This document shows positions 1-64,000 of a stretch of 64,000 nucleotides of DNA, one piece after another (within the stretch, counting starts at the first letter, position 1; each line of letters begins with the position of its first letter). Source of the DNA: Candidatus Zixiibacteriota bacterium. GTDB taxonomy: Bacteria; Zixibacteria; MSB-5A5; WJJR01; JAJRUJ01. The DNA lies in the NCBI GenBank assembly GCA_024277855.1, contig JAJRUJ010000101.1:1-64000 (forward strand), read 5' to 3'. The notes below the pieces were generated by a model. It made no database searches, was not told where the DNA came from, and saw nothing but the letters and a program-made list of their open reading frames with translations. The position numbers were made by a program, and so were the translations under genes.

Positions 1-1
1 C

Positions 2-2593
<2,592 letters not shown>

Positions 2594-2881
2594 CAGAAAG
2601 CCGCAGTGCAGTCGGGACACTGGCCGTTGATGCGGTACAATCCGGTATTGGCCCGGGACGGGAAAAACCCGTTGCAACTGGATTCAAAGGCGCCATCGCT
2701 GCCTTTGGAAAAATATATTTACAACGAAACGCGTTATACCATGCTCAAGCACGCCGATCCGGCGGCGGCGAAACGACTGCTGCGCGAGGCCGAAGCTGAT
2801 GTCAAAGAACGCTGGCGGACGTATGAATACTGGTCGAAGATGAACCGAGCCGATGGGGTGGAGGCAACAAACGATGGCTGA
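2594..2881 (+). pseudogene. nifJ: NifJ C-terminal segment, in frame after the premature TAA
   Basis: This stretch continues the nifJ frame with no further interruption. It encodes the family's C-terminal tail: SGHWPLMRYNP, then KNPLQLDSKAP, then YIYNETRY, which wraps the partner subunit in known PFOR structures. A GTG at 2606 could in principle start a separate 91-residue peptide, but no good ribosome binding site precedes it. It is best treated as the severed end of nifJ. Its last bases overlap the start of the next gene (ATG at 2874), as expected for translational coupling of an intact nifJ. Confidence 0.85.
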
Positions 2882-3878
2882 TTTGACCACGAAATATTTA
2901 GGGCTGACCCTGAGCAGTCCGCTGGTGGCCTCACCCTCGCCACAGTGTGAGGATATCGACAATATCAGGCAGATGGAAGATGCCGGCGCGGCCGCGGTCG
3001 TGTTGCATTCTTTGTTCGAAGAACAGATCCAACTGGAAAGTCTGGCGCTGGATACCCACCTATCCTATGGCGAACAGTACGCCGAGGCCATGTCCTATTA
3101 TCCGGATTTGAATACGACCCACCTGGGCCCGGACCTCTATCTCGAACATATCCGCAAGGCCAAGGAAGCTGTCGATATTCCGATTATTGGGAGCTTGAAC
3201 GGTGTTTCCACCGGCGGCTGGATCGAGTATGCCGAGAAATTTGCCCAGGCGGGGGCCGATGCCCTGGAACTAAACATGTATTTCATCCCCACCGACCCGA
3301 ATATCCCGGCTGCGGAGGTGGAGGAGATGTATTGCCGGTTGTTGCGGGACGTGAAGGCCGGTATCGATATACCGGTGGCGGTTAAACTCGGCCATCATTT
3401 TACGAGCATTCCCGACATTGGGCGCAAACTCAATGCCGAGGGCGCAGACGCTCTGGTGTTGTTCAACAGGTTTTATCAGCCGGATTTCGATCTGGAAAAG
3501 CTGGAGATCAAGTCGACGCTGACTTTAAGTTCGCCCTATGAAATCCTGCTGCGACTGCACTGGGTCGCAATTTTGCATGCACAGATTAAAGCCGACCTGG
3601 CGGTGACCGGTGGAGTACACGACCATATCGGGGTGTTGAAATCGATGATGGCGGGAGCAAAAGTCGCCATGATGACCTCGGCGATTTTACAAAACGGCAT
3701 CGGCCATTTTGCCCGGGTCAAACAAGACCTGGCCAATTGGATGGAAGATAAAGAGTATGATTCGATTACCCAGATGCAGGGCAGCATGAGTTACGGGAAA
3801 GTCGAAAACCCGGGAGCGTTCCAGCGCGGGAATTATATGAAAGTTGTCTCGTCGCATATCCTGCGCGACCTGCCCTGA
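2874..3878 (+). CDS. Dihydroorotate dehydrogenase-like protein
   Basis: A 334-residue FMN-binding TIM-barrel protein of the PyrD superfamily, beginning MADLTTKYLGLTLSSPLVASPSP. I chose ATG 2874 because GGTGGAGG lies about 9 bases upstream; it overlaps the nifJ tail by 8 bases. The conserved N-terminal strand (substrate-phosphate region), VAVKLGHHF and TGGVHDH are in place. This subgroup is commonly found beside PFOR and is distinct from biosynthetic PyrD, so its substrate may not be dihydroorotate. Coupling to nifJ suggests a role linked to pyruvate or ferredoxin metabolism, which is inference. Confidence 0.85.
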   Translation: MADLTTKYLGLTLSSPLVASPSPQCEDIDNIRQMEDAGAAAVVLHSLFEEQIQLESLALDTHLSYGEQYAEAMSYYPDLNTTHLGPDLYLEHIRKAKEAVDIPIIGSLNGVSTGGWIEYAEKFAQAGADALELNMYFIPTDPNIPAAEVEEMYCRLLRDVKAGIDIPVAVKLGHHFTSIPDIGRKLNAEGADALVLFNRFYQPDFDLEKLEIKSTLTLSSPYEILLRLHWVAILHAQIKADLAVTGGVHDHIGVLKSMMAGAKVAMMTSAILQNGIGHFARVKQDLANWMEDKEYDSITQMQGSMSYGKVENPGAFQRGNYMKVVSSHILRDLP

Positions 3879-3907
3879 CCGTTGCCGTACAACAGCGAAG
3901 ATTCCTT

Positions 3908-3942
3908 CCGGGTCGTAGTAGTATTTATGACCCGGTTTTTTT
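3908..3942 (+). terminator. Rho-independent terminator
   Basis: A 7-bp perfect stem CCGGGTC/GACCCGG (3908-3914 with 3929-3935) is followed by seven T residues. It closes the nifJ/dihydroorotate-dehydrogenase-like operon. Confidence 0.85.
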
Positions 3943-4115
3943 ATTAGGAGATTGTTCGGGCGGACGCAACATTGTCGTCAATATTCACGTAAGGCAGTAA
4001 AAAACGGCTGTTCGACGCAGTGAAATCCGTGTATTATCCGCAATGTTCCTTAGAAGTAACAGGGATGACCGAAGGGATACAAGCGGTGGGTTGTCATGTA
4101 TCGTGAGGAGGTAAC

Positions 4116-5249
4116 ATGGTGTGTAAAAGGACGCTGCTGGCGTTGGGGATGGTGTGTGTGATCACATCGATATCCACCCCGGCGCTCGCTCAGAAGTATG
4201 GAATTACTTCAAAGACGCTCGATAACGGCCTGGAAGTGATCGTCGTCGAGAACCACGGGGTGCCGCTGGCCACAATTGAAATCTGCGCGAAAAATGGCGC
4301 CTATACTGAGACACCCGAACTTGATGGGTTGTCCCATTTGTATGAGCACATGTTTTTTAAGGCCAACAAAGAAATTCCCAGCCAGGAACGGTATATGGAG
4401 CGCACGCGCGAGTTGGGGATGTCCTGGAATGGGTCGACCTCTGAAGAACGGGTCAATTATTTTTTCACGTTGCATAAAGATGATCTGGCCGCCGGGCTGA
4501 AATTTATGAATGACGCCATCCGCTATCCGCTCTTTCTAAACGAAGAGCTGTTGCGGGAACGGCAAGTGGTAATCGGTGAGTTCGATCGTAACGAGGCCAA
4601 CCCGTTTTTCCACCTGATCCGGGCCATCGGCAAAGAGATGTGGTATAAGTATTACAGCCGCAAAAATGTGATTGGCGACCGTGACACGATTCTGGCCGCC
4701 GACCAGACAAAACTCCGGCTGATCCAGTCGCGCTACTACATTCCCAACAACTCGGCTTTGATCATTGCCGGAGATGTAAACCCGGACGATGTGTTTGCCC
4801 GGGTCGAGGCGATGTTCGGTGATTGGGAACGCGGCGATAATCCGTTTGAGAAATATCCTATCCCCCAACATCCGCCGCTGACTGAGGACAAGACGGTCGT
4901 GGTCACTCAGCCGATCAATTTTGTTATTCTGCAACGGTCGTGGCAGGGGCCGAGTATACGGGATGATGTGGCCAGCACTTTTGCCGCCGATGTTTTTTCG
5001 TTCATTCTCGGCCAGCCCGATTCGAAGTTTCAAAAGAACCTGGTCGACGCCGGTCTGGTTGACGGCATAGGTTTGGGCTACCAGTCGCTGGTGCATGTCG
5101 GACCGATTACCATGACGTTGCGTACGTCGGTCGATCGCTACGAGCAGGCCAAAGCGGCCATCGACGCCGAAATCGCAAAGTTCGATGAACCGGACTATTT
5201 CACCGACGAACAAATCGAGTTCGCCAAAAACCAACTGGAGATTTCATAA
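4116..5249 (+). CDS. M16 family zinc metallopeptidase, catalytic subunit, cut by in-frame TAA
   Basis: A secreted insulinase/pitrilysin-type peptidase. Residues 1-25 form a signal peptide ending in PALAQ. The inverted zinc motif HLYEH (HxxEH) lies near residue 73, with the downstream glutamate region ERQVVIGEFDRNEANP. The start ATG follows GAGGAGG. The frame stops at TAA 5247-5249 after NQLEIS, but reading the same frame onward gives another 74 codons of convincing M16 sequence up to 5474. The stop is therefore premature. Family members of this type are around 440-460 residues, which matches the sum of both parts. It forms a pair with the next gene, the non-catalytic partner. Confidence 0.85.
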   Translation: MVCKRTLLALGMVCVITSISTPALAQKYGITSKTLDNGLEVIVVENHGVPLATIEICAKNGAYTETPELDGLSHLYEHMFFKANKEIPSQERYMERTRELGMSWNGSTSEERVNYFFTLHKDDLAAGLKFMNDAIRYPLFLNEELLRERQVVIGEFDRNEANPFFHLIRAIGKEMWYKYYSRKNVIGDRDTILAADQTKLRLIQSRYYIPNNSALIIAGDVNPDDVFARVEAMFGDWERGDNPFEKYPIPQHPPLTEDKTVVVTQPINFVILQRSWQGPSIRDDVASTFAADVFSFILGQPDSKFQKNLVDAGLVDGIGLGYQSLVHVGPITMTLRTSVDRYEQAKAAIDAEIAKFDEPDYFTDEQIEFAKNQLEIS

Positions 5250-5474
5250 ATTTTCGGACGGGAACGCGCCGACCAGTTCGCCCACACCCTGTCTTTCTGG
5301 TGGTGTACCGGCGGTCTGCAGTATTACCTTGACTATATTGACAACCTGCACAAGGTCTCGCGGGAAGACATCTACCGCTATGTGCAGACATACATCAAAG
5401 GTAAACCGGCGGTGACCGGGGTGCTGTTGTCCGAAAACGACCAGGCGAATCTGAAAATCGGGGAGGCGAACTGA
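5250..5474 (+). pseudogene. C-terminal part of the M16 peptidase after the premature stop
   Basis: In frame with 4116-5249. The translation starts IFGRERADQFAHTL and contains a typical M16 segment (FWWCTGGLQYYLDY, then VSREDIYRYVQTYIKG). The natural stop is TGA at 5472-5474, which overlaps the ATG of the next gene in a TGATG junction. This arrangement implies that the full-length frame was the translated unit. No good independent start is visible. Confidence 0.8.
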
Positions 5475-6781
5475 TGAAACGTCTTGCCCAAGCAACGATG
5501 GTGGTGGGAATGGTTTTGTTTATGTCCGCCAATGGACTGGCTGTCGAAAAATTCGAAGTCGACGGCATCGAGGTAATTGTCAAAACAAATACCGCCAATG
5601 AGATCATTGCGGCTGATTTATATCTCAAAGGCGGTACGGCATATTACGGAACCGACCTGGCCGGAATCGAGGAAGCGCTTTTCAGTGCTGCGATGGAAGG
5701 CACCAAAAATTATCCGAAGGATAAACTGCGTTCAGAGCTTGCGCGGATGGGGACGAGCATCAGTTCGAGTGCCGGGCATGACTATACGTCGGTCAACATG
5801 CAGTGCCTGAAACGATATCTTGATGATTCGTGGAAGATTTTTGCCGATGTCGTCGTCAATCCACTGCTGGATTCAGCCGATGTTGAATTGGTGACGGAGC
5901 GGCAACTCAATGATATTCGTCAGACCGAGGCCGACCCGGACGGATATGCCCGGATTATCGGCGAACGGCTGTTCTTTCGCAATCATCCTTATGCCGTCTC
6001 ACCCAGCGGTACCGAAGAGACAGTTGCCGCGCTCAATGCCAAAGTGCTGAAGGATTATCAACAAAAACAAATCAACCGTGCGCGGCTGCTGGTCGTATTT
6101 GTCGGCGACGTGGACAAGGAAACCGCCACTCGGCTGGTCAAGGCCGGCCTGGGCGCCCTGCCCGCGGGATCTTATTCGGCTCCCGCCCTGCCGACGCCGG
6201 GGGGAATGACCGGAGTCGAAAATACTCTGGAGGCGCGCGAACTGCCAACTGTGTATGTCCGCGGATATTATCCCGCCCCGTCACCGGACAATATCGAGGA
6301 CGCGATCCCGATGTTTGTCGGGCTGGACATCCTGCGCGACCGGTTGTTTAAGGAAGTTCGTACCAAGCGCAATTTGACCTATGCCGTGTCATCATCAATG
6401 GCCAATCGTCGGACTAATTATGGTCTGCTCTATGTGACCTCGACTGATCCTGCGCAGGCGGTTTCGGTGATGCTCGATGAAGTCGAACGCATTCAGACTG
6501 AACCCGTCCCTGAAAAGGATCTGCGTGATAAGATAAAGGTCTTGACCACTGAGACCTTAATGGCCGAGCAGACCAACAGCAGTCAGGCCTCCCGGTTGGC
6601 TCTCTATGAACTGAACGGTCAGGACTGGGAATTGGCCGAAAAGCGGATGGAGCTGATTCAAAAAGTCACCCCCGAAGAGATCCAGCGGGTGATGAAGAAG
6701 TATGTCAATAATGTAAATTTCTGCGTCCTGGGAGATACCACTGCGGGACGGGCCATGCTCGATGCGGTCGCCGCTCGTTAA
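5474..6781 (+). CDS. M16 family peptidase, non-catalytic partner subunit
   Basis: A 435-residue protein with a signal peptide (through NGLA, about residue 22). At the position where the catalytic subunit has HxxEH this protein has GIEEALFSAAMEG, so the zinc ligands are absent. That is usual for the regulatory half of bacterial M16 heterodimers. The later region RDRLFKEVRTKRNLTYAV is the conserved R/Y substrate-binding part of M16 C-domains, which the partner supplies. It overlaps the upstream gene by one base, so the two are translationally coupled. GGGGAGGCG provides the ribosome binding site. Confidence 0.88.
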   Translation: MKRLAQATMVVGMVLFMSANGLAVEKFEVDGIEVIVKTNTANEIIAADLYLKGGTAYYGTDLAGIEEALFSAAMEGTKNYPKDKLRSELARMGTSISSSAGHDYTSVNMQCLKRYLDDSWKIFADVVVNPLLDSADVELVTERQLNDIRQTEADPDGYARIIGERLFFRNHPYAVSPSGTEETVAALNAKVLKDYQQKQINRARLLVVFVGDVDKETATRLVKAGLGALPAGSYSAPALPTPGGMTGVENTLEARELPTVYVRGYYPAPSPDNIEDAIPMFVGLDILRDRLFKEVRTKRNLTYAVSSSMANRRTNYGLLYVTSTDPAQAVSVMLDEVERIQTEPVPEKDLRDKIKVLTTETLMAEQTNSSQASRLALYELNGQDWELAEKRMELIQKVTPEEIQRVMKKYVNNVNFCVLGDTTAGRAMLDAVAAR

Positions 6782-6812
6782 TTGACCAGCTATTTGCCTA
6801 TCAGATAGGACC

Positions 6813-6842
6813 CGGCCGGGCTACTTGCCCGGCCGTTTTTTT
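6813..6842 (+). terminator. Rho-independent terminator
   Basis: CGGCCGGGC pairs with GCCCGGCCG (6813-6821 with 6827-6835) across a short loop and is followed by seven T residues. It ends the M16 peptidase operon. Confidence 0.88.
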
Positions 6843-6975
6843 GTTAGTTTTTTGTGATACTGTAGTGTTTATAACTTCGCCAACATTTGCGCCCGCATAA
6901 CACTTTGTGGTATAAAAAGATATGAAAATAAACAGCCATAATAAAAAAACCACCCAAATTACAAACAATAATTTA

Positions 6976-7007
6976 ATATTATCGTATTTAAGAGAATATG
7001 ATAATAT
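6976..7007. promoter_or_regulatory. Extended palindromic operator upstream of the ArsR-rhodanese gene
   Basis: Arms ATATTATCGTATT (6976-6988) and AATATGATAATAT (6995-7007) are complementary at 12 of 13 positions around a 6-base centre, within a very AT-rich 150-bp tract. The right arm ends 25 bases before the start codon of the regulator. Size, symmetry and position fit an ArsR/SmtB-family operator overlapping the promoter, suggesting autorepression. The assignment is from position and symmetry only. Confidence 0.7.
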
Positions 7008-7032
7008 AAAGAGATGAATATAGGTCAATTCG

Positions 7033-7707
7033 ATGAAAACAGATGAAGATATGCGGGCCTTTAAAAACCGCCTGTTTGAACAATTAGGAATCCTGGGCGG
7101 GGCGTTTTCCAGCCCTAAGCGGTTGGAATTACTTGACATCCTCTCGCAGGGCGAACGGACGGTCGAAAATTTGGCCCGACAGACCGGGCTTTCAGTATCT
7201 AATGTCTCACAACATCTCCGTATACTAAGAAACGCGCGGCTGGTAAAATCAACCAAGGACGGGCTTTATGTACATTACAGTGTTGCTGACCCGGAAATCA
7301 TCGCTTTCTGGGGCAGTTTCCGCTCACTGGCAGTCAGCCATCTTGCCGAAATCCGGGAGGCCATCCGGGCGAATCTTGATGACCAGGATGAGTTGACCTC
7401 ACTGGAGACCAAAGAGTTACAAAAATTGTTGGCTGCAGGCGAGGTCATTCTGCTTGACGTTCGCCCCAGCGAGGAATATGAAGCCGGCCATCTCCCCGGT
7501 GCCCTCTCGGTCCCGTTGGACAAATTGCGCGAGAAGCTTGACGAGCTTCCGCGTGATCGTGAAATTATTGCCTATTGCCATGGCCTATACTGCGTGATGG
7601 CACTGGAAGCGGTCAAGATTTTGCGCGAAAAGGGATTTAAGGCGCGACGGTTCGAGACCGGCCTGCCGGAATGGCGGGCGATGGGCCTGCCTGTAGAGGA
7701 AGAGTAA
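7033..7707 (+). CDS. ArsR/SmtB-type HTH regulator fused to a rhodanese domain
   Basis: A 224-residue two-domain protein. Residues about 10-105 are an ArsR winged helix (LSVSNVSQHLRILRNARLV recognition region). Residues about 125-220 are a rhodanese domain with the active-site loop CHGLYCVMA, which carries two cysteines four residues apart. Rhodanese-linked ArsR proteins respond to sulfane sulfur or persulfide in characterised relatives, and the second cysteine could allow a di- or polysulfide bridge. The gene heads an operon with an RND pump, a LolA-like protein, a beta-barrel and a DUF2892 protein, and an operator-like palindrome lies just upstream. Confidence 0.9.
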   Translation: MKTDEDMRAFKNRLFEQLGILGGAFSSPKRLELLDILSQGERTVENLARQTGLSVSNVSQHLRILRNARLVKSTKDGLYVHYSVADPEIIAFWGSFRSLAVSHLAEIREAIRANLDDQDELTSLETKELQKLLAAGEVILLDVRPSEEYEAGHLPGALSVPLDKLREKLDELPRDREIIAYCHGLYCVMALEAVKILREKGFKARRFETGLPEWRAMGLPVEEE

Positions 7708-7767
7708 GCACACTCCATGACTGAGGACACAAATAATCCCTTGATTTGCAAACAATTAACGTAAAGG

Positions 7768-10137
7768 ATGAATATGGGAAACCCCAAACACAAACTGGTG
7801 AGATTCGCGGTCGATCATCCCAAAATTGTGGTGATCGTCTCGTTGCTCATTACGATTGCGCTGGCGATTCCGATCCCGACGGCGGTGATCGATACCGACC
7901 CGGAGAATATGCTCAACAAGGATGAACCGGTCCGCGTGATAAATGACCGGATCAAAGAGGAATTCAACCTTGCTGATTACCTGGTTGTGGGATTCACCGG
8001 CGAAAACGACCTGCTGACCGAAGATTTTACCGAGCGGTTGAGCCTATTAGTGGAGCGCATTGAAGAGATGGAAGGCGTGGTCGCCGAGGATATTCTTGCT
8101 CCATCGACTGTCGATGATATTTATCGCACACCTGACGGCGCGCTGGTAGTCGGCGGGTTGACCGACAAACGCACGGGCTGGGAAACCCAGCCGTCGATTG
8201 CCGCGAAGATCGCCGAAAATCCGATCCTTCGCGGCAAACTGGCCTCGGTCGACGGCCGTGCGGTCGCCTTATATATTCCCCTGGAAGCTAAGAGATTTGC
8301 TTTTCCGGTAAGCGAACAGATCAAAACGGCGATGGCTGAAATCGGCGGCTTCAACAACTACTATATTACCGGCCTGCCGGTCGCCCAGGAAACCTTTGGC
8401 AAGGAAATGTTCAAGCAGATGGGTTTCTCGGCGCCGATGGCCGGGCTGCTGATTTTTCTGCTGATGCTGGCGTTTTTCCGCAGGATTCGGGTCGTGCTGG
8501 CTCCCATGATTATCGCGGTAATGACGGTGATCTGGACGATGGGTTTGTTGATCCTGCTTGGTTATCCCGTGCACATTATGAGTTCGATGATCCCGATCTT
8601 TCTGATGCCGATCGCGGTATTGAACTCGATCCATATTCTTTCGGAATTCCACGAGCGCTATCAAAAATCGAAGTCACAGCGGGTCGCCATCACCTCCACG
8701 ATGAACGAGTTGTACGGCCCGATGATTTTCACGTCGCTGACTACTGCCGTCGGTTTTGCTTCCCTGATGTCGGCTTCGATTCCGCCGGTCAAAGTATTCG
8801 GCGCTTTTGTCGCTTTTGGCGTGGCGGTGGCTTGGATTTTATCGGTAACGTTCAACCCGGCCTACGCAGTACTGCTTTCGAAAAAGACGCTGTCCAAATT
8901 TGGACGCCTGGATGAGGGTAAATCCTTGCTTGGTCGTTTCCTGCCGGCAGTGGGCCGTTTTGCGGTCAAAAATCGTTGGCCGGTGCTGGCGGTGACTGTG
9001 ATTGCCCTGACCATCGCGGCATATGGGATTTCAAATATCGTGGTCAATGATAATCCGACCAAGTGGTTTAAGAAATCTCATCCGATTCGGATCGCCGAAC
9101 AGGAACTGGGCCGTCATCTTGCCGGAACATACATGGCCTACCTGGAGTTCGACGCAACCGACACTGAAGATGAGTCGGTAAAAACCCCCGAGACCCTGCG
9201 CTTGATGGAGGGGCTTCAACGTCGGCTTAGCCTGCTGCCGCAGGTCGGCGCAACGACCGGGATCACTGATATCGTCAAAAAAGTCCGCTACGAATTGAAC
9301 AATGGCGATTCGACGGCCTATGCGGTTCCCGACGGCGCCAAAGAGATCGCCCAGGAATTGTTCCTCTACGAGGTTGCCGGCGGCGATCCGGAAGATCTGT
9401 ATAAGTTTATCACCCCCGACGGCGATAAAGCGGTAATGTGGATCCAATTAAAAAATGGAGACAACACCGCGGTCGAAGAGGTGGTCCGGGCCACCGAAAA
9501 GTATTTTGCCCTCAATCCCCCTCCGGCCGAGATGAAATTCGACTGGGGCGGCCTGACCTATATCAATGTAATCTGGCAGGACAAGATGGTCGTCGGGATG
9601 CGCAATGCGCTTTTAGGGTCATTTGTGGTTGTCTTGTTGATGATGATCTTCCTCCTGCGCTCGTTCGTTCTCGGCCTGATCTCGATGATCCCGCTGACGG
9701 TGACCATCGCCCTGGTTTACGGCCTGGTCGGCCTGACCGGACGGCCCTATGATATGCCGATCGCCGTGCTTTCCTCGCTGACCCTGGGCTTGTCGATCGA
9801 TTTCGCGATCCATTTCCTCAAACGCGGCCAGGAGATATATAAGCAAATCAAGAACGTACGGCAGACGATCACCGAATTATTTAAAGAACCGGCCCGAGCA
9901 ATCGCCCGCAACATCGTCGTAATCGCCCTGGGATTCGTTCCGTTGTTATTCTCTAATTTGGTACCATATGTGACAGTCGGCGCTTTTTTCCTGGCGATTA
10001 TGGCGCTTTCCGGAGCGGCGACATTCCTGATCCTGCCCGGGCTGATCAGTCTCGGCGGCAAAAATATCTTCTGGCCCTGGGGTGCACGGAAACAAACCTG
10101 GACTGAACGTGCCCCCGGAGAAACCACTACACTGTAA
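7768..10137 (+). CDS. RND superfamily (MMPL/Patched-type) exporter
   Basis: A 789-residue inner-membrane protein with the duplicated layout of hydrophobe RND pumps: TM1 at about residues 18-38, a periplasmic domain, a block of helices (about 215-380), a second periplasmic domain and a final helix block (about 610-770). The conserved GLSIDFAIHFLKR motif in TM10 marks the proton relay region. The closest relatives handle lipids, sterol-like molecules or other hydrophobic cargo. Its position between a persulfide-type regulator and a LolA-fold protein with a beta-barrel suggests a dedicated envelope export route. The cargo is unknown. Confidence 0.88.
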   Translation: MNMGNPKHKLVRFAVDHPKIVVIVSLLITIALAIPIPTAVIDTDPENMLNKDEPVRVINDRIKEEFNLADYLVVGFTGENDLLTEDFTERLSLLVERIEEMEGVVAEDILAPSTVDDIYRTPDGALVVGGLTDKRTGWETQPSIAAKIAENPILRGKLASVDGRAVALYIPLEAKRFAFPVSEQIKTAMAEIGGFNNYYITGLPVAQETFGKEMFKQMGFSAPMAGLLIFLLMLAFFRRIRVVLAPMIIAVMTVIWTMGLLILLGYPVHIMSSMIPIFLMPIAVLNSIHILSEFHERYQKSKSQRVAITSTMNELYGPMIFTSLTTAVGFASLMSASIPPVKVFGAFVAFGVAVAWILSVTFNPAYAVLLSKKTLSKFGRLDEGKSLLGRFLPAVGRFAVKNRWPVLAVTVIALTIAAYGISNIVVNDNPTKWFKKSHPIRIAEQELGRHLAGTYMAYLEFDATDTEDESVKTPETLRLMEGLQRRLSLLPQVGATTGITDIVKKVRYELNNGDSTAYAVPDGAKEIAQELFLYEVAGGDPEDLYKFITPDGDKAVMWIQLKNGDNTAVEEVVRATEKYFALNPPPAEMKFDWGGLTYINVIWQDKMVVGMRNALLGSFVVVLLMMIFLLRSFVLGLISMIPLTVTIALVYGLVGLTGRPYDMPIAVLSSLTLGLSIDFAIHFLKRGQEIYKQIKNVRQTITELFKEPARAIARNIVVIALGFVPLLFSNLVPYVTVGAFFLAIMALSGAATFLILPGLISLGGKNIFWPWGARKQTWTERAPGETTTL

Positions 10138-10151
10138 GAGGAGGTTGTCTC

Positions 10152-10952
10152 ATGAAACAAATGTTGAGTACACTGGTTATCGTGCTGCTTTTGGCCGGTG
10201 GTACGGCCTGGGCCCAACAAAACCCGGCGGAAAAGCTGATGACCGATTCGCATCTGGCATACTATTATGCCGGTGACGGCGGCAGCGCCAAGGTGAAGAT
10301 GGTCCTCACCAATAAAAAAGGAAAGACCCGCGAACGCGAGTTCTGGATGCTGCGCCGCGATATCAAGGACCTAGGCAATCAGAACTACTACACCTATTTC
10401 ACCAAGCCCGGCGACGTGGCCGGTACCGCATTTCTGGTACACAAACATGCCGAGGGAAACGATGACCGCTGGCTGTATATCCCGGCAATTGATCTGGTCA
10501 AGCGAATTGCCGCCGATGACCGCAGTTCGTCGTTCGTCGGGTCGGATTTCAGTTATGAGGATGTTTCCGGACGACTGCCGATTTTGGATAACCATGAGAT
10601 CGTCGGCGCGGACTCGGTTATGGGACGGGCGACGATCGAAGTCAAAAGCACGCCCAAAGACGCCAAAACCGCCGAATGGGCTTATCGCCTGTCCTGGATC
10701 GACAACGAAACGAAGCTCCCGCTGAAAGAGGAGTATTTCAACAAAAAAGGTGTCGCGATCCGACGTTTTGAAGCCGGCAAAATCGAAACAATCGAGGGTT
10801 TCCCGACCGCGGTCGAACGGACGATGTACAATCTTAAACGCAAGCAACACACGACGATCAGTTTCGGCGAGATCAGCTATAAGACACCGATGAAGGCCGA
10901 CGAATTTAACGAGCGGCTGTTGAAAAACCCACCGCGCGAATACACGAGGTAA
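10152..10952 (+). CDS. Outer membrane lipoprotein-sorting (LolA-like fold) protein
   Basis: A 266-residue exported protein with a signal peptide cleaved after about TAWAQ (residue 22), followed by a LolA-like beta-sheet domain of the family annotated as outer membrane lipoprotein-sorting protein (conserved REREFWMLRRDIKD, WLYIPAIDLVKRI, FVGSDFSYEDV). Proteins of this family regularly sit next to MMPL-type RND pumps and are thought to carry hydrophobic cargo through the periplasm. GAGGAGG precedes the ATG. It is 14 bp after the RND gene and 5 bp before the barrel gene, so surely cotranscribed. Confidence 0.88.
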   Translation: MKQMLSTLVIVLLLAGGTAWAQQNPAEKLMTDSHLAYYYAGDGGSAKVKMVLTNKKGKTREREFWMLRRDIKDLGNQNYYTYFTKPGDVAGTAFLVHKHAEGNDDRWLYIPAIDLVKRIAADDRSSSFVGSDFSYEDVSGRLPILDNHEIVGADSVMGRATIEVKSTPKDAKTAEWAYRLSWIDNETKLPLKEEYFNKKGVAIRRFEAGKIETIEGFPTAVERTMYNLKRKQHTTISFGEISYKTPMKADEFNERLLKNPPREYTR

Positions 10953-10957
10953 CGACA

Positions 10958-12223
10958 ATGCGTAACGTCCTGATTGCAATGATGCTAACCTTGCTGATGT
11001 CGGCAACCGCCTGGTCCCAGCCAATCATCGGGGGATTTGTCGAGGCCAACCAAGCCGTCCGCGTGGAACAAAACGAGGCGCTGGACGCTGTGGAAAATAG
11101 TGATCTCGGCGAACGCGAGTACCCGCGCAGTGAATTTCGGGCGCAATTGACGGTGAGGGACGCAGCCGATGCCGCGTCGTTCTTCCTCCGGGTCGATGTG
11201 GTCTCCGAGGGCACCGATAATTCCGGGACCGCGATCGACCTGCGCGAGGCATATCTGAAACTTTACCTGCTCGACTGGCTCGACATTAAGGTTGGTCGAC
11301 AGGTGGCAACCTGGGGCACCGGCGATTTAATCTTCGCCAACGATCTGTTCGCCAAAGACTGGGAGGCCTTCTTCACGGCACTGGACGACACCTACCTGAA
11401 GCCACCGCAGGATTTGCTTCGGTTGAGTTTTTATCTCGGTGGGATCACCGCAGAAGTGGCCACCTCACCGCATTTCACGCCGGATAACCTGCCCGACGGG
11501 ACAAGGTTGTCGGTGTATAATCCGTTTGTCGGCGTGGCGGTAGACGTCGAGATGGCGCCGGCGATTGACGAGCCGCTGCGCTCTTTACGCAATGGCGAGG
11601 TGTTTGCCCGAACATACGGTAGTATGGGCAGTGCCGAGTGGGCGCTCTATGGGTATAAGGGTTTCTGGCCCACGCCGCAGGGCGCAACAACGACCGGGAT
11701 GCTGTACTATCCCCGGATGTGGTCGCTGGGGGCGAGCTACCGCCGGCCGGTCGGCTCGATGTTGGTACATGCCGAGGGCGCGGCGTATATTTCGCAGGAC
11801 GATCCTGACGGCGATGATCCGATGATCGCCAATTCGCAACTGCGCGGGTTTGTCGGCACAGAGAAATCGTTGGGCAATGACTGGACACTCGGCGGACAGT
11901 ATTATGCCGAGTATATGCTCGATTATGATAAGTATCAGGCGGGGTTGAGGCCCGGCGGCGTCGAGTTCGACGAGTTGCGGTCGACGGTTACTGTCCGGGT
12001 CACCAAGTTTATACTCAACCAAAACCTGCAATTTTCCGGTTTCGCCTACTGGGGACTTTCGGACAGTGACTGGCACCTGCGGCCCTCAATCAGCTACAAA
12101 TTGACCGATGAAGTCAATTGGACACTCGGCGCCAGTCTGGTCGGCGGTGACAAACCGTACACGATGTTCGGGCAGTTCCGGGACAATTCGAATGTTTTCA
12201 CCCGGGTGCGGTATAGTTTCTGA
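10958..12223 (+). CDS. Outer-membrane beta-barrel protein (DUF1302/porin-like)
   Basis: A 421-residue protein with a signal peptide (through TAWSQ, about residue 21), then alternating amphipathic strands throughout. It ends in YSF, the aromatic C-terminus recognised by the BAM machinery. Segments such as LREAYLKLYLLDWLDIKVGRQ resemble DUF1302/alginate-export-like barrels that accompany MMPL-type RND pumps. With the preceding two genes it would provide inner membrane, periplasmic and outer membrane parts of one transport path. The exact family assignment is uncertain. Confidence 0.82.
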   Translation: MRNVLIAMMLTLLMSATAWSQPIIGGFVEANQAVRVEQNEALDAVENSDLGEREYPRSEFRAQLTVRDAADAASFFLRVDVVSEGTDNSGTAIDLREAYLKLYLLDWLDIKVGRQVATWGTGDLIFANDLFAKDWEAFFTALDDTYLKPPQDLLRLSFYLGGITAEVATSPHFTPDNLPDGTRLSVYNPFVGVAVDVEMAPAIDEPLRSLRNGEVFARTYGSMGSAEWALYGYKGFWPTPQGATTTGMLYYPRMWSLGASYRRPVGSMLVHAEGAAYISQDDPDGDDPMIANSQLRGFVGTEKSLGNDWTLGGQYYAEYMLDYDKYQAGLRPGGVEFDELRSTVTVRVTKFILNQNLQFSGFAYWGLSDSDWHLRPSISYKLTDEVNWTLGASLVGGDKPYTMFGQFRDNSNVFTRVRYSF

Positions 12224-12255
12224 CCCAGCCGGTCAACTCAGAAAGGATAATTCAG

Positions 12256-12453
12256 ATGACGTTAGAACACGCGGTCCGTTTAGTCGCGGGGATATTTATC
12301 CTGGCCAGTCTCACCCTGGGTTGGCTGGTCAGCCCCTACTGGTATCTGTTCACGGCCTTTGTCGGGCTGAACCTGATCCAGTCGTCGTTTACAAAGTGGT
12401 GTCTGATGGAGGACATTTTGCGCAAAACCATCTTCGGCGGTAAATCTTGCTGA
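12256..12453 (+). CDS. DUF2892 (YgaP-like transmembrane) small membrane protein
   Basis: A 65-residue protein made almost wholly of two hydrophobic segments (about residues 8-27 and 28-45), followed by the cysteine-containing end FTKWCLMEDILRKTIFGGKSC. This matches the YgaP-type membrane domain, which in other bacteria is fused to or encoded beside a rhodanese. It is the last gene of the operon led by the ArsR-rhodanese regulator, which strengthens the sulfane-sulfur theme. AAAGGATAA serves as the ribosome binding site. Confidence 0.82.
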   Translation: MTLEHAVRLVAGIFILASLTLGWLVSPYWYLFTAFVGLNLIQSSFTKWCLMEDILRKTIFGGKSC

Positions 12454-12476
12454 GATAAGCGGAAATGTAATAAAAA

Positions 12477-12507
12477 ACGCTGCGGGTCATCGACCGGCAG
12501 CGTTTTT
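12477..12507. terminator. Bidirectional Rho-independent terminator
   Basis: A long hairpin: outer stem ACGCTGC/GCAGCGT (12477-12483 with 12497-12503), inner stem GGTC/GACC. A-run on the left and T-run on the right, lying between convergent genes. Confidence 0.88.
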
Positions 12508-12535
12508 ATAATCCCGTCATTCCCCAAATGCGCGA

Positions 12536-13120
12536 TTACGCAAACAAACTCATCCCGACCATCGCCGTCGTGATCATCCCGAAGATGAACATTATCACAA
12601 AATAAACGACCACGATAACAATCATATAGGGGATGATTTTATCCTGCGGTGTGCCCAAGACCGGCGTGAATCCCAGGTAGATCAGGTAGATCGTATACAA
12701 CCCCACAAAAATCGTCAGAATCCCGAGGAACGGCACCAGTTGCAGTACGCCGGCCAGCCAGAGGGGGCCTTGCACGTAAGCCACCAGTTTCAGGGCTTTG
12801 ACGAAATCATCGGAAGACTGGAAACTGGGGGCGAGTTTACTCACGATAAAAGCCGCAAGGAGTACTCCAACAAGCGTCAGGACATAACCGACGATTGAAG
12901 TGCTCAGGGCCAATCCAAACGAGACCCTGAGGTCGATAATCGAACTGAGCGCCGACCCGATATAGGCCATCTGGATAAAACCGCAGATGGCGCCGATCGC
13001 CGCCAGCGGCATGACAAACCCGGTCATGATCGATCTGGTGGTCGCCGACTCGCCGGCAATAACGGGCCATTCTTCCTTCGGCTTGATTGCCATGTTGATT
13101 GCGCGTGTAATGATATTCAT
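12536..13120 (-). CDS. Yip1/DUF1282-like multi-span membrane protein
   Basis: A 194-residue integral membrane protein with about five hydrophobic helices. The first lies near residues 35-60 and the last near 165-190. The start MNIITRAINMAIKPKEEWPVIA is preceded by AGGAGGGG, so I prefer it to the longer upstream frame. The opening segment, a short amphipathic stretch with a KPKEEW motif, is typical of the bacterial YIP1 family. The function of these proteins in bacteria is unknown. It is monocistronic and convergent with the DUF2892 operon. Confidence 0.78.
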   Translation of the reverse strand: MNIITRAINMAIKPKEEWPVIAGESATTRSIMTGFVMPLAAIGAICGFIQMAYIGSALSSIIDLRVSFGLALSTSIVGYVLTLVGVLLAAFIVSKLAPSFQSSDDFVKALKLVAYVQGPLWLAGVLQLVPFLGILTIFVGLYTIYLIYLGFTPVLGTPQDKIIPYMIVIVVVYFVIMFIFGMITTAMVGMSLFA

Positions 13121-13440
13121 TGCCCCTCCTTTGTCCGTTAGCATAGGCGTCAAGTCGCGCCCCACATTCGCCCATCCGACAATTAGTCAACCCAATAAAC
13201 TTCAATCCTTTGGATAGTTGATATCTTTTCCCGCAAAAACAACAAGAATTTTTGGGGAAAATAGACAAATGATTATTTTGGCTTGTTTGCTTTTGGCGAC
13301 AAATGCGCGTTGAGTAGACTATGTATTGTTTGCGTTGTTCGCCGAGAGAAACACTGGATTGGAATTCGACAGCCGGCGCAGGGTGGGCACTGTCCGCCAT
13401 TACAGAGTACCGTAATTGAGTTACACACCAACTCATCCCT

Positions 13441-13740
13441 CATCTTCGCCCACCGCAAGCAGATGGGGTACCCGGTTTTCAATTGTCCCTCATCTTCCTC
13501 CACCGCAAGCGGATGGGGTACCCGGTGTTCAATTGTCCCTCATCTTCGCCCACCGCAAGCGGATGGGGTACCCGGTTTTCAATTGTCCCTCATCTTCGCC
13601 CACCGCAAGCGGATGGGGTACCCGGTTTTCAATTGTCCCTCATCTTCGTCCACCGCAAGCAGATGGGGTACCCGGTTTTCAATTGTCCCTCATCTTCCTC
13701 CACCGCAAGCGGATGGGGTACCCGGTGTTCATCCCATTCT
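13441..13740. repeat. Six tandem copies of a 50-bp repeat
   Basis: The period is exactly 50 bp (13441, 13491, 13541, 13591, 13641, 13691). Copies differ at a few positions only: GCCC, TCC or GTCC after CATCTTC; AGCAG or AGCGG; GGTTTTC or GGTGTTC. Each unit contains the palindrome GGGTACCC. There are no variable spacers, so this is not CRISPR. Three units make 150 bp, so all three forward frames stay open and give spurious long ORFs. The flanking 13121-13440 and 13741-13857 hold no gene I can support; 13380-13400 resembles the GGGTGGGC repeat seen near 19935. Confidence 0.95.
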
Positions 13741-13857
13741 CCTCACCCCCCGCTGGTATCCACTCAAAATATTCCCTTGACCCCGCAGCCGATTTCGCCG
13801 ATTAGAGAAATGCAGGGAATCAACTGAAGATAACCTATTGTCCTCAGGGAGAAGACG

Positions 13858-14373
13858 ATGAAAAAGCTGACGGTTCTGCCGATGCTGGGCATATTGTTGC
13901 TGCTCGGCGGTTGTGCCTCGGTCTCGGTACAGACCGATTTCGATCAGGAAGCCGATTTTGGTAAATATACCACATTTAAATGGGTCCCGGCCGACCGCCG
14001 ACCCGAGAATAAGTCCAAGCTTGATAACTCACTCAACCGCGCGCGCATCATCCGTGCAGTCAACCGCGAACTCGAGGCCAAGGGTTTCCGGGAGGTACGA
14101 AAGGGCAAAGCCGATCTGCTGGTGAATTACTTTATTGGTGTGCATGACAAGGTTAATGTTACGACTGTCGGGTACGGCACCTGGCGGCGGCCTTATCGCC
14201 GCGTGACCTACCATTACAAAGAGAGCACGCTGACCATCGACCTGGTCGATCCGGGACTCAAGCAGCTTGTCTGGCGCGGTTCAGGATCGGATGTCATTGC
14301 CCGCCGCGACAATATCGAAAAACGGATCAACGACGCGGTGAAGGCGATCCTCAAAAAATTCCCACCGAAGTAG
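13858..14373 (+). CDS. DUF4136 domain lipoprotein
   Basis: A 171-residue lipoprotein. The signal sequence ends in the lipobox LGGC, with acylated cysteine 19. The remainder is the DUF4136 fold, seen in the opening DFDQEADFGKYTTFKWVP and the late STLTIDLVDPGLKQLVWRGSG. Family members are periplasmic or outer-membrane lipoproteins of unknown function. GGGAGAAG is the ribosome binding site. It stands alone between the tandem repeat array and a converging gene. Confidence 0.88.
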   Translation: MKKLTVLPMLGILLLLGGCASVSVQTDFDQEADFGKYTTFKWVPADRRPENKSKLDNSLNRARIIRAVNRELEAKGFREVRKGKADLLVNYFIGVHDKVNVTTVGYGTWRRPYRRVTYHYKESTLTIDLVDPGLKQLVWRGSGSDVIARRDNIEKRINDAVKAILKKFPPK

Positions 14374-14405
14374 TTTGCCAGGTATAGAAAACGTAGCGAA
14401 CAAGA

Positions 14406-14451
14406 ATCAGGCCGCTGCCGGGTTAATTTCTTTCCCGACAAGCGGCCTGAT
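14406..14451. terminator. Hairpin between convergent genes, probable bidirectional terminator
   Basis: ATCAGGCCGCT (14406-14416) and AGCGGCCTGAT (14441-14451) form a perfect 11-bp stem, with an inner CCGGG/CCCG pairing possible. T-richness after the stem is only moderate. Confidence 0.65.
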
Positions 14452-14871
14452 TTATTGACGGACGAGCATGAAGGCGAGGAAAACCAGCAGGCCGATTACG
14501 GCCATGGAGCCAATTACGATCATCGCAATCTGGCCTTCGCTGGCGCCAACGAGTGTACGATACGGATCACCGGTGACAAACTGATCGTTCCTTCGCTTCT
14601 CGATCCGCCGTTTGAACCGCAGACGCTGATTATCGAATTTCTCCAGCAATTCCCAACCAGCTTGCGCCTCTTCGTCGCAGACTTGCCGGGTTACCTCCGG
14701 ATCCTTGAATTTCTGCGAATTGGCTCGGACAATCTTAAACTCCCAGCCGTCTAAGTCATCTTTATTATATCCGGTCATATTTTCCTCCTCTTCCAACATC
14801 TTCTTACGGGCTGCCGCCGCCGCTCTTGCCGCCACCGCACCTGTCGATGCCGCGATTATTGCACCTGACAT
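14452..14871 (-). CDS. Uncharacterised protein with C-terminal membrane anchor
   Basis: A 139-residue protein I do not recognise. It has an Ala-rich N-terminal helix (residues 1-22), a compact soluble domain (about 35-90, GWEFKIVRANSQKFKDPE then EAQAGWELLEKFDNQRLRFKR) resembling a DUF4177-like fold, and one transmembrane helix near residues 113-135 as a tail anchor. The GWELLEKF-to-RLRFKR pattern is a common feature of small domains with a two-strand hairpin. AGGAGGT supports the start at 14871. The gene is monocistronic. Confidence 0.7.
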   Translation of the reverse strand: MSGAIIAASTGAVAARAAAAARKKMLEEEENMTGYNKDDLDGWEFKIVRANSQKFKDPEVTRQVCDEEAQAGWELLEKFDNQRLRFKRRIEKRRNDQFVTGDPYRTLVGASEGQIAMIVIGSMAVIGLLVFLAFMLVRQ

Positions 14872-15052
14872 ATCGGTCTACCTCCTTGTATAAAATATAC
14901 ACTCTCCGGATCGGCATATTCAAGGAAATCGCCCAAAATCGAATACGGCCAAGCCGCGATCTTTTAATGTGTTATCAGTTTGCTGTTGGTTTTATGCTGT
15001 CATCGCCGTACCACTATCAACATCGCCAACCTCCACCGAAGGTGAGTTGAGC

Positions 15053-15781
15053 ATGTCTGAATTTTTAAATCAAAATGGTCAAGCCGTCCCGGCCGTGACC
15101 GCCGAGCAGATGCGCGAGATCGACCGGATTGCCGTCGAGCAAACCGGGCCTAATCTCTATCAAATGATGGAGAACGCCGGCCGCAATCTGGCTGAGTTGG
15201 CCCTGAAAACACTCGGCGAGAGCTGGTCCGAGTCGCAAATTATCGTCTTAGCCGGCAGCGGCGGCAATGGCGGGGGAGGAATCTGCGCGGCGCGGCACCT
15301 GGCCAATCGCGGTGCGCGGGTGGTGCTCTGTCTTTCGACGCCGGACCGGTTGAGCGGCATGCCCGCGTTTCAAGACAAAATTTACCAATCGACCTCGGGT
15401 GAGGAAATCCATTCGAGCGAACTGACCGCGATCTCCGCCGACCTGGTTCTCGATGCGCTGATCGGTTATGGCCTCAATTCCACACCGCACGATGATGTTG
15501 CCGAAATCATCGGCTGGGCCAACCAGGCCGGTGCGCCGATCATCTCGCTGGATATCCCGTCGGGGATCGAGGCGACTAACGGCCGCACCCCCGGAGAATA
15601 TATCCGCCCTACTCATACACTGACCCTCGCTCTGCCCAAAACCGGGCTGACCGCCGAAAATTCCGGCGAGTTGTATTTAGCCGATATCGGCATCCCGACA
15701 GAGACATTTCGCCTCGTCGGCATTGATTACAGTTCACCTTTCGGCGATTGCTATTTGGCACCGTTGAAAATAATAGAATAG
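15053..15781 (+). CDS. nnrE: NAD(P)H-hydrate epimerase (YjeF N-terminal type)
   Basis: A 242-residue Rossmann-like protein that interconverts the R and S forms of hydrated NAD(P)H so that they can be repaired. Visible motifs are EQMREIDRIAVE, PNLYQMMENAGRNLAEL, AGSGGNGGGGICAARHL (nucleotide phosphate loop), LVLDALIGYG (catalytic Asp) and SLDIPSGIEATNG. The dehydratase (YjeF C-terminal) domain is absent. I use ATG 15053, preceded by GGTGAG; an upstream in-frame extension has no homology. Confidence 0.9.
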   Translation: MSEFLNQNGQAVPAVTAEQMREIDRIAVEQTGPNLYQMMENAGRNLAELALKTLGESWSESQIIVLAGSGGNGGGGICAARHLANRGARVVLCLSTPDRLSGMPAFQDKIYQSTSGEEIHSSELTAISADLVLDALIGYGLNSTPHDDVAEIIGWANQAGAPIISLDIPSGIEATNGRTPGEYIRPTHTLTLALPKTGLTAENSGELYLADIGIPTETFRLVGIDYSSPFGDCYLAPLKIIE

Positions 15782-15820
15782 TGGGGGAATACGGACAATT
15801 GATTGCCGGCCATAAAAAAA

Positions 15821-15894
<74 letters not shown>

Positions 15895-15958
15895 ACAAAG
15901 GGCCGTTCGGCCCGCTAAACTTGTCTCACAGTATATGCCGTTGGACTCAGACTGTCAA

Positions 15959-16357
15959 CTACTTGGCCGAACCGTCCGTCCTCTTTTCTGCTCGCCCGAC
16001 TACCAGATCAATGTGGGCTTTTAACACATCCAGCGGCTGCAAGCCGGTAATCCGGTCGACCGGCGCACCGTGATGGAATAAAATGAGGGTCGGAATACTG
16101 CGAACTGTATACTCCGACGCAATTTCCGGGTCCTGATCGATGTTCAATTTATAAAAGTCCACTCGACCGGCATATTGCGGACCCAACTCATCGACCAGCC
16201 CGCCCATCACCTGGCAGGGCGTACACCATGAGGCCCAAAAATCCACCAATACCGGACGCGATGAGGAAATGACATCTTCCTTCCATTCTACGCCGGTGAT
16301 CGGCCGGGGTTTACCCGGTATTGGTTCTCGATTAAATAACTTATCGAATATACCCAT
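15959..16357 (-). CDS. Thioredoxin
   Basis: A 132-residue thioredoxin-fold protein with the active site WCTPC (near residue 45) in the context VDFWASWCTPCQVMG, the cis-proline loop SIPTLILF and a short N-terminal extension. The WCTPC dipeptide differs from the classic WCGPC and should give a somewhat different redox potential. It lies downstream of the tRNA-Arg gene on the same strand, but about 60 bp of promoter-like space on each side suggests separate transcription. Confidence 0.9.
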   Translation of the reverse strand: MGIFDKLFNREPIPGKPRPITGVEWKEDVISSSRPVLVDFWASWCTPCQVMGGLVDELGPQYAGRVDFYKLNIDQDPEIASEYTVRSIPTLILFHHGAPVDRITGLQPLDVLKAHIDLVVGRAEKRTDGSAK

Positions 16358-16700
16358 ATGTAACCCTATCTCCCGGATATAGCCGGCGTAATCACAATTG
16401 TCGGCGGGTCAAAATATGGCAGTATTTTTGTCGTATATTCATCCGCCGCCCAACGCTTTTACACCAAGACCGTATCAGCCCTTAATATACGTCAAAGATT
16501 TGGTTGTGGCGAGAAGATCATCGCCGCCAAAATGGAGATATCTATTGTAGCGCGGCTCGGGAGAATTAGCATTATTAGGTCATCCACGAATCAGGCATCG
16601 ACGCGCGACCCACGGTGGAGACAAAATCACTTTTTACAACAACCCCGGATGCCCACTGTAGCGCTGATTTGTTGCAGTGGGGCAGGCAGGGGGAGGCGGT
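16358..16700. other. Intergenic region between divergent thioredoxin and transhydrogenase genes
   Basis: About 340 bp without a supportable gene. It must hold the divergent promoters of the thioredoxin and the pnt operon. I see no strong palindrome, RNA fold or clear -35/-10 pair. Confidence 0.5.
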
Positions 16701-17903
16701 ATGGAACAAAAGAAGAAAATAATCGTCGGTGTCCCGACCGAAACATTCCCCGGTGAACGGCGTGTCGCATTGATCCCGTCGGTCCTGCCGCAATTGACCA
16801 AGGCCGGAATAGAGGTCATCGTGGAGTCCGGCGCCGGGCATGGTGCGGGAATCCTCGATAGTGCATTCACCGAAAAGGGCGCGACAATCGCGGCCGACCG
16901 TGCCGAGGTTTTCCGCAAGGCCGGGATCATCGTGCAAGTCCGCTCGCTTGGTTCCAATCCCGAACATGGTCGGGACGATCTCGATCTGCTGCGCGCCGGC
17001 CAGTTGGTGATTGGATTTTGCGATCCGCTCGGCTCGCCCCAGGCGGCGAAAGAACTTGCCGCCAAAGGCACGACGGTGATGTCGATGGAGATGATTCCGC
17101 GCATCACACGGGCCCAGAGTATGGACGCCCTTTCCTCGATGGCGACGGTTGCCGGCTATAAGGCCGTCCTGCTGGCCGCCGGGACGCTGCCCCGGATGTT
17201 CCCGATGTTCATGACCGCCGCCGGGACAATCACACCGGCCAGAGTCTTCATCATTGGCGCCGGTGTCGCCGGTTTGCAGGCCATCGCCACCGCCAAACGT
17301 CTGGGCGCGGTGGTCCAGGCCTATGACGTCCGTCCGGCGGTCAAAGAACAATGTGAATCACTCGGCGCGAAATTTGTCGAGATGGAACTCGAAACCGGCG
17401 AGGCCGAAGACAAGGGCGGATACGCCAAGGCCCTCGGTGAGGAATTCTATAAGAAGCAGCGCGAATTGATGGCCAAAGTCGTCGCCGAAAACGATGTGGT
17501 CATCACCACCGCGGCGATTCCCGGCAAGAAATCGCCGGTGCTGGTAACCGAAGAGATGGTCAAAAGTATGGCCCCCGGTTCGGTGATTGTCGATTTGGCG
17601 GCCGAACGCGGCGGAAACTGCGAACTGACCAAGGCCGATGAGACCACGATTGTCCACAATGTCACTATCCTCGGGCCAACCAATCTCCCGTCGACCGTCC
17701 CGTTTCATGCAAGCCAGATGTACGCCAAAAATATCACGACCCTGCTGGGACATCTGATTAAAGACCAAAAACTCACCCTGGATTTTGAGGATGAGATCAC
17801 TCGCGATACAACCATTGCGCGCGACGGCAAGATTACCAACCCGCGCATTGCCGAACTTCTCGGTGAAAAATCTCCCCAAGCAGATGAAAGGAAAGACGCC
17901 TGA
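16701..17903 (+). CDS. pntA: NAD(P) transhydrogenase subunit alpha part 1
   Basis: A 400-residue NAD(H)-binding dI domain of the proton-translocating transhydrogenase, encoded separately from the membrane part. Motifs: VPTETFPGERRVALIP, MEMIPRITRAQSMDALSSMATVAGYKAVL, and the Rossmann FIIGAGVAGLQAIATAKRLGA. It transfers hydride from NADH to NADP+, driven by the proton gradient, to make NADPH. ATG 16701 follows GGGGGAGG. Its stop overlaps the next ATG by one base. Confidence 0.95.
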   Translation: MEQKKKIIVGVPTETFPGERRVALIPSVLPQLTKAGIEVIVESGAGHGAGILDSAFTEKGATIAADRAEVFRKAGIIVQVRSLGSNPEHGRDDLDLLRAGQLVIGFCDPLGSPQAAKELAAKGTTVMSMEMIPRITRAQSMDALSSMATVAGYKAVLLAAGTLPRMFPMFMTAAGTITPARVFIIGAGVAGLQAIATAKRLGAVVQAYDVRPAVKEQCESLGAKFVEMELETGEAEDKGGYAKALGEEFYKKQRELMAKVVAENDVVITTAAIPGKKSPVLVTEEMVKSMAPGSVIVDLAAERGGNCELTKADETTIVHNVTILGPTNLPSTVPFHASQMYAKNITTLLGHLIKDQKLTLDFEDEITRDTTIARDGKITNPRIAELLGEKSPQADERKDA

Positions 17904-18187
17904 TGGAAACGCTTGTTATGATCCTGACTGTATTCGTGCTGGCCATCTTCATCGGCTTTGAGATCATCACCAAGGTGCCGCCGACGCTGCACACGCCGTT
18001 GATGTCCGGCTCGAACGCTATTTCGGGGATTACGATTATCGGCGCAGTTGTCCTCGCCGGTGAGATCGGCAACCCGATGCTGGCCAAAACCCTGGCAATG
18101 GTCGCGGTGATTTTTGCCACGATCAACGTGGTCGGCGGTTTTTTGGTCACCGACCGCATGCTGAAGATGTTCAAAAAGAAGGGCTAA
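17903..18187 (+). CDS. pntAB: NAD(P) transhydrogenase subunit alpha part 2
   Basis: A 94-residue membrane protein with three helices, supplying the first part of the dII proton channel (KVPPTLHTPLMSGSNAISGI is the family signature). Split alpha1/alpha2 genes are standard outside enterobacteria. It overlaps pntA by one base and is 3 bp before pntB. Confidence 0.94.
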   Translation: METLVMILTVFVLAIFIGFEIITKVPPTLHTPLMSGSNAISGITIIGAVVLAGEIGNPMLAKTLAMVAVIFATINVVGGFLVTDRMLKMFKKKG

Positions 18188-18190
18188 CCG

Positions 18191-19738
18191 ATGCTGAGTA
18201 TGAACCTGGTCAACTATTCGTATCTCATCGCGGCGGTCCTGTTCATCCTGGGTCTCAAAGGCCTGACCCATCCACGTTCTGCCGTGCGGGGCAACCGCCT
18301 GGCCGCGCTGGCGATGTTGATTGCCACTGTTGTTACGCTTCTCTCCGGAGATTTTGAATTTAAGTATATCATTATCGGCATTGCTGTCGGCACAATCATC
18401 GGTGTCGTCGCGGCAATGAAAGTCAAGATGACTTCCATGCCCGAGATGGTCGGGCTGTTCAACGGTTTCGGCGGCGGCGCTTCGGTGCTGGTTGCCGGCG
18501 CTGCGCTGATCTCGGCAATGGCTCTGGCCGCCGGGCATGAAGCCAACACCCAGATGAAAGTTGCTACGGTCGCCTCCGGGATCATCGGCTCGATCACTTT
18601 TTTTGGCAGCTATGTGGCTTTTGGTAAACTGGCCGAATTTCTCGCGGTGAAATGGAAACTCCACCTCTGGCAGAAAATCATCAAATATGGTTTCTCGCTG
18701 GCCGTCATCGCCGGTGGTATCTGGTTCGGCATCGCCAGCGGGATCACTCCCTATTCAATTGGCATGATGGCCTCGGCGGTATTGATCGGGCTGGTTCTCT
18801 GGATCAAGAATGCGCGTTTCCCGGGCATGGACGCCCTCAAGATCGTCGCCGCCATCCTCGCGGTCGGCCTCGGGGTCATGGTCGTACTCAACCCGGGTAA
18901 TTCGATGCTGTTCTGGACGATGGTCGGTGTCGCCGGCTTGCTCGGCGTCCTGCTGACCCTCTCAATCGGCGGCGCAGATATGCCGGTGGTTATCGCGCTA
19001 TTGAACTCCTATTCCGGGTTAGCCGCCGCGGCCACCGGTTTTGTAATCAATAATAATGTCCTGATCATCGCCGGTTCGCTGGTCGGCGCTTCCGGAGTCA
19101 TTCTCACCAAAATCATGTGTAAGGCAATGAACCGCTCACTGGTCAATGTCCTTTTTGGCGTGATGGGTCCGACTTCGGATACTCCCGACGCCGACGAGGT
19201 ATACAAGACGGTCAAGTCCACTTCTGCTGACGAGATCGCGATGATGCTCGACACCGCCCAGCGAGTGGTGATTGTCCCTGGTTATGGGATGGCGGTCTCG
19301 CAGGCACAGCATGCGGTCCGCGACCTGGCCAACCTGCTTGAATCGCGCGGTGTCTCGGTCGAATTTGCCATCCACCCGGTGGCCGGCCGGATGCCCGGCC
19401 ATATGAACGTGTTGTTGGCCGAGGCCAATGTCGACTACGACAAACTCATTGAGATGGATCATATCAACCCGACGATGGAAACAGTCGATGTCGCCATCGT
19501 GATCGGGGCCAATGACGTGGTCAATCCGGTTGCCAAGACCGATCCGGGCAGCCCGATTGCCGGGATGCCGATCATTGATGTCGATAAGGCGCGCACAGTC
19601 GTAATTATCAAGCGCAGCCTCTCGCCGGGTTTTGCCGGGATTCCCAATCCGCTGTTTGCCGCCGAGAAAACGTTGATGTTTTTCAACGATGGGAAAAAGG
19701 CAATCCTTGAGTTGATTGAAGCGATCAAAGAATCATAG
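18191..19738 (+). CDS. pntB: NAD(P) transhydrogenase subunit beta
   Basis: A 515-residue protein with about nine N-terminal membrane helices completing the dII channel. A cytoplasmic dIII domain (after about residue 345) binds NADP(H): VIVPGYGMAVSQAQHAVRDL, HPVAGRMPGHMNVLLAEANV, GANDVVNP and IIKRSLSPGFAGIPN. Length and domain order are normal. It is the last gene of the pnt operon, directly followed by a terminator. Confidence 0.95.
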   Translation: MLSMNLVNYSYLIAAVLFILGLKGLTHPRSAVRGNRLAALAMLIATVVTLLSGDFEFKYIIIGIAVGTIIGVVAAMKVKMTSMPEMVGLFNGFGGGASVLVAGAALISAMALAAGHEANTQMKVATVASGIIGSITFFGSYVAFGKLAEFLAVKWKLHLWQKIIKYGFSLAVIAGGIWFGIASGITPYSIGMMASAVLIGLVLWIKNARFPGMDALKIVAAILAVGLGVMVVLNPGNSMLFWTMVGVAGLLGVLLTLSIGGADMPVVIALLNSYSGLAAAATGFVINNNVLIIAGSLVGASGVILTKIMCKAMNRSLVNVLFGVMGPTSDTPDADEVYKTVKSTSADEIAMMLDTAQRVVIVPGYGMAVSQAQHAVRDLANLLESRGVSVEFAIHPVAGRMPGHMNVLLAEANVDYDKLIEMDHINPTMETVDVAIVIGANDVVNPVAKTDPGSPIAGMPIIDVDKARTVVIIKRSLSPGFAGIPNPLFAAEKTLMFFNDGKKAILELIEAIKES

Positions 19739-19749
19739 ACAATTCACTT

Positions 19750-19784
19750 GCGCCCCGGTAATACTTACCGGGGCGCTTTTTTTT
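19750..19784 (+). terminator. Rho-independent terminator of the pnt operon
   Basis: A 12-bp perfect stem GCGCCCCGGTAA/TTACCGGGGCGC with a 3-base loop is followed by eight T residues. Confidence 0.95.
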
Positions 19785-19829
19785 GCGTATCATTATAATG
19801 TTTGTGGGTTCTTTGGAAGAACAGAGTAC

Positions 19830-19954
19830 GGGTACCCCACCCGCCGGGGCGGGCGGTAGGAACATGCTGGAAGTACCCGGCCCGGGTGCGTGGCCGGAGC
19901 TTTGCTCTGGGTTTCAAAGAATGTGAGTAAAGTAGGGTGGGCGCTGCCCACCAA
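19830..19954. repeat. GC-rich dispersed-repeat material
   Basis: Contains GGGTACCCCACCCGCC, CGGGGCGGGCGG, and the inverted repeat GGTGGGCGCTGCCCACC (ends near 19952). GGGTACCC and GGTGGGC elements also occur in the 13.4-kb tandem array and near 21384-21430, so this looks like a family of intergenic repeats. No gene is visible. Confidence 0.6.
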
Positions 19955-19972
19955 AATTGCTAAGAGAACACC

Positions 19973-21376
19973 ATGACCGACTACCGCACAGAAAAAGATT
20001 CACTCGGCGAAGTTAAAGTCCCCGCCGGTGCATACTACGGTGCGCAAACCAAACGTGCCGTCGATAATTTCCCGGTCTCCGGCCACAAACCCGCGTTCGG
20101 TTTTATCTGGGCCGGTGCGGCGGTCAAACGCGCGGCGGCAATTGTCCACCGTGACCTCAAACTCATCGGCGAAAAAGAGGTAGAGGCAATCATCGCCGCG
20201 GCAACCGAGGTCATGGACGGCAAATTAACCGATCAGTTCGTCGTCGATGTCTACCAGGCCGGCGCGGGTACCAGCCACAACATGAACTTAAACGAGGTCA
20301 TCGCCAACCGCGCGTTGGAAATTCTCGGACAGGGTCGCGGTGAATATTCGATTATCCATCCCAACGACCAGGTGAACATGGCGCAGTCGACCAATGACCT
20401 TATCCCGACGTCGTTGCGATTGTTTTGTCTCCGCGATGGGCAGCTTGTCCTCGATGCACTCGATAAAGTCGAAAGCGGTTTTCGGGATAAGGCGGAAGAG
20501 TTTCATAATGTCCTCAAGTCCGGCCGCACCCACCTGCAGGATGCCGTCCCGGTACGGCTGGGTCAGGAATTCGGCGGCTACGCCGAGGCGGTCAAACGCG
20601 CACGGCAAAAGATCGCCGCCGCGCGGGAAGCGTTGTTGGAAATCGGCCTCGGCGGCAGCGCGGCGGGCACCGGGTTGAATGTCCATCCGGAGTATCGCCC
20701 CCGGGTTACCAAAGCCCTGGGCGAGGTAACCGGATTCGAGTTACGGCAGGCGTCGGATTATTTTTGGGCGATGCAATCACTCGGCCCCTTAGTCGATTTT
20801 TCATCGGCGTTGCGCAACCTGGCCATCGAGCTATCGCGCATCATGAACGACCTGCGCTTGCTGGCTTCCGGCCCGACCACCGGTCTTAACGAGATTACCC
20901 TTCCGCCGGTGCAACCGGGATCGTCGATTATGCCAGGCAAGGTCAACCCGGTACTGGCCGAGATGATGAATATGGTCTGTTTTTCGGTAATCGGGTTTCA
21001 TGAATCGGTCGCCTGGGGCGCGGGTGCGGGCCAGTTGGAACTCAATGTGATGATGCCGCTGGTCGGCTACGCGGTTGGTGAGCAGATGAAAATCCTCACC
21101 GGCGGCTTAAATGCCTTTCATGACCGTTGCCTGACCGGGATCACTGCCAATGAAAACGACACCCGCAAATTCCTGGAAAAATCGCTCGGCCTGGTCACGG
21201 CGTTAAATCCGATCATCGGTTATGAAAAGGCGGCCGAGGTCGCCAAAGAATCACGCACGACCGGCCGGTCGATCAAAGAAATCATTTTGGAAAAGGGTTA
21301 CCTCACCGCCGAACAGATGGAGAAAGTGCTCGACCCGGCGAACCTGACCGAACCGGGCATCGCCGGCATTGATTGA
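19973..21376 (+). CDS. Class II fumarate hydratase or aspartate ammonia-lyase
   Basis: A 467-residue member of the aspartase/fumarase superfamily. It has all three conserved regions: SGRTHLQDAVPVRLGQEF, STNDLIPTSLR, and the signature loop GSSIMPGKVNP with its catalytic serine. TGAGTSHNMN-like QAGAGTSHNMNLNEV and HPNDQVNMAQS are also present. NPVLAEMMNMVC after the signature and GLNEITLPPVQPG lean towards aspartase, while the N-terminus (YRTEKDSLGEVKVPAGAYYGAQTKRA) fits either. Fumarase would serve the TCA cycle; aspartase would release fumarate and ammonia. Sequence alone does not settle it. Confidence 0.85.
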   Translation: MTDYRTEKDSLGEVKVPAGAYYGAQTKRAVDNFPVSGHKPAFGFIWAGAAVKRAAAIVHRDLKLIGEKEVEAIIAAATEVMDGKLTDQFVVDVYQAGAGTSHNMNLNEVIANRALEILGQGRGEYSIIHPNDQVNMAQSTNDLIPTSLRLFCLRDGQLVLDALDKVESGFRDKAEEFHNVLKSGRTHLQDAVPVRLGQEFGGYAEAVKRARQKIAAAREALLEIGLGGSAAGTGLNVHPEYRPRVTKALGEVTGFELRQASDYFWAMQSLGPLVDFSSALRNLAIELSRIMNDLRLLASGPTTGLNEITLPPVQPGSSIMPGKVNPVLAEMMNMVCFSVIGFHESVAWGAGAGQLELNVMMPLVGYAVGEQMKILTGGLNAFHDRCLTGITANENDTRKFLEKSLGLVTALNPIIGYEKAAEVAKESRTTGRSIKEIILEKGYLTAEQMEKVLDPANLTEPGIAGID

Positions 21377-21452
21377 TTTCAGATGGGGTACCCCACACCT
21401 CAAAGGGCGGAGGCCACTCTGCGGTGGGCATGAGTAGGACAGATCTTTTGTC

Positions 21453-21472
21453 ATTCCCGCGAAAGCGGGAAT
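21453..21472. repeat. REP-like inverted repeat ATTCCCGC-GAAA-GCGGGAAT
   Basis: A perfect 8-bp stem with a GAAA tetraloop, preceded by GTC and followed by CCAA. The ATTCCCGC/GCGGGAAT type is a widespread dispersed intergenic element in bacteria. The neighbouring 21384-21430 carries GGGGTACCCC and GGTGGGC repeat pieces. Confidence 0.75.
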
Positions 21473-21499
21473 CCAATTTGCTTTTGAAGAGGGGAAGAT

Positions 21500-21988
21500 A
21501 TGATGACACCTGCAAATAAAAATTTTGAACCGCGCACACCCTCCGAGTCGAGTACCGAAATGCTCGAACTGGTGCTGCCCAACGACACCAACAACCTCGA
21601 CAATCTGCTTGGCGGACGGTTGATGCACTGGATCGATATGGCGGCGGCAGCAGCGGCGCGCCGTCATTGCCGCCGGATCGCGGTGACTGCGGCGATGGAC
21701 TCGCTCAATTTTTTGCACCCGGTCCGGCGCGGCGAGCAGGTTGTGCTCAAGGCCTCAGTCAACCGGGCGTTTGGCTCATCCATGGAAGTCGGCGTGAAGG
21801 TTTTCTCCGAGGACACCGCGACCGGTGAGTTGTTCCACACCGCCAGCGCCTATCTTACATTTGTCGCCATCGGTGAAGACGGCCGCCCCAAACCGGCGCC
21901 GCCGATCAAACCGGAAACCGACGACGAAAAGCGCCGCTTCGAAGAAGCCGGCGCGCGCCGCGACGCCCGCCTCCAACACCGAAAATAG
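21500..21988 (+). CDS. Acyl-CoA thioesterase (hotdog fold, YciA/BACH type)
   Basis: A 162-residue single hotdog domain. Conserved features: N-terminal TEMLELVLPNDTNNLDNLLGGRLMHWIDMAAAAAARRH with the catalytic-site Asn/Asp, VTAAMDSLNFLHPVRRGEQVVLKASV, and a beta strand ending FHTASAYLTFVAI. It hydrolyses acyl-CoA to free acid and CoA; chain-length preference cannot be read. A charged C-terminal tail follows the domain. GAGGGGAAG is the ribosome binding site. Confidence 0.88.
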   Translation: MMTPANKNFEPRTPSESSTEMLELVLPNDTNNLDNLLGGRLMHWIDMAAAAAARRHCRRIAVTAAMDSLNFLHPVRRGEQVVLKASVNRAFGSSMEVGVKVFSEDTATGELFHTASAYLTFVAIGEDGRPKPAPPIKPETDDEKRRFEEAGARRDARLQHRK

Positions 21989-22053
21989 TTCTTATAAAGA
22001 ACTAAAATACGGTGGTTCTCTACCGATCAGCTTGTAGATAAGGATTCCTGTGA

Positions 22054-22105
22054 TCCTGACTCGCATCCCGCAATAGGCGGGCAAGCGGTCAGACACAAGT
22101 CAGGA
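22054..22105. repeat. Long imperfect hairpin, REP-like
   Basis: TCCTGACT (22054-22061) pairs with AGTCAGGA (22098-22105), and inside lies CCCGC/GGCGGG. It lies in the roughly 270-bp gap 21989-22259, which has no gene. Could be a dispersed repeat or a structured transcript end. Confidence 0.5.
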
Positions 22106-22204
22106 CCACACCATGTACCTATGGCACACGACTCAGGGTTGCTGACATACTTTGAAACCCGCCACAAGATTCTGCATGATTCCACAGCAAAGCTATGAAC
22201 CACC

Positions 22205-22234
22205 CAAAAAATGGCGCACCCGGAAGTGCGCCAT
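22205..22234 (-). terminator. Rho-independent terminator of the sat-apr operon
   Basis: ATGGCGCAC/GTGCGCCAT (22211-22219 with 22226-22234) with a 6-base loop. Read on the minus strand it is followed by a T-run (the A5 at 22206-22210). It lies just after the last minus-strand gene of the sat-apr cluster. Confidence 0.88.
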
Positions 22235-22259
22235 TGACGAACTCTATCTTGAATAACCG

Positions 22260-23087
22260 CTACTCGCGCGGGGTGGAGCGGGTGCGGATTTCGCTGACTT
22301 TGGCCTTTTTAACCTCTTCTTTGATTGTCATCGTCTTCTCGCCGTAAATCGAGAATTTGATCCAGTCACAACCGAACCTGAACAACTCGACATCGTCGGT
22401 TTTTAACTTTTCTTTCAAACTGTCGGCGATTTCGAACTTGTCGAAGAAGGTGCTGTCGAAGAGGAAACGCCGGAACTTGTCGATGTTGTAGCAAACCAGG
22501 TGGAACATCTCCATCTTTTCCGGGGAAAGTTCGCCGCCTTTGACATAAAAATCGTGCAGCGTGATCTCTTTGTAGAGCCGGCCGATTTCGTCGTACTCTT
22601 TGATCCCCTGACCTTCGATCCAACCCTCGACCGACTGCTCGCCTTGTTCGCCAAATCCTTTACAGACATCCTCTTTCATCAAAAAATAAAACTCTTCCTC
22701 TTCGACGGCACCCTCTTTAGGTGAGGCCAGCCCCAAGGGGTACATCCGGCAGGACCAGGGTCGATCGGCGTAGACACTGCAACCGTCCTCGGTATTGAAT
22801 GGGCATTTTTTCTTCTCGTCGGTCATCTTGAGCAGGATCACCGGGTATTTCTGTTTCTGGTCAAACGGTGAGAGGGTGTATTTTTGCAAAAATACCTGCG
22901 ATGAAATCCCGAGATGGTTTTTCAGCCGGATGATGTCGTAGGGCGTCAGAAAAATGTTCACATCGCCACAGCAGTCATTAAAGCAGGGGACGTCCTTGTG
23001 ACAGCGAAAGGTAAAGACGTCTTTTTCGGAGAGCCGTGGGTATTGCGACAGGATTTCTTTTTTAAGATTGTCCATCTCTTCTTTCAT
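22260..23087 (-). CDS. YkgJ family cysteine-cluster (Fe-S/zinc-binding) protein
   Basis: A 275-residue protein with the CxxxCCx8CxxxC-like pattern of the YkgJ/FliB family: FRCHKDVPCFNDCCG near residue 26, then KKCPFNTEDGCSVYADRPWSCRMYPLG near residue 100. The cysteines probably bind a metal cluster. I use ATG 23087, preceded by GGAGG, rather than the long non-homologous upstream frame. It is the last gene behind aprA, suggesting a link to sulfur metabolism or cofactor maturation, but its function is unknown. Confidence 0.82.
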   Translation of the reverse strand: MKEEMDNLKKEILSQYPRLSEKDVFTFRCHKDVPCFNDCCGDVNIFLTPYDIIRLKNHLGISSQVFLQKYTLSPFDQKQKYPVILLKMTDEKKKCPFNTEDGCSVYADRPWSCRMYPLGLASPKEGAVEEEEFYFLMKEDVCKGFGEQGEQSVEGWIEGQGIKEYDEIGRLYKEITLHDFYVKGGELSPEKMEMFHLVCYNIDKFRRFLFDSTFFDKFEIADSLKEKLKTDDVELFRFGCDWIKFSIYGEKTMTIKEEVKKAKVSEIRTRSTPRE

Positions 23088-23157
23088 GGTCCGTTCCTCC
23101 GGCTCCCCGATTGCGTGCTCGGATTGGTTGCTGCTTTGGCTCGTGTCCCGACAGCGA

Positions 23158-23427
23158 TCAGTCGGGGATGATATCGGCGCGCAGGGCACGGCTCGACCAG
23201 ATCGGCAACGGGCCGGACTCTCCGTTCGACGGGTTATACCGCCAACGATACGATGCGCGGACATTATAGTTCTGCATCATCTGCTCCCAGCCCTTTTTGT
23301 AGTACGGGCACTCGTCGTTGAAACAGACGAGCTGGGTGACATTACCCCAGGTTGAATCGGCAGGGGCAGCCCACTTTTTCATCGCCTCATTGCAATGAGG
23401 GCAGTTCTTACTGAGTTTGTCGGTCAT
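23158..23427 (-). CDS. Small zinc-ribbon (Ogr/Delta-like) protein in the sat-apr cluster
   Basis: An 89-residue protein with a CPHC...CFNDEC zinc ribbon in its first 45 residues, then an aromatic-rich tail (YYKKGWEQMMQNYNVRASYRWRYNP). Similar zinc-ribbon ORFs follow aprA in some sulfate reducers, which is from memory and not checked. The start is uncertain: an in-frame ATG also exists upstream at 23454. It may be a regulator or an assembly factor. Confidence 0.65.
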   Translation of the reverse strand: MTDKLSKNCPHCNEAMKKWAAPADSTWGNVTQLVCFNDECPYYKKGWEQMMQNYNVRASYRWRYNPSNGESGPLPIWSSRALRADIIPD

Positions 23428-23558
23428 GGCATCCACATTTCGGCTTATGTTCATGTAGCCGATATACGCCTTTTGTTTCGGAAAATTTGTCCCCCAGACC
23501 GCCAAGCGGCCTGGGGGACTGTATTACCGGGATATTCTGACAAGCTGAGAACCCACAA

Positions 23559-25439
23559 TTAATAGATAGCGTGGATCGGGCGCTTGATCATTTCCCATTC
23601 ACCGGTTTTTGGATCGACCTTGCAATTGGCAAAGACTTTCCACTCGTCCTTCATCGTCGGCGTGTCCGAACGGAAGTAGTAACCCGGCCAGCGGGTCTCT
23701 TCACGGAAAAGGATCGTGCGCATGTGGGCTTCGGCCTGCCACATGCGGTGGATGTTTTCCCAACAGCGCATCAGCTCGTGCAAATCCGCCGCCGCGAGGT
23801 TCGCCGAATCTTCCTTCAGGAAGGTCATCAGTTCCATGCCCTTCGTCAGCAGAGATTTGTTGGTCGAGAATTGGGCAGTCACCCCACCAACATACTCGTC
23901 CATCATTTTCTGCAGACGGAACATGAACATCTTCGGCTTGATGTAGTTCGGATTGATCTCGGGATCGGATGAACCGTCCTTGTGTTCCTCAAACAGATCG
24001 AGCGGCTTGAGGATTTCGGCCTTCATCGCCTCGAGAGCGGCGGCGTCATAGTTGAGCGACGGTTTTTCTTCGACGATGTAGCGGACTGCGCTCTTGGCGG
24101 CGATCCGGCCTTCTGCGTGTGAGCCGGAAGAGAACTTGTGGCTCGAGGCGCCGGAGGCGTCACCCGCACAGAAGATGCCCTTGACCGTGGACATGCATTC
24201 GTAGCCCCAGAAGTAGTCGGACTTGGTCGCGTCGGTCTGCAGATCTTCCGGACCGGAAAGCCAGGCGCCGGAGGCGCCGGAGTGCGAGCCGATAAAGTAC
24301 GGTTCAGCCGCGGCGATTTCGGAGCTCCGTTCCTCCGGTGCGGTGTTGGTCGCCGCCCAGAGGATCGCCTGCGAGATGGTCATATCGAGGAAGTCTTCCC
24401 AGGCCTCGGATTCAAGCTCTTTCATTTTCTTCTTGTAGGCCTTTGCGTCCGGCGACTCGTCGGCGATTTTCTTGATCGCTTCTTCGGTCCGCATGTAAAT
24501 GGGGCCTAAGCCGTCCATCACATCGAGGAGCATCAGCCAATTACGCAGGTTGGCTGGGACGGGTTTGACCTTACCGTACGGCACCCATTTTTCGAGCTCA
24601 TCCCGACGGGTTTGCATATAGGCCTCGCCCTTGGCGTTGGTGGCACGGGACTTAAACAGCAGGAACCATGCGCCGACCGGGCCGTAAGCGTCTTTGAAGC
24701 GCACCGGGATAAAACGGACTTCCTGGCAGGTCATCTCGGCACCGGCTTTGAGCGTGAAGTAAGCCGAGGAGCCGGAGTTCCACGGCGGGTACCACGCGCG
24801 GCCCAGACCTTCACCGGCCGAACGCGGTTTGAAGACGTGCACCGCGCCGCCGAGAGCGACGATCGTGGCTTTGGCCTTGAAGATATAGAACTTGTTTTCG
24901 CGGACGGAAAAACCGACCGCCCCCGCGCACTTGTCGCCGTCCATGATCGGGCCAACGATGAAGACGCGTTCGTAGATGTTGTCGTTGCCGATTGCGTTCT
25001 TGGCCGCTTCCGCGACGACGACCTTGTAGGACTCGCCGTTGATCATCAGCTGCCAGCGACCTTCGTGCACGTAATTGCCGTCGGCGTCTTTCCAGATCGG
25101 CAGGCCCCATTTTTCAAAAAGGTGCACGGTGGAATCGACGTGGCGGGCAATGTTGGCCACGAGGTCTTCACGGGTGACCCCCATCAGGTCGTTGCGAACA
25201 TAGGCAACATAGTCCTCGAGTGTGTTCTTGCCGGATTTGAGGTCGACATACTGGTTAATGGCCGACAAACCCATGGCCACCGCGCCTGAACGATCCACGG
25301 CCGCTTTATCGACCATGGTGACTTTCAGGTTATTCTTCTTGGCCCAATACGCGCCTTCCACCGCCGCGCCGCAGGCCGCCATGCCTCCCCCGACGATTAA
25401 CAGGTCGGTTGAGACTTCGATAGTTTCAAAATTCGCCAT
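23559..25439 (-). CDS. aprA: Adenylylsulfate reductase alpha subunit
   Basis: A 626-residue FAD subunit of APS reductase, catalysing APS + 2e- to sulfite + AMP (reversible). The N-terminal dinucleotide motif LLIVGGGMAACGAAVEGAYWAKK, the FAD-contact region VDKAAVDRSGAVAMGLSAIN and the domain GDASGASSHKFSSGSHAEGRIAAKSAVRYI are all present. Length is normal. It acts in the cytoplasm with AprB. It lies 15 bp after aprB, with AGGGAGGTTG before the ATG. Confidence 0.96.
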   Translation of the reverse strand: MANFETIEVSTDLLIVGGGMAACGAAVEGAYWAKKNNLKVTMVDKAAVDRSGAVAMGLSAINQYVDLKSGKNTLEDYVAYVRNDLMGVTREDLVANIARHVDSTVHLFEKWGLPIWKDADGNYVHEGRWQLMINGESYKVVVAEAAKNAIGNDNIYERVFIVGPIMDGDKCAGAVGFSVRENKFYIFKAKATIVALGGAVHVFKPRSAGEGLGRAWYPPWNSGSSAYFTLKAGAEMTCQEVRFIPVRFKDAYGPVGAWFLLFKSRATNAKGEAYMQTRRDELEKWVPYGKVKPVPANLRNWLMLLDVMDGLGPIYMRTEEAIKKIADESPDAKAYKKKMKELESEAWEDFLDMTISQAILWAATNTAPEERSSEIAAAEPYFIGSHSGASGAWLSGPEDLQTDATKSDYFWGYECMSTVKGIFCAGDASGASSHKFSSGSHAEGRIAAKSAVRYIVEEKPSLNYDAAALEAMKAEILKPLDLFEEHKDGSSDPEINPNYIKPKMFMFRLQKMMDEYVGGVTAQFSTNKSLLTKGMELMTFLKEDSANLAAADLHELMRCWENIHRMWQAEAHMRTILFREETRWPGYYFRSDTPTMKDEWKVFANCKVDPKTGEWEMIKRPIHAIY

Positions 25440-25454
25440 CTTGGAACAACCTCC

Positions 25455-25889
25455 CTACTTCGCCTGGAATTCGGTTTCACACGAACCCGGTTCGGTGAAC
25501 AACAGCGGGCTCTTCAGATCTTCGGTTCCGGTTTCGTAACCGCCGTCAGGAACAGCGGAACCTTCCGCAGTGGTCCGGATCGGGAATTTGAAGCGCTTAA
25601 GTGTCCCGTTACGGAATTTGACCGTCCACATAATCGAATCGGTGCTCCGCATCGGGGAAACCGTGGCGCCCATCGGCACAAAGTCGGCATAGCCGCGAAC
25701 TTCAATGGCCTGGGTCGGGCAAATCTTGACACAATTGTAACATTCCCAGCACATTTCCGGTTCGCAGTTGTATGCCTTCATCAGGTCCTTATTCAGGACC
25801 ATCAGGTCGTTCGGGCAAATGTGCTGGCAGGCGGTCTTGTCCAGCGCCTTGCAACCGTCACACTTGTCCGGAATCACATAACTCGGCAT
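25455..25889 (-). CDS. aprB: Adenylylsulfate reductase beta subunit
   Basis: A 144-residue iron-sulfur subunit with two 4Fe-4S sites, CDGCKALDKTACQHICP and CWECYNCVKICP, followed by the characteristic C-terminal tail that wraps around AprA. It passes electrons to the AprA flavin. The tail is complete (ends TEFQAK), which suggests a normal heterodimer. The gene lies between sat and aprA. Confidence 0.96.
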   Translation of the reverse strand: MPSYVIPDKCDGCKALDKTACQHICPNDLMVLNKDLMKAYNCEPEMCWECYNCVKICPTQAIEVRGYADFVPMGATVSPMRSTDSIMWTVKFRNGTLKRFKFPIRTTAEGSAVPDGGYETGTEDLKSPLLFTEPGSCETEFQAK

Positions 25890-25921
25890 GTTTGACCTCC
25901 ATATACGTTAATTTTGTTTCG

Positions 25922-27151
25922 TTATTTCTTCGTTTCACCGGTGGCAAACTTGTGCATTTTCACTTCGACTTTATCTTCTTCTTTCAGACCGCCATAGTAT
26001 TTGCGCAGGATTTTTAATACCTCCGGGCGGCTGAATTCCGCGGGAACGTCCCCGCCCTCGGAAAGCGATTTGCGCAACGCGGTTCCCGAGAGGAAAAGAC
26101 GGTCTTCTTTTTTGTGGGGGCAGGTTTTCATCGAGGCCATGCCGCCGCATTTGTAACACCAGAACGTCCAGTCAATCGGCAGCATCTTGCACAGGAGTGC
26201 GCCGTCCCAGAGTTCGTGGAAAATATTCTGGGCGTCGAACGGGCCGTAATATTCGCCGACACCGGCATGATCGCGGCCGATGATCATGTGCGAACAACCA
26301 AAGTTCTGGCGGAAAAGGGCGTGGAGCAACGCTTCCCGCGGACCGGCATAACGCATGTCCAGCGGATAACCGCCGGTGAGTACGCGGCTTTTGTCGAAAT
26401 ACAATTCAACGAGTGTATTGATGCAGTCGACACGGACCTCGGCGGGAATGTCGCCGGGTTTGAGTTTGCCGATGAGCTGGTGGATGTAGAGCCCGTCGGA
26501 AACCTCCAGGGCGATCTTGGCCAGGTACTCATGCGAGCGGTGCATCGGGTTGCGCAACTGCAACGCCGCGATGGTGGTCCAACCCCGGTCTTCGAAAACC
26601 TTGCGGCTTTCCGCCGGACGCTGATACAGATCGGGAAATTCCTTGGGAAAATACGATTCGGAGAGCACTTTCACCGGGCCACCGACATTATACTTCTTCT
26701 GGTCCATGACCATCTTGACCCCCGGGTGTTCCCGGTCGGCGGTCGTGTAAACATGCTTACATTCAAATTCCCGATCGATCTCATAGCACTCGTCGACTTT
26801 CATCGTGCCCATGATCTCGTCGGTTTCTCCGGAGATAAGGCAGATTTCAGTTCCCGGAGCGAGCTTCTCGTCGACTGAGAGGGTGATCGGGATCGGCCAG
26901 AAAGTGCCGTCGGTCATCTTCATCTCGGCACAGACACCTTTCCAGTCATCTTTGCCCATAAAACCGGTCAGTGGAGTAAAACCGCCGATACCCAACATAA
27001 TCAGGTCGCCGGTTTCGCGGGACGACATTACGATTTTGGGCAGCTCTCCGGCGCGCTTGAGTTCTGTGTTGCGTTCCGCGCCTTCCAAGAGCAGGGGCAT
27101 TAACCCTTTGCCTCCGTGAGGAGGAATTAATTTTGCTCTAGCCATGCTCAC
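25922..27151 (-). CDS. sat: Sulfate adenylyltransferase (ATP sulfurylase)
   Basis: A 409-residue enzyme forming APS from ATP and sulfate, or making ATP in the reverse direction. Motifs: [30 protein letters not shown] and the C-terminal zinc-binding [32 protein letters not shown] typical of dissimilatory Sat. GGGAG precedes the ATG. It heads the sat-aprB-aprA-zinc ribbon-ykgJ operon. A structured leader lies upstream. Confidence 0.96.
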
Positions 27152-27217
27152 TCCCTTTGGGAATCATACTTTGGATCGAATTATGACCGCTGAGTTACCT
27201 CACGCAGAACGTCTGAC

Positions 27218-27299
27218 CCAGGGAGGCTGCAGGCCCTCGTCCCCGATGTCTGCGTTTGCTTTATGTGACTTACATTATCCTTTCGGTTTGCCTCCCTGG
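27218..27299 (-). promoter_or_regulatory. Structured 5' leader of the sat operon (candidate cis-regulatory RNA)
   Basis: On the sat (minus) strand a perfect 10-bp pairing CCAGGGAGGC with GCCTCCCTGG encloses 62 bases and ends 66 bases before the sat start codon. Inside lie CCGAAAGG (GNRA-like loop), an AUGU/ACAU hairpin and GGGCC/GGCC-type pairing options. The closed-domain shape is typical of riboswitch aptamers. I do not recognise a known class. There is no T-run after it, so it is not simply a terminator. Confidence 0.45.
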
Positions 27300-28099
27300 T
27301 TTTCGCCAAATAACTACGAAAACGGGACATTGTTGTCAAGCCCGTTTTGTCATAAAATTGTTATTATATTCACAAAATACCCCTAAATATCTGGTAACAG
27401 GAAAATCACGATTCATCAATCCCCGTGGTGATCGGCGCCCGTCAATAATACTGGCGTTTCTATTGTAGCTATCGACTGATTCAGGGGACAATTCAGAGAT
27501 TTCGGGTAGTATTTGTCACCTTTAAACACTCGATTTCGGTGTGAAATATTGACCTGATATGTCATAATCCATTTGTAGAGACGAAAGCCGGACCAATTAT
27601 GACAAAATGTTGTCGATAAGCGAGTAAGAGGCAGATGACAGGGCAAGAGATTTGCTTGAATTACGCCGGAGAGCGGTGACACCCGATACTCCCAGGTTGA
27701 ATTATTTCGCCCGGTTACGCGCATTGAACCCATATAGTTACAAAGAGGAGTTTTAATGTTCCATTATGAGTGAGAAATGCCGATAATCTATAATGGAAAT
27801 AGTCGATAATGGCCCGGGTCATTGGCGGGTTATTCACCGGGAGGATGTACGCCAACTTGACAATGTTTTAGGGATATTTGTGAATTCAATAACATCACCG
27901 TTGACAACCCGGACGGTCGGTTCTATACTCCACACTGGTAATCCGGCCACTTCCGGCATAATCAGCATGTCCGCCGGGTGATGGTGGCGGGTCGAACCGG
28001 TTTAGGGAGTAACCTGCGAACATGCCGGACCTTGAGGCCGCGATTCGGAGCCCCAATTGATCCGGAACGACGCAGGTGGTCTTGCTCAGGAGCGGTGAT
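27300..28099. other. Long intergenic region between sat and qmoC
   Basis: About 800 bp without a gene I can support and with no trace of qmoA or qmoB. It holds an inverted repeat TTCCATTAT (27759-27767)/ATAATGGAA (27790-27798). GAGGAG followed by ATG at 27756 reads only five codons. Promoters for both divergent operons must be here. Confidence 0.5.
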
Positions 28100-29272
28100 A
28101 TGGCTGAAGCTCAAACTGTTATGCCGGACGTTGGTTTCATTCGCAGCGTGCGGCGCAACGGCGGTGACACACTCAAGAAGTGCTACCAGTGCGCCACTTG
28201 TTCGGTGGCGTGTGAACTCTCGCCCGAAGATGAGCCATTCCCCCGCAAGGAAATGCTCTGGGCGGGCTGGGGACAGAAAGACCGGCTGATCAGCGATCCG
28301 GATGTCTGGCTCTGTCACCAGTGCAATGATTGCACCACGCGTTGCCCGCGCGGCGCGCGGCCGGGCGATGTCCTTGCGGCCATCCGCACCTACGTGTATG
28401 AGAATTTTTCTTTTCCCAAATTCATGGGGAAGGCATTAGCCAACCCGGGCGCCTTGCCGTGGTTGTTTTTGCTGCCGATTGTGGTGATCCTGGCCGGCAT
28501 CTATTTTACCGCGCCGCGGACGGTAACCGGCGAGTTTACCTTCGTGACCACGTCGATAATCGATTTTAATATCTTCATGCCGCATACGTCAGTCGATGTG
28601 CTCTTTGTGTTCGGGAATATCATGATTTTCAGTTTTGCCGCGGTGGCGTTTAAACGGTTCTGGGACGCTTTGCAGGCGTCCGGCCGTCCGGTGAAACTTG
28701 GCTTTATCACCGCACTGATCATGACGATCAAGGAAATCCTGACCCACGAGAAATTCAACAAATGCGTCACCAACAAACCGCGCAAGATCGCGCACATGAT
28801 TCTGTTCTATGGGTTCCTCGGTGCAATGGCTACCACTGGACTGGTTTTCCTTTTCATTTTTGTCCCCCATTATCTGCATTTGCTGGGGTTAGAATCACTC
28901 CATCCATTTTTCCAGCTTCCGCTTGACCTCCCGCATCCGGTTAAGTTTCTCGGGGCGATATCCGGTGTATTGCTGTTAGTCGGCGGGGTGATGCTGCTCA
29001 CGCGGCGCTGGGGGAATAAAGATGAAGTCGGCGCCAATGGATATACCGACTACCTGTTTTTGTATATAATTACCCTGGCCGGGCTTTCCGGAGTCCTGGC
29101 CTGGCTGATGCGCTATACCGGACTGCCGATGCTGGCCTATGCGAATTACTTCCTGCACCTGGTGTTTGTCTATTTCCTGTTGTGGTATATGCCGTATTCG
29201 AAATTCGCCCATATGATCTATCGCACGCTGGCAATCGTCCACGCCAAACAGGTGGGACGGGAAGCGCGCTGA
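28100..29272 (+). CDS. qmoC: QmoC-type membrane Fe-S/heme oxidoreductase subunit
   Basis: A 390-residue fusion of an HdrC-like ferredoxin domain (CYQCATCSVACEL and CHQCNDCTTRCPRGARPGD, about residues 27-95) with a NarI/HdrE-like membrane domain of about six helices holding histidines for heme b. In sulfate reducers QmoABC passes electrons from menaquinol to AprBA. Here only the C subunit is adjacent, divergent from sat-aprBA. The start MAEAQTV was chosen for CAGGAG upstream. An HdrBC-linked paralogue remains possible. Confidence 0.87.
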   Translation: MAEAQTVMPDVGFIRSVRRNGGDTLKKCYQCATCSVACELSPEDEPFPRKEMLWAGWGQKDRLISDPDVWLCHQCNDCTTRCPRGARPGDVLAAIRTYVYENFSFPKFMGKALANPGALPWLFLLPIVVILAGIYFTAPRTVTGEFTFVTTSIIDFNIFMPHTSVDVLFVFGNIMIFSFAAVAFKRFWDALQASGRPVKLGFITALIMTIKEILTHEKFNKCVTNKPRKIAHMILFYGFLGAMATTGLVFLFIFVPHYLHLLGLESLHPFFQLPLDLPHPVKFLGAISGVLLLVGGVMLLTRRWGNKDEVGANGYTDYLFLYIITLAGLSGVLAWLMRYTGLPMLAYANYFLHLVFVYFLLWYMPYSKFAHMIYRTLAIVHAKQVGREAR

Positions 29273-29315
29273 TCAGCTTTGCCCATAACCTCGTGTTTTA
29301 GTACAAACACGTCCC

Positions 29316-29349
29316 CCGGCGGCGCCTCAACGGCTGCCGCCGGTTTTTT
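29316..29349 (+). terminator. Rho-independent terminator after qmoC
   Basis: CCGGCGGC/GCCGCCGG (29316-29323 with 29336-29343) is followed by six T residues. A second small hairpin CGTGTTT/AAACACG lies directly upstream (29292-29311). Confidence 0.9.
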
Positions 29350-29528
29350 ATCCGGTATTTTTGCGGTCACCGCCTTGCCTGACAGCCGATTGGGCCGTAT
29401 GTTCTGTGTGAGATGTTTGTTCAGAGCCAGCCACCGGCTCGGCGGCGCCGGTCTGTGAGCGCCGCGCAGGGTTGGTCTGTCGCAATGGAGCGGACTGCTG
29501 GAAGAATCTAACCGGAAGGAGCAAGACC

Positions 29529-29912
29529 ATTTCTGCTAAAGTATTCGTCGGCAATTTGAACTACGAAACGACTGAAGACGATCTCTCGGCATTACTCTCG
29601 GAAGCCGGGGAGATCACCGATATCTTCCTGCCCGCCGACCGGGCGACCGGCCGCCCGCGTGGGTTCGCCTTTGTCGAATTTTCCAAAGAATACGAAGCCA
29701 ACGCCGCAATCGCCAAGTTCAACGACTTTGAGCTTGGGGGAAGACGGTTGAAAATCAATCTGGCCGAAGACCGACCCCAACGGCCCGGTGGCGGCCGACA
29801 GTTTCGTGAGCCGATGGCCCCACCCGACCCGCACATGTTCAACAGCAAGGGCAAGCCGTTCAAAAACAAAGGCAGCCGTCGCGGCCTCCGCCGACGCAAA
29901 CGGAGTCTGTAG
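29529..29912 (+). CDS. RRM-type RNA-binding protein with an apparent ATT start codon
   Basis: A 127-residue protein with one RNA recognition motif: RNP2 VFVGNL and RNP1 RGFAFVEF, with a basic, Arg/Gly-rich tail ending RRGLRRRKRSL. These small bacterial RRM proteins normally begin M-(S)-x-K-[IV]-[FY]-VGNL. Here that position is ATT-TCT-GCT-AAA, with AAGGAG placed 7 bases upstream. The next in-frame option is a TTG 57 bases upstream that adds a non-homologous, Cys/Trp-containing stretch and lacks a ribosome binding site. I therefore call initiation at ATT. Confidence 0.75.
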   Translation: MSAKVFVGNLNYETTEDDLSALLSEAGEITDIFLPADRATGRPRGFAFVEFSKEYEANAAIAKFNDFELGGRRLKINLAEDRPQRPGGGRQFREPMAPPDPHMFNSKGKPFKNKGSRRGLRRRKRSL

Positions 29913-30027
29913 CAGGACAAACGGGCTGTTGATCGATTGATAAGCTGACGTTTGAATCACTGATCCGGGAATGTTTTTCTGCGACGTACATACACGCCGT
30001 TAGTGTATCTTCTCATTTGGAATTTTT

Positions 30028-30411
30028 ATGCCCACTCTTGCTGATTTCGCCAGGCGCAATCAGGCGGCCTGAAACAACGACGTGGAATGCGGCGGGCAGC
30101 ATGCCCCCATGGCTGGAGTTGAAACCGGGACTGTTTGAGGATTATGTCGCGGGGAAATTTGAATACCGGCCCAAGCCGTATGCCCATATCTACCCACGGG
30201 AAATACTGCAGAATTTACAGGGGAAAGACATCCTCTGCTTAACCGGCGCCGGTGGACAACGGACCGTTGTCTGCGGCTTGCTGGCGCGAAAGTAACGTCA
30301 TTCGATCTGACCGGGGGGCAGTTGGACGCCGACCGGCAGGCCGCCCTGCATCATGGGTGTGCAATCACCCCGGCGACACCGAATCGGGCACCAACGCACA
30401 AACTTCTGTAA
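30028..30411 (+). pseudogene. Decayed class I SAM-dependent methyltransferase
   Basis: Three frame segments together match a methyltransferase N-terminus. MPTLADFARRNQAA is followed by TGA at 30070, where tryptophan is expected in RNQAAWN. An extra A near 30110 then shifts to the frame reading PWLELKPG, then REILQNLQGKDILCLTGAGGQ (SAM-binding glycine loop). A base loss near 30290 shifts again to AKVTSFDLTGGQLDADRQAA. The frame ends at 30411, well short of the usual ~240 residues. No functional product is likely. Confidence 0.85.
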
Positions 30412-30558
30412 AAACGGCGGATGTTTACTCATCCTCTGCTTTTGTTTTGGGGAATATCTGCGCCGGCCAACTGTAATAATGTTGACGCGTCAGCCAATGT
30501 CATCCCCCCTTGCCACCGCCTACTGTCGGAACATTCACTCATTTCCTGGGAGGGAAAC

Positions 30559-31266
30559 ATGCGCACTCTTTTTATGGCGGCAGTTATGCTTCTGATGTCG
30601 ATGAGCACTGCGACGGCGGATCAATCGGAAACACCGTACCTGATTGCGCAGGGGATCGGCCAGATTGAAGTCATCCCGGATGAGCTGCATTGGGAGATTG
30701 ATTTGGGTAACACGGGTTCTGAGGCAGACAAAACCATGCGACGACACCTCGAGATTATCACGGAAGTACGGGCTGTTCTCAAATCTTTCAACATCCGGGA
30801 GGATGAAATTGTCGCCTCTCAAGTAAAATTCGGCGATAACTGGAAATACACAAAGCGAGGCCGGAAACGCGCGGGATATCAGGCAAATTCTCATTTCTCT
30901 TTTATCCTCAGGGATTTTTCGCGGTATGATTCCCTGATGATTATACTCAGCAATGTCCCCATAATACGCACGATAGAAGTGGGAATTGATCACTCTGAGC
31001 GTGTTCGGTTCGTGAAAGAAGCAATACTACTTGCTCTGGAGGATGCCCGGACCAAAGCAGTGGCAATGGCGGAAACCATGGGCGTGTGTCTCGGCAAGGT
31101 TTATAAAATCGAGCCTCAGACTGCCGTTCCGTGGCGCTATTCTCAACCTCATCGTGGCGGTCCAGCCGGGCCGATCGGCGTTAAAGTATCGGACACTCAA
31201 TCGCTGATAATCGACAAGATTGCCTTTGACGCAAATGTTACTGTGACCTATTACCTTATTGAATGA
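30559..31266 (+). CDS. SIMPL domain (DUF541) exported protein
   Basis: A 235-residue protein with a signal peptide (MRTLFMAAVMLLMSMSTATA) followed by a SIMPL/DUF541 domain. It opens IAQGIGQIEVIPDELHWEIDL and includes ALEDARTKAVAMAETMGVCLGKV, the conserved helix of this family. Family proteins (for example E. coli YggE) are periplasmic and linked to oxidative-stress tolerance; mechanism unclear. GGGAGGG precedes the ATG. It follows the decayed methyltransferase. Confidence 0.87.
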   Translation: MRTLFMAAVMLLMSMSTATADQSETPYLIAQGIGQIEVIPDELHWEIDLGNTGSEADKTMRRHLEIITEVRAVLKSFNIREDEIVASQVKFGDNWKYTKRGRKRAGYQANSHFSFILRDFSRYDSLMIILSNVPIIRTIEVGIDHSERVRFVKEAILLALEDARTKAVAMAETMGVCLGKVYKIEPQTAVPWRYSQPHRGGPAGPIGVKVSDTQSLIIDKIAFDANVTVTYYLIE

Positions 31267-31297
31267 GCGGGCTTATGGGTCGAATCGGCAACGACAA

Positions 31298-31325
31298 CGC
31301 GGCGGATGAACAATCATCCGCCGCG
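31298..31325. terminator. Strong hairpin between convergent genes
   Basis: A perfect 12-bp stem CGCGGCGGATGA/TCATCCGCCGCG with an ACAA loop. It lies 32 bases after the SIMPL stop and shortly after the VOC gene on the other strand. It lacks a T-tract, so terminator function is likely but not certain. Confidence 0.55.
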
Positions 31326-31352
31326 TACATTTCCAGACCGGGGATCGATCTG

Positions 31353-31760
31353 CTATTCGGCGCTTGTCGGGGTCACATTCTCAGCCAGCGCGATCACCGC
31401 GCCGGCGGGATCCTCGATCACACAAAAGCGGGCGTCGCTGCCAAATGATTTTGGCGCGACCAGGACCTTGCCACCCAGTTCGACACAGCTTGCGACACTG
31501 TTGTCCAGGTTTTCCACCGCAACATAGAGCAACCACTGAGCGGGGAGGTCGGCGTTGACCCCGCGGGCGTGGCAGATACCCACAGTGGGCGCACCAGTCT
31601 GCGGATGCAGCATGTTAAAATCGTTGTACTCACCCATCGAAACCGAAGCGGACATCCAGCCGACCACCCGTGAATAGAAATCTTTAATTTTATCCGCGTC
31701 GGGAACAGTGAGATCAACCCAGCCGATGGTACCGATCTGATCATTGGCAGTTTGCGTCAT
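31353..31760 (-). CDS. VOC (glyoxalase/bleomycin-resistance fold) family protein
   Basis: A 135-residue protein of two beta-alpha-beta-beta-beta modules: IGWVDLTVPDADKIKDFYSRVVGW in the first, WLLYVAVENLDNSVASCVELGGKVLVAPKSFG and FCVIEDPAGAVIALAE in the second. It belongs to the large vicinal-oxygen-chelate superfamily. The metal ligands and substrate cannot be assigned from sequence alone. Short monocistronic gene. Confidence 0.83.
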   Translation of the reverse strand: MTQTANDQIGTIGWVDLTVPDADKIKDFYSRVVGWMSASVSMGEYNDFNMLHPQTGAPTVGICHARGVNADLPAQWLLYVAVENLDNSVASCVELGGKVLVAPKSFGSDARFCVIEDPAGAVIALAENVTPTSAE

Positions 31761-31879
31761 CTATATGCTCCTTCGTATCCGCCGTTTGTCAATATGCTCT
31801 GCATATCACATATCGTATAGTAGTAAGTTTAACAGAAAAAGAGGGTTAGTAAAGCAGCGGGACGGGAAAAGTTTGGATT

Positions 31880-32120
31880 TTATGGTTTTTTCATCGCCTC
31901 CTTCCGCTGTGCGGCGGGGAGTTTCTCGATGGCATAACGCAAGGCGGTGCGCGGCATTACTGGCTTGTTTTTCATCACATAGGCAAATACTTCCCCCGAA
32001 AATTCATTGCCGGTATCCTTGAGCATCCAACCATAGCCCTTTTGTACCAGGTCATCACCGCGAAATGGGTCTGTCTACCATAATAATTCGTCAATTGTGG
32101 GTTCCAAGCGATTTTTTGCC
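31880..32120 (-). pseudogene. 3' remnant of a DNA alkylation repair (AlkD-like) gene
   Basis: The minus strand from 32120 to 31880 reads LEPTIDELLW, then TAG (32062-32064), then TDPFRGDDLVQKGYGWMLKDTG and AYVMKNKPVMPRTALRYAIEKLP. These are the last HEAT-like repeats of a DNA alkylation repair enzyme. The N-terminal two thirds are missing: the frame runs straight into the end of the acr3 gene. The TAG is best explained as CAG to TAG. Upstream truncation at acr3 marks an edge of the arsenic island. Confidence 0.75.
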
Positions 32121-32132
32121 TGCCGGGATCGA

Positions 32133-33323
32133 CTATCTCCCCTGCGGGAACCAATGAGATGTGCGGAGGCAAATTCGCACAAGCATGAGCATCACCGGCA
32201 CTTCGATTAAAACGCCGACAACAGTCGCCAGGGCCGCACCGGAGGAGATACCGAACAAAATCGTTGCCGTGGCGATGGCAACTTCAAAGTGGTTGGACGC
32301 ACCGATCATCGCCGACGGAGCGGCGTCGGCATATTCGAGTTTTAGCCAGCGCGCTGCCAGATAGGTGATCCCGAAAATGAACGTCGTCTGGATAAACAAT
32401 GGGATGGCGATCCAGAGAATAGTCAGCGGATTGGAAAGGATGACCTCACCTTTGAAAGAAAACAATAAAACAAGGGTCAACAACAATGCACTGATCGTAA
32501 CCGACGTAAGGATGTGCAGGAATTTATCTTTAAACCAGGCCGCCCCTTTCACGCCGACAATAGCTTTACGGGAGAGGTAGCCGGCAAACAAAGGCAAGGC
32601 GACATAAATTGAAATCGAAAGAAGCAAGGCCTCCCACGGCACCGGCAACCGGCCGACCCCCAGGAGAAAACCGCCCAGCGGGCCATAGAGAAACAGCATT
32701 GCCAACGAATTGATCGCTACCATGACCAGCGTAAGGCCGTCGTTTCCGCGCGCGAGATACCCCCAGACCAACACCATCGCGGTACACGGTGCAATACCCA
32801 GCAGGATACACCCGGCGAGGTATGATCGCCAGAGCGGCACTTCGAGCATGCGGATACCATCTATGGAGACAACGGTGCCGACACCGTGAACGGCGCCGAC
32901 CGGGAGATCGAGGCCGAGCGGGAGCCGGACCAGGTCAACCGCCTCCGGCCCGATGAAGGTGCGGAAAAGTGTCCCGAGGAAGAAAATCGAGATGGCATAC
33001 ATCGTAAAGGGCTTGATCAGCCAGTTGACCACTAAAGTCAATCCGACCGGTTTGACATTCTTACCGGCGCGAAGGACCTCGCCGAAATCGATCTTGACCA
33101 TAATCGGGTACATCATAAAAAACAGACAGATCGCGATGGGGATCGAGACAACCGGCGCGCCGCCGACATCGAGCGTGAGCGAATCGAGATATCTGGCGAT
33201 ACCGGGTGCGAATTTACCCAACGCGATTCCGGCGCCGATGCAGAGCAGCACCCAGACAGTGAGATAGCGTTCGAACGATCCAAGTCCGCGCGCTTCTTTA
33301 GTAATACAGGCCCTGGTTGCCAT
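32133..33323 (-). CDS. arsB: Acr3-family arsenite efflux transporter
   Basis: A 396-residue membrane protein with ten hydrophobic helices, belonging to the bile/arsenite/riboflavin transporter superfamily. It carries the Acr3 signature helix [19 protein letters not shown] with the essential cysteine, and [11 protein letters not shown] in the late helix. It exports As(III) across the inner membrane. It is often labelled arsB although unrelated to the E. coli ArsB fold; acr3 is the more exact name. Its ATG overlaps the arsC stop. Last gene of the island. Confidence 0.93.
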
Positions 33324-33775
33324 CAGGTGTTTTCCTCATTGGTTAACGATTCGGGAAGGGTTTCGACAAATGCCTTGATCTCGTCGCGTACGCGGCGGTA
33401 GTGGCCGAGAGCTTCCTCTTCGGATGCGGCATCTTTGGCCAGTTTCGGCGGATCGTCAAAACCAACGTGGACGACCTTCGTCTTGCCGGGAAAAACCGGG
33501 CAATGTTCATTGGCCTGGCCGCAGACGGTCACGACATAATCAAATTCGACCGCAGATAACTCATCGACGTGCTTGGAGCGGCGCGCACTGATATCCACAC
33601 CGACCTCGTTCATCACGCGGATGGCGCTCTGGTTCATACCGTGTATTTCGATCCCGGCGGAGTAAGGTTCGATCAGCCCGCCTTTGAGTTGACGCGTCCA
33701 GCCCTCGGCCATTTGGCTGCGGCAGGAATTACCGGTACAAAGGAAAAGAACGCGGAGCGTTTTCACGGTTTTCAT
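33323..33775 (-). CDS. arsC: Arsenate reductase (thioredoxin-coupled, low-MW phosphatase fold)
   Basis: A 150-residue ArsC of the thioredoxin-coupled class with active-site loop [14 protein letters not shown] (P-loop CX5R) and further cysteines ([16 protein letters not shown]) for the disulfide cascade. It reduces As(V) to As(III) for export by Acr3, and thioredoxins encoded in the same operon are plausible reductants. Length is normal. It overlaps acr3 by one base. Confidence 0.94.
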
Positions 33776-33808
33776 TTGCTGATTCTCCGGTAGTGGTTTC
33801 GCCGCATG

Positions 33809-34291
33809 CTAAGCAAATCTGAGCAGTTTTTTAATCTCGGAAAGGGAGAGCAACCGCCCCTTGGCTTTGATTTCTCCGTTGATCATCAGCACCGGCGACG
33901 GCAACACCCCATATTCGGCAATCTGGGCCAGACTATTGATATGCTGCACGTCTGCGGTGATGCCTTCTTTGGCCACGACAGCGATCACGCGCCGTCTCAG
34001 TTCATTGGCATTCAGTCAATCACCGCCATAAATCCGGATTTCGGGCACTTGTGGATCGTCAACAACCTGTTCTCCGCAAAATCGGCGGAATTCCATAAAC
34101 ATCGCCCGGCGGTATTCGGCCTCAACACCCGAGGGAATGTAGTTTTGCGCTTTGACCCGGGCAAAAATTTCGTCGGCCAGGGCATCGTCGCCGGATAACT
34201 CCAGGGCCTGCACTTCACGGAATGTGTCCTCGAGTCCGGTGATGCCGACTTTGTGTGCGCCGATACGCACCTGTGTAACCAGATAGCCCAT
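33809..34291 (-). CDS. Thioredoxin-like protein with in-frame UGA at the active site (candidate selenoprotein)
   Basis: Reading through TGA at 34016-34018 gives a 160-residue protein. Residues 1-88 form an N-terminal domain I know only from thioredoxin-like relatives of anaerobes (VTQVRIGAHKVGITGLEDTF). Residues 88-160 are a small thioredoxin-like domain: IRIYGGD-U-LNANELRRRV, then VLPSPVLMINGEIKAKGR with the cis-Pro region. The UGA sits exactly where the first Cys of CPxC falls in relatives and in the neighbouring gene (GTGCPKC); the second Cys is Ala. 68 codons stay open after the UGA. Either selenocysteine insertion or decay explains it; I favour Sec modestly. Confidence 0.6.
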
Positions 34292-34299
34292 GATCTCCC

Positions 34300-34533
34300 T
34301 TAGCCGATCAGTTTTTTGATTTCATCAAGGTCGGGAACTTTGCCGACAACTTTGACTGTGCCGTCAACCATCAGCGCCGGAGTCATGATTACCCCCGCAG
34401 CGGTGATCCGGTTGATTTCGGTAACTTTCTCGATTTCGTAATCGCCGCCGAGCGATGCGGCGGCTTCCCTGGTCAACTCGGCCAGTTTGTCGCACTTGGG
34501 GCAGCCGGTACCAAGAATTTGGATTTGTTTCAT
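34300..34533 (-). CDS. Small thioredoxin family protein (CPKC)
   Basis: A 77-residue glutaredoxin/thioredoxin-like protein of the MTH895 type, with ILGTGCPKCDKLAELTREAAASLG and the cis-Pro motif IMTPALMVDG. It begins at MKQIQIL, with AAAGGGG upstream; the longer frame upstream has no homology. Such proteins are common partners of DUF318 permeases in arsenic clusters and probably act as a thiol carrier or reductant. Confidence 0.88.
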   Translation of the reverse strand: MKQIQILGTGCPKCDKLAELTREAAASLGGDYEIEKVTEINRITAAGVIMTPALMVDGTVKVVGKVPDLDEIKKLIG

Positions 34534-34547
34534 GATTTTTCGCCCCT

Positions 34548-35342
34548 TTAAACGAGCAGTTGGAAAACTATGCGAACGGCTACCAGCCAGACAATCAGAC
34601 CGAACATCCGTTTTAGACGCACCTTGTTCATCGAGATAGAAATCTTGCTGCCTAAAAGTCCGCCCGCGACAGCCGCCACAGCTAAAACAAGACCGACGCG
34701 CCAATCAATCTGGCCATGTACCGCGTGTCCGGCAAGACCCGACAGAGCAGTCACGGCCACCATGACCGTAGATGTGGCGACAGCAATATCCATCGGTACT
34801 CCGCACAAAAGCACCATGATCGGTAACTTGATAATTCCCCCGGTGATCCCCAGCATACCGGACAGGATGCCGATGAGAGCCGTGGCACTCAGCACCAACG
34901 GCAGGTTTACAGCATAATTGACGCCGTTAAAGCTGCGCTGCCACCACCACCACCCTCTGCCGCGGATTTCAATTGCGGGCCGGTGTGAGTTGTTTCTCAG
35001 CATAAGTGTACCGGCAATTACAAGTATCCCAACCAGAAAACTCCTCAGTATTGCTTCCGGAATAAGTGTGCTGAAATAACCTCCGACAAAGGCCATCACG
35101 TCAGTCGGGGGATCGATGACCAGGGCCAGTTTCCAGTCAACTTTGCGGTTGCGCCAGAAAGTAAACAGCGCGGCCACAGAGGTCGCCGCGATCAATATCA
35201 GACTGATGGCCGGAGCCTGCTTAAATGAAAACCCCGCAAAAAGAAGAACCGGGACATACAGAATTCCCCCACCCATCCCGATCATCGAGAAGACCGTCGA
35301 GATTACAAAGAAAACCAGGGCGAGGAGCAGGATTTGGCCCAT
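34548..35342 (-). CDS. TauE/SafE family membrane transporter
   Basis: A 264-residue protein with about eight helices in two inverted halves. The first starts ALVFFVISTVFSMIGMGGGILYVPVLLF; the second has LIGILSGMLGITGGIIKLPIMVLL with the conserved glycine-rich GxxGxxGGxxxxP motif in both. Characterised relatives export sulfite or sulfoacetate or import other small sulfur anions. In this operon it may move a sulfur or arsenic-thiol species. Confidence 0.87.
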   Translation of the reverse strand: MGQILLLALVFFVISTVFSMIGMGGGILYVPVLLFAGFSFKQAPAISLILIAATSVAALFTFWRNRKVDWKLALVIDPPTDVMAFVGGYFSTLIPEAILRSFLVGILVIAGTLMLRNNSHRPAIEIRGRGWWWWQRSFNGVNYAVNLPLVLSATALIGILSGMLGITGGIIKLPIMVLLCGVPMDIAVATSTVMVAVTALSGLAGHAVHGQIDWRVGLVLAVAAVAGGLLGSKISISMNKVRLKRMFGLIVWLVAVRIVFQLLV

Positions 35343-35348
35343 AAAGAA

Positions 35349-35963
35349 TTAATCGCCTTTCTCGGCTTTGCCCTTGCACGCGAGACAAATGCGACCGGCG
35401 CTCGTGTCGAGCAATTTGTCTATGAAAACCATCTCTTTACATTGCGAACAAGACTCAGCATCGAAAACACCTGCTTTGCGAGTATATTCGCGAGGTGTAA
35501 TCGTACCGATATCCAGAAACATCTCTTCCGGCATGGACATGATATTTTCGACCAGTGGACCGGTGATTTCCGGGGCGATATCCTGGGGCGGGATGCCTTG
35601 CTTACGCTGTTCAACAAAGGGTGACTTCAACATCCGGGCGAAAAATTCCGGTTTAAGCGATACCCGCACCGATCTTTGACCCTGGACATCAATAAGCGTG
35701 AAAGCCATCTTGTTGTAGTAGCGTTTTTCGATATTCGATTTGCCGTAAGTACAACCGGTCGCCACCATGATGCCGTCGAGAAAACACCCAGCCGCATGCC
35801 CTTTGCCTGTTTCGGAAATAACCTGCAGTTCCTTGTCTCTGGCCCGTTCGACCTCCAGAATATTCATCGCCGCTACGGCCGCCCGCAAACCAAGCGGCAT
35901 GGCTGGACACTTATGCCCATGAAAAGCCAAACCGACTTCCATGAAGTTTTTTGGATCCAACAT
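35349..35963 (-). CDS. FmdE-like protein with C-terminal zinc ribbon
   Basis: A 204-residue protein. Residues about 8-145 show the FmdE domain ([22 protein letters not shown] with the HGHxCP motif, then [18 protein letters not shown]), followed by a zinc ribbon (CSQCKEMVF...ICLACKG). FmdE proteins occur with formylmethanofuran dehydrogenase in methanogens, but in other organisms they occur alone and bind Fe or Zn. The start ATG is preceded by AAAGGAGG. Its role in an arsenic operon is unclear; metal or thiol chemistry is plausible. Confidence 0.85.
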
Positions 35964-35991
35964 ATTTCTGCCTCCTTTCATCTCGAAGAAA

Positions 35992-37290
35992 TTAAAAAAA
36001 CGTTCCAAAAACCATGCCGCTGATTGTGGCCATGATGATCACCAGACCCACAAACACGACTGTTTTTTGGGAGCCGATTACACTGCGGATAACCAGCATA
36101 TTCGGCAGCGACAATGCCGGCCCGGCCAGCAGCAAGGCCAAAGCCGGGCCTTGCCCCATCCCGTTGCCAATCAGCCCTTGCAGGATCGGCACTTCGGTAA
36201 GCGTGGCAAAATACATGAACGCACCGGCCACCGAGGCAAACAAATTCGCCCAGAGTGAATTACCGCCAACCATGTTGGCCACCCATTCTGCCGGGACCAA
36301 CCCCTCATGCCCGGGGCGACCCAGCAGTGCGCCGGCAATCAATACACCATAAAATAACAACGGGAGGATTTGTTTGGTGAAACCCCAGGTTGATTCGAAC
36401 CACTCGCGTGTCTCTCCCCTGCCGGTTGACGTAATGACCGACAACCCCAAAACCCCGGCAGTGAAGGCGAGCAACGGCTGATCCGGCAGCCAGAAAGCCA
36501 GCACGACGACCGGGAGGCCGGCCAGGATCAGGCGCAGGCGGCTGACCGTGAACCAGCGATAGAGAATCAGGCTTAATATCGCGGCGCCAATCCCGGTCAG
36601 CGGCCACTTGATCTGGTAGATGGACTGCCAGAAACCAACCGGCTCGGCCGGTCGGGCCCAGGTGGCGAAAACCAGAATGGCGATCATGGTCGCAAAGTAA
36701 ACGGCGGTTTGCCAGAGCGGGCGCGCGGCCTCCGGTTCGGGCATCGCCGCCTGTGCTTCCGCCTTGGCCTGCTCGTCGCGGCGAAAAACCAGGTGCATAA
36801 TCAAGCCGATGACGATACTGAAAACGACCGCCCCCACCGCGCGGGCGATCCCCAGGGGCAGACCGAGAATACGCGCAGTGAGGATGATCGCCAAAATATT
36901 GATCGCCGGTCCGGAATAAAGAAAGGCGACGGCCGGCCCCAACCCCGCGCCCATACGATAGATCCCGGCAAACAGCGGCAGGACGGTACATGAACAAACC
37001 GCCAGTACCGAACCGGAAACCGAGGCGACACTGTAGGCGACAACTTTCCGGGACTGTGCGCCAAGATATTTAATCACCGAGGCGGAACGGACAAAAACCG
37101 CGATCGCCCCCGCGATAAAAAAGGCCGGGATCAGGCAGAGCAGAACATGTTCGCGCGCATACCAGCGAGCCAGCGCCAGGGCCTCGGTAACGGCATTGTT
37201 GAACCGAACCTGGCCAACCGGGAGATAATAGACGGCAAGGAATACGCCGACGATGACCAGCAGCGGTTTGTATTCTTTTTCCCAGTTCAT
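35992..37290 (-). CDS. Permease of the DUF318/ArsP (YraQ) family
   Basis: A 432-residue membrane protein with two groups of helices. The conserved [45 protein letters not shown] contains the Cys-Ser-Cys pair of this family, and the second half has [40 protein letters not shown]. Relatives export trivalent organoarsenicals (ArsP) or act in unknown thiol-linked transport. It directly follows arsR. Confidence 0.9.
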
Positions 37291-37316
37291 GACATACGAA
37301 TTACATGAGAATTACA

Positions 37317-37637
37317 TCACTCGGCCAGTTTGAGTTGCTCTTCAGCGGTGAGTTTGATCACCGATTCGACACAATCGAAGAAATTCAGGACACAGGGTAT
37401 TTGCAGCCGGTAATACACCTGTGAACCACGTCGCTCCGACCGGATGATACCGACTTCTTTAAGCAGGCCGAGATGACGCGAAACAGTGGACATATCTGCG
37501 CCGATCGCTTTGGTCAATTCCTGTACGTTGGCCTCACCGCGTGAGAGGGTATCGACAATGAACAACCGCGTAGGGTGGCCCATGGCCTTGATGATTTTCG
37601 CCCGCGCCGCAAATCGTGCTTGTACATTTGGTTCCAT
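37317..37637 (-). CDS. arsR: ArsR family transcriptional repressor
   Basis: A 106-residue winged-helix regulator (AMGHPTRLFIVDTLSRGEANVQELTKAIGADMSTVSRHLGLLKEVGIIRSERRGSQVYYRLQ). It has two cysteines near the C-terminus, IPCVLNFFDCVE, suited to bind As(III) across the dimer. It lies inside the operon, after two membrane-redox genes. The likely operator is the palindrome at 38873-38898 before the first gene of the island. Confidence 0.92.
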   Translation of the reverse strand: MEPNVQARFAARAKIIKAMGHPTRLFIVDTLSRGEANVQELTKAIGADMSTVSRHLGLLKEVGIIRSERRGSQVYYRLQIPCVLNFFDCVESVIKLTAEEQLKLAE

Positions 37638-37650
37638 ATTGACTCACCGG

Positions 37651-38343
37651 TTAAGAGATTACCCCAAAGATAAAACGTAAAGTGTAATAGATGCCGACGC
37701 CGATAAAAACCAAGCCGGTTACCCATCGCGCCCAGCGTTCAATCTGAGTAATTCGATCGAAGGCTTTGCCCACCGAACGGGCGCCGAGGGCGATAAAGAG
37801 CGCAAAGATGAAAACAGGCAACGCGGTCCCGATCCCGTACAAAGTGGGCAGGTAGACTTCCGATTGGTAACTGACCGCCAACGGAATCAAGCTGCCGAAA
37901 AATAGGGCCGCCGAAATTGGGCAGAATGTCAGGGCGAAGACAAACCCCAATAACCCCGCGCCCCAAGTCCCGCCGCGATCGACCCGGGCCTGCATCTTCT
38001 CGCTGATTCCCGAGCCGGAACCGCCGAATTTCAACAACTCGAGCATAAACATCCCGGCCACCAGCAAAATCGGCCCCAGCAGCTTGTTCATGTATTTCTG
38101 CAACAGATGCGACAGGTAGGGCGCTTCCAGCAAGCTGGAGACCAACAGGACACCGAGTACCAGGTAGGTCAGGCTGCGACCGACGGTATAGAGCAACCCG
38201 GCGGAAAGAACCTGTTGTGGTTTCCCCACGCGGCGGCCGATATAGGAGATCGCGGCGATGTTGGTTGCCAACGGACAGGGACTGATCGAGGTGAGGATCC
38301 CCAGCCACAATGCCGAGGCCGCGCCAAAAAAGAGATCGTCCAT
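37651..38343 (-). CDS. CcdA/DsbD-like membrane protein of the ArsG family
   Basis: A 230-residue protein with about six helices. The paired motifs LTSISPCPLATNIAAISYI and FALTFCPISAALFFGSLIPL each carry one conserved cysteine, as in CcdA-type thiol-electron carriers across the membrane. This subgroup is annotated as ArsG (aromatic arsenical efflux), though the paired Cys also suits electron transfer to the periplasm. Its ATG overlaps the stop of the gene before it (TGATG). Confidence 0.88.
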   Translation of the reverse strand: MDDLFFGAASALWLGILTSISPCPLATNIAAISYIGRRVGKPQQVLSAGLLYTVGRSLTYLVLGVLLVSSLLEAPYLSHLLQKYMNKLLGPILLVAGMFMLELLKFGGSGSGISEKMQARVDRGGTWGAGLLGFVFALTFCPISAALFFGSLIPLAVSYQSEVYLPTLYGIGTALPVFIFALFIALGARSVGKAFDRITQIERWARWVTGLVFIGVGIYYTLRFIFGVIS

Positions 38344-38825
38344 CAACCCTCGCCCTGTAGATAATCGCGGGTTTCATCCCGGACGTAAGTTATAAACGCC
38401 GCTTTATCCCCGGCCAGTTTCCAGACCCGCTTAAGATTTTTCCATTCGGTCTGTTTTTCATTGTACATGTTGACAAGAACCAATGAACTGGAAGTAAGTT
38501 TGTAGTCTTTGACGAAATGCTCATTGGCCGGCTCCTCAACATTGACCGCCTGCCAAGTGATTTCACCGGAGGTCAGAAACTCAGCAAAATTGGAATCGAA
38601 CACCTCTTTGGTGTACTTTTCAATTTTCAGGCAGGTCTTGCAGCGGGCGGTCCAATGGAAATAGTATGCTTTCACCTGATGGTCGGGAAGTTCAATCTCC
38701 TCTGCGGCGATCGGCGTTATCGATTCTTCGTTTGTCGATCTACCAGTCTTACCAACCAGCAGGTAACCGAGACTCCCGGCAACGAAGATCAATAAGACAA
38801 CCGTCAGAATTTTTTTCGCGTTCAC
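38343..38825 (-). CDS. Membrane-anchored thioredoxin-like protein
   Basis: A 160-residue protein with an N-terminal membrane anchor (residues about 5-25), then a thioredoxin-like domain with the motif ARCKTCLKIEKYT (CKTC). It is the first gene of the ars island and overlaps the ArsG-like gene. With that CcdA-like partner it could form a periplasmic thiol-reduction pair, like DsbD/CcdA with its thioredoxin. AAGGAGAAG precedes the GTG/ATG region start at 38825. Confidence 0.85.
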   Translation of the reverse strand: MNAKKILTVVLLIFVAGSLGYLLVGKTGRSTNEESITPIAAEEIELPDHQVKAYYFHWTARCKTCLKIEKYTKEVFDSNFAEFLTSGEITWQAVNVEEPANEHFVKDYKLTSSSLVLVNMYNEKQTEWKNLKRVWKLAGDKAAFITYVRDETRDYLQGEG

Positions 38826-38872
38826 TTATTTACTTCTCCTTATTCTGAAAGATTCTACGTCTTTTTTACTTT

Positions 38873-38898
38873 CTTATTTGGCAATATCGCCAAATAAG
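38873..38898. promoter_or_regulatory. Palindromic operator of the ars island (probable ArsR site)
   Basis: Perfect 10-bp arms CTTATTTGGC and GCCAAATAAG around a 6-base centre, 48 bases upstream of the first gene of the minus-strand island, in the divergent region shared with the sigma-54 activator gene. Size and symmetry suit an ArsR dimer. It could also affect the divergent gene. Confidence 0.75.
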
Positions 38899-38972
38899 CA
38901 ATGTAAAGCAACCATATACTTGGACAACAATTATCAATCTATATTATGAGCCGAATAATTCAAAATAATGAC

Positions 38973-38986
38973 TGAGACATGTCTCA
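38973..38986. promoter_or_regulatory. Palindrome TGAGACATGTCTCA in the leader of the sigma-54 activator
   Basis: A perfect 14-bp palindrome built of GAGACA/TGTCTC half-sites, with another half-site TGAGACA at 39009-39015, both upstream of the activator start at 39049. The same half-sites occur upstream of the peroxiredoxin (41256) and ferritin-like (49380) genes. Likely an autoregulatory site. Confidence 0.65.
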
Positions 38987-39048
38987 TATCGCGGAGCTTT
39001 GACGTATTTGAGACAAGTGGTTATCTTTCGGTGACCTTTGGAGGAACA

Positions 39049-40860
39049 ATGTCTGAGTCTGAATTGAAAATTTTATTTCTCAGTGGTGGAGATTGCACGA
39101 TCAGTGGGATGGCCCGGGGGATCCTGTCCACGACCGGCAAGTCTGCCGATAGTACGTGTGCCGGCATCGGCGGCGATTCGATATCCCCCGAAGCCGTGGC
39201 CGTCCTGCGCGAGCAACAGATTGACCTCTCCCCGCACAGCGGACGGACAATCGACGATCTCGCCGGGAAAACATTTGATCTGATCATTACTCTTGATAAG
39301 GATGCTTATGAGTATTGCCAAACGCCGGAGCCGGACAACAAAGGCGGGACGTTTGTCAAGGCCCCCTTGTTTATCGGGCGACCATCGCGGCTGTACTGGG
39401 ACTCAGGCGGTTATTCAAACTTTGATCGTGCGAAATTAATTACGATTCGAGACCATCTGCAACAGATGATCGAAACTCTGGTCAATACCGGGTATCTCTC
39501 CACGCTGATTGCGCATCGCCAGGACACTCAACGGCTGCTTGATTCGATGACCAACGGCGTGATCGTGCATGATAATTATCGCCATATTTATCTATTTAAT
39601 GAGGCGGCCGAGCGGATAACCGGCCGGAAACGCGAAGAGGTGCTCGGCCGCGACTGCCACGAGATTTTTGGCGGCGGCCTCTGCGGCGGGCAATGCTCGT
39701 TTCAACAAGAAAGAGAGACGACGCTTCAGCCCCACGACTACCAAGTAAAATTTACCGATGTGACCAACAACCGCAAGTTACTACAGTTGTCGATTTCGTC
39801 AATTGAGTCGGAACGTGATATTCCCGGCGGTGTGCTGGCCGCGTTCCGGGACATTACCGAAGTCAGTGACCTGCGCTGGCAATTACATGAGAAACGAAGT
39901 TTCCACGGGATGATCGGGGTTTCGCCGGCGATGCAGGAAGTATTCGAAACAATCCGCCAGGTAGTCAGCTCCGATTACCCGGTATTGGTTACCGGCGAGA
40001 GCGGTACTGGTAAGGAACTGGTTGCCAACGCGATTCATAATGAGAGCCGTCGCGCCGGCCGGGAATTTGTCCCGATCAACTGCGGGGCCTTGCCGGAGAA
40101 TATTTTGGAAAGTGAATTGTTCGGCCATGTGCGCGGGGCCTTTACCGGGGCAATCCGCGATAAGAAAGGCCGCTTTGAACTGGCCGACGGCGGGACTTTA
40201 TTCCTTGATGAAGTGGGCGAATTGACTCCGGCGTTTCAGGTGAAATTACTGCGGGTATTGCAGGAAAAGCGGTTTGAGCGGGTCGGCGGCGAGGAATCGA
40301 TTTCTGTCGATGTTCGGGTAATTTCGGCAACCAACCGCGACCTCCGACAGTTGATCAAAGAGGGGAAATTCCGCGAAGACCTCTATTATCGGTTGTGCGT
40401 CGTGCCGATCGAACTGCCGCCATTGCGGGAACGCCCGGAAGATATTCCTCCTCTTTTACAAAAATTTATTACCGATATTCGTAACGAAACCGGCAAACCC
40501 AAATTGAGCCTTGCTCCGGCCGCGATCGAACAATTGATGCGCTATGACTGGCCCGGAAATGTCCGTGAATTGATTAATGCCCTTCGTTATTCGGCAATCC
40601 GCCATGCCGGAGACCTGGTCGGAGCCGAGCACTTGCCGCCGGAGATTCGCGATGCCGACGGCCCGACTGTCTCATTCGAGCCGATTAATCTGATACCGTC
40701 GACACCGGCTGAAAAAAAATCCCGGAAACGTGGAAAACTTTCGATAGAAACCGTTGGCGAAGCGCTGTCTGCCGCCGGTGGCAATAAGGTCAAGGCCGCC
40801 AAGCTCCTCGGTGTCGGCCGGGCGACACTCTATCGCTTCCTTTCGGCAAATGATTTGTAG
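39049..40860 (+). CDS. Sigma-54-dependent activator with a degenerate ArsC/low-MW phosphatase sensor domain
   Basis: A 603-residue enhancer-binding protein. Residues about 6-145 form a low-MW phosphatase/ArsC fold (ILFLSGGDCTISGMARG aligned with Ars[32 protein letters not shown] aligned with [15 protein letters not shown]). The catalytic Cys is Ser12 and the P-loop Arg is Ile18, so it should be inactive and serve as a sensor. A PAS domain follows (about 165-285), then the AAA+ core (Walker A GESGTGKE near 315, GAFTGA near 362, Walker B DEVGEL) and a Fis-type HTH at the end (KVKAAKLLGVGRATLYRFL). ATG 39049 follows GGAGG. It is divergent from the arsenic island. The likely targets are discussed as a finding. 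Confidence 0.92.
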   Translation: MSESELKILFLSGGDCTISGMARGILSTTGKSADSTCAGIGGDSISPEAVAVLREQQIDLSPHSGRTIDDLAGKTFDLIITLDKDAYEYCQTPEPDNKGGTFVKAPLFIGRPSRLYWDSGGYSNFDRAKLITIRDHLQQMIETLVNTGYLSTLIAHRQDTQRLLDSMTNGVIVHDNYRHIYLFNEAAERITGRKREEVLGRDCHEIFGGGLCGGQCSFQQERETTLQPHDYQVKFTDVTNNRKLLQLSISSIESERDIPGGVLAAFRDITEVSDLRWQLHEKRSFHGMIGVSPAMQEVFETIRQVVSSDYPVLVTGESGTGKELVANAIHNESRRAGREFVPINCGALPENILESELFGHVRGAFTGAIRDKKGRFELADGGTLFLDEVGELTPAFQVKLLRVLQEKRFERVGGEESISVDVRVISATNRDLRQLIKEGKFREDLYYRLCVVPIELPPLRERPEDIPPLLQKFITDIRNETGKPKLSLAPAAIEQLMRYDWPGNVRELINALRYSAIRHAGDLVGAEHLPPEIRDADGPTVSFEPINLIPSTPAEKKSRKRGKLSIETVGEALSAAGGNKVKAAKLLGVGRATLYRFLSANDL

Positions 40861-40885
40861 CCGGAATCCGGCATTTCCCCGGTGA

Positions 40886-40900
40886 TGGCATACCGCTTGC
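40886..40900 (+). promoter_or_regulatory. Sigma-54 -24/-12 promoter, upstream of small conserved gene
   Basis: TGGCAT-ACCGC-TTGC matches the TGGCAC-N5-TTGC consensus with one change, and the spacing is exact. It lies 41 bases before the start of the small gene at 40941 and directly downstream of the sigma-54 activator gene. Confidence 0.6.
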
Positions 40901-40940
40901 TTTAGTCTGATCAGTGTATCAAAAGACCGTGGGCAAAAAT

Positions 40941-41144
40941 ATGTCAGCACCGTCAAATGAAAATATCCGTCGGGTCCTGGCGATTAGCCGGGAGATGCTG
41001 GCGCTCGCCGATGAGGGCGACCGCGACCGCAACGATTCGTCGTGTGCCATTTTATATGGTATTCTCCGTGACATGGCCTACCGTCTGCGCAAGTTGGCCG
41101 ATGAAGAATGCGCTAAACACAAAGAAGCCGACAAATGGGATTAA
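40941..41144 (+). CDS. Small conserved protein, function unknown
   Basis: A 67-residue, mostly helical, charged protein: NIRRVLAISREMLALADEGDRDRNDSSCAILYGILRDMAYRLRKLADEEC. It has two cysteines, one in the middle of the helical core and one near the end. The composition looks like a two-helix hairpin. I have seen similar ORFs in other anaerobes, but no function is known to me. It directly follows the activator gene and is preceded by a sigma-54 promoter-like sequence. Confidence 0.75.
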   Translation: MSAPSNENIRRVLAISREMLALADEGDRDRNDSSCAILYGILRDMAYRLRKLADEECAKHKEADKWD

Positions 41145-41255
41145 GGGACATTCGTCCCCAAATGGGTTTCCATCACACGGGTTATTTTTGTCCTCGAGCT
41201 TATCTTATATCTGCTACTAAACAATCCACCCTATTCGAATAGCGAACATCACAAT

Positions 41256-41281
41256 GTGTCTCGTTTCTTGCTATGAGACAC
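41256..41281. promoter_or_regulatory. GTGTCTC-N12-GAGACAC palindrome, putative enhancer of peroxiredoxin
   Basis: Perfect 7-bp arms (41256-41262 and 41275-41281). It lies 75 bases upstream of a perfect sigma-54 promoter, a normal distance for an enhancer-binding protein site. The half-site is the same as upstream of the ferritin-like gene and the activator gene, but spacing and orientation differ. Confidence 0.7.
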
Positions 41282-41356
41282 CTCTCGACGGATTGTGATT
41301 TTTGGCGCTTGCTGCAAACTATTACTTAACAGGGTGATAATCGCAATGATCGTCCG

Positions 41357-41371
41357 TTGGCACGGTCGTTG
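41357..41371 (+). promoter_or_regulatory. Sigma-54 promoter of the peroxiredoxin gene
   Basis: TGGCACGGTCGTTGC followed by T matches the -24/-12 consensus TGGCACGnnnnTTGCW at every defined position. The start codon lies 68 bases downstream of the -12 element. Confidence 0.9.
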
Positions 41372-41438
41372 CTTTATCGATGATGAGATTGAAAAAGAAA
41401 ACAAAACGGGACAACGAGTCCCACAGGAGGAAGATACA

Positions 41439-42026
41439 ATGAGTTTGGTCACCAGAGAAGCCCCGAAGTTTGCCACCGACGCTGTCGTCGGTCACGAGTT
41501 CAAGGAAATCTCGCTGGATGATTATAAGGGCAAGTGGGTCGTGCTGTTTTTCTACCCGTTGGACTTTACGTTTGTTTGCCCGACCGAGATCACGGCATTT
41601 TCCGACCACTACGACAAGTTTGCCGCCGCCGGTGCCGAGATTCTCGGTTGTTCGGTCGACAGCAAGTTTTCACACCTGGCCTGGGTAAACTTACCGCGCA
41701 ATCAGGGCGGCCTGGGCAAGATCAACTTTCCATTGCTTGCCGATTTGACCAAAGATATCAGCCGCGACTATGGCGTCCTGCTTGATGCCGGCATTGCCTT
41801 GCGTGGGCTGTATATCATCGACCCCGAAGGCAATGTGGCTTTCGAAGTCGTCCATGACCTGGGCATTGGCCGCAATGTGGAAGAAGTGCTCCGGGTCCTA
41901 AAAGCGATTCAGAAAACCCGCGAGACCGGCGAAGTCTGTCCGGCGAATTGGCACGAGGGCGACGACACGATGAAAGGCGATCCGGACGGCTCCAGGGAAT
42001 GGTTCGGCGCGCATGCGACGGCCTGA
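41439..42026 (+). CDS. 2-Cys peroxiredoxin (AhpC/Prx1 type)
   Basis: A 195-residue typical 2-Cys peroxiredoxin. The peroxidatic Cys lies in FFYPLDFTFVCPTEI, and the resolving Cys in TGEVCPANWHEGDD near the C-terminus. It reduces hydrogen peroxide and organic peroxides. I start at MSLVTREAPKF because AGGAGGAAG is placed correctly; the upstream frame crosses the sigma-54 promoter. It is the clearest target of the sigma-54 regulon proposed here. Confidence 0.95.
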   Translation: MSLVTREAPKFATDAVVGHEFKEISLDDYKGKWVVLFFYPLDFTFVCPTEITAFSDHYDKFAAAGAEILGCSVDSKFSHLAWVNLPRNQGGLGKINFPLLADLTKDISRDYGVLLDAGIALRGLYIIDPEGNVAFEVVHDLGIGRNVEEVLRVLKAIQKTRETGEVCPANWHEGDDTMKGDPDGSREWFGAHATA

Positions 42027-42093
42027 CCGTCGCCTGGGAAAATCCAGTCGGTTATTGTCCGACCTGAAAAAGAAAACGCGCACTACAATGATC

Positions 42094-42130
42094 GGGCGGG
42101 ATTGACCAAGGGCTATCCCGCCCCTTTCTT
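42094..42130 (+). terminator. Terminator after the peroxiredoxin gene
   Basis: GGGCGGGAT/ATCCCGCCC (42094-42102 with 42115-42123) forms a strong stem followed by CTTTCTT, an imperfect T-tract. Confidence 0.7.
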
Positions 42131-42149
42131 ACACTACGGAGGATTTACA

Positions 42150-42749
42150 ATGCGTTTAAAAAGTGCACTGCTGTTGGCCGTCATCACCGTGTTTATTGCC
42201 GGGTCGACCCTCGCCGCCGAGACCTACACAATTGATGGCGCCCATTCATCAATTAGTTTCTGGGTTCGGCATATGGGCCTCAGCAAAGTCCGGGGTAATT
42301 TTGGTGAATTTTCCGGAACGGTTGTTTACGACGCGGAAAACCCGACCAAGTCGTCGGTTTCAGTGACGATTAAAACCGCCAGCATCAACACCGATAACAA
42401 AGGCCGCGACGACCATCTCCGGAGTAAAGATTTCTTTGAGGCCGAGAAATATCCGGAAATCACCTTTGTCAGCGAGAAAGTAGAAAAAATCAAAGATGGG
42501 ATGGTGGCCCAGGGTATCCTGACGATGCATGGAGTGACCAAGAAAATCGTCCTGCCGTTTACCCTGGCCGGACCGATCGACGGCATGCGCGGCGAGAAGC
42601 GAATGGGTATCGAAACCGGCCTTAAGCTTGACCGCCAGGAATACGGCCTCGCCTACGGCGGGCTGATGAAAACCGGCGATCTGCTGATCGGCAACAAAAT
42701 CACGATCGACATCGAACTCGAAGTGGTCAATGCTGCTCCCGAGAAATAA
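42150..42749 (+). CDS. YceI family periplasmic isoprenoid-binding protein
   Basis: A 199-residue exported protein: signal peptide (to about LAAET), then the YceI lipocalin-like barrel, starting YTIDGAHSSISFWVRHMGLSKVRGNFGEFSG and ending EYGLAYGGLMKTGDLLIGNKITIDIELE. YceI-family barrels bind polyisoprenoids and are often induced by stress. GGAGGA precedes the ATG. It lies between the peroxiredoxin terminator and a 260-bp gap, with no clear sigma-54 promoter of its own. Confidence 0.9.
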   Translation: MRLKSALLLAVITVFIAGSTLAAETYTIDGAHSSISFWVRHMGLSKVRGNFGEFSGTVVYDAENPTKSSVSVTIKTASINTDNKGRDDHLRSKDFFEAEKYPEITFVSEKVEKIKDGMVAQGILTMHGVTKKIVLPFTLAGPIDGMRGEKRMGIETGLKLDRQEYGLAYGGLMKTGDLLIGNKITIDIELEVVNAAPEK

Positions 42750-43013
42750 GATAACTGCGTATGTCGTATCAAGCCCTCGGGGGCCTGCATAGTTGGATTT
42801 CAGAAACAGGGGGAGGTATATCCGACCCGGCCGACAGAATAATTACGATAAGCGATAATCTAACAGCATCTTAGCGACAAAGAGTGTAGAGCTGACGCGG
42901 CTCAATAATCGATATCAACATAGAGTGGTGACCAACCGTCAAGGTGGTAAGACCGTATATTTTAGTTTACATCGATAGATTTTTCTCGGGGATCGAAAGA
43001 AGGGAACGTACAG

Positions 43014-44105
43014 ATGCCGCTCAAAAAAATAGGTGATTTCAGCATCTCCTACCTGCAAATCCTCAACGAGAAGGGTGTGGTCGACGCGAAGCTTGAGCCA
43101 AAGCTCTCCGATGATGAATTGCATAAACTCTACCGGACGATGCTGTTGGCCCGCGAAACCGATGCCCGAATGTTGAAATTGCAGCGCCAGGGGCGGCTGG
43201 GCACATTCGGTCCGGGCACCGGTCAGGAGGCCGCCTTTACCGCCCCGATATCGGCCGCATCGGACGAAGACTGGATCGTCGGCACGTTTCGTGAACCGGG
43301 TGCGCGGCTTTTTCGGGGCGAACCGCTCTCACAGTATTTGGCTTACTTTAACGGCTACGAAGAGGGAAATACTTTCGATCCGGCAAAGCGGGTTTTGCCG
43401 ATGTCGGTCATTGTCGCTTCACAGACACTGCATGCTGTCGGCCTCGCCTATGCCATGCAGTATAAAGGTGAAAAAGATTCGGCGGTGATTACTTTTCTTG
43501 GCGACGGCGCCACGTCAGAAGGCGATTTCCACGAAGCGTTGAATTTTGCCTCGGTCTGGCAAGCGCCGGTGGTTTTCATCGTGCAAAACAACCAATGGGC
43601 GATTTCAACCCCACGGAAGATGCAAACTCGCGCAAAAACAATTGCTCAGCGGGCGGTGGCCTATGATATGCCGGGGATCCAGGTCGACGGAAACGACCCG
43701 CTGGCGATGTATCAGGCCACCAAAGAGGCACTCGACCGCGCACACGCCGGGGAGGGACCGACTTTGATTGAGGCGGTAACCTATCGGTTGATGATGCATA
43801 CAACTGCCGACGATCCGAAAAAATATCGCAGTGAGGATGAGGAAAAAGAGTGGTGGAAAAAAGACCCGCTGACTCGGTTTCGCGTCTACCTTGAAAATAA
43901 AGGCCTGCTCGACGAAAAGAGCCACGCCGCATTGGCAACCGAGATTAAGGCCTATATCGACGACGAGGTCAAGAAATTCGAGGCCGCCACCGATTGGCCG
44001 CCGGATATTTCATTCGACCATGTTCTGGGAACCAGGCATCCGTCAATTGAACGACAACGCACCGCTTTTTTGGCAAACCTCAACAAGGAGGCGGCCAATG
44101 GCTAA
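43014..44105 (+). CDS. pdhA: Pyruvate dehydrogenase E1 component alpha subunit
   Basis: A 363-residue thiamine-diphosphate E1-alpha. The TPP motif GDGATSEGDFHEALNFASVWQAPVVFIVQNNQWAIS is intact, as is the phosphorylation-loop region (YRLMMHTTADDPKKYR). It decarboxylates pyruvate or a branched-chain 2-oxoacid and passes the acyl group to lipoyl-E2. The heterotetrameric E1 form also occurs in branched-chain dehydrogenases, but the gene order pdhA-pdhB-pdhC-lpd favours pyruvate. The last bases overlap pdhB by 8. Confidence 0.9.
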   Translation: MPLKKIGDFSISYLQILNEKGVVDAKLEPKLSDDELHKLYRTMLLARETDARMLKLQRQGRLGTFGPGTGQEAAFTAPISAASDEDWIVGTFREPGARLFRGEPLSQYLAYFNGYEEGNTFDPAKRVLPMSVIVASQTLHAVGLAYAMQYKGEKDSAVITFLGDGATSEGDFHEALNFASVWQAPVVFIVQNNQWAISTPRKMQTRAKTIAQRAVAYDMPGIQVDGNDPLAMYQATKEALDRAHAGEGPTLIEAVTYRLMMHTTADDPKKYRSEDEEKEWWKKDPLTRFRVYLENKGLLDEKSHAALATEIKAYIDDEVKKFEAATDWPPDISFDHVLGTRHPSIERQRTAFLANLNKEAANG

Positions 44106-45078
44106 GTTGAATATGGTGCAAGCGATCAACCTGGCGCTTACTGAGGAAATGGCCAACGATGAAAATGTGATCGTGCTGGGTGAGGATGTCGGAGTTGATG
44201 GTGGTGTTTTCCGGGTGACCGACGGCCTGCACGACAAATTCGGCGAAAAACGCGTAATCGACACGCCGTTGGCCGAGTCGGCGATTGTGGGGGCGTCGAT
44301 TGGTATGGCAATGGCCGGCTTACGACCGGTCGCCGAAATGCAGTTTTCGGGTTTTTCATATTTGAGCATCCCGCAACTTGAGGGTAACGCCTCGCGAATG
44401 CGGGCGCGTACAATGGGAAAATGGACTTGCCCGCTGGTCCTGCGCATGCCGTACGGTGGCGCCGTACGGGCCTTGGAGCACCATTCCGAAAGCCGTGAAG
44501 CGATGTATGCCACCATCCCCGGGGTGACGGTGGTGATCCCGTCGGGTCCACGCAATGCGCGGGCGTTGATGCTCGCCGCAATCCGTGACCCGGACCCCGT
44601 AGTATTCATGGAACCGAAACGCTCGTACCGTGCCTTTCGCGAGGAAGTTCCCGAAGAAGAAGAAGTCCGTGAACTCGGCAAAGCACAGGTTGTCCAGGCG
44701 GGAACCGACCTGACGGTCGTCGCCTGGGGTGCAATGATGCGGCCAACACTGAAAGCCGTAGATTTAATACAGAAAAAACGCAACATTACCATTGAGTTGA
44801 TCGACTTGTTGACTATCGCGCCGATGGATGCGGACACAATTGTCGAATCGGTTAAGAAAACCGGACGGTGTGTGGTGGTGCAGGAAGCACCGCGATCGTT
44901 TGGTGCCTCGTCGGAGATCGTCGCCCGGATCAATGACGACGCGCTGTTGTATCTGGAAGCGCCGGTCGGCCGGGTCACCAATTATGACGTGGTCACGCCC
45001 TATTTCGGCCGGGAGATGATGTACTTGCCCGACGAACAACGAATCGCCCGTTCACTGGAAGAAACCCTCGACTTTTAG
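44098..45078 (+). CDS. pdhB: Pyruvate dehydrogenase E1 component beta subunit
   Basis: A 326-residue E1-beta with the pyrimidine-binding domain (MVQAINLALTEEMANDENVIVLGEDVGVDGGVFRVTDGL) and the C-terminal transketolase domain (DLTVVAWGAMM, IDLLTIAPMDADTI). Start ATG 44098 follows AAGGAGG and overlaps pdhA. It forms the heterotetramer with PdhA. Confidence 0.93.
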   Translation: MAKLNMVQAINLALTEEMANDENVIVLGEDVGVDGGVFRVTDGLHDKFGEKRVIDTPLAESAIVGASIGMAMAGLRPVAEMQFSGFSYLSIPQLEGNASRMRARTMGKWTCPLVLRMPYGGAVRALEHHSESREAMYATIPGVTVVIPSGPRNARALMLAAIRDPDPVVFMEPKRSYRAFREEVPEEEEVRELGKAQVVQAGTDLTVVAWGAMMRPTLKAVDLIQKKRNITIELIDLLTIAPMDADTIVESVKKTGRCVVVQEAPRSFGASSEIVARINDDALLYLEAPVGRVTNYDVVTPYFGREMMYLPDEQRIARSLEETLDF

Positions 45079-45087
45079 GAGGTCGTC

Positions 45088-46413
45088 GTGTACGAATTTA
45101 TTCTGCCTGATCTCGGAGAAGGAATTCACGAGGGCGAAGTGCTCAAATGGCATGTCGAGCCGGGTAATACTATTGTCGAAGATGATCCGCTGGTCGAAAT
45201 CGAAACCGATAAGGCGGCGGTGACCATCCCCTCGCCCAAGGGCGGGAAAGTCATCTCGACAAACGGCAAAGTCGGCGATACAGTCAATGTCGGGGAGGTC
45301 ATTGCGGTTATCGACGACGGCAGCGGCACAGCGGCCGCACCGGCAAAAAAGCCCGCCGAAGCAACACCGGTAAAAGAAACAGCAAAACCCACATCGGACA
45401 AAAAACCAGTGGAGCCGACAGTTGCTCCGGTGATCGGCCGTCCGGTCCCGGCGGCCCCGGCAACCCGGCGGCTCGCGCGTGAGTTGGGTGTTGATATTAA
45501 TTCCGTCCCTGCGTCGGGCCCCGGCGGTCGAGTAACGTTTGACGATGTAAAAAACTTTGCCGAGGGAAAACCCTCGGCGGTGCCCTCCGGCACTCCCGCG
45601 GAGAAGGCGGCCAAAACACCGACCGCCCCCGAAGCCGAGTTTGCCGCTCATGCGGCCTCGACAATTCCACTTTTGGATATCGAACCACTCCCCGATTTCT
45701 CTGTTTGGGGGCCGGTGGAAAAAGAACAACTGCGGTCGATCCGCCGTAAAGTGGCGCGCAAGATGGTCACCTCAATGGTACTCGTGCCGCACGTGGCGCA
45801 TATGGATGAAGCCGATGTCACCCTGCTTGAGGAATTCCGGCGCAACGAGAATGAACGCCGTCAGGGCAAATCGGACGCCAAGTTGACCCTGTTGGCATTT
45901 GTCGTCAAAGCGGTGACGGCTGGTTTGCGTGCCGCCCCCCGGTTTAACGCCAGTCTCGATGCGCTCAAAGAAGAGATCATCTACAAGAAATTTTATAATA
46001 TCGGCATCGCGGTCGATTCGGGTCGCGGGCTGATCGTACCGGTGGTCAAAAACACCGACCAGAAGAGTATCATCGAAATCGCGAACGACATTCGCGATCT
46101 GGCCACGCGCGCCCGGGAGGGCACGCTGGAAGTTTCCGAGATGCGCGGCGGCACCTTCACGATTACCAACATCGGGGTACTCGGCGGAACAGGGATGATG
46201 CCGACGATCAACTATCCCGAAGTCGCTATCCTGGGGATGGGCGGGGCAACGGACAAGCCGGTTGTGCGTGACGGGCAGATCGTAATTCGAAAAATGCTGC
46301 CGTTGACGATGGCATTTGACCATCGGATTGCCGACGGCGCGGATGCCGCGAGGTTTGTCACCGAGATGGTCCGGCAACTCTCGCATCCGAACATGTTGTT
46401 GTTGGAGACCTAA
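45088..46413 (+). CDS. pdhC: Dihydrolipoamide acetyltransferase (E2)
   Basis: A 441-residue E2 with a single lipoyl domain (lipoyl lysine in EIETDKAAVTIP), a Pro/Ala/Lys linker, a peripheral-subunit-binding domain (TRRLARELGVDINSVPASGPGGRVTFDDVK) and the C-terminal catalytic domain with its active-site motif DHRIADG. It transfers acetyl from E1 to CoA. The GTG start follows AGGAGG. Confidence 0.95.
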   Translation: MYEFILPDLGEGIHEGEVLKWHVEPGNTIVEDDPLVEIETDKAAVTIPSPKGGKVISTNGKVGDTVNVGEVIAVIDDGSGTAAAPAKKPAEATPVKETAKPTSDKKPVEPTVAPVIGRPVPAAPATRRLARELGVDINSVPASGPGGRVTFDDVKNFAEGKPSAVPSGTPAEKAAKTPTAPEAEFAAHAASTIPLLDIEPLPDFSVWGPVEKEQLRSIRRKVARKMVTSMVLVPHVAHMDEADVTLLEEFRRNENERRQGKSDAKLTLLAFVVKAVTAGLRAAPRFNASLDALKEEIIYKKFYNIGIAVDSGRGLIVPVVKNTDQKSIIEIANDIRDLATRAREGTLEVSEMRGGTFTITNIGVLGGTGMMPTINYPEVAILGMGGATDKPVVRDGQIVIRKMLPLTMAFDHRIADGADAARFVTEMVRQLSHPNMLLLET

Positions 46414-46443
46414 GCGGACGCAGATCGTCCGGGAGAATAGATC

Positions 46444-47859
46444 ATGGTCATGGGAAGTCTCGCCCAGGAAACCGAAGTCGCCATTATCGGCGGCGGCCCG
46501 GGAGGATATATCGCCGCCATTCGCGCGGCCGATCTCGGCAAGGAAGTCACGCTGATCGAAGAACGCGAATCGCTGGGCGGTGTCTGCCTGATCGAGGGCT
46601 GCATCCCGTCGAAAGCGCTGATCAATGCCGTGGATTTGATCGAGACGGCCAAACGAGCCAAACGGTTCGGCTTGAATTTCGGTGAAGTACAGACCGATTT
46701 GGACGGCCTGCGCCGCTGGACCGGTTCGGTGGTCGCGGCACTGACCAAGGGGGTCGCCGGTCTGTTGGAAAAACGCGGCGTCGAGGTCATTAAGGGACGG
46801 GCGCGGTTTGTCGGGCCAAACGAACTGGCGATTGAAGGCGGCGGAGTGGGCACAATCAATTTTAAACATGCGATCATCGCCACCGGCTCGAAACTTACCG
46901 AATTACCCCCGGGTTACGACCAGTCAGTCTGGAGTTCGGCCGATGCACTCAAATTACCCGAAATACCGGAAAAACTCCTGGTGGTAGGCGGCGGCTATAT
47001 CGGGATGGAACTGGGCCTGGTTTATGCCGGGCTGGGTTCCAAAGTAACGATGGTCGAATTTTTCCCGAGTTTACTGATGGGCGCCGATGCCGATTTGGTT
47101 GATGTCGTGGTCCGTAGCTGCAAAAAACGGTTTGCATCGATCATGGTCGACTCGAAAGTTGTCGGACTGGGAAAAACAGCGATCGGCTTTGCCGCAAATA
47201 TCGAACACAATGGTGAAACGAGCACACTGGAATTTGATCAGGTGCTGGTCGCAATCGGGCGTAAACCAAATACCGACAATCTCGGATTGGAAACCATCGG
47301 GATCACCCCGAATGAACAGGGACGAATCGAAGTAAATACGGAAAACCGGACCAGTGTGCCGCATATCTTTGCGATCGGCGATGTTGCTCCCGGCCCGATG
47401 CTGGCCCATAAAGCCAGCCGCGAAGCCAAAGTCGCCGCCGAGGTCATTGCCGAATATAATGCGGAGTTCGACAACCGGGCAATTCCTGCTGTCGTCTTCA
47501 CCGATCCCGAACTGGCTTGGGCGGGCCTGACCGAGCGTGAAGCCGAGGAACAGGGCCGTAAAGTAAATATCGGTCGGTTCCCGCTGACCGCCCTGGGGCG
47601 GGCGCGCACGATGGGCCGCACCGATGGCCTGGTCAAAATCATCTCCGACCCGGAGACAAACCTCGTCCTGGGTGTCGGAATGGTCGGGCCGCATGTTTCG
47701 GAGTTGATCGCCGAGGGCACGCTTGCTTTGGAAATGGGCGCAACGTTGGAAGATTTAATGGTGACCATTCACCCCCATCCGACACTGTCCGAGGCAATCA
47801 TGGAAGCCGCCGAGGTCGCCGCCGGGATGCCGGTCCATATTAATCCCCCGCGTAAATAA
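46444..47859 (+). CDS. lpdA: Dihydrolipoyl dehydrogenase (E3)
   Basis: A 471-residue flavoprotein. FAD motif IIGGGPGGYIAAIRAADLGKEV, redox disulfide GGVCLIEGCIPSKAL, NAD motif VVGGGYIGMELGLVYAGLGSKV and the C-terminal active-site His in TIHPHPTLSEAI are all intact. It reoxidises lipoamide with NAD+. The disulfide context CLIEGC differs slightly from the more common CLNVGC. Confidence 0.95.
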   Translation: MVMGSLAQETEVAIIGGGPGGYIAAIRAADLGKEVTLIEERESLGGVCLIEGCIPSKALINAVDLIETAKRAKRFGLNFGEVQTDLDGLRRWTGSVVAALTKGVAGLLEKRGVEVIKGRARFVGPNELAIEGGGVGTINFKHAIIATGSKLTELPPGYDQSVWSSADALKLPEIPEKLLVVGGGYIGMELGLVYAGLGSKVTMVEFFPSLLMGADADLVDVVVRSCKKRFASIMVDSKVVGLGKTAIGFAANIEHNGETSTLEFDQVLVAIGRKPNTDNLGLETIGITPNEQGRIEVNTENRTSVPHIFAIGDVAPGPMLAHKASREAKVAAEVIAEYNAEFDNRAIPAVVFTDPELAWAGLTEREAEEQGRKVNIGRFPLTALGRARTMGRTDGLVKIISDPETNLVLGVGMVGPHVSELIAEGTLALEMGATLEDLMVTIHPHPTLSEAIMEAAEVAAGMPVHINPPRK

Positions 47860-47871
47860 AGCGAATCACCA

Positions 47872-48537
47872 ATGAATGTCACCCTGCCCCAGATCAGAAA
47901 ATACGACGCCGATGAATTTATCCTCGGGGCGACGGCGGCTGATGGCCGCCCTCGTTTGCGGGTCTACCGTCCGGTAGAGACCACGGTTGTGCTGGGACGG
48001 GGATCGGACCCGCAAAAAGAGTTGCGTCTTAACTTTTGTCATACCGACCGGGTCCCGATCATGCGCCGCCGGGGCGGGGGTTGCTCGGTTGTTGTGGATC
48101 CGGGAAATGTCATTGTAAGCGTTGTGCTCCCGATCCCCGGCATCAACCACACTCATCGCCATTTCAATTTGCTGACGGCGTGGCTGATCGACAGTCTTGC
48201 CCGACTGGGTCTGGCCGGAATCTACCCTGACGGGATTTCGGACTTTGTGGCCGACGGCCATAAGGTAGGCGGCTCATGTGTCTACCGGACGAAGGGGCTG
48301 CTGTATTACTCGACGACTTTGCTTATCGACCCGGATTTTAGTTTGATTGATCGCTATCTTACCCATCCGCCCCGTGAACCGGAGTATCGTGACGGCCGCG
48401 GTCATCGGGACTTTCTGGGGTTGCTGGCCGACGACGGCACATTCCGTAATCCGGCAAGTTTTGCGGCGGCCCTCGAACGGCATCTCTCACTGGATAACCT
48501 GCCTTGGCGGTCGCTCACGACCGCAGAGCCCACTTGA
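47872..48537 (+). CDS. Lipoate-protein ligase A family protein
   Basis: A 221-residue BPL/LplA/LipB-fold protein. Motifs: TTVVLGRGSDPQKELRLNFC, IMRRRGGGCSVVVDPGNVIVSVVLP (RRxGGGxV loop for lipoyl-AMP) and ADGHKVGGSCVYRTKGLLYYSTTLLID with the catalytic lysine. It is shorter than full LplA (no C-terminal accessory domain), so it may be a ligase needing a partner or an amidotransferase such as LipM/LipL. Position after lpd links it to lipoylation of the E2 in this operon. Confidence 0.85.
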   Translation: MNVTLPQIRKYDADEFILGATAADGRPRLRVYRPVETTVVLGRGSDPQKELRLNFCHTDRVPIMRRRGGGCSVVVDPGNVIVSVVLPIPGINHTHRHFNLLTAWLIDSLARLGLAGIYPDGISDFVADGHKVGGSCVYRTKGLLYYSTTLLIDPDFSLIDRYLTHPPREPEYRDGRGHRDFLGLLADDGTFRNPASFAAALERHLSLDNLPWRSLTTAEPT

Positions 48538-48553
48538 CGACAAATAGACAACC

Positions 48554-49363
48554 ATGCCCGAATTACCTGAAGTTGAAACGATTGTCCGCGATCTCGCACC
48601 GGTCGTGACCGGTCGCCGGATTCGTTCTCTCGCAGTACTCGATCGTAAACTGGCGTCGGCCTCCCTCCGGCGCGTTCATGGCCGGGTTATCCAGAGCGTC
48701 AATCGGATCGGCAAAGAGATTGTCTTTGATCTCGGCCGCAATTGCCGCAAAAAAAGCCCGCTCTGGCTCTGCGTGCATCTGCGAATGACCGGGCGGCTGG
48801 TCTATACCGAAGAGTCGGCGCAAACCCGGCAAAAATTCCTGCGGGCCAGAATCGATCTCGACCAGGGTCGACTGTTGTTTATCGACCTCCGTCGCTTCGG
48901 AATCATGCGGTTGTTGACCGATTTGACCGGAGCATTTCCGACAGGTATCGAACCGCTTTCGGAAGGATTTACCGCGCGGAAACTCGGCGAACTGCTCGCC
49001 GGGAGTACCGCCGAGATCAAACCCTGGCTGCTGCGACAGGATAAGATTGTCGGCCTGGGCAATATCTACGCGTCGGAGATCCTTTTCGCGGCGCGGATCG
49101 CCCCCGACCGGGCAGCATCATCTTTGAACGCCACCGAGACAAAACGGCTGTACAACAATACCCGGCGAGTACTAAACCGGGCCATTAAATATTGCGGAAC
49201 AACGTTTTCCGATTTCCAGGGCGGCCATGGTCAGAGCGGCAGGTTTCGGCGAATGCTGAAAGTCTATGGCCGGGAGGGTAAAACCTGCTTCCGTTGTGGC
49301 GGCGAAATTTTGCGGCTGGCTCAGCAGGGCCGCAGTACTTTTTTCTGCCCGGATTGCCAATGA
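48554..49363 (+). CDS. mutM: Formamidopyrimidine-DNA glycosylase
   Basis: A 269-residue Fpg/MutM. It starts MPELPEVE with the catalytic Pro2/Glu3, has the helix-two-turn-helix segment (KPWLLRQDKIVGLGNIYASEILFAARIAP) and a C-terminal zinc finger (CFRCGGEI...FFCPDCQ). It removes 8-oxoguanine and formamidopyrimidines. It lies 16 bp after the lipoate-ligase gene, within the pdh operon, and just before the ferritin-like gene with sigma-54 sites. That places oxidative-damage repair next to an oxidative-stress block. Confidence 0.94.
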   Translation: MPELPEVETIVRDLAPVVTGRRIRSLAVLDRKLASASLRRVHGRVIQSVNRIGKEIVFDLGRNCRKKSPLWLCVHLRMTGRLVYTEESAQTRQKFLRARIDLDQGRLLFIDLRRFGIMRLLTDLTGAFPTGIEPLSEGFTARKLGELLAGSTAEIKPWLLRQDKIVGLGNIYASEILFAARIAPDRAASSLNATETKRLYNNTRRVLNRAIKYCGTTFSDFQGGHGQSGRFRRMLKVYGREGKTCFRCGGEILRLAQQGRSTFFCPDCQ

Positions 49364-49379
49364 ACAAACCTTGATTTTA

Positions 49380-49426
49380 TGAGACAATACAACTGTCTCA
49401 TATTAACGAGACACTATATGTGTCTC
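49380..49426. promoter_or_regulatory. Two GAGACA-N7-TGTCTC palindromes upstream of a sigma-54 promoter
   Basis: Site 1: TGAGACA (49380-49386) to TGTCTCA (49394-49400). Site 2: GAGACAC (49408-49414) to GTGTCTC (49420-49426). The half-sites are GAGACA-N7-TGTCTC in both, and the pair lies 60-110 bases upstream of the -24 box at 49487. This matches the expected layout of an enhancer for a Fis-type activator dimer pair. Confidence 0.78.
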
Positions 49427-49486
49427 ACACTCTGCATTGAAGAGAATAACTCATTATAATATCTAAAGTTACCTGTCAAAGAAATG

Positions 49487-49501
49487 CGGCACGGCTATTG
49501 C
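49487..49501 (+). promoter_or_regulatory. Sigma-54 promoter of the ferritin-like gene
   Basis: CGGCACGGCTATTGC followed by T: one mismatch (first T) to TGGCACGnnnnTTGCW. The start codon at 49580 is about 80 bases downstream. Confidence 0.85.
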
Positions 49502-49579
49502 TATATCTTGTGGGAACAGCTACTTTCGGGGACTAAACCGGATAAACAGCAAAACCACAGAGCGATGAGGGAAACTGCA

Positions 49580-50020
49580 ATGTCGATCAAAGAGAAGCAA
49601 GAGGAAATCACCAAGGCGATGAAAGAGTGGCAAACGCTCGAAAATAAGGCCGTGGCCCAGACGGCAAAAATCATGACCGAGACCGATCATCCGTTGATTC
49701 GCCTGGTAATGGAAGTTATCCAGCGCTATTCAAACATGCATCATCGGGTGCAACAAATGATCATCGACGGTTTTGAACAGGAATTTATCGGGATTTCACC
49801 GGACGATCTGGTCCGTGTCTGGGATTCGATTGAGGACCACATCAAACTCGAAAAAAAGACGATTGAAATGGCGCAAGCCGGATTGGCGGCGCTTGAAGGT
49901 ACCAGCAAGACAGTTCTGCAGCAATACCTGTTGACTTATCTGCTGGTTGACGAACAAAAACATGACAAGATGCTGGCCGATTTGGATACGATTAAGAAAG
50001 GGATGTTCAAATCTGCCTGA
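49580..50020 (+). CDS. Ferritin-like four-helix protein
   Basis: A 146-residue helical protein with acidic/His pattern HPLIRLVMEVIQRYSNMHHRVQQMI, IEDHIKLEKKTIEMAQAGL and YLLVDEQKHDKMLADL. The ExxH and HxxxE repeats resemble ferritin-like or rubrerythrin-like di-iron proteins. I cannot name the subfamily. GAGGGAAA precedes ATG 49580; the frame extends upstream but overlaps the promoter. Its location under a sigma-54 promoter and in front of tpx and ferritins suggests an iron or oxidative-stress role. Confidence 0.78.
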   Translation: MSIKEKQEEITKAMKEWQTLENKAVAQTAKIMTETDHPLIRLVMEVIQRYSNMHHRVQQMIIDGFEQEFIGISPDDLVRVWDSIEDHIKLEKKTIEMAQAGLAALEGTSKTVLQQYLLTYLLVDEQKHDKMLADLDTIKKGMFKSA

Positions 50021-50408
50021 TTTTGCCCACGGTCCGGGCAATAGCAGTGTAGCAAACAACGATGAACAAACCGGTAACATTTGATGATTGTTGCCAAGGT
50101 GCATCGGCAATAATCACGGAGATTGGACGGGCGGCGGCGCGGCGGGCGCAATCAGGTTCGCTCCCGTCGCTGCGAGGACCGAACCGCCGTTGTCTGTCCT
50201 GTCCATACCGGGGAATGTCTGAACCAAGCCGGTCGGGAATCCGTTGCCGTCTGCGAACAGAAAAGGCGCGGGCGAAACCGACTGTGCCATTTGACAAACC
50301 ACCAAGCCGGGCTAATCGTACCTTGACCGACAAAGGGAAAGTCTGAAAATCGGGAATTGCACATATTCATCAGCGTCCGGTTGACTCGAACCGACTGTGG
50401 AGGAAAAA
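50021..50408. other. Intergenic region before tpx
   Basis: Nearly 390 bp with no gene that I can support. A minus-strand Pro/Ala-rich frame (50114-50305) lacks family features. No clear sigma-54 box or GAGACA palindrome precedes tpx here, unlike the neighbouring genes. Confidence 0.5.
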
Positions 50409-50924
50409 ATGAACGAACGTCCTGGTGTAATAACTCTGCGAGGCAACCCGCTGACCCTGTTAGGCAACGAGGTGACTGTCGGTGCCAAGGCGCCTGACTT
50501 CGTCGTCTTGGACAACGACCTGCAACCGGTTAGTCTTGATACTTTCGACGGCAAGGTCCGGGTGATCTCCGTGGTCCCTTCGCTGGATACGCCGGTTTGT
50601 GATGCGCAGACCCGGAAGTTCAACGAAGAGGCCGGGAAACTCGGTGACGATGTCGTCGTGTTGACCATCAGCATGGACCTCCCCTTTGCCCAGAAACGCT
50701 GGTGCGGGGCGGCCGGAGTGGACAAAGTTCACACACTTTCGGACCACCGCGAAGCGTCATTCGGTCAGGCGTACGGTGTTTTGATTATGGAACTGCGCCT
50801 GCTCGCTCGTGCCGTATTCGTCATCGACCGTGACGGGACGGTTTGCTATACCCAACTGGTCAAAGAGGCAACTGAAGAGCCCGATTATGCCGAAGTGCTC
50901 GCCGCCGTCGGCAAGATCACATAA
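50409..50924 (+). CDS. tpx: Thiol peroxidase
   Basis: A 171-residue atypical 2-Cys peroxiredoxin of the Tpx class. Conserved N-terminus ERPGVITLRGNPLTLLGNEVTVGAKAPDF, peroxidatic Cys in VPSLDTPVCDAQTRKFNEEA, and the resolving Cys in KRWCGAAGVDKV. The start follows GTGGAGG. It reduces lipid and hydrogen peroxides using thioredoxin. Confidence 0.94.
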   Translation: MNERPGVITLRGNPLTLLGNEVTVGAKAPDFVVLDNDLQPVSLDTFDGKVRVISVVPSLDTPVCDAQTRKFNEEAGKLGDDVVVLTISMDLPFAQKRWCGAAGVDKVHTLSDHREASFGQAYGVLIMELRLLARAVFVIDRDGTVCYTQLVKEATEEPDYAEVLAAVGKIT

Positions 50925-50992
50925 TCAGAATAGAAAAATCAGATCGGCCGCGGGGCAGACGGTCGCGGCAAGCTATGACGGGGAGAACAACT

Positions 50993-51499
50993 ATGACGAT
51001 TGAAGAAGCCATCCATACTGCCATCGAACTGGAAAACAACGTCCGTGATGTCTACCATGACGCGGCGCAGAAAGTCACCGATCCCGCAGGCAAGAAGATC
51101 TTTACGGTACTGGCTAAAGAAGAACAGCGGCATGTCGACTATCTGGAAGACCAGATGAAACACTGGCGCGAAACCGGCAAGGTCAACCCGACCAGATTGA
51201 ATACTGCCGTACCTTCGCACGCGGAAATCGACCACGCCTCCCACAATCTTTCGATTGTCCTTTCTCAGGAAGATCGGGGCACCGAGATGGACCTCCTGCG
51301 GCGGGCGTTGGCCGCCGAACATGAGACCAGTGGATTTTACAAAAAAATGGTTGCCGAACTCACCGAGGAGGGGAAAAAACTATTTGAGCACTTCGTCGAC
51401 ATCGAGGAAGGCCATGTGACAATTGTCCAGGCCGAGATGGATTCGATCAACGGCACCGGGGCCTGGTTCGACGCTCTGGAAGTGAATCTGGAGAGTTAG
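50993..51499 (+). CDS. Ferritin-like/rubrerythrin-type di-iron protein
   Basis: A 168-residue protein with the four-helix di-iron pattern IELENNVRDVYHDAAQKV, AKEEQRHVDYLEDQMKHW, AAEHETSGFYKKMVAEL and DIEEGHVTIVQAEMDSI, carrying paired ExxH motifs (EEQRH, EEGH). It resembles rubrerythrin-like proteins but lacks a rubredoxin domain. It probably handles iron or peroxide. The ATG at 50993 follows GGGGAG. Confidence 0.85.
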   Translation: MTIEEAIHTAIELENNVRDVYHDAAQKVTDPAGKKIFTVLAKEEQRHVDYLEDQMKHWRETGKVNPTRLNTAVPSHAEIDHASHNLSIVLSQEDRGTEMDLLRRALAAEHETSGFYKKMVAELTEEGKKLFEHFVDIEEGHVTIVQAEMDSINGTGAWFDALEVNLES

Positions 51500-51649
51500 G
51501 CAAAAGGCAGGCAGCGGCTTCCCGTGGCTGGGCAATCGGCGATTTTTGATCGGTGGAGCAGCCATGGCGGAACCGAAAAAATAAATTAATCCAGGCCGGC
51601 CGGTCCGGCGCATATTCGGGGATGGGAAACTGCTTGAAAGGAACAGACA

Positions 51650-52159
51650 ATGATTTCGCAAAAAATGGAACAGGCCTTAAACGACCAGATCAAAAACGAG
51701 TTATATTCTGCGTATCTATACCTCTCCATGGCGCAGTATTTTCACTCATTGTCGCTGAAGGGTTTCGCCAACTGGATGGAAGTGCAGGCCAAAGAGGAGC
51801 AAGCCCACGCCGAGAAGTTTATCAGTTATGTCAACGACGCCGGCGGCCGGGTTGTTCTGCAGGCGATTGACCAGCCCCCATCGGAGTTTGAATCGGCTCG
51901 GCAGATTTTCGAGGAGACACTGAAACACGAACGCTTTGTCACCGGCAAGATCAACGAACTGGTCACGCTGGCAATCAGCGAGAACGACCATGCCACCAAT
52001 ACAATGCTTATGTGGTTTGTTACCGAACAGGTCGAGGAGGAAGCCACGGCCGACGAATTCCTGCAACAGATCAAGCTGGTCGGAGATAAGGGGCACGGCA
52101 TTCTGATGCTTGACCGCGAACTGGGTGCACGCACCTTCGTCCCCCCAACGACGAATTAG
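51650..52159 (+). CDS. Ferritin
   Basis: A 169-residue bacterial ferritin: NDQIKNELYSAYLYLSMAQYF, GFANWMEVQAKEEQAHAEKFISYV with the ferroxidase E...ExxH motif, and WFVTEQVEEEATADEFLQQI for the second iron site. It oxidises and stores iron as a 24-subunit shell. It stands with the ferritin-like, rubrerythrin-like, Tpx and SOD genes in one oxidative-stress block. Confidence 0.94.
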   Translation: MISQKMEQALNDQIKNELYSAYLYLSMAQYFHSLSLKGFANWMEVQAKEEQAHAEKFISYVNDAGGRVVLQAIDQPPSEFESARQIFEETLKHERFVTGKINELVTLAISENDHATNTMLMWFVTEQVEEEATADEFLQQIKLVGDKGHGILMLDRELGARTFVPPTTN

Positions 52160-52187
52160 AAGCTATAATCTAATTTGATTTCTCAGG

Positions 52188-52217
52188 CGGCCCCGATATC
52201 ATCGGGGCCGTTTTTTT
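52188..52217 (+). terminator. Rho-independent terminator after ferritin
   Basis: CGGCCCCGAT/ATCGGGGCCG with a 3-base loop, followed by seven T residues. Confidence 0.95.
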
Positions 52218-52265
52218 CGGCAATTATGCCGGCAAAAAGGAAAATTGTATCCCCGGTTCCGACGT

Positions 52266-52320
52266 GGGCACGCTTATTGCTGATAATATTTGTCATGTAT
52301 AGAAGTGAGACAGTGAGACG
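52266..52320 (+). promoter_or_regulatory. Sigma-54 promoter and GAGACA half-sites upstream of superoxide dismutase
   Basis: GGGCACGCTTATTGC (52266-52280), followed by T, matches the -24/-12 consensus except for its first base. Two direct half-sites TGAGACA (52306-52312) and TGAGACG (52314-52320) follow downstream, unlike the upstream palindromes of the other promoters. The dismutase start codon is 108 bases after the -12 box. Confidence 0.7.
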
Positions 52321-52388
52321 ATTATCCTGCGGCGTTTACCTGCCGCTTCAATAACCGGGGACAAACTCCCCGCCAGGAGGAATGACCA

Positions 52389-53000
52389 ATGGCCCATCGA
52401 CTACCGGAACTTCCGTACGCGCACAACGCGCTTGAACCGTCGATCGACACACAGACGATGAAAATCCATCACGGCAAACACCATCAGGCCTATGTGAATA
52501 ATTTGAACAAGGCGCTGGAAAAACACGCCGAGTTATTCGACAAGTCAATCGAAGAGCTGATGAGCGACTTAAACTTGGTTCCCGAAGATATCCGTATGGC
52601 CGTTCGCAACAACGGCGGCGGACATTTAAACCACACACTTTTCTGGACAGTAATCGGCCCCGACGCAGGCGGCGCGCCGACCGGTGATTTGGCCGCCGCC
52701 ATCGACCGCGATTTCGGCAGCTTTGAGAACCTCAAAGAAAAAATGGCCGCCGCCGGAGCGACTCGTTTTGGCAGCGGCTGGGCCTGGCTCTCCGTCGACG
52801 GCGACAAACTGGTCGTCGAATCTTCGCCCAACCAGGACAGCCCGCTTTCTGAAGGTCGGACGCCGATTTTCACCATCGATGTCTGGGAACACGCCTACTA
52901 CCTGAAATACCAGAACCGCCGCCCGGACTACCTTTCTGCAATTTGGAATGTAGTCAACTGGAAACAGGTGGCCGCAAATTTCGCGAAAGCAACCGCATAG
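52389..53000 (+). CDS. sodB: Superoxide dismutase (Fe/Mn family)
   Basis: A 203-residue Fe/Mn SOD. N-terminal [41 protein letters not shown], with metal ligand His in [16 protein letters not shown] gives the second His; [15 protein letters not shown] gives Asp and His of the signature DxWEHxYY. The metal cannot be decided between Fe and Mn from sequence here; sodA would be the symbol if Mn. AGGAGG is upstream. Confidence 0.93.
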
Positions 53001-53026
53001 AACTGATAGTGAATATGGTCAATCAG

Positions 53027-53060
53027 ATCCGCGGGCCGTATTCCGGCCCGCGGATTTTTT
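53027..53060 (+). terminator. Rho-independent terminator after superoxide dismutase
   Basis: A 12-bp perfect stem ATCCGCGGGCCG/CGGCCCGCGGAT with a short loop and a T-run. Confidence 0.95.
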
Positions 53061-53117
53061 ACTTCTCCAGTCGTTTGCTTTTAACCTGGAGATTGTGATT
53101 ATTAATCGGGGAGAATC

Positions 53118-53786
53118 ATGATGACCGGATCGCCAACCAGATCGAAACGCGCCGCGCGCAAGGCCGGATTGCGGGAAATTCTCTTGCGGCGGGATTTTGC
53201 CGAACTTGCGGCTTGGTCGATGCAAGCCCCCAATCCGACGGCCGTGTTGATCCCCTTGTTGTTTGCTGATGATGATCTCTTGCGCTGGCGCACGATCGAG
53301 GCCCTCGGCCGATTGATCGGCAGGCAGGCGGCTGATAATCCTGAGTTGGTTCGCGATCAACTGCGGCGGTTGTTCTGGTCGATGAATGACGAATCGGGGA
53401 ATTTGATCTGGCACGCACCCGAGGCCATTGGGGAAATTTTGGCTAATGCGCCTGAACTGGCAGCCGAGTATACCCGGCAATTGCTTTCATTTTTGGTTGA
53501 GGAACCATTTGAACGCGGGACATACTGGGCGGTCGCCCGGCTGTCCGGAATTGCGCCCGAGGCATTTGTGGAGGGAACCGAGAAAGTTCTCCCCGGTCTG
53601 TCCGACCCCGACCCGGCGATTCGGGGGTATGCGTTGCTGGCTGTTATCGCTTTTAATCTTTCCATCGACGACACGCTGCTCGATGAACTCAGGGACGATA
53701 CAGCCCCCCTGCCCTGGTATGATTTTTCCTCCGGTGAACTTACCCGACTGACTGTAGCCAAAATTGCCGGCCAAATCGACAAGTAA
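53118..53786 (+). CDS. HEAT-repeat-like conserved protein (DVU0298 type)
   Basis: A 222-residue all-helical protein. Repeated helical pairs such as PTAVLIPLLFADDDLLRWRTIEALGRLIG and GLSDPDPAIRGYALLAVIAF have the DPDPxxRxxA pattern of HEAT repeats. The middle motif SGNLIWHAPEAIGEILANAP and FERGTYWAVARLSGIAP are characteristic of a family found in sulfate-reducing bacteria (DVU0298-like, from memory). Function is unknown. GGGGAG lies before the paired ATG-ATG. Confidence 0.72.
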   Translation: MMTGSPTRSKRAARKAGLREILLRRDFAELAAWSMQAPNPTAVLIPLLFADDDLLRWRTIEALGRLIGRQAADNPELVRDQLRRLFWSMNDESGNLIWHAPEAIGEILANAPELAAEYTRQLLSFLVEEPFERGTYWAVARLSGIAPEAFVEGTEKVLPGLSDPDPAIRGYALLAVIAFNLSIDDTLLDELRDDTAPLPWYDFSSGELTRLTVAKIAGQIDK

Positions 53787-53958
53787 CATTTTCAGGTGCG
53801 GCCTTGCCTGAGAGATGACCTTCTCTCGATAGATGAAATACGATTTAAAACAGGTTCCTGAGCAAGTGAGTAAACCACAATGCGACGACAATCATTCAAC
53901 AATTCCATAGCAGAACCAAGGGACACCTGTTACCATACTCCATACGGGGAATAACACA

Positions 53959-54645
53959 ATGGAAAAGACAATCGATGATACCAGAGCCAGCAAAATGCAA
54001 CCGGCAAATGATCCAAATAAAAATTACAAGGCGCTGGTCGAGACCGGATATGACCGGTGTGCCGACGCCTACCACAAGGCCCGCCGGGATGACCCCCATC
54101 CCGAACTGGCCCTGCTGACCGACCGGTTGGCCGACGGGGCCGCGATTCTCGATATCGGCTGCGGAGCGGGGGTACCGATTGCACGGTCGCTGGCTCGGCA
54201 GTTTGCCGTAACCGGCGTTGATATTTCCGCCGAGATGATCGCCCGCGCGCGAGCAAATGTTCCCGGCGGAACATTCATCCACGGCGATATCATGGCCGCC
54301 GATTTTTCCCCGAAACAATTCGCCGCCGTCACCGCATTCTATTCGATTTTCCATCTCCCGCGTGAAGAACACGAACCATTACTCCGGCGAATCGCCGACT
54401 GGCTGAAACCGGGCGGGTATCTGCTGGCCACGCTTTCAGCCAAAAGCGAGGCGCCGTACACCGAGGATGATTTTTTTGGGACGACGATGTACTGGAGCCA
54501 TCACGGCCTCGACTGGTACCGGCAAATGCTGATTGCCGCCGGATTCGAATTATTGACGACCAAAGAAATCGGTCATGGTTACGGTGAGGAATATCACGGT
54601 TTGTCCGAGAAACATCCTCTTGTCTTTGCCCGCCTGTCCACATAA
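53959..54645 (+). CDS. Class I SAM-dependent methyltransferase
   Basis: A 228-residue methyltransferase with motif I ILDIGCGAGVPIARSLA, an acidic second strand (VTGVDISAEMIARAR), GGTFIHGDIMAADF and the motif ADWLKPGGYLLATL typical of small-molecule methyltransferases. The substrate is unknown. Unlike the decayed copy near 30 kb it is complete. Confidence 0.88.
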   Translation: MEKTIDDTRASKMQPANDPNKNYKALVETGYDRCADAYHKARRDDPHPELALLTDRLADGAAILDIGCGAGVPIARSLARQFAVTGVDISAEMIARARANVPGGTFIHGDIMAADFSPKQFAAVTAFYSIFHLPREEHEPLLRRIADWLKPGGYLLATLSAKSEAPYTEDDFFGTTMYWSHHGLDWYRQMLIAAGFELLTTKEIGHGYGEEYHGLSEKHPLVFARLST

Positions 54646-54786
54646 TCCGGCGTACCACCGGGCCTTTGCGCCATAGGCCCCACAGACCGCTTGCCTTGGA
54701 GGCGCCCACGGCATAGATTGCCCGCAATCTGCCGGGATTGAGGTTTTCCCGCCGGATTACCGGACCAAGACCAGAAGAGGTGTCTG

Positions 54787-55422
54787 ATGAAAAAGTTCGT
54801 AGTAATCGGGATTGTTCTGCTCTTTACCATGAGTTTCCTGACCGGCTGTGCGAGTTCCCGCAAGGCCGAGCTGGAAGCATTACAGTCTCAGGTAATCGAT
54901 TTGCAGGGGCAACTTGCCCAGGTTCAGACTGAGAAGTCTGAATTGGAGGGGAAGGCCGCAACCCTGCGTGATGAATTGCGTGGTTTCTCCGAGCGGGAGA
55001 AAATCCAACTCGAGGAACTGAATCAATGCACGATCTTGCGCATCCCCAATAAACTGGTCTTTGCCAGCGGCAGCGCGACGATCAGTTCGCAGGGCAAAAA
55101 CATGCTCGATCAGGTGGCCGAGATCCTCGAACCATACCCCGGCTATGAAATCCAGGTAAAGGGCCACACCGACAATAAGCAGATTAAACCGGAATTTCAG
55201 GATCGATTTGCCGACAACTGGGAACTCTCTACTGCCCGGGCGGTGAATGTAGTCCGTTATATGTTATCCCGGCACAACCTGGATCCGCGCAAACTCAGCG
55301 CCGTCGGTCACGGTGAGTTTTTGCCGCTGGCCTCGAATGAAACCAGCGAGGGACGTGCGCGCAATCGGCGGGTGGAATTCTATATCACACCGGGCCAGCC
55401 GATCAAACCGTTAAGTGAATAA
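54787..55422 (+). CDS. OmpA-family lipoprotein with coiled coil
   Basis: A 211-residue lipoprotein. The lipobox is LTGC (Cys 21). Residues about 26-75 form a coiled coil, followed by an OmpA peptidoglycan-binding domain (IPNKLVFASGSATISSQGKNMLDQVAEIL, VKGHTDN, NWELSTARAVNVVRYM, GHGEFLPLASNETSEGRARNRRVEF). It should tether the outer membrane to peptidoglycan. GAGGTG is the ribosome binding site. Confidence 0.92.
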   Translation: MKKFVVIGIVLLFTMSFLTGCASSRKAELEALQSQVIDLQGQLAQVQTEKSELEGKAATLRDELRGFSEREKIQLEELNQCTILRIPNKLVFASGSATISSQGKNMLDQVAEILEPYPGYEIQVKGHTDNKQIKPEFQDRFADNWELSTARAVNVVRYMLSRHNLDPRKLSAVGHGEFLPLASNETSEGRARNRRVEFYITPGQPIKPLSE

Positions 55423-55455
55423 CCGGCCTAACCACCCGGATGAGTGAGTTTCCCT

Positions 55456-55487
55456 GAGATGGATCGACTTTTGATCCATCTCTTTTT
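55456..55487 (+). terminator. Rho-independent terminator
   Basis: GAGATGGATC/GATCCATCTC (55456-55465 with 55473-55482) with a 7-base loop, followed by five T residues. Confidence 0.93.
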
Positions 55488-55625
55488 AAATCTCTCCTAT
55501 TCGCAGCGGACCTCACCCAGCGCGGCGATTTTCCGAAATCCTGTCGGTAGCTTGCTGTCTGTGGACCCAAGATGATAAAGGGTGACACTTGATTTCCCGG
55601 ACCAACGCCCGTAACATATAGTGCT

Positions 55626-56468
55626 ATGAAAATCATCAAATCGCTAAAATCAATGCGCGCGCTGGCACAGCAGTGGCGCCGGGAAGCGCAGAAAATCGTC
55701 CTGGTGCCAACGATGGGCGGGTTGCACGAGGGTCATCTTTCCCTGATCCGGCGCGGCCGCAAAGCCGGCGACAAACTCGTCGTCTCGATATTCGTCAATC
55801 CGACGCAGTTTGGGCCACGTGAGGATTATTCACGCTATCCCCGGACCTTCACCGCCGATAAACAAAAATGCCGCGAGGGCGGCGCCGATGTCATTTTCTG
55901 CCCGACTGCAGAGGCGATCTATCCGGACAAATTCGATACCTGGGTTTCACCCGATGTCACCGGCTCGATTCTGGAGGGGGCCGCCCGGCCGACCCATTTC
56001 CGGGGCGTCTGCACTATCGTCTTGAAACTCTTCAACATAGTCTTGCCACATACGGCGGTCTTCGGCCAAAAAGACTACCAGCAATGTCTGGTCGTCAAAC
56101 GTATGGTTGATGATTTGAATTTACCAGTGCGGATCATCGTTTCTCCGATAATCCGCGCGGCCGACGGACTTGCGCTCTCCTCTCGCAATGCCTACCTTTC
56201 CCCGGCCCGGCGAAGGACGGCGGGAGTGATTTATCGGGCACTCTGTGAGGCGAAAAAGGCGATCAAAGACGGAAAAACCCAGCCGGCATTGTTGACGCGC
56301 GAAGTCAGGAAAACCATTGAGGGAGAATCGGAATTTCAAGTCGAATATGTTGAGTTCGCCGATCCGCAGACACTGAAGAAACAGAAGACCGTTCAGCCGC
56401 CCACGGTTGTCCTGGTAGCCGTCCGCCTCGGCGGAATACGATTTATCGATAACCTGTTAATCAAGTAG
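55626..56468 (+). CDS. panC: Pantoate--beta-alanine ligase
   Basis: A 280-residue PanC. VPTMGGLHEGHLSLIRRGR contains the HxGH nucleotide-binding motif, SIFVNPTQFGPREDYSRYPR, FGQKDYQQCLVVKRMVDDL, RAADGLALSSRNAYLSP (KMSKS-like loop) are all present. It makes pantothenate from pantoate, beta-alanine and ATP. It is 7 bp before panD, so beta-alanine supply and use are cotranscribed. No strong ribosome binding site is visible before the ATG. Confidence 0.95.
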   Translation: MKIIKSLKSMRALAQQWRREAQKIVLVPTMGGLHEGHLSLIRRGRKAGDKLVVSIFVNPTQFGPREDYSRYPRTFTADKQKCREGGADVIFCPTAEAIYPDKFDTWVSPDVTGSILEGAARPTHFRGVCTIVLKLFNIVLPHTAVFGQKDYQQCLVVKRMVDDLNLPVRIIVSPIIRAADGLALSSRNAYLSPARRRTAGVIYRALCEAKKAIKDGKTQPALLTREVRKTIEGESEFQVEYVEFADPQTLKKQKTVQPPTVVLVAVRLGGIRFIDNLLIK

Positions 56469-56475
56469 TGCAGTC

Positions 56476-56826
56476 ATGGAACTTATTCTCTGCCGAGCAA
56501 AAATCCATCGAGTACGGGTCACTGATAACCAACTCGATTACGAGGGTTCAATTTCGATTGATCCCGATTTGCTGGAAGCCGCCGGGATCCTCCCGTATGA
56601 ACGGGTGCAGGTGGTTAATCTCAATAACGGCGCCCGGCTGGAAACCTATGTCATTGAAGGCAAACGCGCCTCCGGTGAAGTCTGTCTTAACGGTCCCGCC
56701 GCACGATGTGGATTACCCAATGATTTGGTCATAATCATTGCCTACGCTCATTTGACACCTGATGAAGCGAAGGGGTTTAAGCCCAAAGTAGTCCAGGTCG
56801 ATCAAAACAACCGTCCGATCAACTAA
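56476..56826 (+). CDS. panD: Aspartate 1-decarboxylase
   Basis: A 116-residue pyruvoyl-dependent enzyme that makes beta-alanine from aspartate. The self-cleavage site Gly-Ser is in LDYEGSISID (Ser25 becomes the pyruvoyl group). NGARLETYVIEGKRASGEVCLNGPAARCG is the conserved core. It follows panC closely. Confidence 0.95.
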   Translation: MELILCRAKIHRVRVTDNQLDYEGSISIDPDLLEAAGILPYERVQVVNLNNGARLETYVIEGKRASGEVCLNGPAARCGLPNDLVIIIAYAHLTPDEAKGFKPKVVQVDQNNRPIN

Positions 56827-56828
56827 CC

Positions 56829-57563
56829 ATGCAAAACGTCGCCTGTGTCATCCTGGCCGCCGGCAAGGGCAAACGGATGAAATCCGATCTGCCCAAGGTG
56901 CTTCATCTGCTTGACGGCAAACCGTTAGTTGAATATGTCCTCGCCAGTTGTAAAAAGGCCGGCGTCGCCCGCACCGTTGTCGTTGTGGGGTTCAAAGGTG
57001 ATTTGGTGACCGAGGTGGTCAAACCGCACGGCGCAGAAACCGTCATCCAGCAGCAACAACTGGGGACCGGCCATGCTGTTGCCCAGACTGAGCCACTGTT
57101 GAAAAATCACACCGGCGAAATATTGGTGATGAACGGTGACGTGCCGCTAATCAGTCCCCGTTCGATTGAATCGCTCGTTGAAGAACATCGGCGGCGCGGC
57201 GCAGTCGCGACAGTCCTGACCGCGGAGTTGGACGACCCGACCGGATACGGTCGAATCGTCCGGACCAGCGGTGGTTTGGTCGAAAGTATTGTCGAGGAAG
57301 CTGATGCCGATATAAAGATAAAGGCCATTCGCGAGATAAATTCGGGAATGTTTTGTTTTGACCCGGGGTATTTATTCACGGCATTGCACCGCGTAGACAA
57401 TGAAAACCAGCAGGGAGAATACTACCTGACCGATGTCCTCCGAATCCTGCGGCACGACAATCATCCCGTTGCCGCACAAAAGATTAACGACGCGAATGAG
57501 GTGCTCGGTGTAAATTCGCCGGAACAGTTGAAACTTATTGCTGGGTTACCGGTAAAGCATTAA
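56829..57563 (+). CDS. Sugar-nucleotide transferase (GlmU N-terminal-like NTP transferase)
   Basis: A 244-residue nucleotidyltransferase with the signature AAGKGKRMKSDLPKVLHLLDGKPLVEYVL, QQQLGTGHAVAQT and MNGDVPLISPRSIESL. This corresponds to the uridyltransferase half of GlmU, without the left-handed beta-helix acetyltransferase half. Either GlmU is split in this organism or this is a separate N-acetylglucosamine-1-P uridyltransferase. It starts 2 bp after panD. Confidence 0.88.
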   Translation: MQNVACVILAAGKGKRMKSDLPKVLHLLDGKPLVEYVLASCKKAGVARTVVVVGFKGDLVTEVVKPHGAETVIQQQQLGTGHAVAQTEPLLKNHTGEILVMNGDVPLISPRSIESLVEEHRRRGAVATVLTAELDDPTGYGRIVRTSGGLVESIVEEADADIKIKAIREINSGMFCFDPGYLFTALHRVDNENQQGEYYLTDVLRILRHDNHPVAAQKINDANEVLGVNSPEQLKLIAGLPVKH

Positions 57564-57658
57564 AGGGCAATAAGTCAGGAAGTCGGATACGGTTTTTGTC
57601 TTGACAAATCGGGCGAGATCAGGTTTTCAGTATAGTGAAAACCGGAGGGGTTAAGGAT

Positions 57659-58114
57659 ATGAAAAAACTGGTACTCAGTATCTTAGCGCTGTCGATTGTG
57701 TTTGTGCCGCTGGTCATATCGGCCCAGGCAACCGATGAGCTTGCCCCACAGTCAAAGACCTTCCTGGACAATCCCATCCAGAGGACATTTTCGTTACTCG
57801 ATCCCAAACGATTGTCTATCGACCACTCGTATTCATTTTCGTACATGTCAGGAAGCGGAACATCCGGCTCGGTCGGCATATATATGAGCAGATTCCGCTA
57901 TCAGTTGGCCAAACCGTTAACCTTGCGAGTAAATCTGGAATTCGCGCATAATCCGATTTCGGCATTCGGCGGTCAGACACAGAGTCTGGTCAATCAGGGA
58001 ATTTACCCAAGTTTTTATCTTGACTATCAACCCTCATCGTCCTTCCATCTTGGCATAGGGTACGAACGAGTGCCCGGATACTATAATCCCATGTCGTGGT
58101 GGCGGACCCGATAG
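57659..58114 (+). CDS. Exported protein of unknown function, beta-rich
   Basis: A 151-residue protein with a clear signal peptide (MKKLVLSILALSIVFVPLVISAQA). The mature part has strands such as YSFSYMSGSGTSGSVGIYMSRFRYQLAKPLTLRVNLEFAH and SFYLDYQPSSSFHLGIGYERVPG, which look like a short outer-membrane or periplasmic beta-sheet protein. It ends abruptly with SWWRTR. I do not recognise a family. GGAGGGG lies upstream. Confidence 0.75.
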   Translation: MKKLVLSILALSIVFVPLVISAQATDELAPQSKTFLDNPIQRTFSLLDPKRLSIDHSYSFSYMSGSGTSGSVGIYMSRFRYQLAKPLTLRVNLEFAHNPISAFGGQTQSLVNQGIYPSFYLDYQPSSSFHLGIGYERVPGYYNPMSWWRTR

Positions 58115-58199
58115 GGTTAGCAGCAAACTGGTTTAACATACATCATCCGTCCCCTTATAGTAAAATCCGCCTCCCACCGGGAGTAACAGACAGGAATTC

Positions 58200-58730
58200 A
58201 TGAGTCCCCAGGCCAGGAAAAATAATCGGTCGACCCGATCGCGCAAGAATTCAAATGGCCTTCGCTGGCGGGCGCGGTTGCTTGACGGCGCGATCCTGGT
58301 CTGCACGGTCGTAATCGGGGTGTTTGTTTTCTCCGTGGCCGGGCGGCTTTCCTATACCCGGGCGGAGAAAGCAAATTTCGCGCCCCGGGTCCTGCGGACG
58401 CAGATCCTGAATGGTTGCGGCGAACCGGGGCTGGCGGCCGAATTCGGTGAACGGTTGACCCGGGCCAGCATCGAGGAATTCCGCTTTGATGTAATCGATC
58501 ACGACAATTTTAACCGTTTCGATGTTGATGAGTCGTTTATAACCGTCTATACGCTCTCGACTGATGATGCGTTGCGGCTGGCCGCCGCGATGGGATTTTC
58601 ACCCGACCATGTTTTCCTGGCCGACAACACCGACAACCCCTGGGGGCTGGACGCGAGTATCGTCCTGGGGCGTAACACCCGGCCGGTCCTGCCGGCTCTC
58701 GAGGGTATTCCCTCGCAGACAATCCCCTGA
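58200..58730 (+). CDS. LytR C-terminal domain protein with membrane anchor
   Basis: A 176-residue protein: a basic N-terminus (RKNNRSTRSRKNSNG), one transmembrane helix (about residues 30-52), and a LytR_C domain (RTQILNGCGEPGLAAEFGERL, SIEEFRFDVIDHDNFNRFDVDESFI, ADNTDNPWGLDASIVLGRN). LytR_C domains occur at the C-termini of cell wall polymer ligases but also alone. It lies before rsfS, a common gene neighbour. Its function is unknown. Confidence 0.86.
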   Translation: MSPQARKNNRSTRSRKNSNGLRWRARLLDGAILVCTVVIGVFVFSVAGRLSYTRAEKANFAPRVLRTQILNGCGEPGLAAEFGERLTRASIEEFRFDVIDHDNFNRFDVDESFITVYTLSTDDALRLAAAMGFSPDHVFLADNTDNPWGLDASIVLGRNTRPVLPALEGIPSQTIP

Positions 58731-58775
58731 TCGAATCATCGACAAACCGTGAATCGCCGAAAGGAGGCGCCGACA

Positions 58776-59120
58776 ATTACACCGAAACTCCTGGCCATGA
58801 CGGCCGGAAAACTTGCCCGCGACAAGAACGCTACGGACATCTGCATTTTGGACTTGCGCAAACTCTCGCCGGTTACGAACTATTTCGTTATTTGTACAGC
58901 CGAAGCTGATGTGCATGTCCGAGCCGTGGCGGACTTTATCAAAGAAGAACTGGGGAGCAAGGGGGTCATGACATATCAATCCGAAGGACGCGAGAAGACC
59001 GGCTGGGTGGTCCTGGATTATGTGACCGTCATCGTGCATGTCTTTTTGGCCCCCGTGCGCGCGCATTATAGTCTCGAACGGCTATGGGGCGATGCTCCCC
59101 GCACCGAAATTGCCGATTAG
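58776..59120 (+). CDS. rsfS: Ribosome silencing factor, apparent ATT start codon
   Basis: A 114-residue RsfS (DUF143/Iojap) protein: ATDICILDLRKLSPVTNYFVICTAEADVHVRAVADFI, and SEGREKTGWVVLDYVTVIVHVFLAPVRAHYSLERLWGDA. It binds ribosomal protein L14 and blocks 50S joining in stationary phase. GGAGG sits 8 bases before ATT-ACA-CCG-AAA, which aligns with the usual MTPxEL start of the family. The only other start is GTG 58749, nine codons upstream, with the Shine-Dalgarno lying inside the coding sequence. ATT is therefore the better start. Confidence 0.85.
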   Translation: MTPKLLAMTAGKLARDKNATDICILDLRKLSPVTNYFVICTAEADVHVRAVADFIKEELGSKGVMTYQSEGREKTGWVVLDYVTVIVHVFLAPVRAHYSLERLWGDAPRTEIAD

Positions 59121-59214
59121 ATTCCCGGCCGCGGCCGCCGACAGGCCGCTTGGGCCGGTTAACCATAGCAAATCATTTTAACTGCCGGATATTCTAGTGG
59201 AGGGCCGATGTCAT

Positions 59215-60462
59215 ATGGACATCATCGAACTCAAATCAAAAACCATCGCTGAATTGCTGGAGATTGCCGAAAGCCTCGATATCCCCGGTGTCTCAGGCCT
59301 GCGCAAACAGGAATTAATTTTTACGATTCTTGAGGCCAATACCGACAAAGACGGGCTGATTTTCGCCGAAGGCGTGCTCGAAATTCTCGAGGAGGGCTAC
59401 GGTTTCCTGCGCAGCCCGGATTACAATTATTTGCCGGGCCCCGACGATATCTACGTCTCCCCGTCACAGATCAAGCGTTTCGACCTCCGGACCGGGGATA
59501 CTGTTTCCGGGCAGGTGCGACCGCCCAAAGACACCGAACGGTATTTCGCGCTGTTGAAAATAGAAGCGGTCAACATGGAAAACCCGGACGTGGCCAAGCA
59601 CAAAACACTGTTTGACAACCTGACGCCGCTTTACCCGGATAGTAAATTCAACCTCGCCGACGGGATCAAAGACCCCTCGGTACGAATTCTCGATCTGCTG
59701 ACGCCGATCGGTCGCGGTCAGCGGGCGATGATTGTCTCGCCGCCCAAAGCCGGGAAAACGATGTTGTTGCAGAAGATCGCCAACTCGATTACCACCAACC
59801 ACGCCGACGTCAAACTGATCGTGCTGCTCATCGACGAACGGCCTGAAGAAGTCACCGACATGAAACGCTCGGTCAAGGGCGAGGTGGTTTCTTCCACTTT
59901 CGATGAACCCGCCGAACGGCACGTGCAGGTGGCCAAGATGGTCATCGAGAAAGCCAAGCGGCTGGTCGAACACCGGCAGGATGTCGTCATTCTCCTGGAT
60001 TCAATCACCCGGCTGGCCCGCGCGCACAACGCCGTCGTCCCGCACTCGGGCAAAATTCTTTCCGGCGGTGTGGATGCCAACGCCTTGCAAAAACCGAAAC
60101 GGTTTTTCGGCGCGGCGCGCAATATCGAGGAAGGCGGGTCGCTGACGATTATCTCCACCGCCTTGATCGAAACCGGCTCGCGGATGGACGAAGTCATCTT
60201 CGAGGAATTTAAGGGCACCGGCAACATGGAGCTGGCCCTCGACCGCCGTCTGTTTAACCGACGGATTTTCCCGGCAATCGATATTTCCCGTTCATCAACC
60301 CGGAAAGAAGAACTGCTGGTTGATTCGGACACCCTGAGCAAGCTTTGGATCATGCGGAAGTTCCTCGCCGAGATGAATCCGGTCGAGGCGATGGAATTTT
60401 TGCTCGAACGGCTGAAAAAGACCAAGAGCAATGAGCAGTTTTTGCAGTCGATGAAAAGCTGA
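59215..60462 (+). CDS. rho: Transcription termination factor Rho
   Basis: A 415-residue Rho: N-terminal helix bundle ([33 protein letters not shown]), RNA-binding cold-shock-like domain ([29 protein letters not shown]), Walker A region [18 protein letters not shown], Walker [19 protein letters not shown] and the Q-loop/R-loop ([25 protein letters not shown]). It unwinds RNA-DNA hybrids to end transcription. The start ATG is preceded by GGAGGGC. Confidence 0.95.
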
Positions 60463-60528
60463 TTGTGACCCAAACCGGCGGCGGAGCCGGCCCTGCAAGG
60501 CACGTGGTTCAACCGTCCTGAGGATGCC

Positions 60529-61242
60529 ATGCCATCGAATGCCGTGACCGCATTGGACGCGGTCGATATCGCCATCGACGGATACCCCCTGTTGCGCGAT
60601 TTGACGATGACCCTGTCTCCGGGTCGCCTGGTGGTGGTGGGTGGACCGGCTGGTTGTGGAAAATCTTCACTGTTACAAGTTTTCACGGGAAATATCCGAC
60701 CGGATACTGGCACCGTGACTGCGAATGGCCGCGATCTGACTCGTGCCTCGGCGCGGCGTTGGGCAACCTGGCGACGGGAAATCGGCGTCCTCAGTCGGGA
60801 ATTTTCCCTGGCCGACGAGTGGACGGCCGCGGAAAACGTGGCGGCCGCCCTGCACTGCAAAGGCGGAATTTCCCGAGCGGCCATCGAATATCGCACGAAC
60901 CATGAATTGAGGAAATGGGGTCTGCTTTCCCGACGGCATTTGCACACTGCCGCGCTCAGCACCAGCGAACGCACCCGGTTACAACTGGCGCGGGCTTTTG
61001 TCCGCCGCCCGGCGGCAGTATTTCTTGATGAGCCATTAGCCGGCCTTCCGACGCCGAATCGAGCAGAACTGAAAGCGGCCATTAAGGCCGAGGCAATCGC
61101 CGGTGCGGCCGTGCTTGTCGCGGCCGCCGATTACGAGGGTTGGCAGGCAGATGCCGACGAGATCTACTTGATCTCTGAGAGTCAACTGCACCGGCCGCAG
61201 GAAACTCCGGCGCTTATCGCAGTATCCGGGATGGCGGGGTAA
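60529..61242 (+). CDS. FtsE-like ABC transporter ATP-binding protein with a degenerate signature
   Basis: A 237-residue ABC ATPase. Walker [11 protein letters not shown] is intact and Walker B is AVFLDEPL. The ABC signature, normally LSGGQ, reads [15 protein letters not shown], and the H-loop region (AAADYEGW) lacks the usual histidine. ATP hydrolysis may thus be weak. By neighbourhood it is the partner of the next gene, an FtsX-like protein, with an EnvC-like activator after that: the module that opens septal peptidoglycan for daughter cell separation. Confidence 0.82.
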
Positions 61243-61246
61243 CCCG

Positions 61247-62107
61247 GTGCGACGGTTCTTTTTCAAAGAATGGCGAGCAAATCTCCGGGCGCGGCCGCTG
61301 TTGACTTTCCTGATCGTCCTGGTGGCGGGGGCCGGGCTGGCCTCAGTCAGCGCCATCCGCGCCGAACTCACCGGCGCACAGCAGTGGTGGAATGACCGTT
61401 TTGCCTTGCCGCTGATGGAAATCTACCTGGATAATTCATTTCCAGGCGATTCAATTACGGCATTTACTGAATCACTTGAAGCATTGCCCCAAATCCAAAG
61501 CGTTGAATTTGTCTCGGCGGCCGAGGCACAGGCCGACGCAGAAGAATATTTGGGGGCCATTGCCTTCTCGGTCCTGCCGGCAAATCCTTTACCGTCTTCG
61601 ATCCGCCTGACGTTTGCGCCCGAATTCCGGACACCCGAAGAGGCGCAACATCTTGCCGATTCTCTGGTAATGCGATCGGGCGTCACCGATATTATGGCGG
61701 CCCACGGACAAATGGCCGTATATGTCCGTGGACGAGACGTAATCACGGGTTATGCCAACCTCCTGCTGACCGCGGCATTGGGTTGGCTGATATTCTGGTT
61801 GTTTATCGGCCTGCACGTAATCATGCGGGTGCGCTCGCCGCACTGGCGGATTTGGACCTATCTCGGCGCGCGCCCGGGCTGGTTTCGCTGGCCGCCAATG
61901 GCCGAGGGACTGGTCCTCGGTTTGTTGAGTTCGGTGTGTGCCTGGCTGATCGGCCGATTCCTGATTGAGGCCGAATGGGCCTCACTTACCAAATTGGTGG
62001 TCAACCACCGGGAATTGATCGCCTTCTGGACAATCCCGGCCATAATTGGTGCGGCCTCCGGCTGGCTGGCCTATCGGGTTAACCGGCCGCGCGGTGTGAA
62101 AATCTGA
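61247..62107 (+). CDS. FtsX-like cell division membrane protein
   Basis: A 286-residue protein with four helices. The first is near residues 16-36, then a periplasmic domain of about 130 residues (PLMEIYLDNSFPGDSITAF, VEFVSAAEAQADAEEYL), then three helices (about 170-285). This is the FtsX topology. The start is GTG 61247, four bases after the FtsE-like stop. FtsEX transmits ATP hydrolysis to periplasmic hydrolase activators such as EnvC. Confidence 0.85.
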   Translation: MRRFFFKEWRANLRARPLLTFLIVLVAGAGLASVSAIRAELTGAQQWWNDRFALPLMEIYLDNSFPGDSITAFTESLEALPQIQSVEFVSAAEAQADAEEYLGAIAFSVLPANPLPSSIRLTFAPEFRTPEEAQHLADSLVMRSGVTDIMAAHGQMAVYVRGRDVITGYANLLLTAALGWLIFWLFIGLHVIMRVRSPHWRIWTYLGARPGWFRWPPMAEGLVLGLLSSVCAWLIGRFLIEAEWASLTKLVVNHRELIAFWTIPAIIGAASGWLAYRVNRPRGVKI

Positions 62108-62168
62108 CGTTATTTTTCAATGGTATAAAACGGATTTCAGGCAAATAACAGACCGACCTGCCGATATC

Positions 62169-63326
62169 ATGTCCCGCAAATTTCTCAATTTCCTCTTCGT
62201 TCCCCTGTTCGCAATTATGATATCCTTGCCGGCCAGGCCCCAGACTGCGCCCGCGGAAAATCGGGATGACGTCGAAAAAGAACTCGAAAAAATAAAACAA
62301 CAACTCGAGGCCAAAACCGACTCGCTGGAAAACCTGGCGCAACAGGAACGGCGGGCCGATTTGAAATCGCGCTCGTTACGGGAAGAGATGGAATTACTTG
62401 GCGAGGTCAGCAACCGCCTCGACCAACGATATCGCCATCTGGATCGCGAGCATACCGCCAGTGAACGGCGCGTGACCGAATTTGAAAAAGGCCGGATGTT
62501 TCGGCAGGAAGTCCTTTCGCGCACCTTGCACCGCCTCTATACCAGCAGAGTCCTCGCCGATCAACCCGAGGCGAGCCTCGACGGTTCCGGCAGTCTGCGC
62601 CGGCGCTATTTTGGGCGTCTGGTCGGTCTGGCGCAAGTCGAACTGGTGGTCGAGACTGCCGATTCGCTGGCCGCCTGGACGGGCAAACGTAATCAACTTG
62701 CCGAATCGAGACAGAAAGTGAAACAGGCCGCGGCCGGTAAACAAAAAGAGATCGACGGTAAAGAGCGTCAACTGGCCGGCACCGAACGTAAGGCGTTTGC
62801 CCTCCGACAACAGCGTGAGCAGGAGATGGATCGAATCGAGCAGATCCAGCGTGAGGCAATGATTCTCTCGGAGCTAATCGACCGTCTCGCCGCGCTCCCC
62901 GGTGTTGAAAGGGCGCTGGACTATGATTTCCCCGGTTGGCAGGGCCGTCTGCATTGGCCGTTGAAGGGCACCGTCAAATCCACTGTCGGCGCCAAAATCG
63001 ACCCGAAATATCGCACCGAAACCTATGAATCGGGCATCTTCATCGCCGGGACGCCCGGCGCCGAAGTGGTCAACGCCGCCGATGGTGAGGTGGCCTATGC
63101 CGGCCGTCGCCGGGGTCTGGGTAATGTTGTCGTCGTCGGCCATGGCTCCGGTTATTTTTCCATCTTTGCCCACTTGGACGAAATCTCGGTGTTGACCGGA
63201 GCCGTCCTGCGCGCCGGCGAAAAAGTCGGCACGGTGGGGCAATCGCATCCCCGTTTTGGCGCCGGAGTGCTTTTTGAATTGCGCCGGGGCAAGGAAATCC
63301 TCGATCCACTGGAGTGGCTGCGATGA
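62169..63326 (+). CDS. EnvC-like murein hydrolase activator (coiled coil plus LytM/M23)
   Basis: A 385-residue exported protein. A signal peptide is followed by a long coiled coil (about residues 30-235: DDVEKELEKIKQQLEAKTDSLENLAQQERR and onwards), then a LytM/M23 domain (GTVKSTVGAKIDPKYRTETYESGIFIAG, GNVVVVGHGSGYFSIFAHLDEI, GEKVGTVGQSHPRFGAGVLFELRRG). The active HxxxD zinc ligands are replaced (ESGIFIAG instead of HxGID), so it is catalytically inactive, as in EnvC. It activates amidases when recruited by FtsEX. The stop overlaps the holB start (ATGA). Confidence 0.88.
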   Translation: MSRKFLNFLFVPLFAIMISLPARPQTAPAENRDDVEKELEKIKQQLEAKTDSLENLAQQERRADLKSRSLREEMELLGEVSNRLDQRYRHLDREHTASERRVTEFEKGRMFRQEVLSRTLHRLYTSRVLADQPEASLDGSGSLRRRYFGRLVGLAQVELVVETADSLAAWTGKRNQLAESRQKVKQAAAGKQKEIDGKERQLAGTERKAFALRQQREQEMDRIEQIQREAMILSELIDRLAALPGVERALDYDFPGWQGRLHWPLKGTVKSTVGAKIDPKYRTETYESGIFIAGTPGAEVVNAADGEVAYAGRRRGLGNVVVVGHGSGYFSIFAHLDEISVLTGAVLRAGEKVGTVGQSHPRFGAGVLFELRRGKEILDPLEWLR

Positions 63327-64000
63327 CCGACTGGGATGTTTTCAGGATTCACCGGACCGCCGGAAGAATCATTGTCGCTGCCGCAGAAAAAAACCGGCTG
63401 CCCCAGGCCTACCTATTTTACGGTGTCGAGGGTGTTGGCAAGTGGGCGGCAGCCGTGCGCACCGCGCAATTAATGATGTGTCCCGAGGCGGCTGACCTGT
63501 CACACACCGAGTGCGCGGTTTGCCGGCGCATTGCCGATTACGGTCATCCCGATGTGCATTGGCTGCCGCCGTTGGTCGCACGAGACCGTCAGCGACTCGA
63601 CGGTGACCAGGACGATGATCGCGCCTCCTCTGCGCAGCATACCGAACTCCAAGGGATATTTGACGTTAAACGCAAGGACCAATGGGCGGCGCTCGAATAT
63701 CCCCGGCGGCCATACCTCACCATCGGCCGCGTGCGCGCCCTTCAGGTCGAGTTGTCGCGTACAGCCGTCGAGGGACGGCGTAAAGTCGGAATTCTCACCA
63801 ACGTGGAAACGATGCGCCCCGATGCGCAGTCGGTTTTACTGAAAACTATCGAAGAACCGCCGCCGGAGACATTTTTGATTCTGACTGTGACAGACAAGAG
63901 CGCGCTTTTGTCCACCATTCTCTCCCGCTGCCAGCCGGTGCGATTCGGGCCGTTGCCCAACGAGTTGATTCTCACCCGACTCTGCCGCGAGTACGATGTC
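63323..64000 (+). CDS. holB: DNA polymerase III delta' subunit, runs off the window
   Basis: The first 226 codons of a clamp-loader AAA+ subunit. HRTAGRIIVAAAEKNRLPQAYLFYGVEGVGKWAAAV holds a Walker A-like loop (GVEGVGKW), the zinc module is CPEAADLSHTECAVCRRIADYGHPDVHWLPP, and sensor-like segments follow (RKVGILTNVETMRPDAQSVLLKTIEEPPPETFLILTVTDKSALLSTILSRCQPVRF). The last S/T of Walker A is missing (GKW instead of GKT/S), consistent with delta', which does not hydrolyse ATP. The ATG overlaps the EnvC-like stop. Confidence 0.9.
   Translation, partial: MTDWDVFRIHRTAGRIIVAAAEKNRLPQAYLFYGVEGVGKWAAAVRTAQLMMCPEAADLSHTECAVCRRIADYGHPDVHWLPPLVARDRQRLDGDQDDDRASSAQHTELQGIFDVKRKDQWAALEYPRRPYLTIGRVRALQVELSRTAVEGRRKVGILTNVETMRPDAQSVLLKTIEEPPPETFLILTVTDKSALLSTILSRCQPVRFGPLPNELILTRLCREYDV

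Follow-up and report, generated by a model that had tools for sequence, protein, structure and literature searches.

A candidate selenocysteine form of an ArsE-like thioredoxin protein encoded in an arsenic island of Candidatus Zixiibacteriota

What does an in-frame UGA signify when it interrupts a thioredoxin-like gene in an arsenic island? The gene in question lies in a stretch of 64,000 nucleotides from Candidatus Zixiibacteriota (contig JAJRUJ010000101.1 of assembly GCA_024277855.1, positions 1 to 64,000), referred to here as the window, and an initial annotation of this DNA, which gave no strand, had proposed it as a candidate selenoprotein gene. The frame is on the minus strand. It comprises 160 codons (33809..34291), beginning with an ATG at 34291 and closing with a TAG stop that ends at 33809, and its sole interruption is a TGA at 34018-34016, codon 92, which is preceded by 91 codons and followed by 68 open ones. 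The putative ribosome-binding site, AGGGAG (34295..34300, minus strand), is located 3 nt upstream of the ATG and overlaps the end of the neighboring gene, which encodes an ArsE-like protein with the motif CPKC. With the TGA read as selenocysteine (Sec), the predicted protein is MGYLVTQ...EIRIYGGD-U-LNANELRRR...LLRFA. Such a locus is a gene-finding hazard, since ordinary annotation would end the protein at residue 91 and lose the active domain.

The part of the frame beyond the TGA is readily recognizable. Residues 84-157 (33821..34042, minus strand) match the Pfam family Thioredoxin_3 (PF13192) with 54.6 bits and an E value of 1e-14 (gathering cut-off, 24.8 bits), and the match runs across the UGA, so that the 68 open codons, which the initial annotation had read as thioredoxin-like, supply the rest of this domain. 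The closest subfamily is MTH895/ArsE (TIGR00412), although its cut-off of 62 bits is narrowly missed by the window protein (60.5 bits) and by its counterpart from a second genome, G001 (58.1 bits), when Cys is substituted for Sec; the Cys-containing relative P0003 scores 84.6 bits. The SaoT (NF040730) and UXX-star (NF041114, NF041211) models gave no match to P0001, and the cut-offs of the UXX-star, SaoT, and DF models were not reached, the only hit being to NF049942 at an E value of 0.01 and 15.8 of 70 bits. An AlphaFold2 model built from 8 sequences (mean pLDDT 85.5, pTM 0.52) contains two domains predicted with confidence, although how they are placed relative to each other is uncertain. In this model residue 92 directly precedes a helix spanning residues 93-109, as in the canonical thioredoxin active site, and the best match among solved structures is MtH895 (1ilo; TM score 0.75 by target).

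The N-terminal domain (residues 1-79; 34055..34291, minus strand) is predicted to form a beta hairpin and three helices, with a pLDDT of 88.6 when modeled alone, and Pfam and PDB fold searches returned neither a family name nor a fold match for it. The same domain also occurs joined to a 4Fe-4S ferredoxin domain in several further genomes of the phylum (L078-L087, for example, L081:1118-1636), in several cases beside ArsE-like genes. On the strength of these fusions, the N-terminal domain looks like a docking module common to redox proteins of the arsenic-island setting.

Alignment with relatives that share the two-domain layout places the UGA precisely. Residue 92 is Cys in all seven full-length Cys relatives and corresponds to the first Cys of their CxxC motif. 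This first Cys never varies, the second is present in every Cys relative, and replacement of the second by Ala or Val (U-x-x-A/V) occurs only in the two UGA-containing genes, being Ala in the window protein. The two features that had been read from the window sequence, a TGA at the first active-site Cys and an Ala in place of the second (U-L-N-A), are confirmed by alignment with the wider family. Within the phylum, the CxxC relatives are those of G041 (GPGCPRC) and G047 (GPGCFRC), the latter partial at a contig end. A search of 386 genomes around a Coatesbacteria locus yielded six more (L101-L106), with the motifs CPNC, CARC, CALC, CPRC, CPNC, and CPPC. An alignment-based search recovered G001 and G041 again together with two one-domain loci, and a plasmid search returned one-domain relatives only; an IMG/VR protein search and a single-protein search of genome_contigs returned nothing. 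G280 (L107) was tried as a further case of TGA read as Sec and rejected: it is a two-domain relative with an intact CPRC motif and a frameshift in its N-terminal part, between the domains, and is a decayed or misassembled copy. The other stop-containing matches (G081, G089, G123, and others) cover the thioredoxin domain only. Separately, a CSMAG_2382 contig filed under Candidatus Zixiibacteriota shares gene order and near-identical proteins with a Coatesbacteria chromosome (L049/L050), and one of these two labels may be wrong.

When stops were read through in a search of 98, and then of all 133, genomes of the phylum, the same gene layout with a TGA was found in a single other genome, G001 (Candidatus Zixiibacteriota DeMMO3_3, L047), which belongs to another genus within the same family. 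The UGA form is known from two genomes only, of which G001 is certainly, and the window genome probably, metagenome assembled. In G001 the TGA stands at the same codon and in the same context (YGGD-U-LN), in a protein with 56% identity to that of the window, and there is no other stop and no frameshift in either gene. Beyond the TGA, the differences between the two genes are mostly silent (dN 0.27, dS 1.30; dN/dS about 0.2; Fisher P = 2e-7), so this part is not a dead tail, and, as judged by this comparison, the frame past the UGA is under purifying selection. The two proteins share 66% identity in the thioredoxin domain and 48% in the N-terminal domain. Their thioredoxin domains are 38 to 43% identical to that of G041, and the Cys forms are 41 to 61% identical among themselves across lineages. 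That the UGA pair stands further from the Cys forms than these do from each other suggests an active site that has been changed and constrained rather than one that has decayed.

For the UGA to be read as Sec, the genome should encode the corresponding machinery, and it does. The assembly (3.07 Mb in 129 contigs) contains a tRNA-Sec with the anticodon UCA, contig C49 carries selA and selB as immediate neighbors, and selD lies on contig C127 (L090, G000:C127:2527-3444), so that all four of the genes whose presence had been proposed as a check are accounted for. The catalytic residue of selD is itself encoded by an in-frame TGA (GG-U-AGK), and a hairpin with the loop GGU lies 17 nt beyond it. 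TGA serves as an ordinary stop for 11 of 27 open reading frames, which speaks against any general recoding of UGA, and a scan for other UGA-containing genes in the window yielded no second convincing case. Both UGA-bearing genomes have a tRNA-Sec(UCA); in the Cys-bearing members of the phylum, G041 and G047, whose assemblies are both incomplete, only a tRNA-Leu was found instead. Because 118 of the 133 phylum genomes have selA, its presence alongside the Sec form carries no information.

The initial annotation had seen only a weak UGCC/GGCG hairpin downstream of the UGA and judged that no SECIS element was evident. A search of this region revealed a better candidate that had been missed, at 33977..33996 on the minus strand. 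This hairpin, GACGGCG[CGUGAU]CGCUGUC, has a stem of 7 bp and a loop (33984-33989) that starts 26 nt after the UGA. Under the published bacterial SECIS model, the apical loop lies 16 to 37 nt after the UGA and is 3 to 9 nt long, the stem has 4 to 16 bp, and a G occurs within the first two loop positions (PMC13188914). The window hairpin satisfies this model, with G-U at loop positions 2-3. The G001 gene has a hairpin at the same place, ACGGCGGCG-CGUGAU-CGCCGCUGU, with a 9-bp stem and with loop and spacing identical to those in the window. When the 7-bp stem is compared across the two genes, one substitution is compensatory (A-U to G-C), two are one-sided, and all pairs are kept. Taken by itself, the hairpin is evidence of modest weight, since a conforming hairpin of equal or greater stability follows 29 of the 2,075 TGAs in the window (1.4%), but its position and loop recur in G001. 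Its stability in the window gene is ordinary (fold z score, -0.79), and conservation of silent sites within it is not significant (P = 0.26 to 0.34).

Taken together, these observations favor recoding over two other readings of the UGA. Were the gene degenerate, as the initial annotation had allowed, the UGA would be a genuine nonsense mutation, and whatever follows it would be dead. The restriction of the TGA to one lineage of the phylum would fit such decay, as would loss of the second active-site Cys, but a decaying gene would not be expected to retain its TGA at one codon in two genera whose proteins are 56% identical, with no further stop or frameshift, to evolve at a dN/dS of about 0.2 past that TGA, to be more alike between the pair in its thioredoxin domain than in its N-terminal domain, or to come with the complete Sec machinery and a hairpin that fits the SECIS model. 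We regard this explanation as very improbable, and the frame conserved in G001 contradicts in particular the idea of decay in the window lineage only. The UGA might instead simply terminate translation, as TGA does elsewhere in the genome, to give a 91-residue product with the thioredoxin part made separately, or it might be read through with a standard amino acid. If the thioredoxin part were made on its own, however, it would be missing the first strand of the fold and the position of the active site, and plain read-through leaves unexplained why TGA, and not TAA or TAG, stands precisely at the catalytic Cys and is kept with a SECIS-type hairpin. The likelihood of either variant is negligible. 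The Sec machinery, the conservation of the UGA in G001, and the model-fitting hairpin all support the original proposal, and the gene almost certainly encodes a selenoprotein.

The surroundings of the gene indicate the process in which such a protein would act. As the initial annotation had recognized, it lies in an arsenic island, in which all the genes described here are on the minus strand, in the order ArsF, ArsG, ArsR, ArsP_1, FmdE-like, TauE-like, CPKC ArsE-like, the candidate selenoprotein, ArsC, and ACR3. Directly upstream is the gene for the CPKC ArsE-like thioredoxin-like protein (34300..34533), which scores above the TIGR00412 cut-off, and directly downstream, after a gap of 33 nt, is that for a thioredoxin-coupled (pI258-like) arsenate reductase, ArsC (33323..33775; 150.5 bits, below the equivalog cut-off of 174.3), followed by the arsenite efflux transporter ACR3 (32133..33323). 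Further upstream lie genes for a TauE/SafE permease (34548..35342), an FmdE-family protein (35349..36008), an ArsP_1-family permease (35992..37290), an ArsR/SmtB-family regulator (37317..37637), an ArsG-family permease (37651..38346; NF040495, above cut-off), and an ArsF-family thioredoxin-like protein (38343..38825; NF040494, above cut-off). G001 and 4484_95 have nearly the same island gene set, rearranged, and in the window, G001, and 4484_95 alike an ordinary ArsE-like gene directly precedes the two-domain gene. Five of the six relatives outside the phylum (L101-L106) likewise lie among ArsR, ACR3, ArsP_1-like, ArsF, or ArsG genes. Judged by these neighborhoods, the two-domain protein generally belongs to arsenic islands, with the Sec form as a derived version, and a role for the predicted selenoprotein in the arsenic island, taken broadly, is highly probable. 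In G001, the gene right after the UGA-containing gene encodes a DUF1573/OS_HP2-family protein with an in-frame TGA of its own (AKAG-U-GCT; L047:6577-7713 = L018:265-1401, minus strand). This is a known selenoprotein family, and the G001 protein scores 97.5 bits against a cut-off of 100; the hairpin scan found no hairpin within 16 to 37 nt after the TGA. The arsenic island of G001 probably holds two selenoproteins.

What the protein does in the island can be proposed more tentatively. SelB with Sec-tRNA would read UGA-92 as Sec, directed by the downstream hairpin, and Sec92 would then be the only active-site chalcogen of a two-domain ArsE-like protein. With the second Cys lost, such a protein could not carry out classical disulfide reduction alone: a lone selenol cannot close an internal selenenyl-sulfide, and turnover therefore needs an outside thiol. 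We suggest, as a reading that may well be correct though it is far from assured, that the protein is a one-selenol redox partner in the arsenic pathway. Sec92 would act as a nucleophile on an oxidized or arsenic-bound sulfur partner, for which the candidates include the ArsC disulfide and an arsenic-thiol or organoarsenical adduct. At the end of its cycle an ArsC of the pI258 type is left with a disulfide, which has to be opened by thioredoxin, and such an ArsC would be a natural client of the Sec protein. The resulting selenenyl-sulfide would be opened by an outside thiol, most simply that of the CPKC ArsE-like protein encoded upstream, which its gene neighborhood makes a natural candidate for the partner. 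The N-terminal domain would probably serve as the docking part that chooses the partner.

Two other functions deserve consideration. As a rule, trivalent arsenic calls for two or three soft ligands, and the alignment showed no further conserved Cys close to Sec92 that sets the UGA pair apart; both points weigh against a chaperone role, in which Sec92 and partner thiols would bind As(III) or an organoarsenical and deliver it to the ACR3, ArsG, or ArsP_1 permease. We consider this role unlikely, even though the island encodes three efflux-type permeases, classical redox cycling was removed along with the resolving Cys, and metal binding by Sec has been proposed for SaoB, SaoC, and UXX-star proteins (PMC13188914). 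A part in an ArsE/ArsF-type reductase for nitroaromatic or other organic arsenicals would accord with the ArsF and ArsG families of the same island and with the detoxification of roxarsone and nitarsone that is attributed to ArsEFG by Chen, Zhang and Rosen (2019), in the account given by PMC9144182. An ordinary Cys-containing ArsE-like protein is already encoded next door, however, and such a part seems distinctly doubtful. Returning to the one-selenol redox partner, its boldest form would be that in this Zixibacteria family an ArsE-type protein swapped its catalytic Cys for Sec and afterward lost the resolving Cys, to become a dedicated single-selenol protein that works through selenium-arsenic or selenenyl-sulfide intermediates with its Cys paralogue, and so opened a new selenium-dependent route of arsenic detoxification. 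This is conceivable, but we would not expect it to hold in full.

The chemistry of selenium is known to interact with that of arsenic, and to our knowledge few resistance proteins need selenocysteine. A conserved redox protein of arsenic islands that appears in both a Cys form (CxxC) and a predicted Sec form (UxxA/V) offers a clean, testable case, in which arsenic detoxification may draw on selenium chemistry through the Sec form.

How does this protein compare with known systems? The redox-active disulfide 2 family (PF13192) already has selenoproteins, Sec.1 and Sec.2 of Brachyspira (Santesmasses et al. 2017, PMC5330540), and is listed with selenoproteins in a table of PMC7435645. By their descriptions, none of the 119 families of a 2026 inventory combines PF13192 with U at the first position of CxxC and no second Cys. 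In a comparison that covered this inventory and the NCBIfam models, we found no earlier description of the Sec-at-CxxC ArsE-like form. The Brachyspira proteins resemble the window protein in the family of their thioredoxin domain, a UGA-encoded Sec, a Cys paralogue in the cluster, and a bacterial SECIS (PMC5330540). Their Sec, however, sits away from the CxxC motif, in a short extension at the N terminus (alignment column 26, the domain starting at column 53), with no arsenic island reported, whereas in the window protein Sec would replace the first Cys of CxxC itself and the N-terminal part makes up a complete additional domain. MTH895/ArsE proteins (TIGR00412; 1ilo) share the fold and sequence of the C-terminal domain and the setting in arsenic islands; the UGA proteins differ from them in having U-x-x-A/V in place of C-x-x-C, an added N-terminal domain, and scores 2 to 4 bits under the cut-off. 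The Cys two-domain relatives (G041, G047, and L101-L106) have the same layout and lie mostly in arsenic islands, but with C-x-x-C and no UGA. SaoT and UXX-star proteins are, similarly, small selenoproteins of thioredoxin fold or glutaredoxin-like type with Sec first in the motif, several of them linked to metals or metalloids (PMC13188914); SaoT retains UxxC, whereas the protein described here has U-x-x-A.
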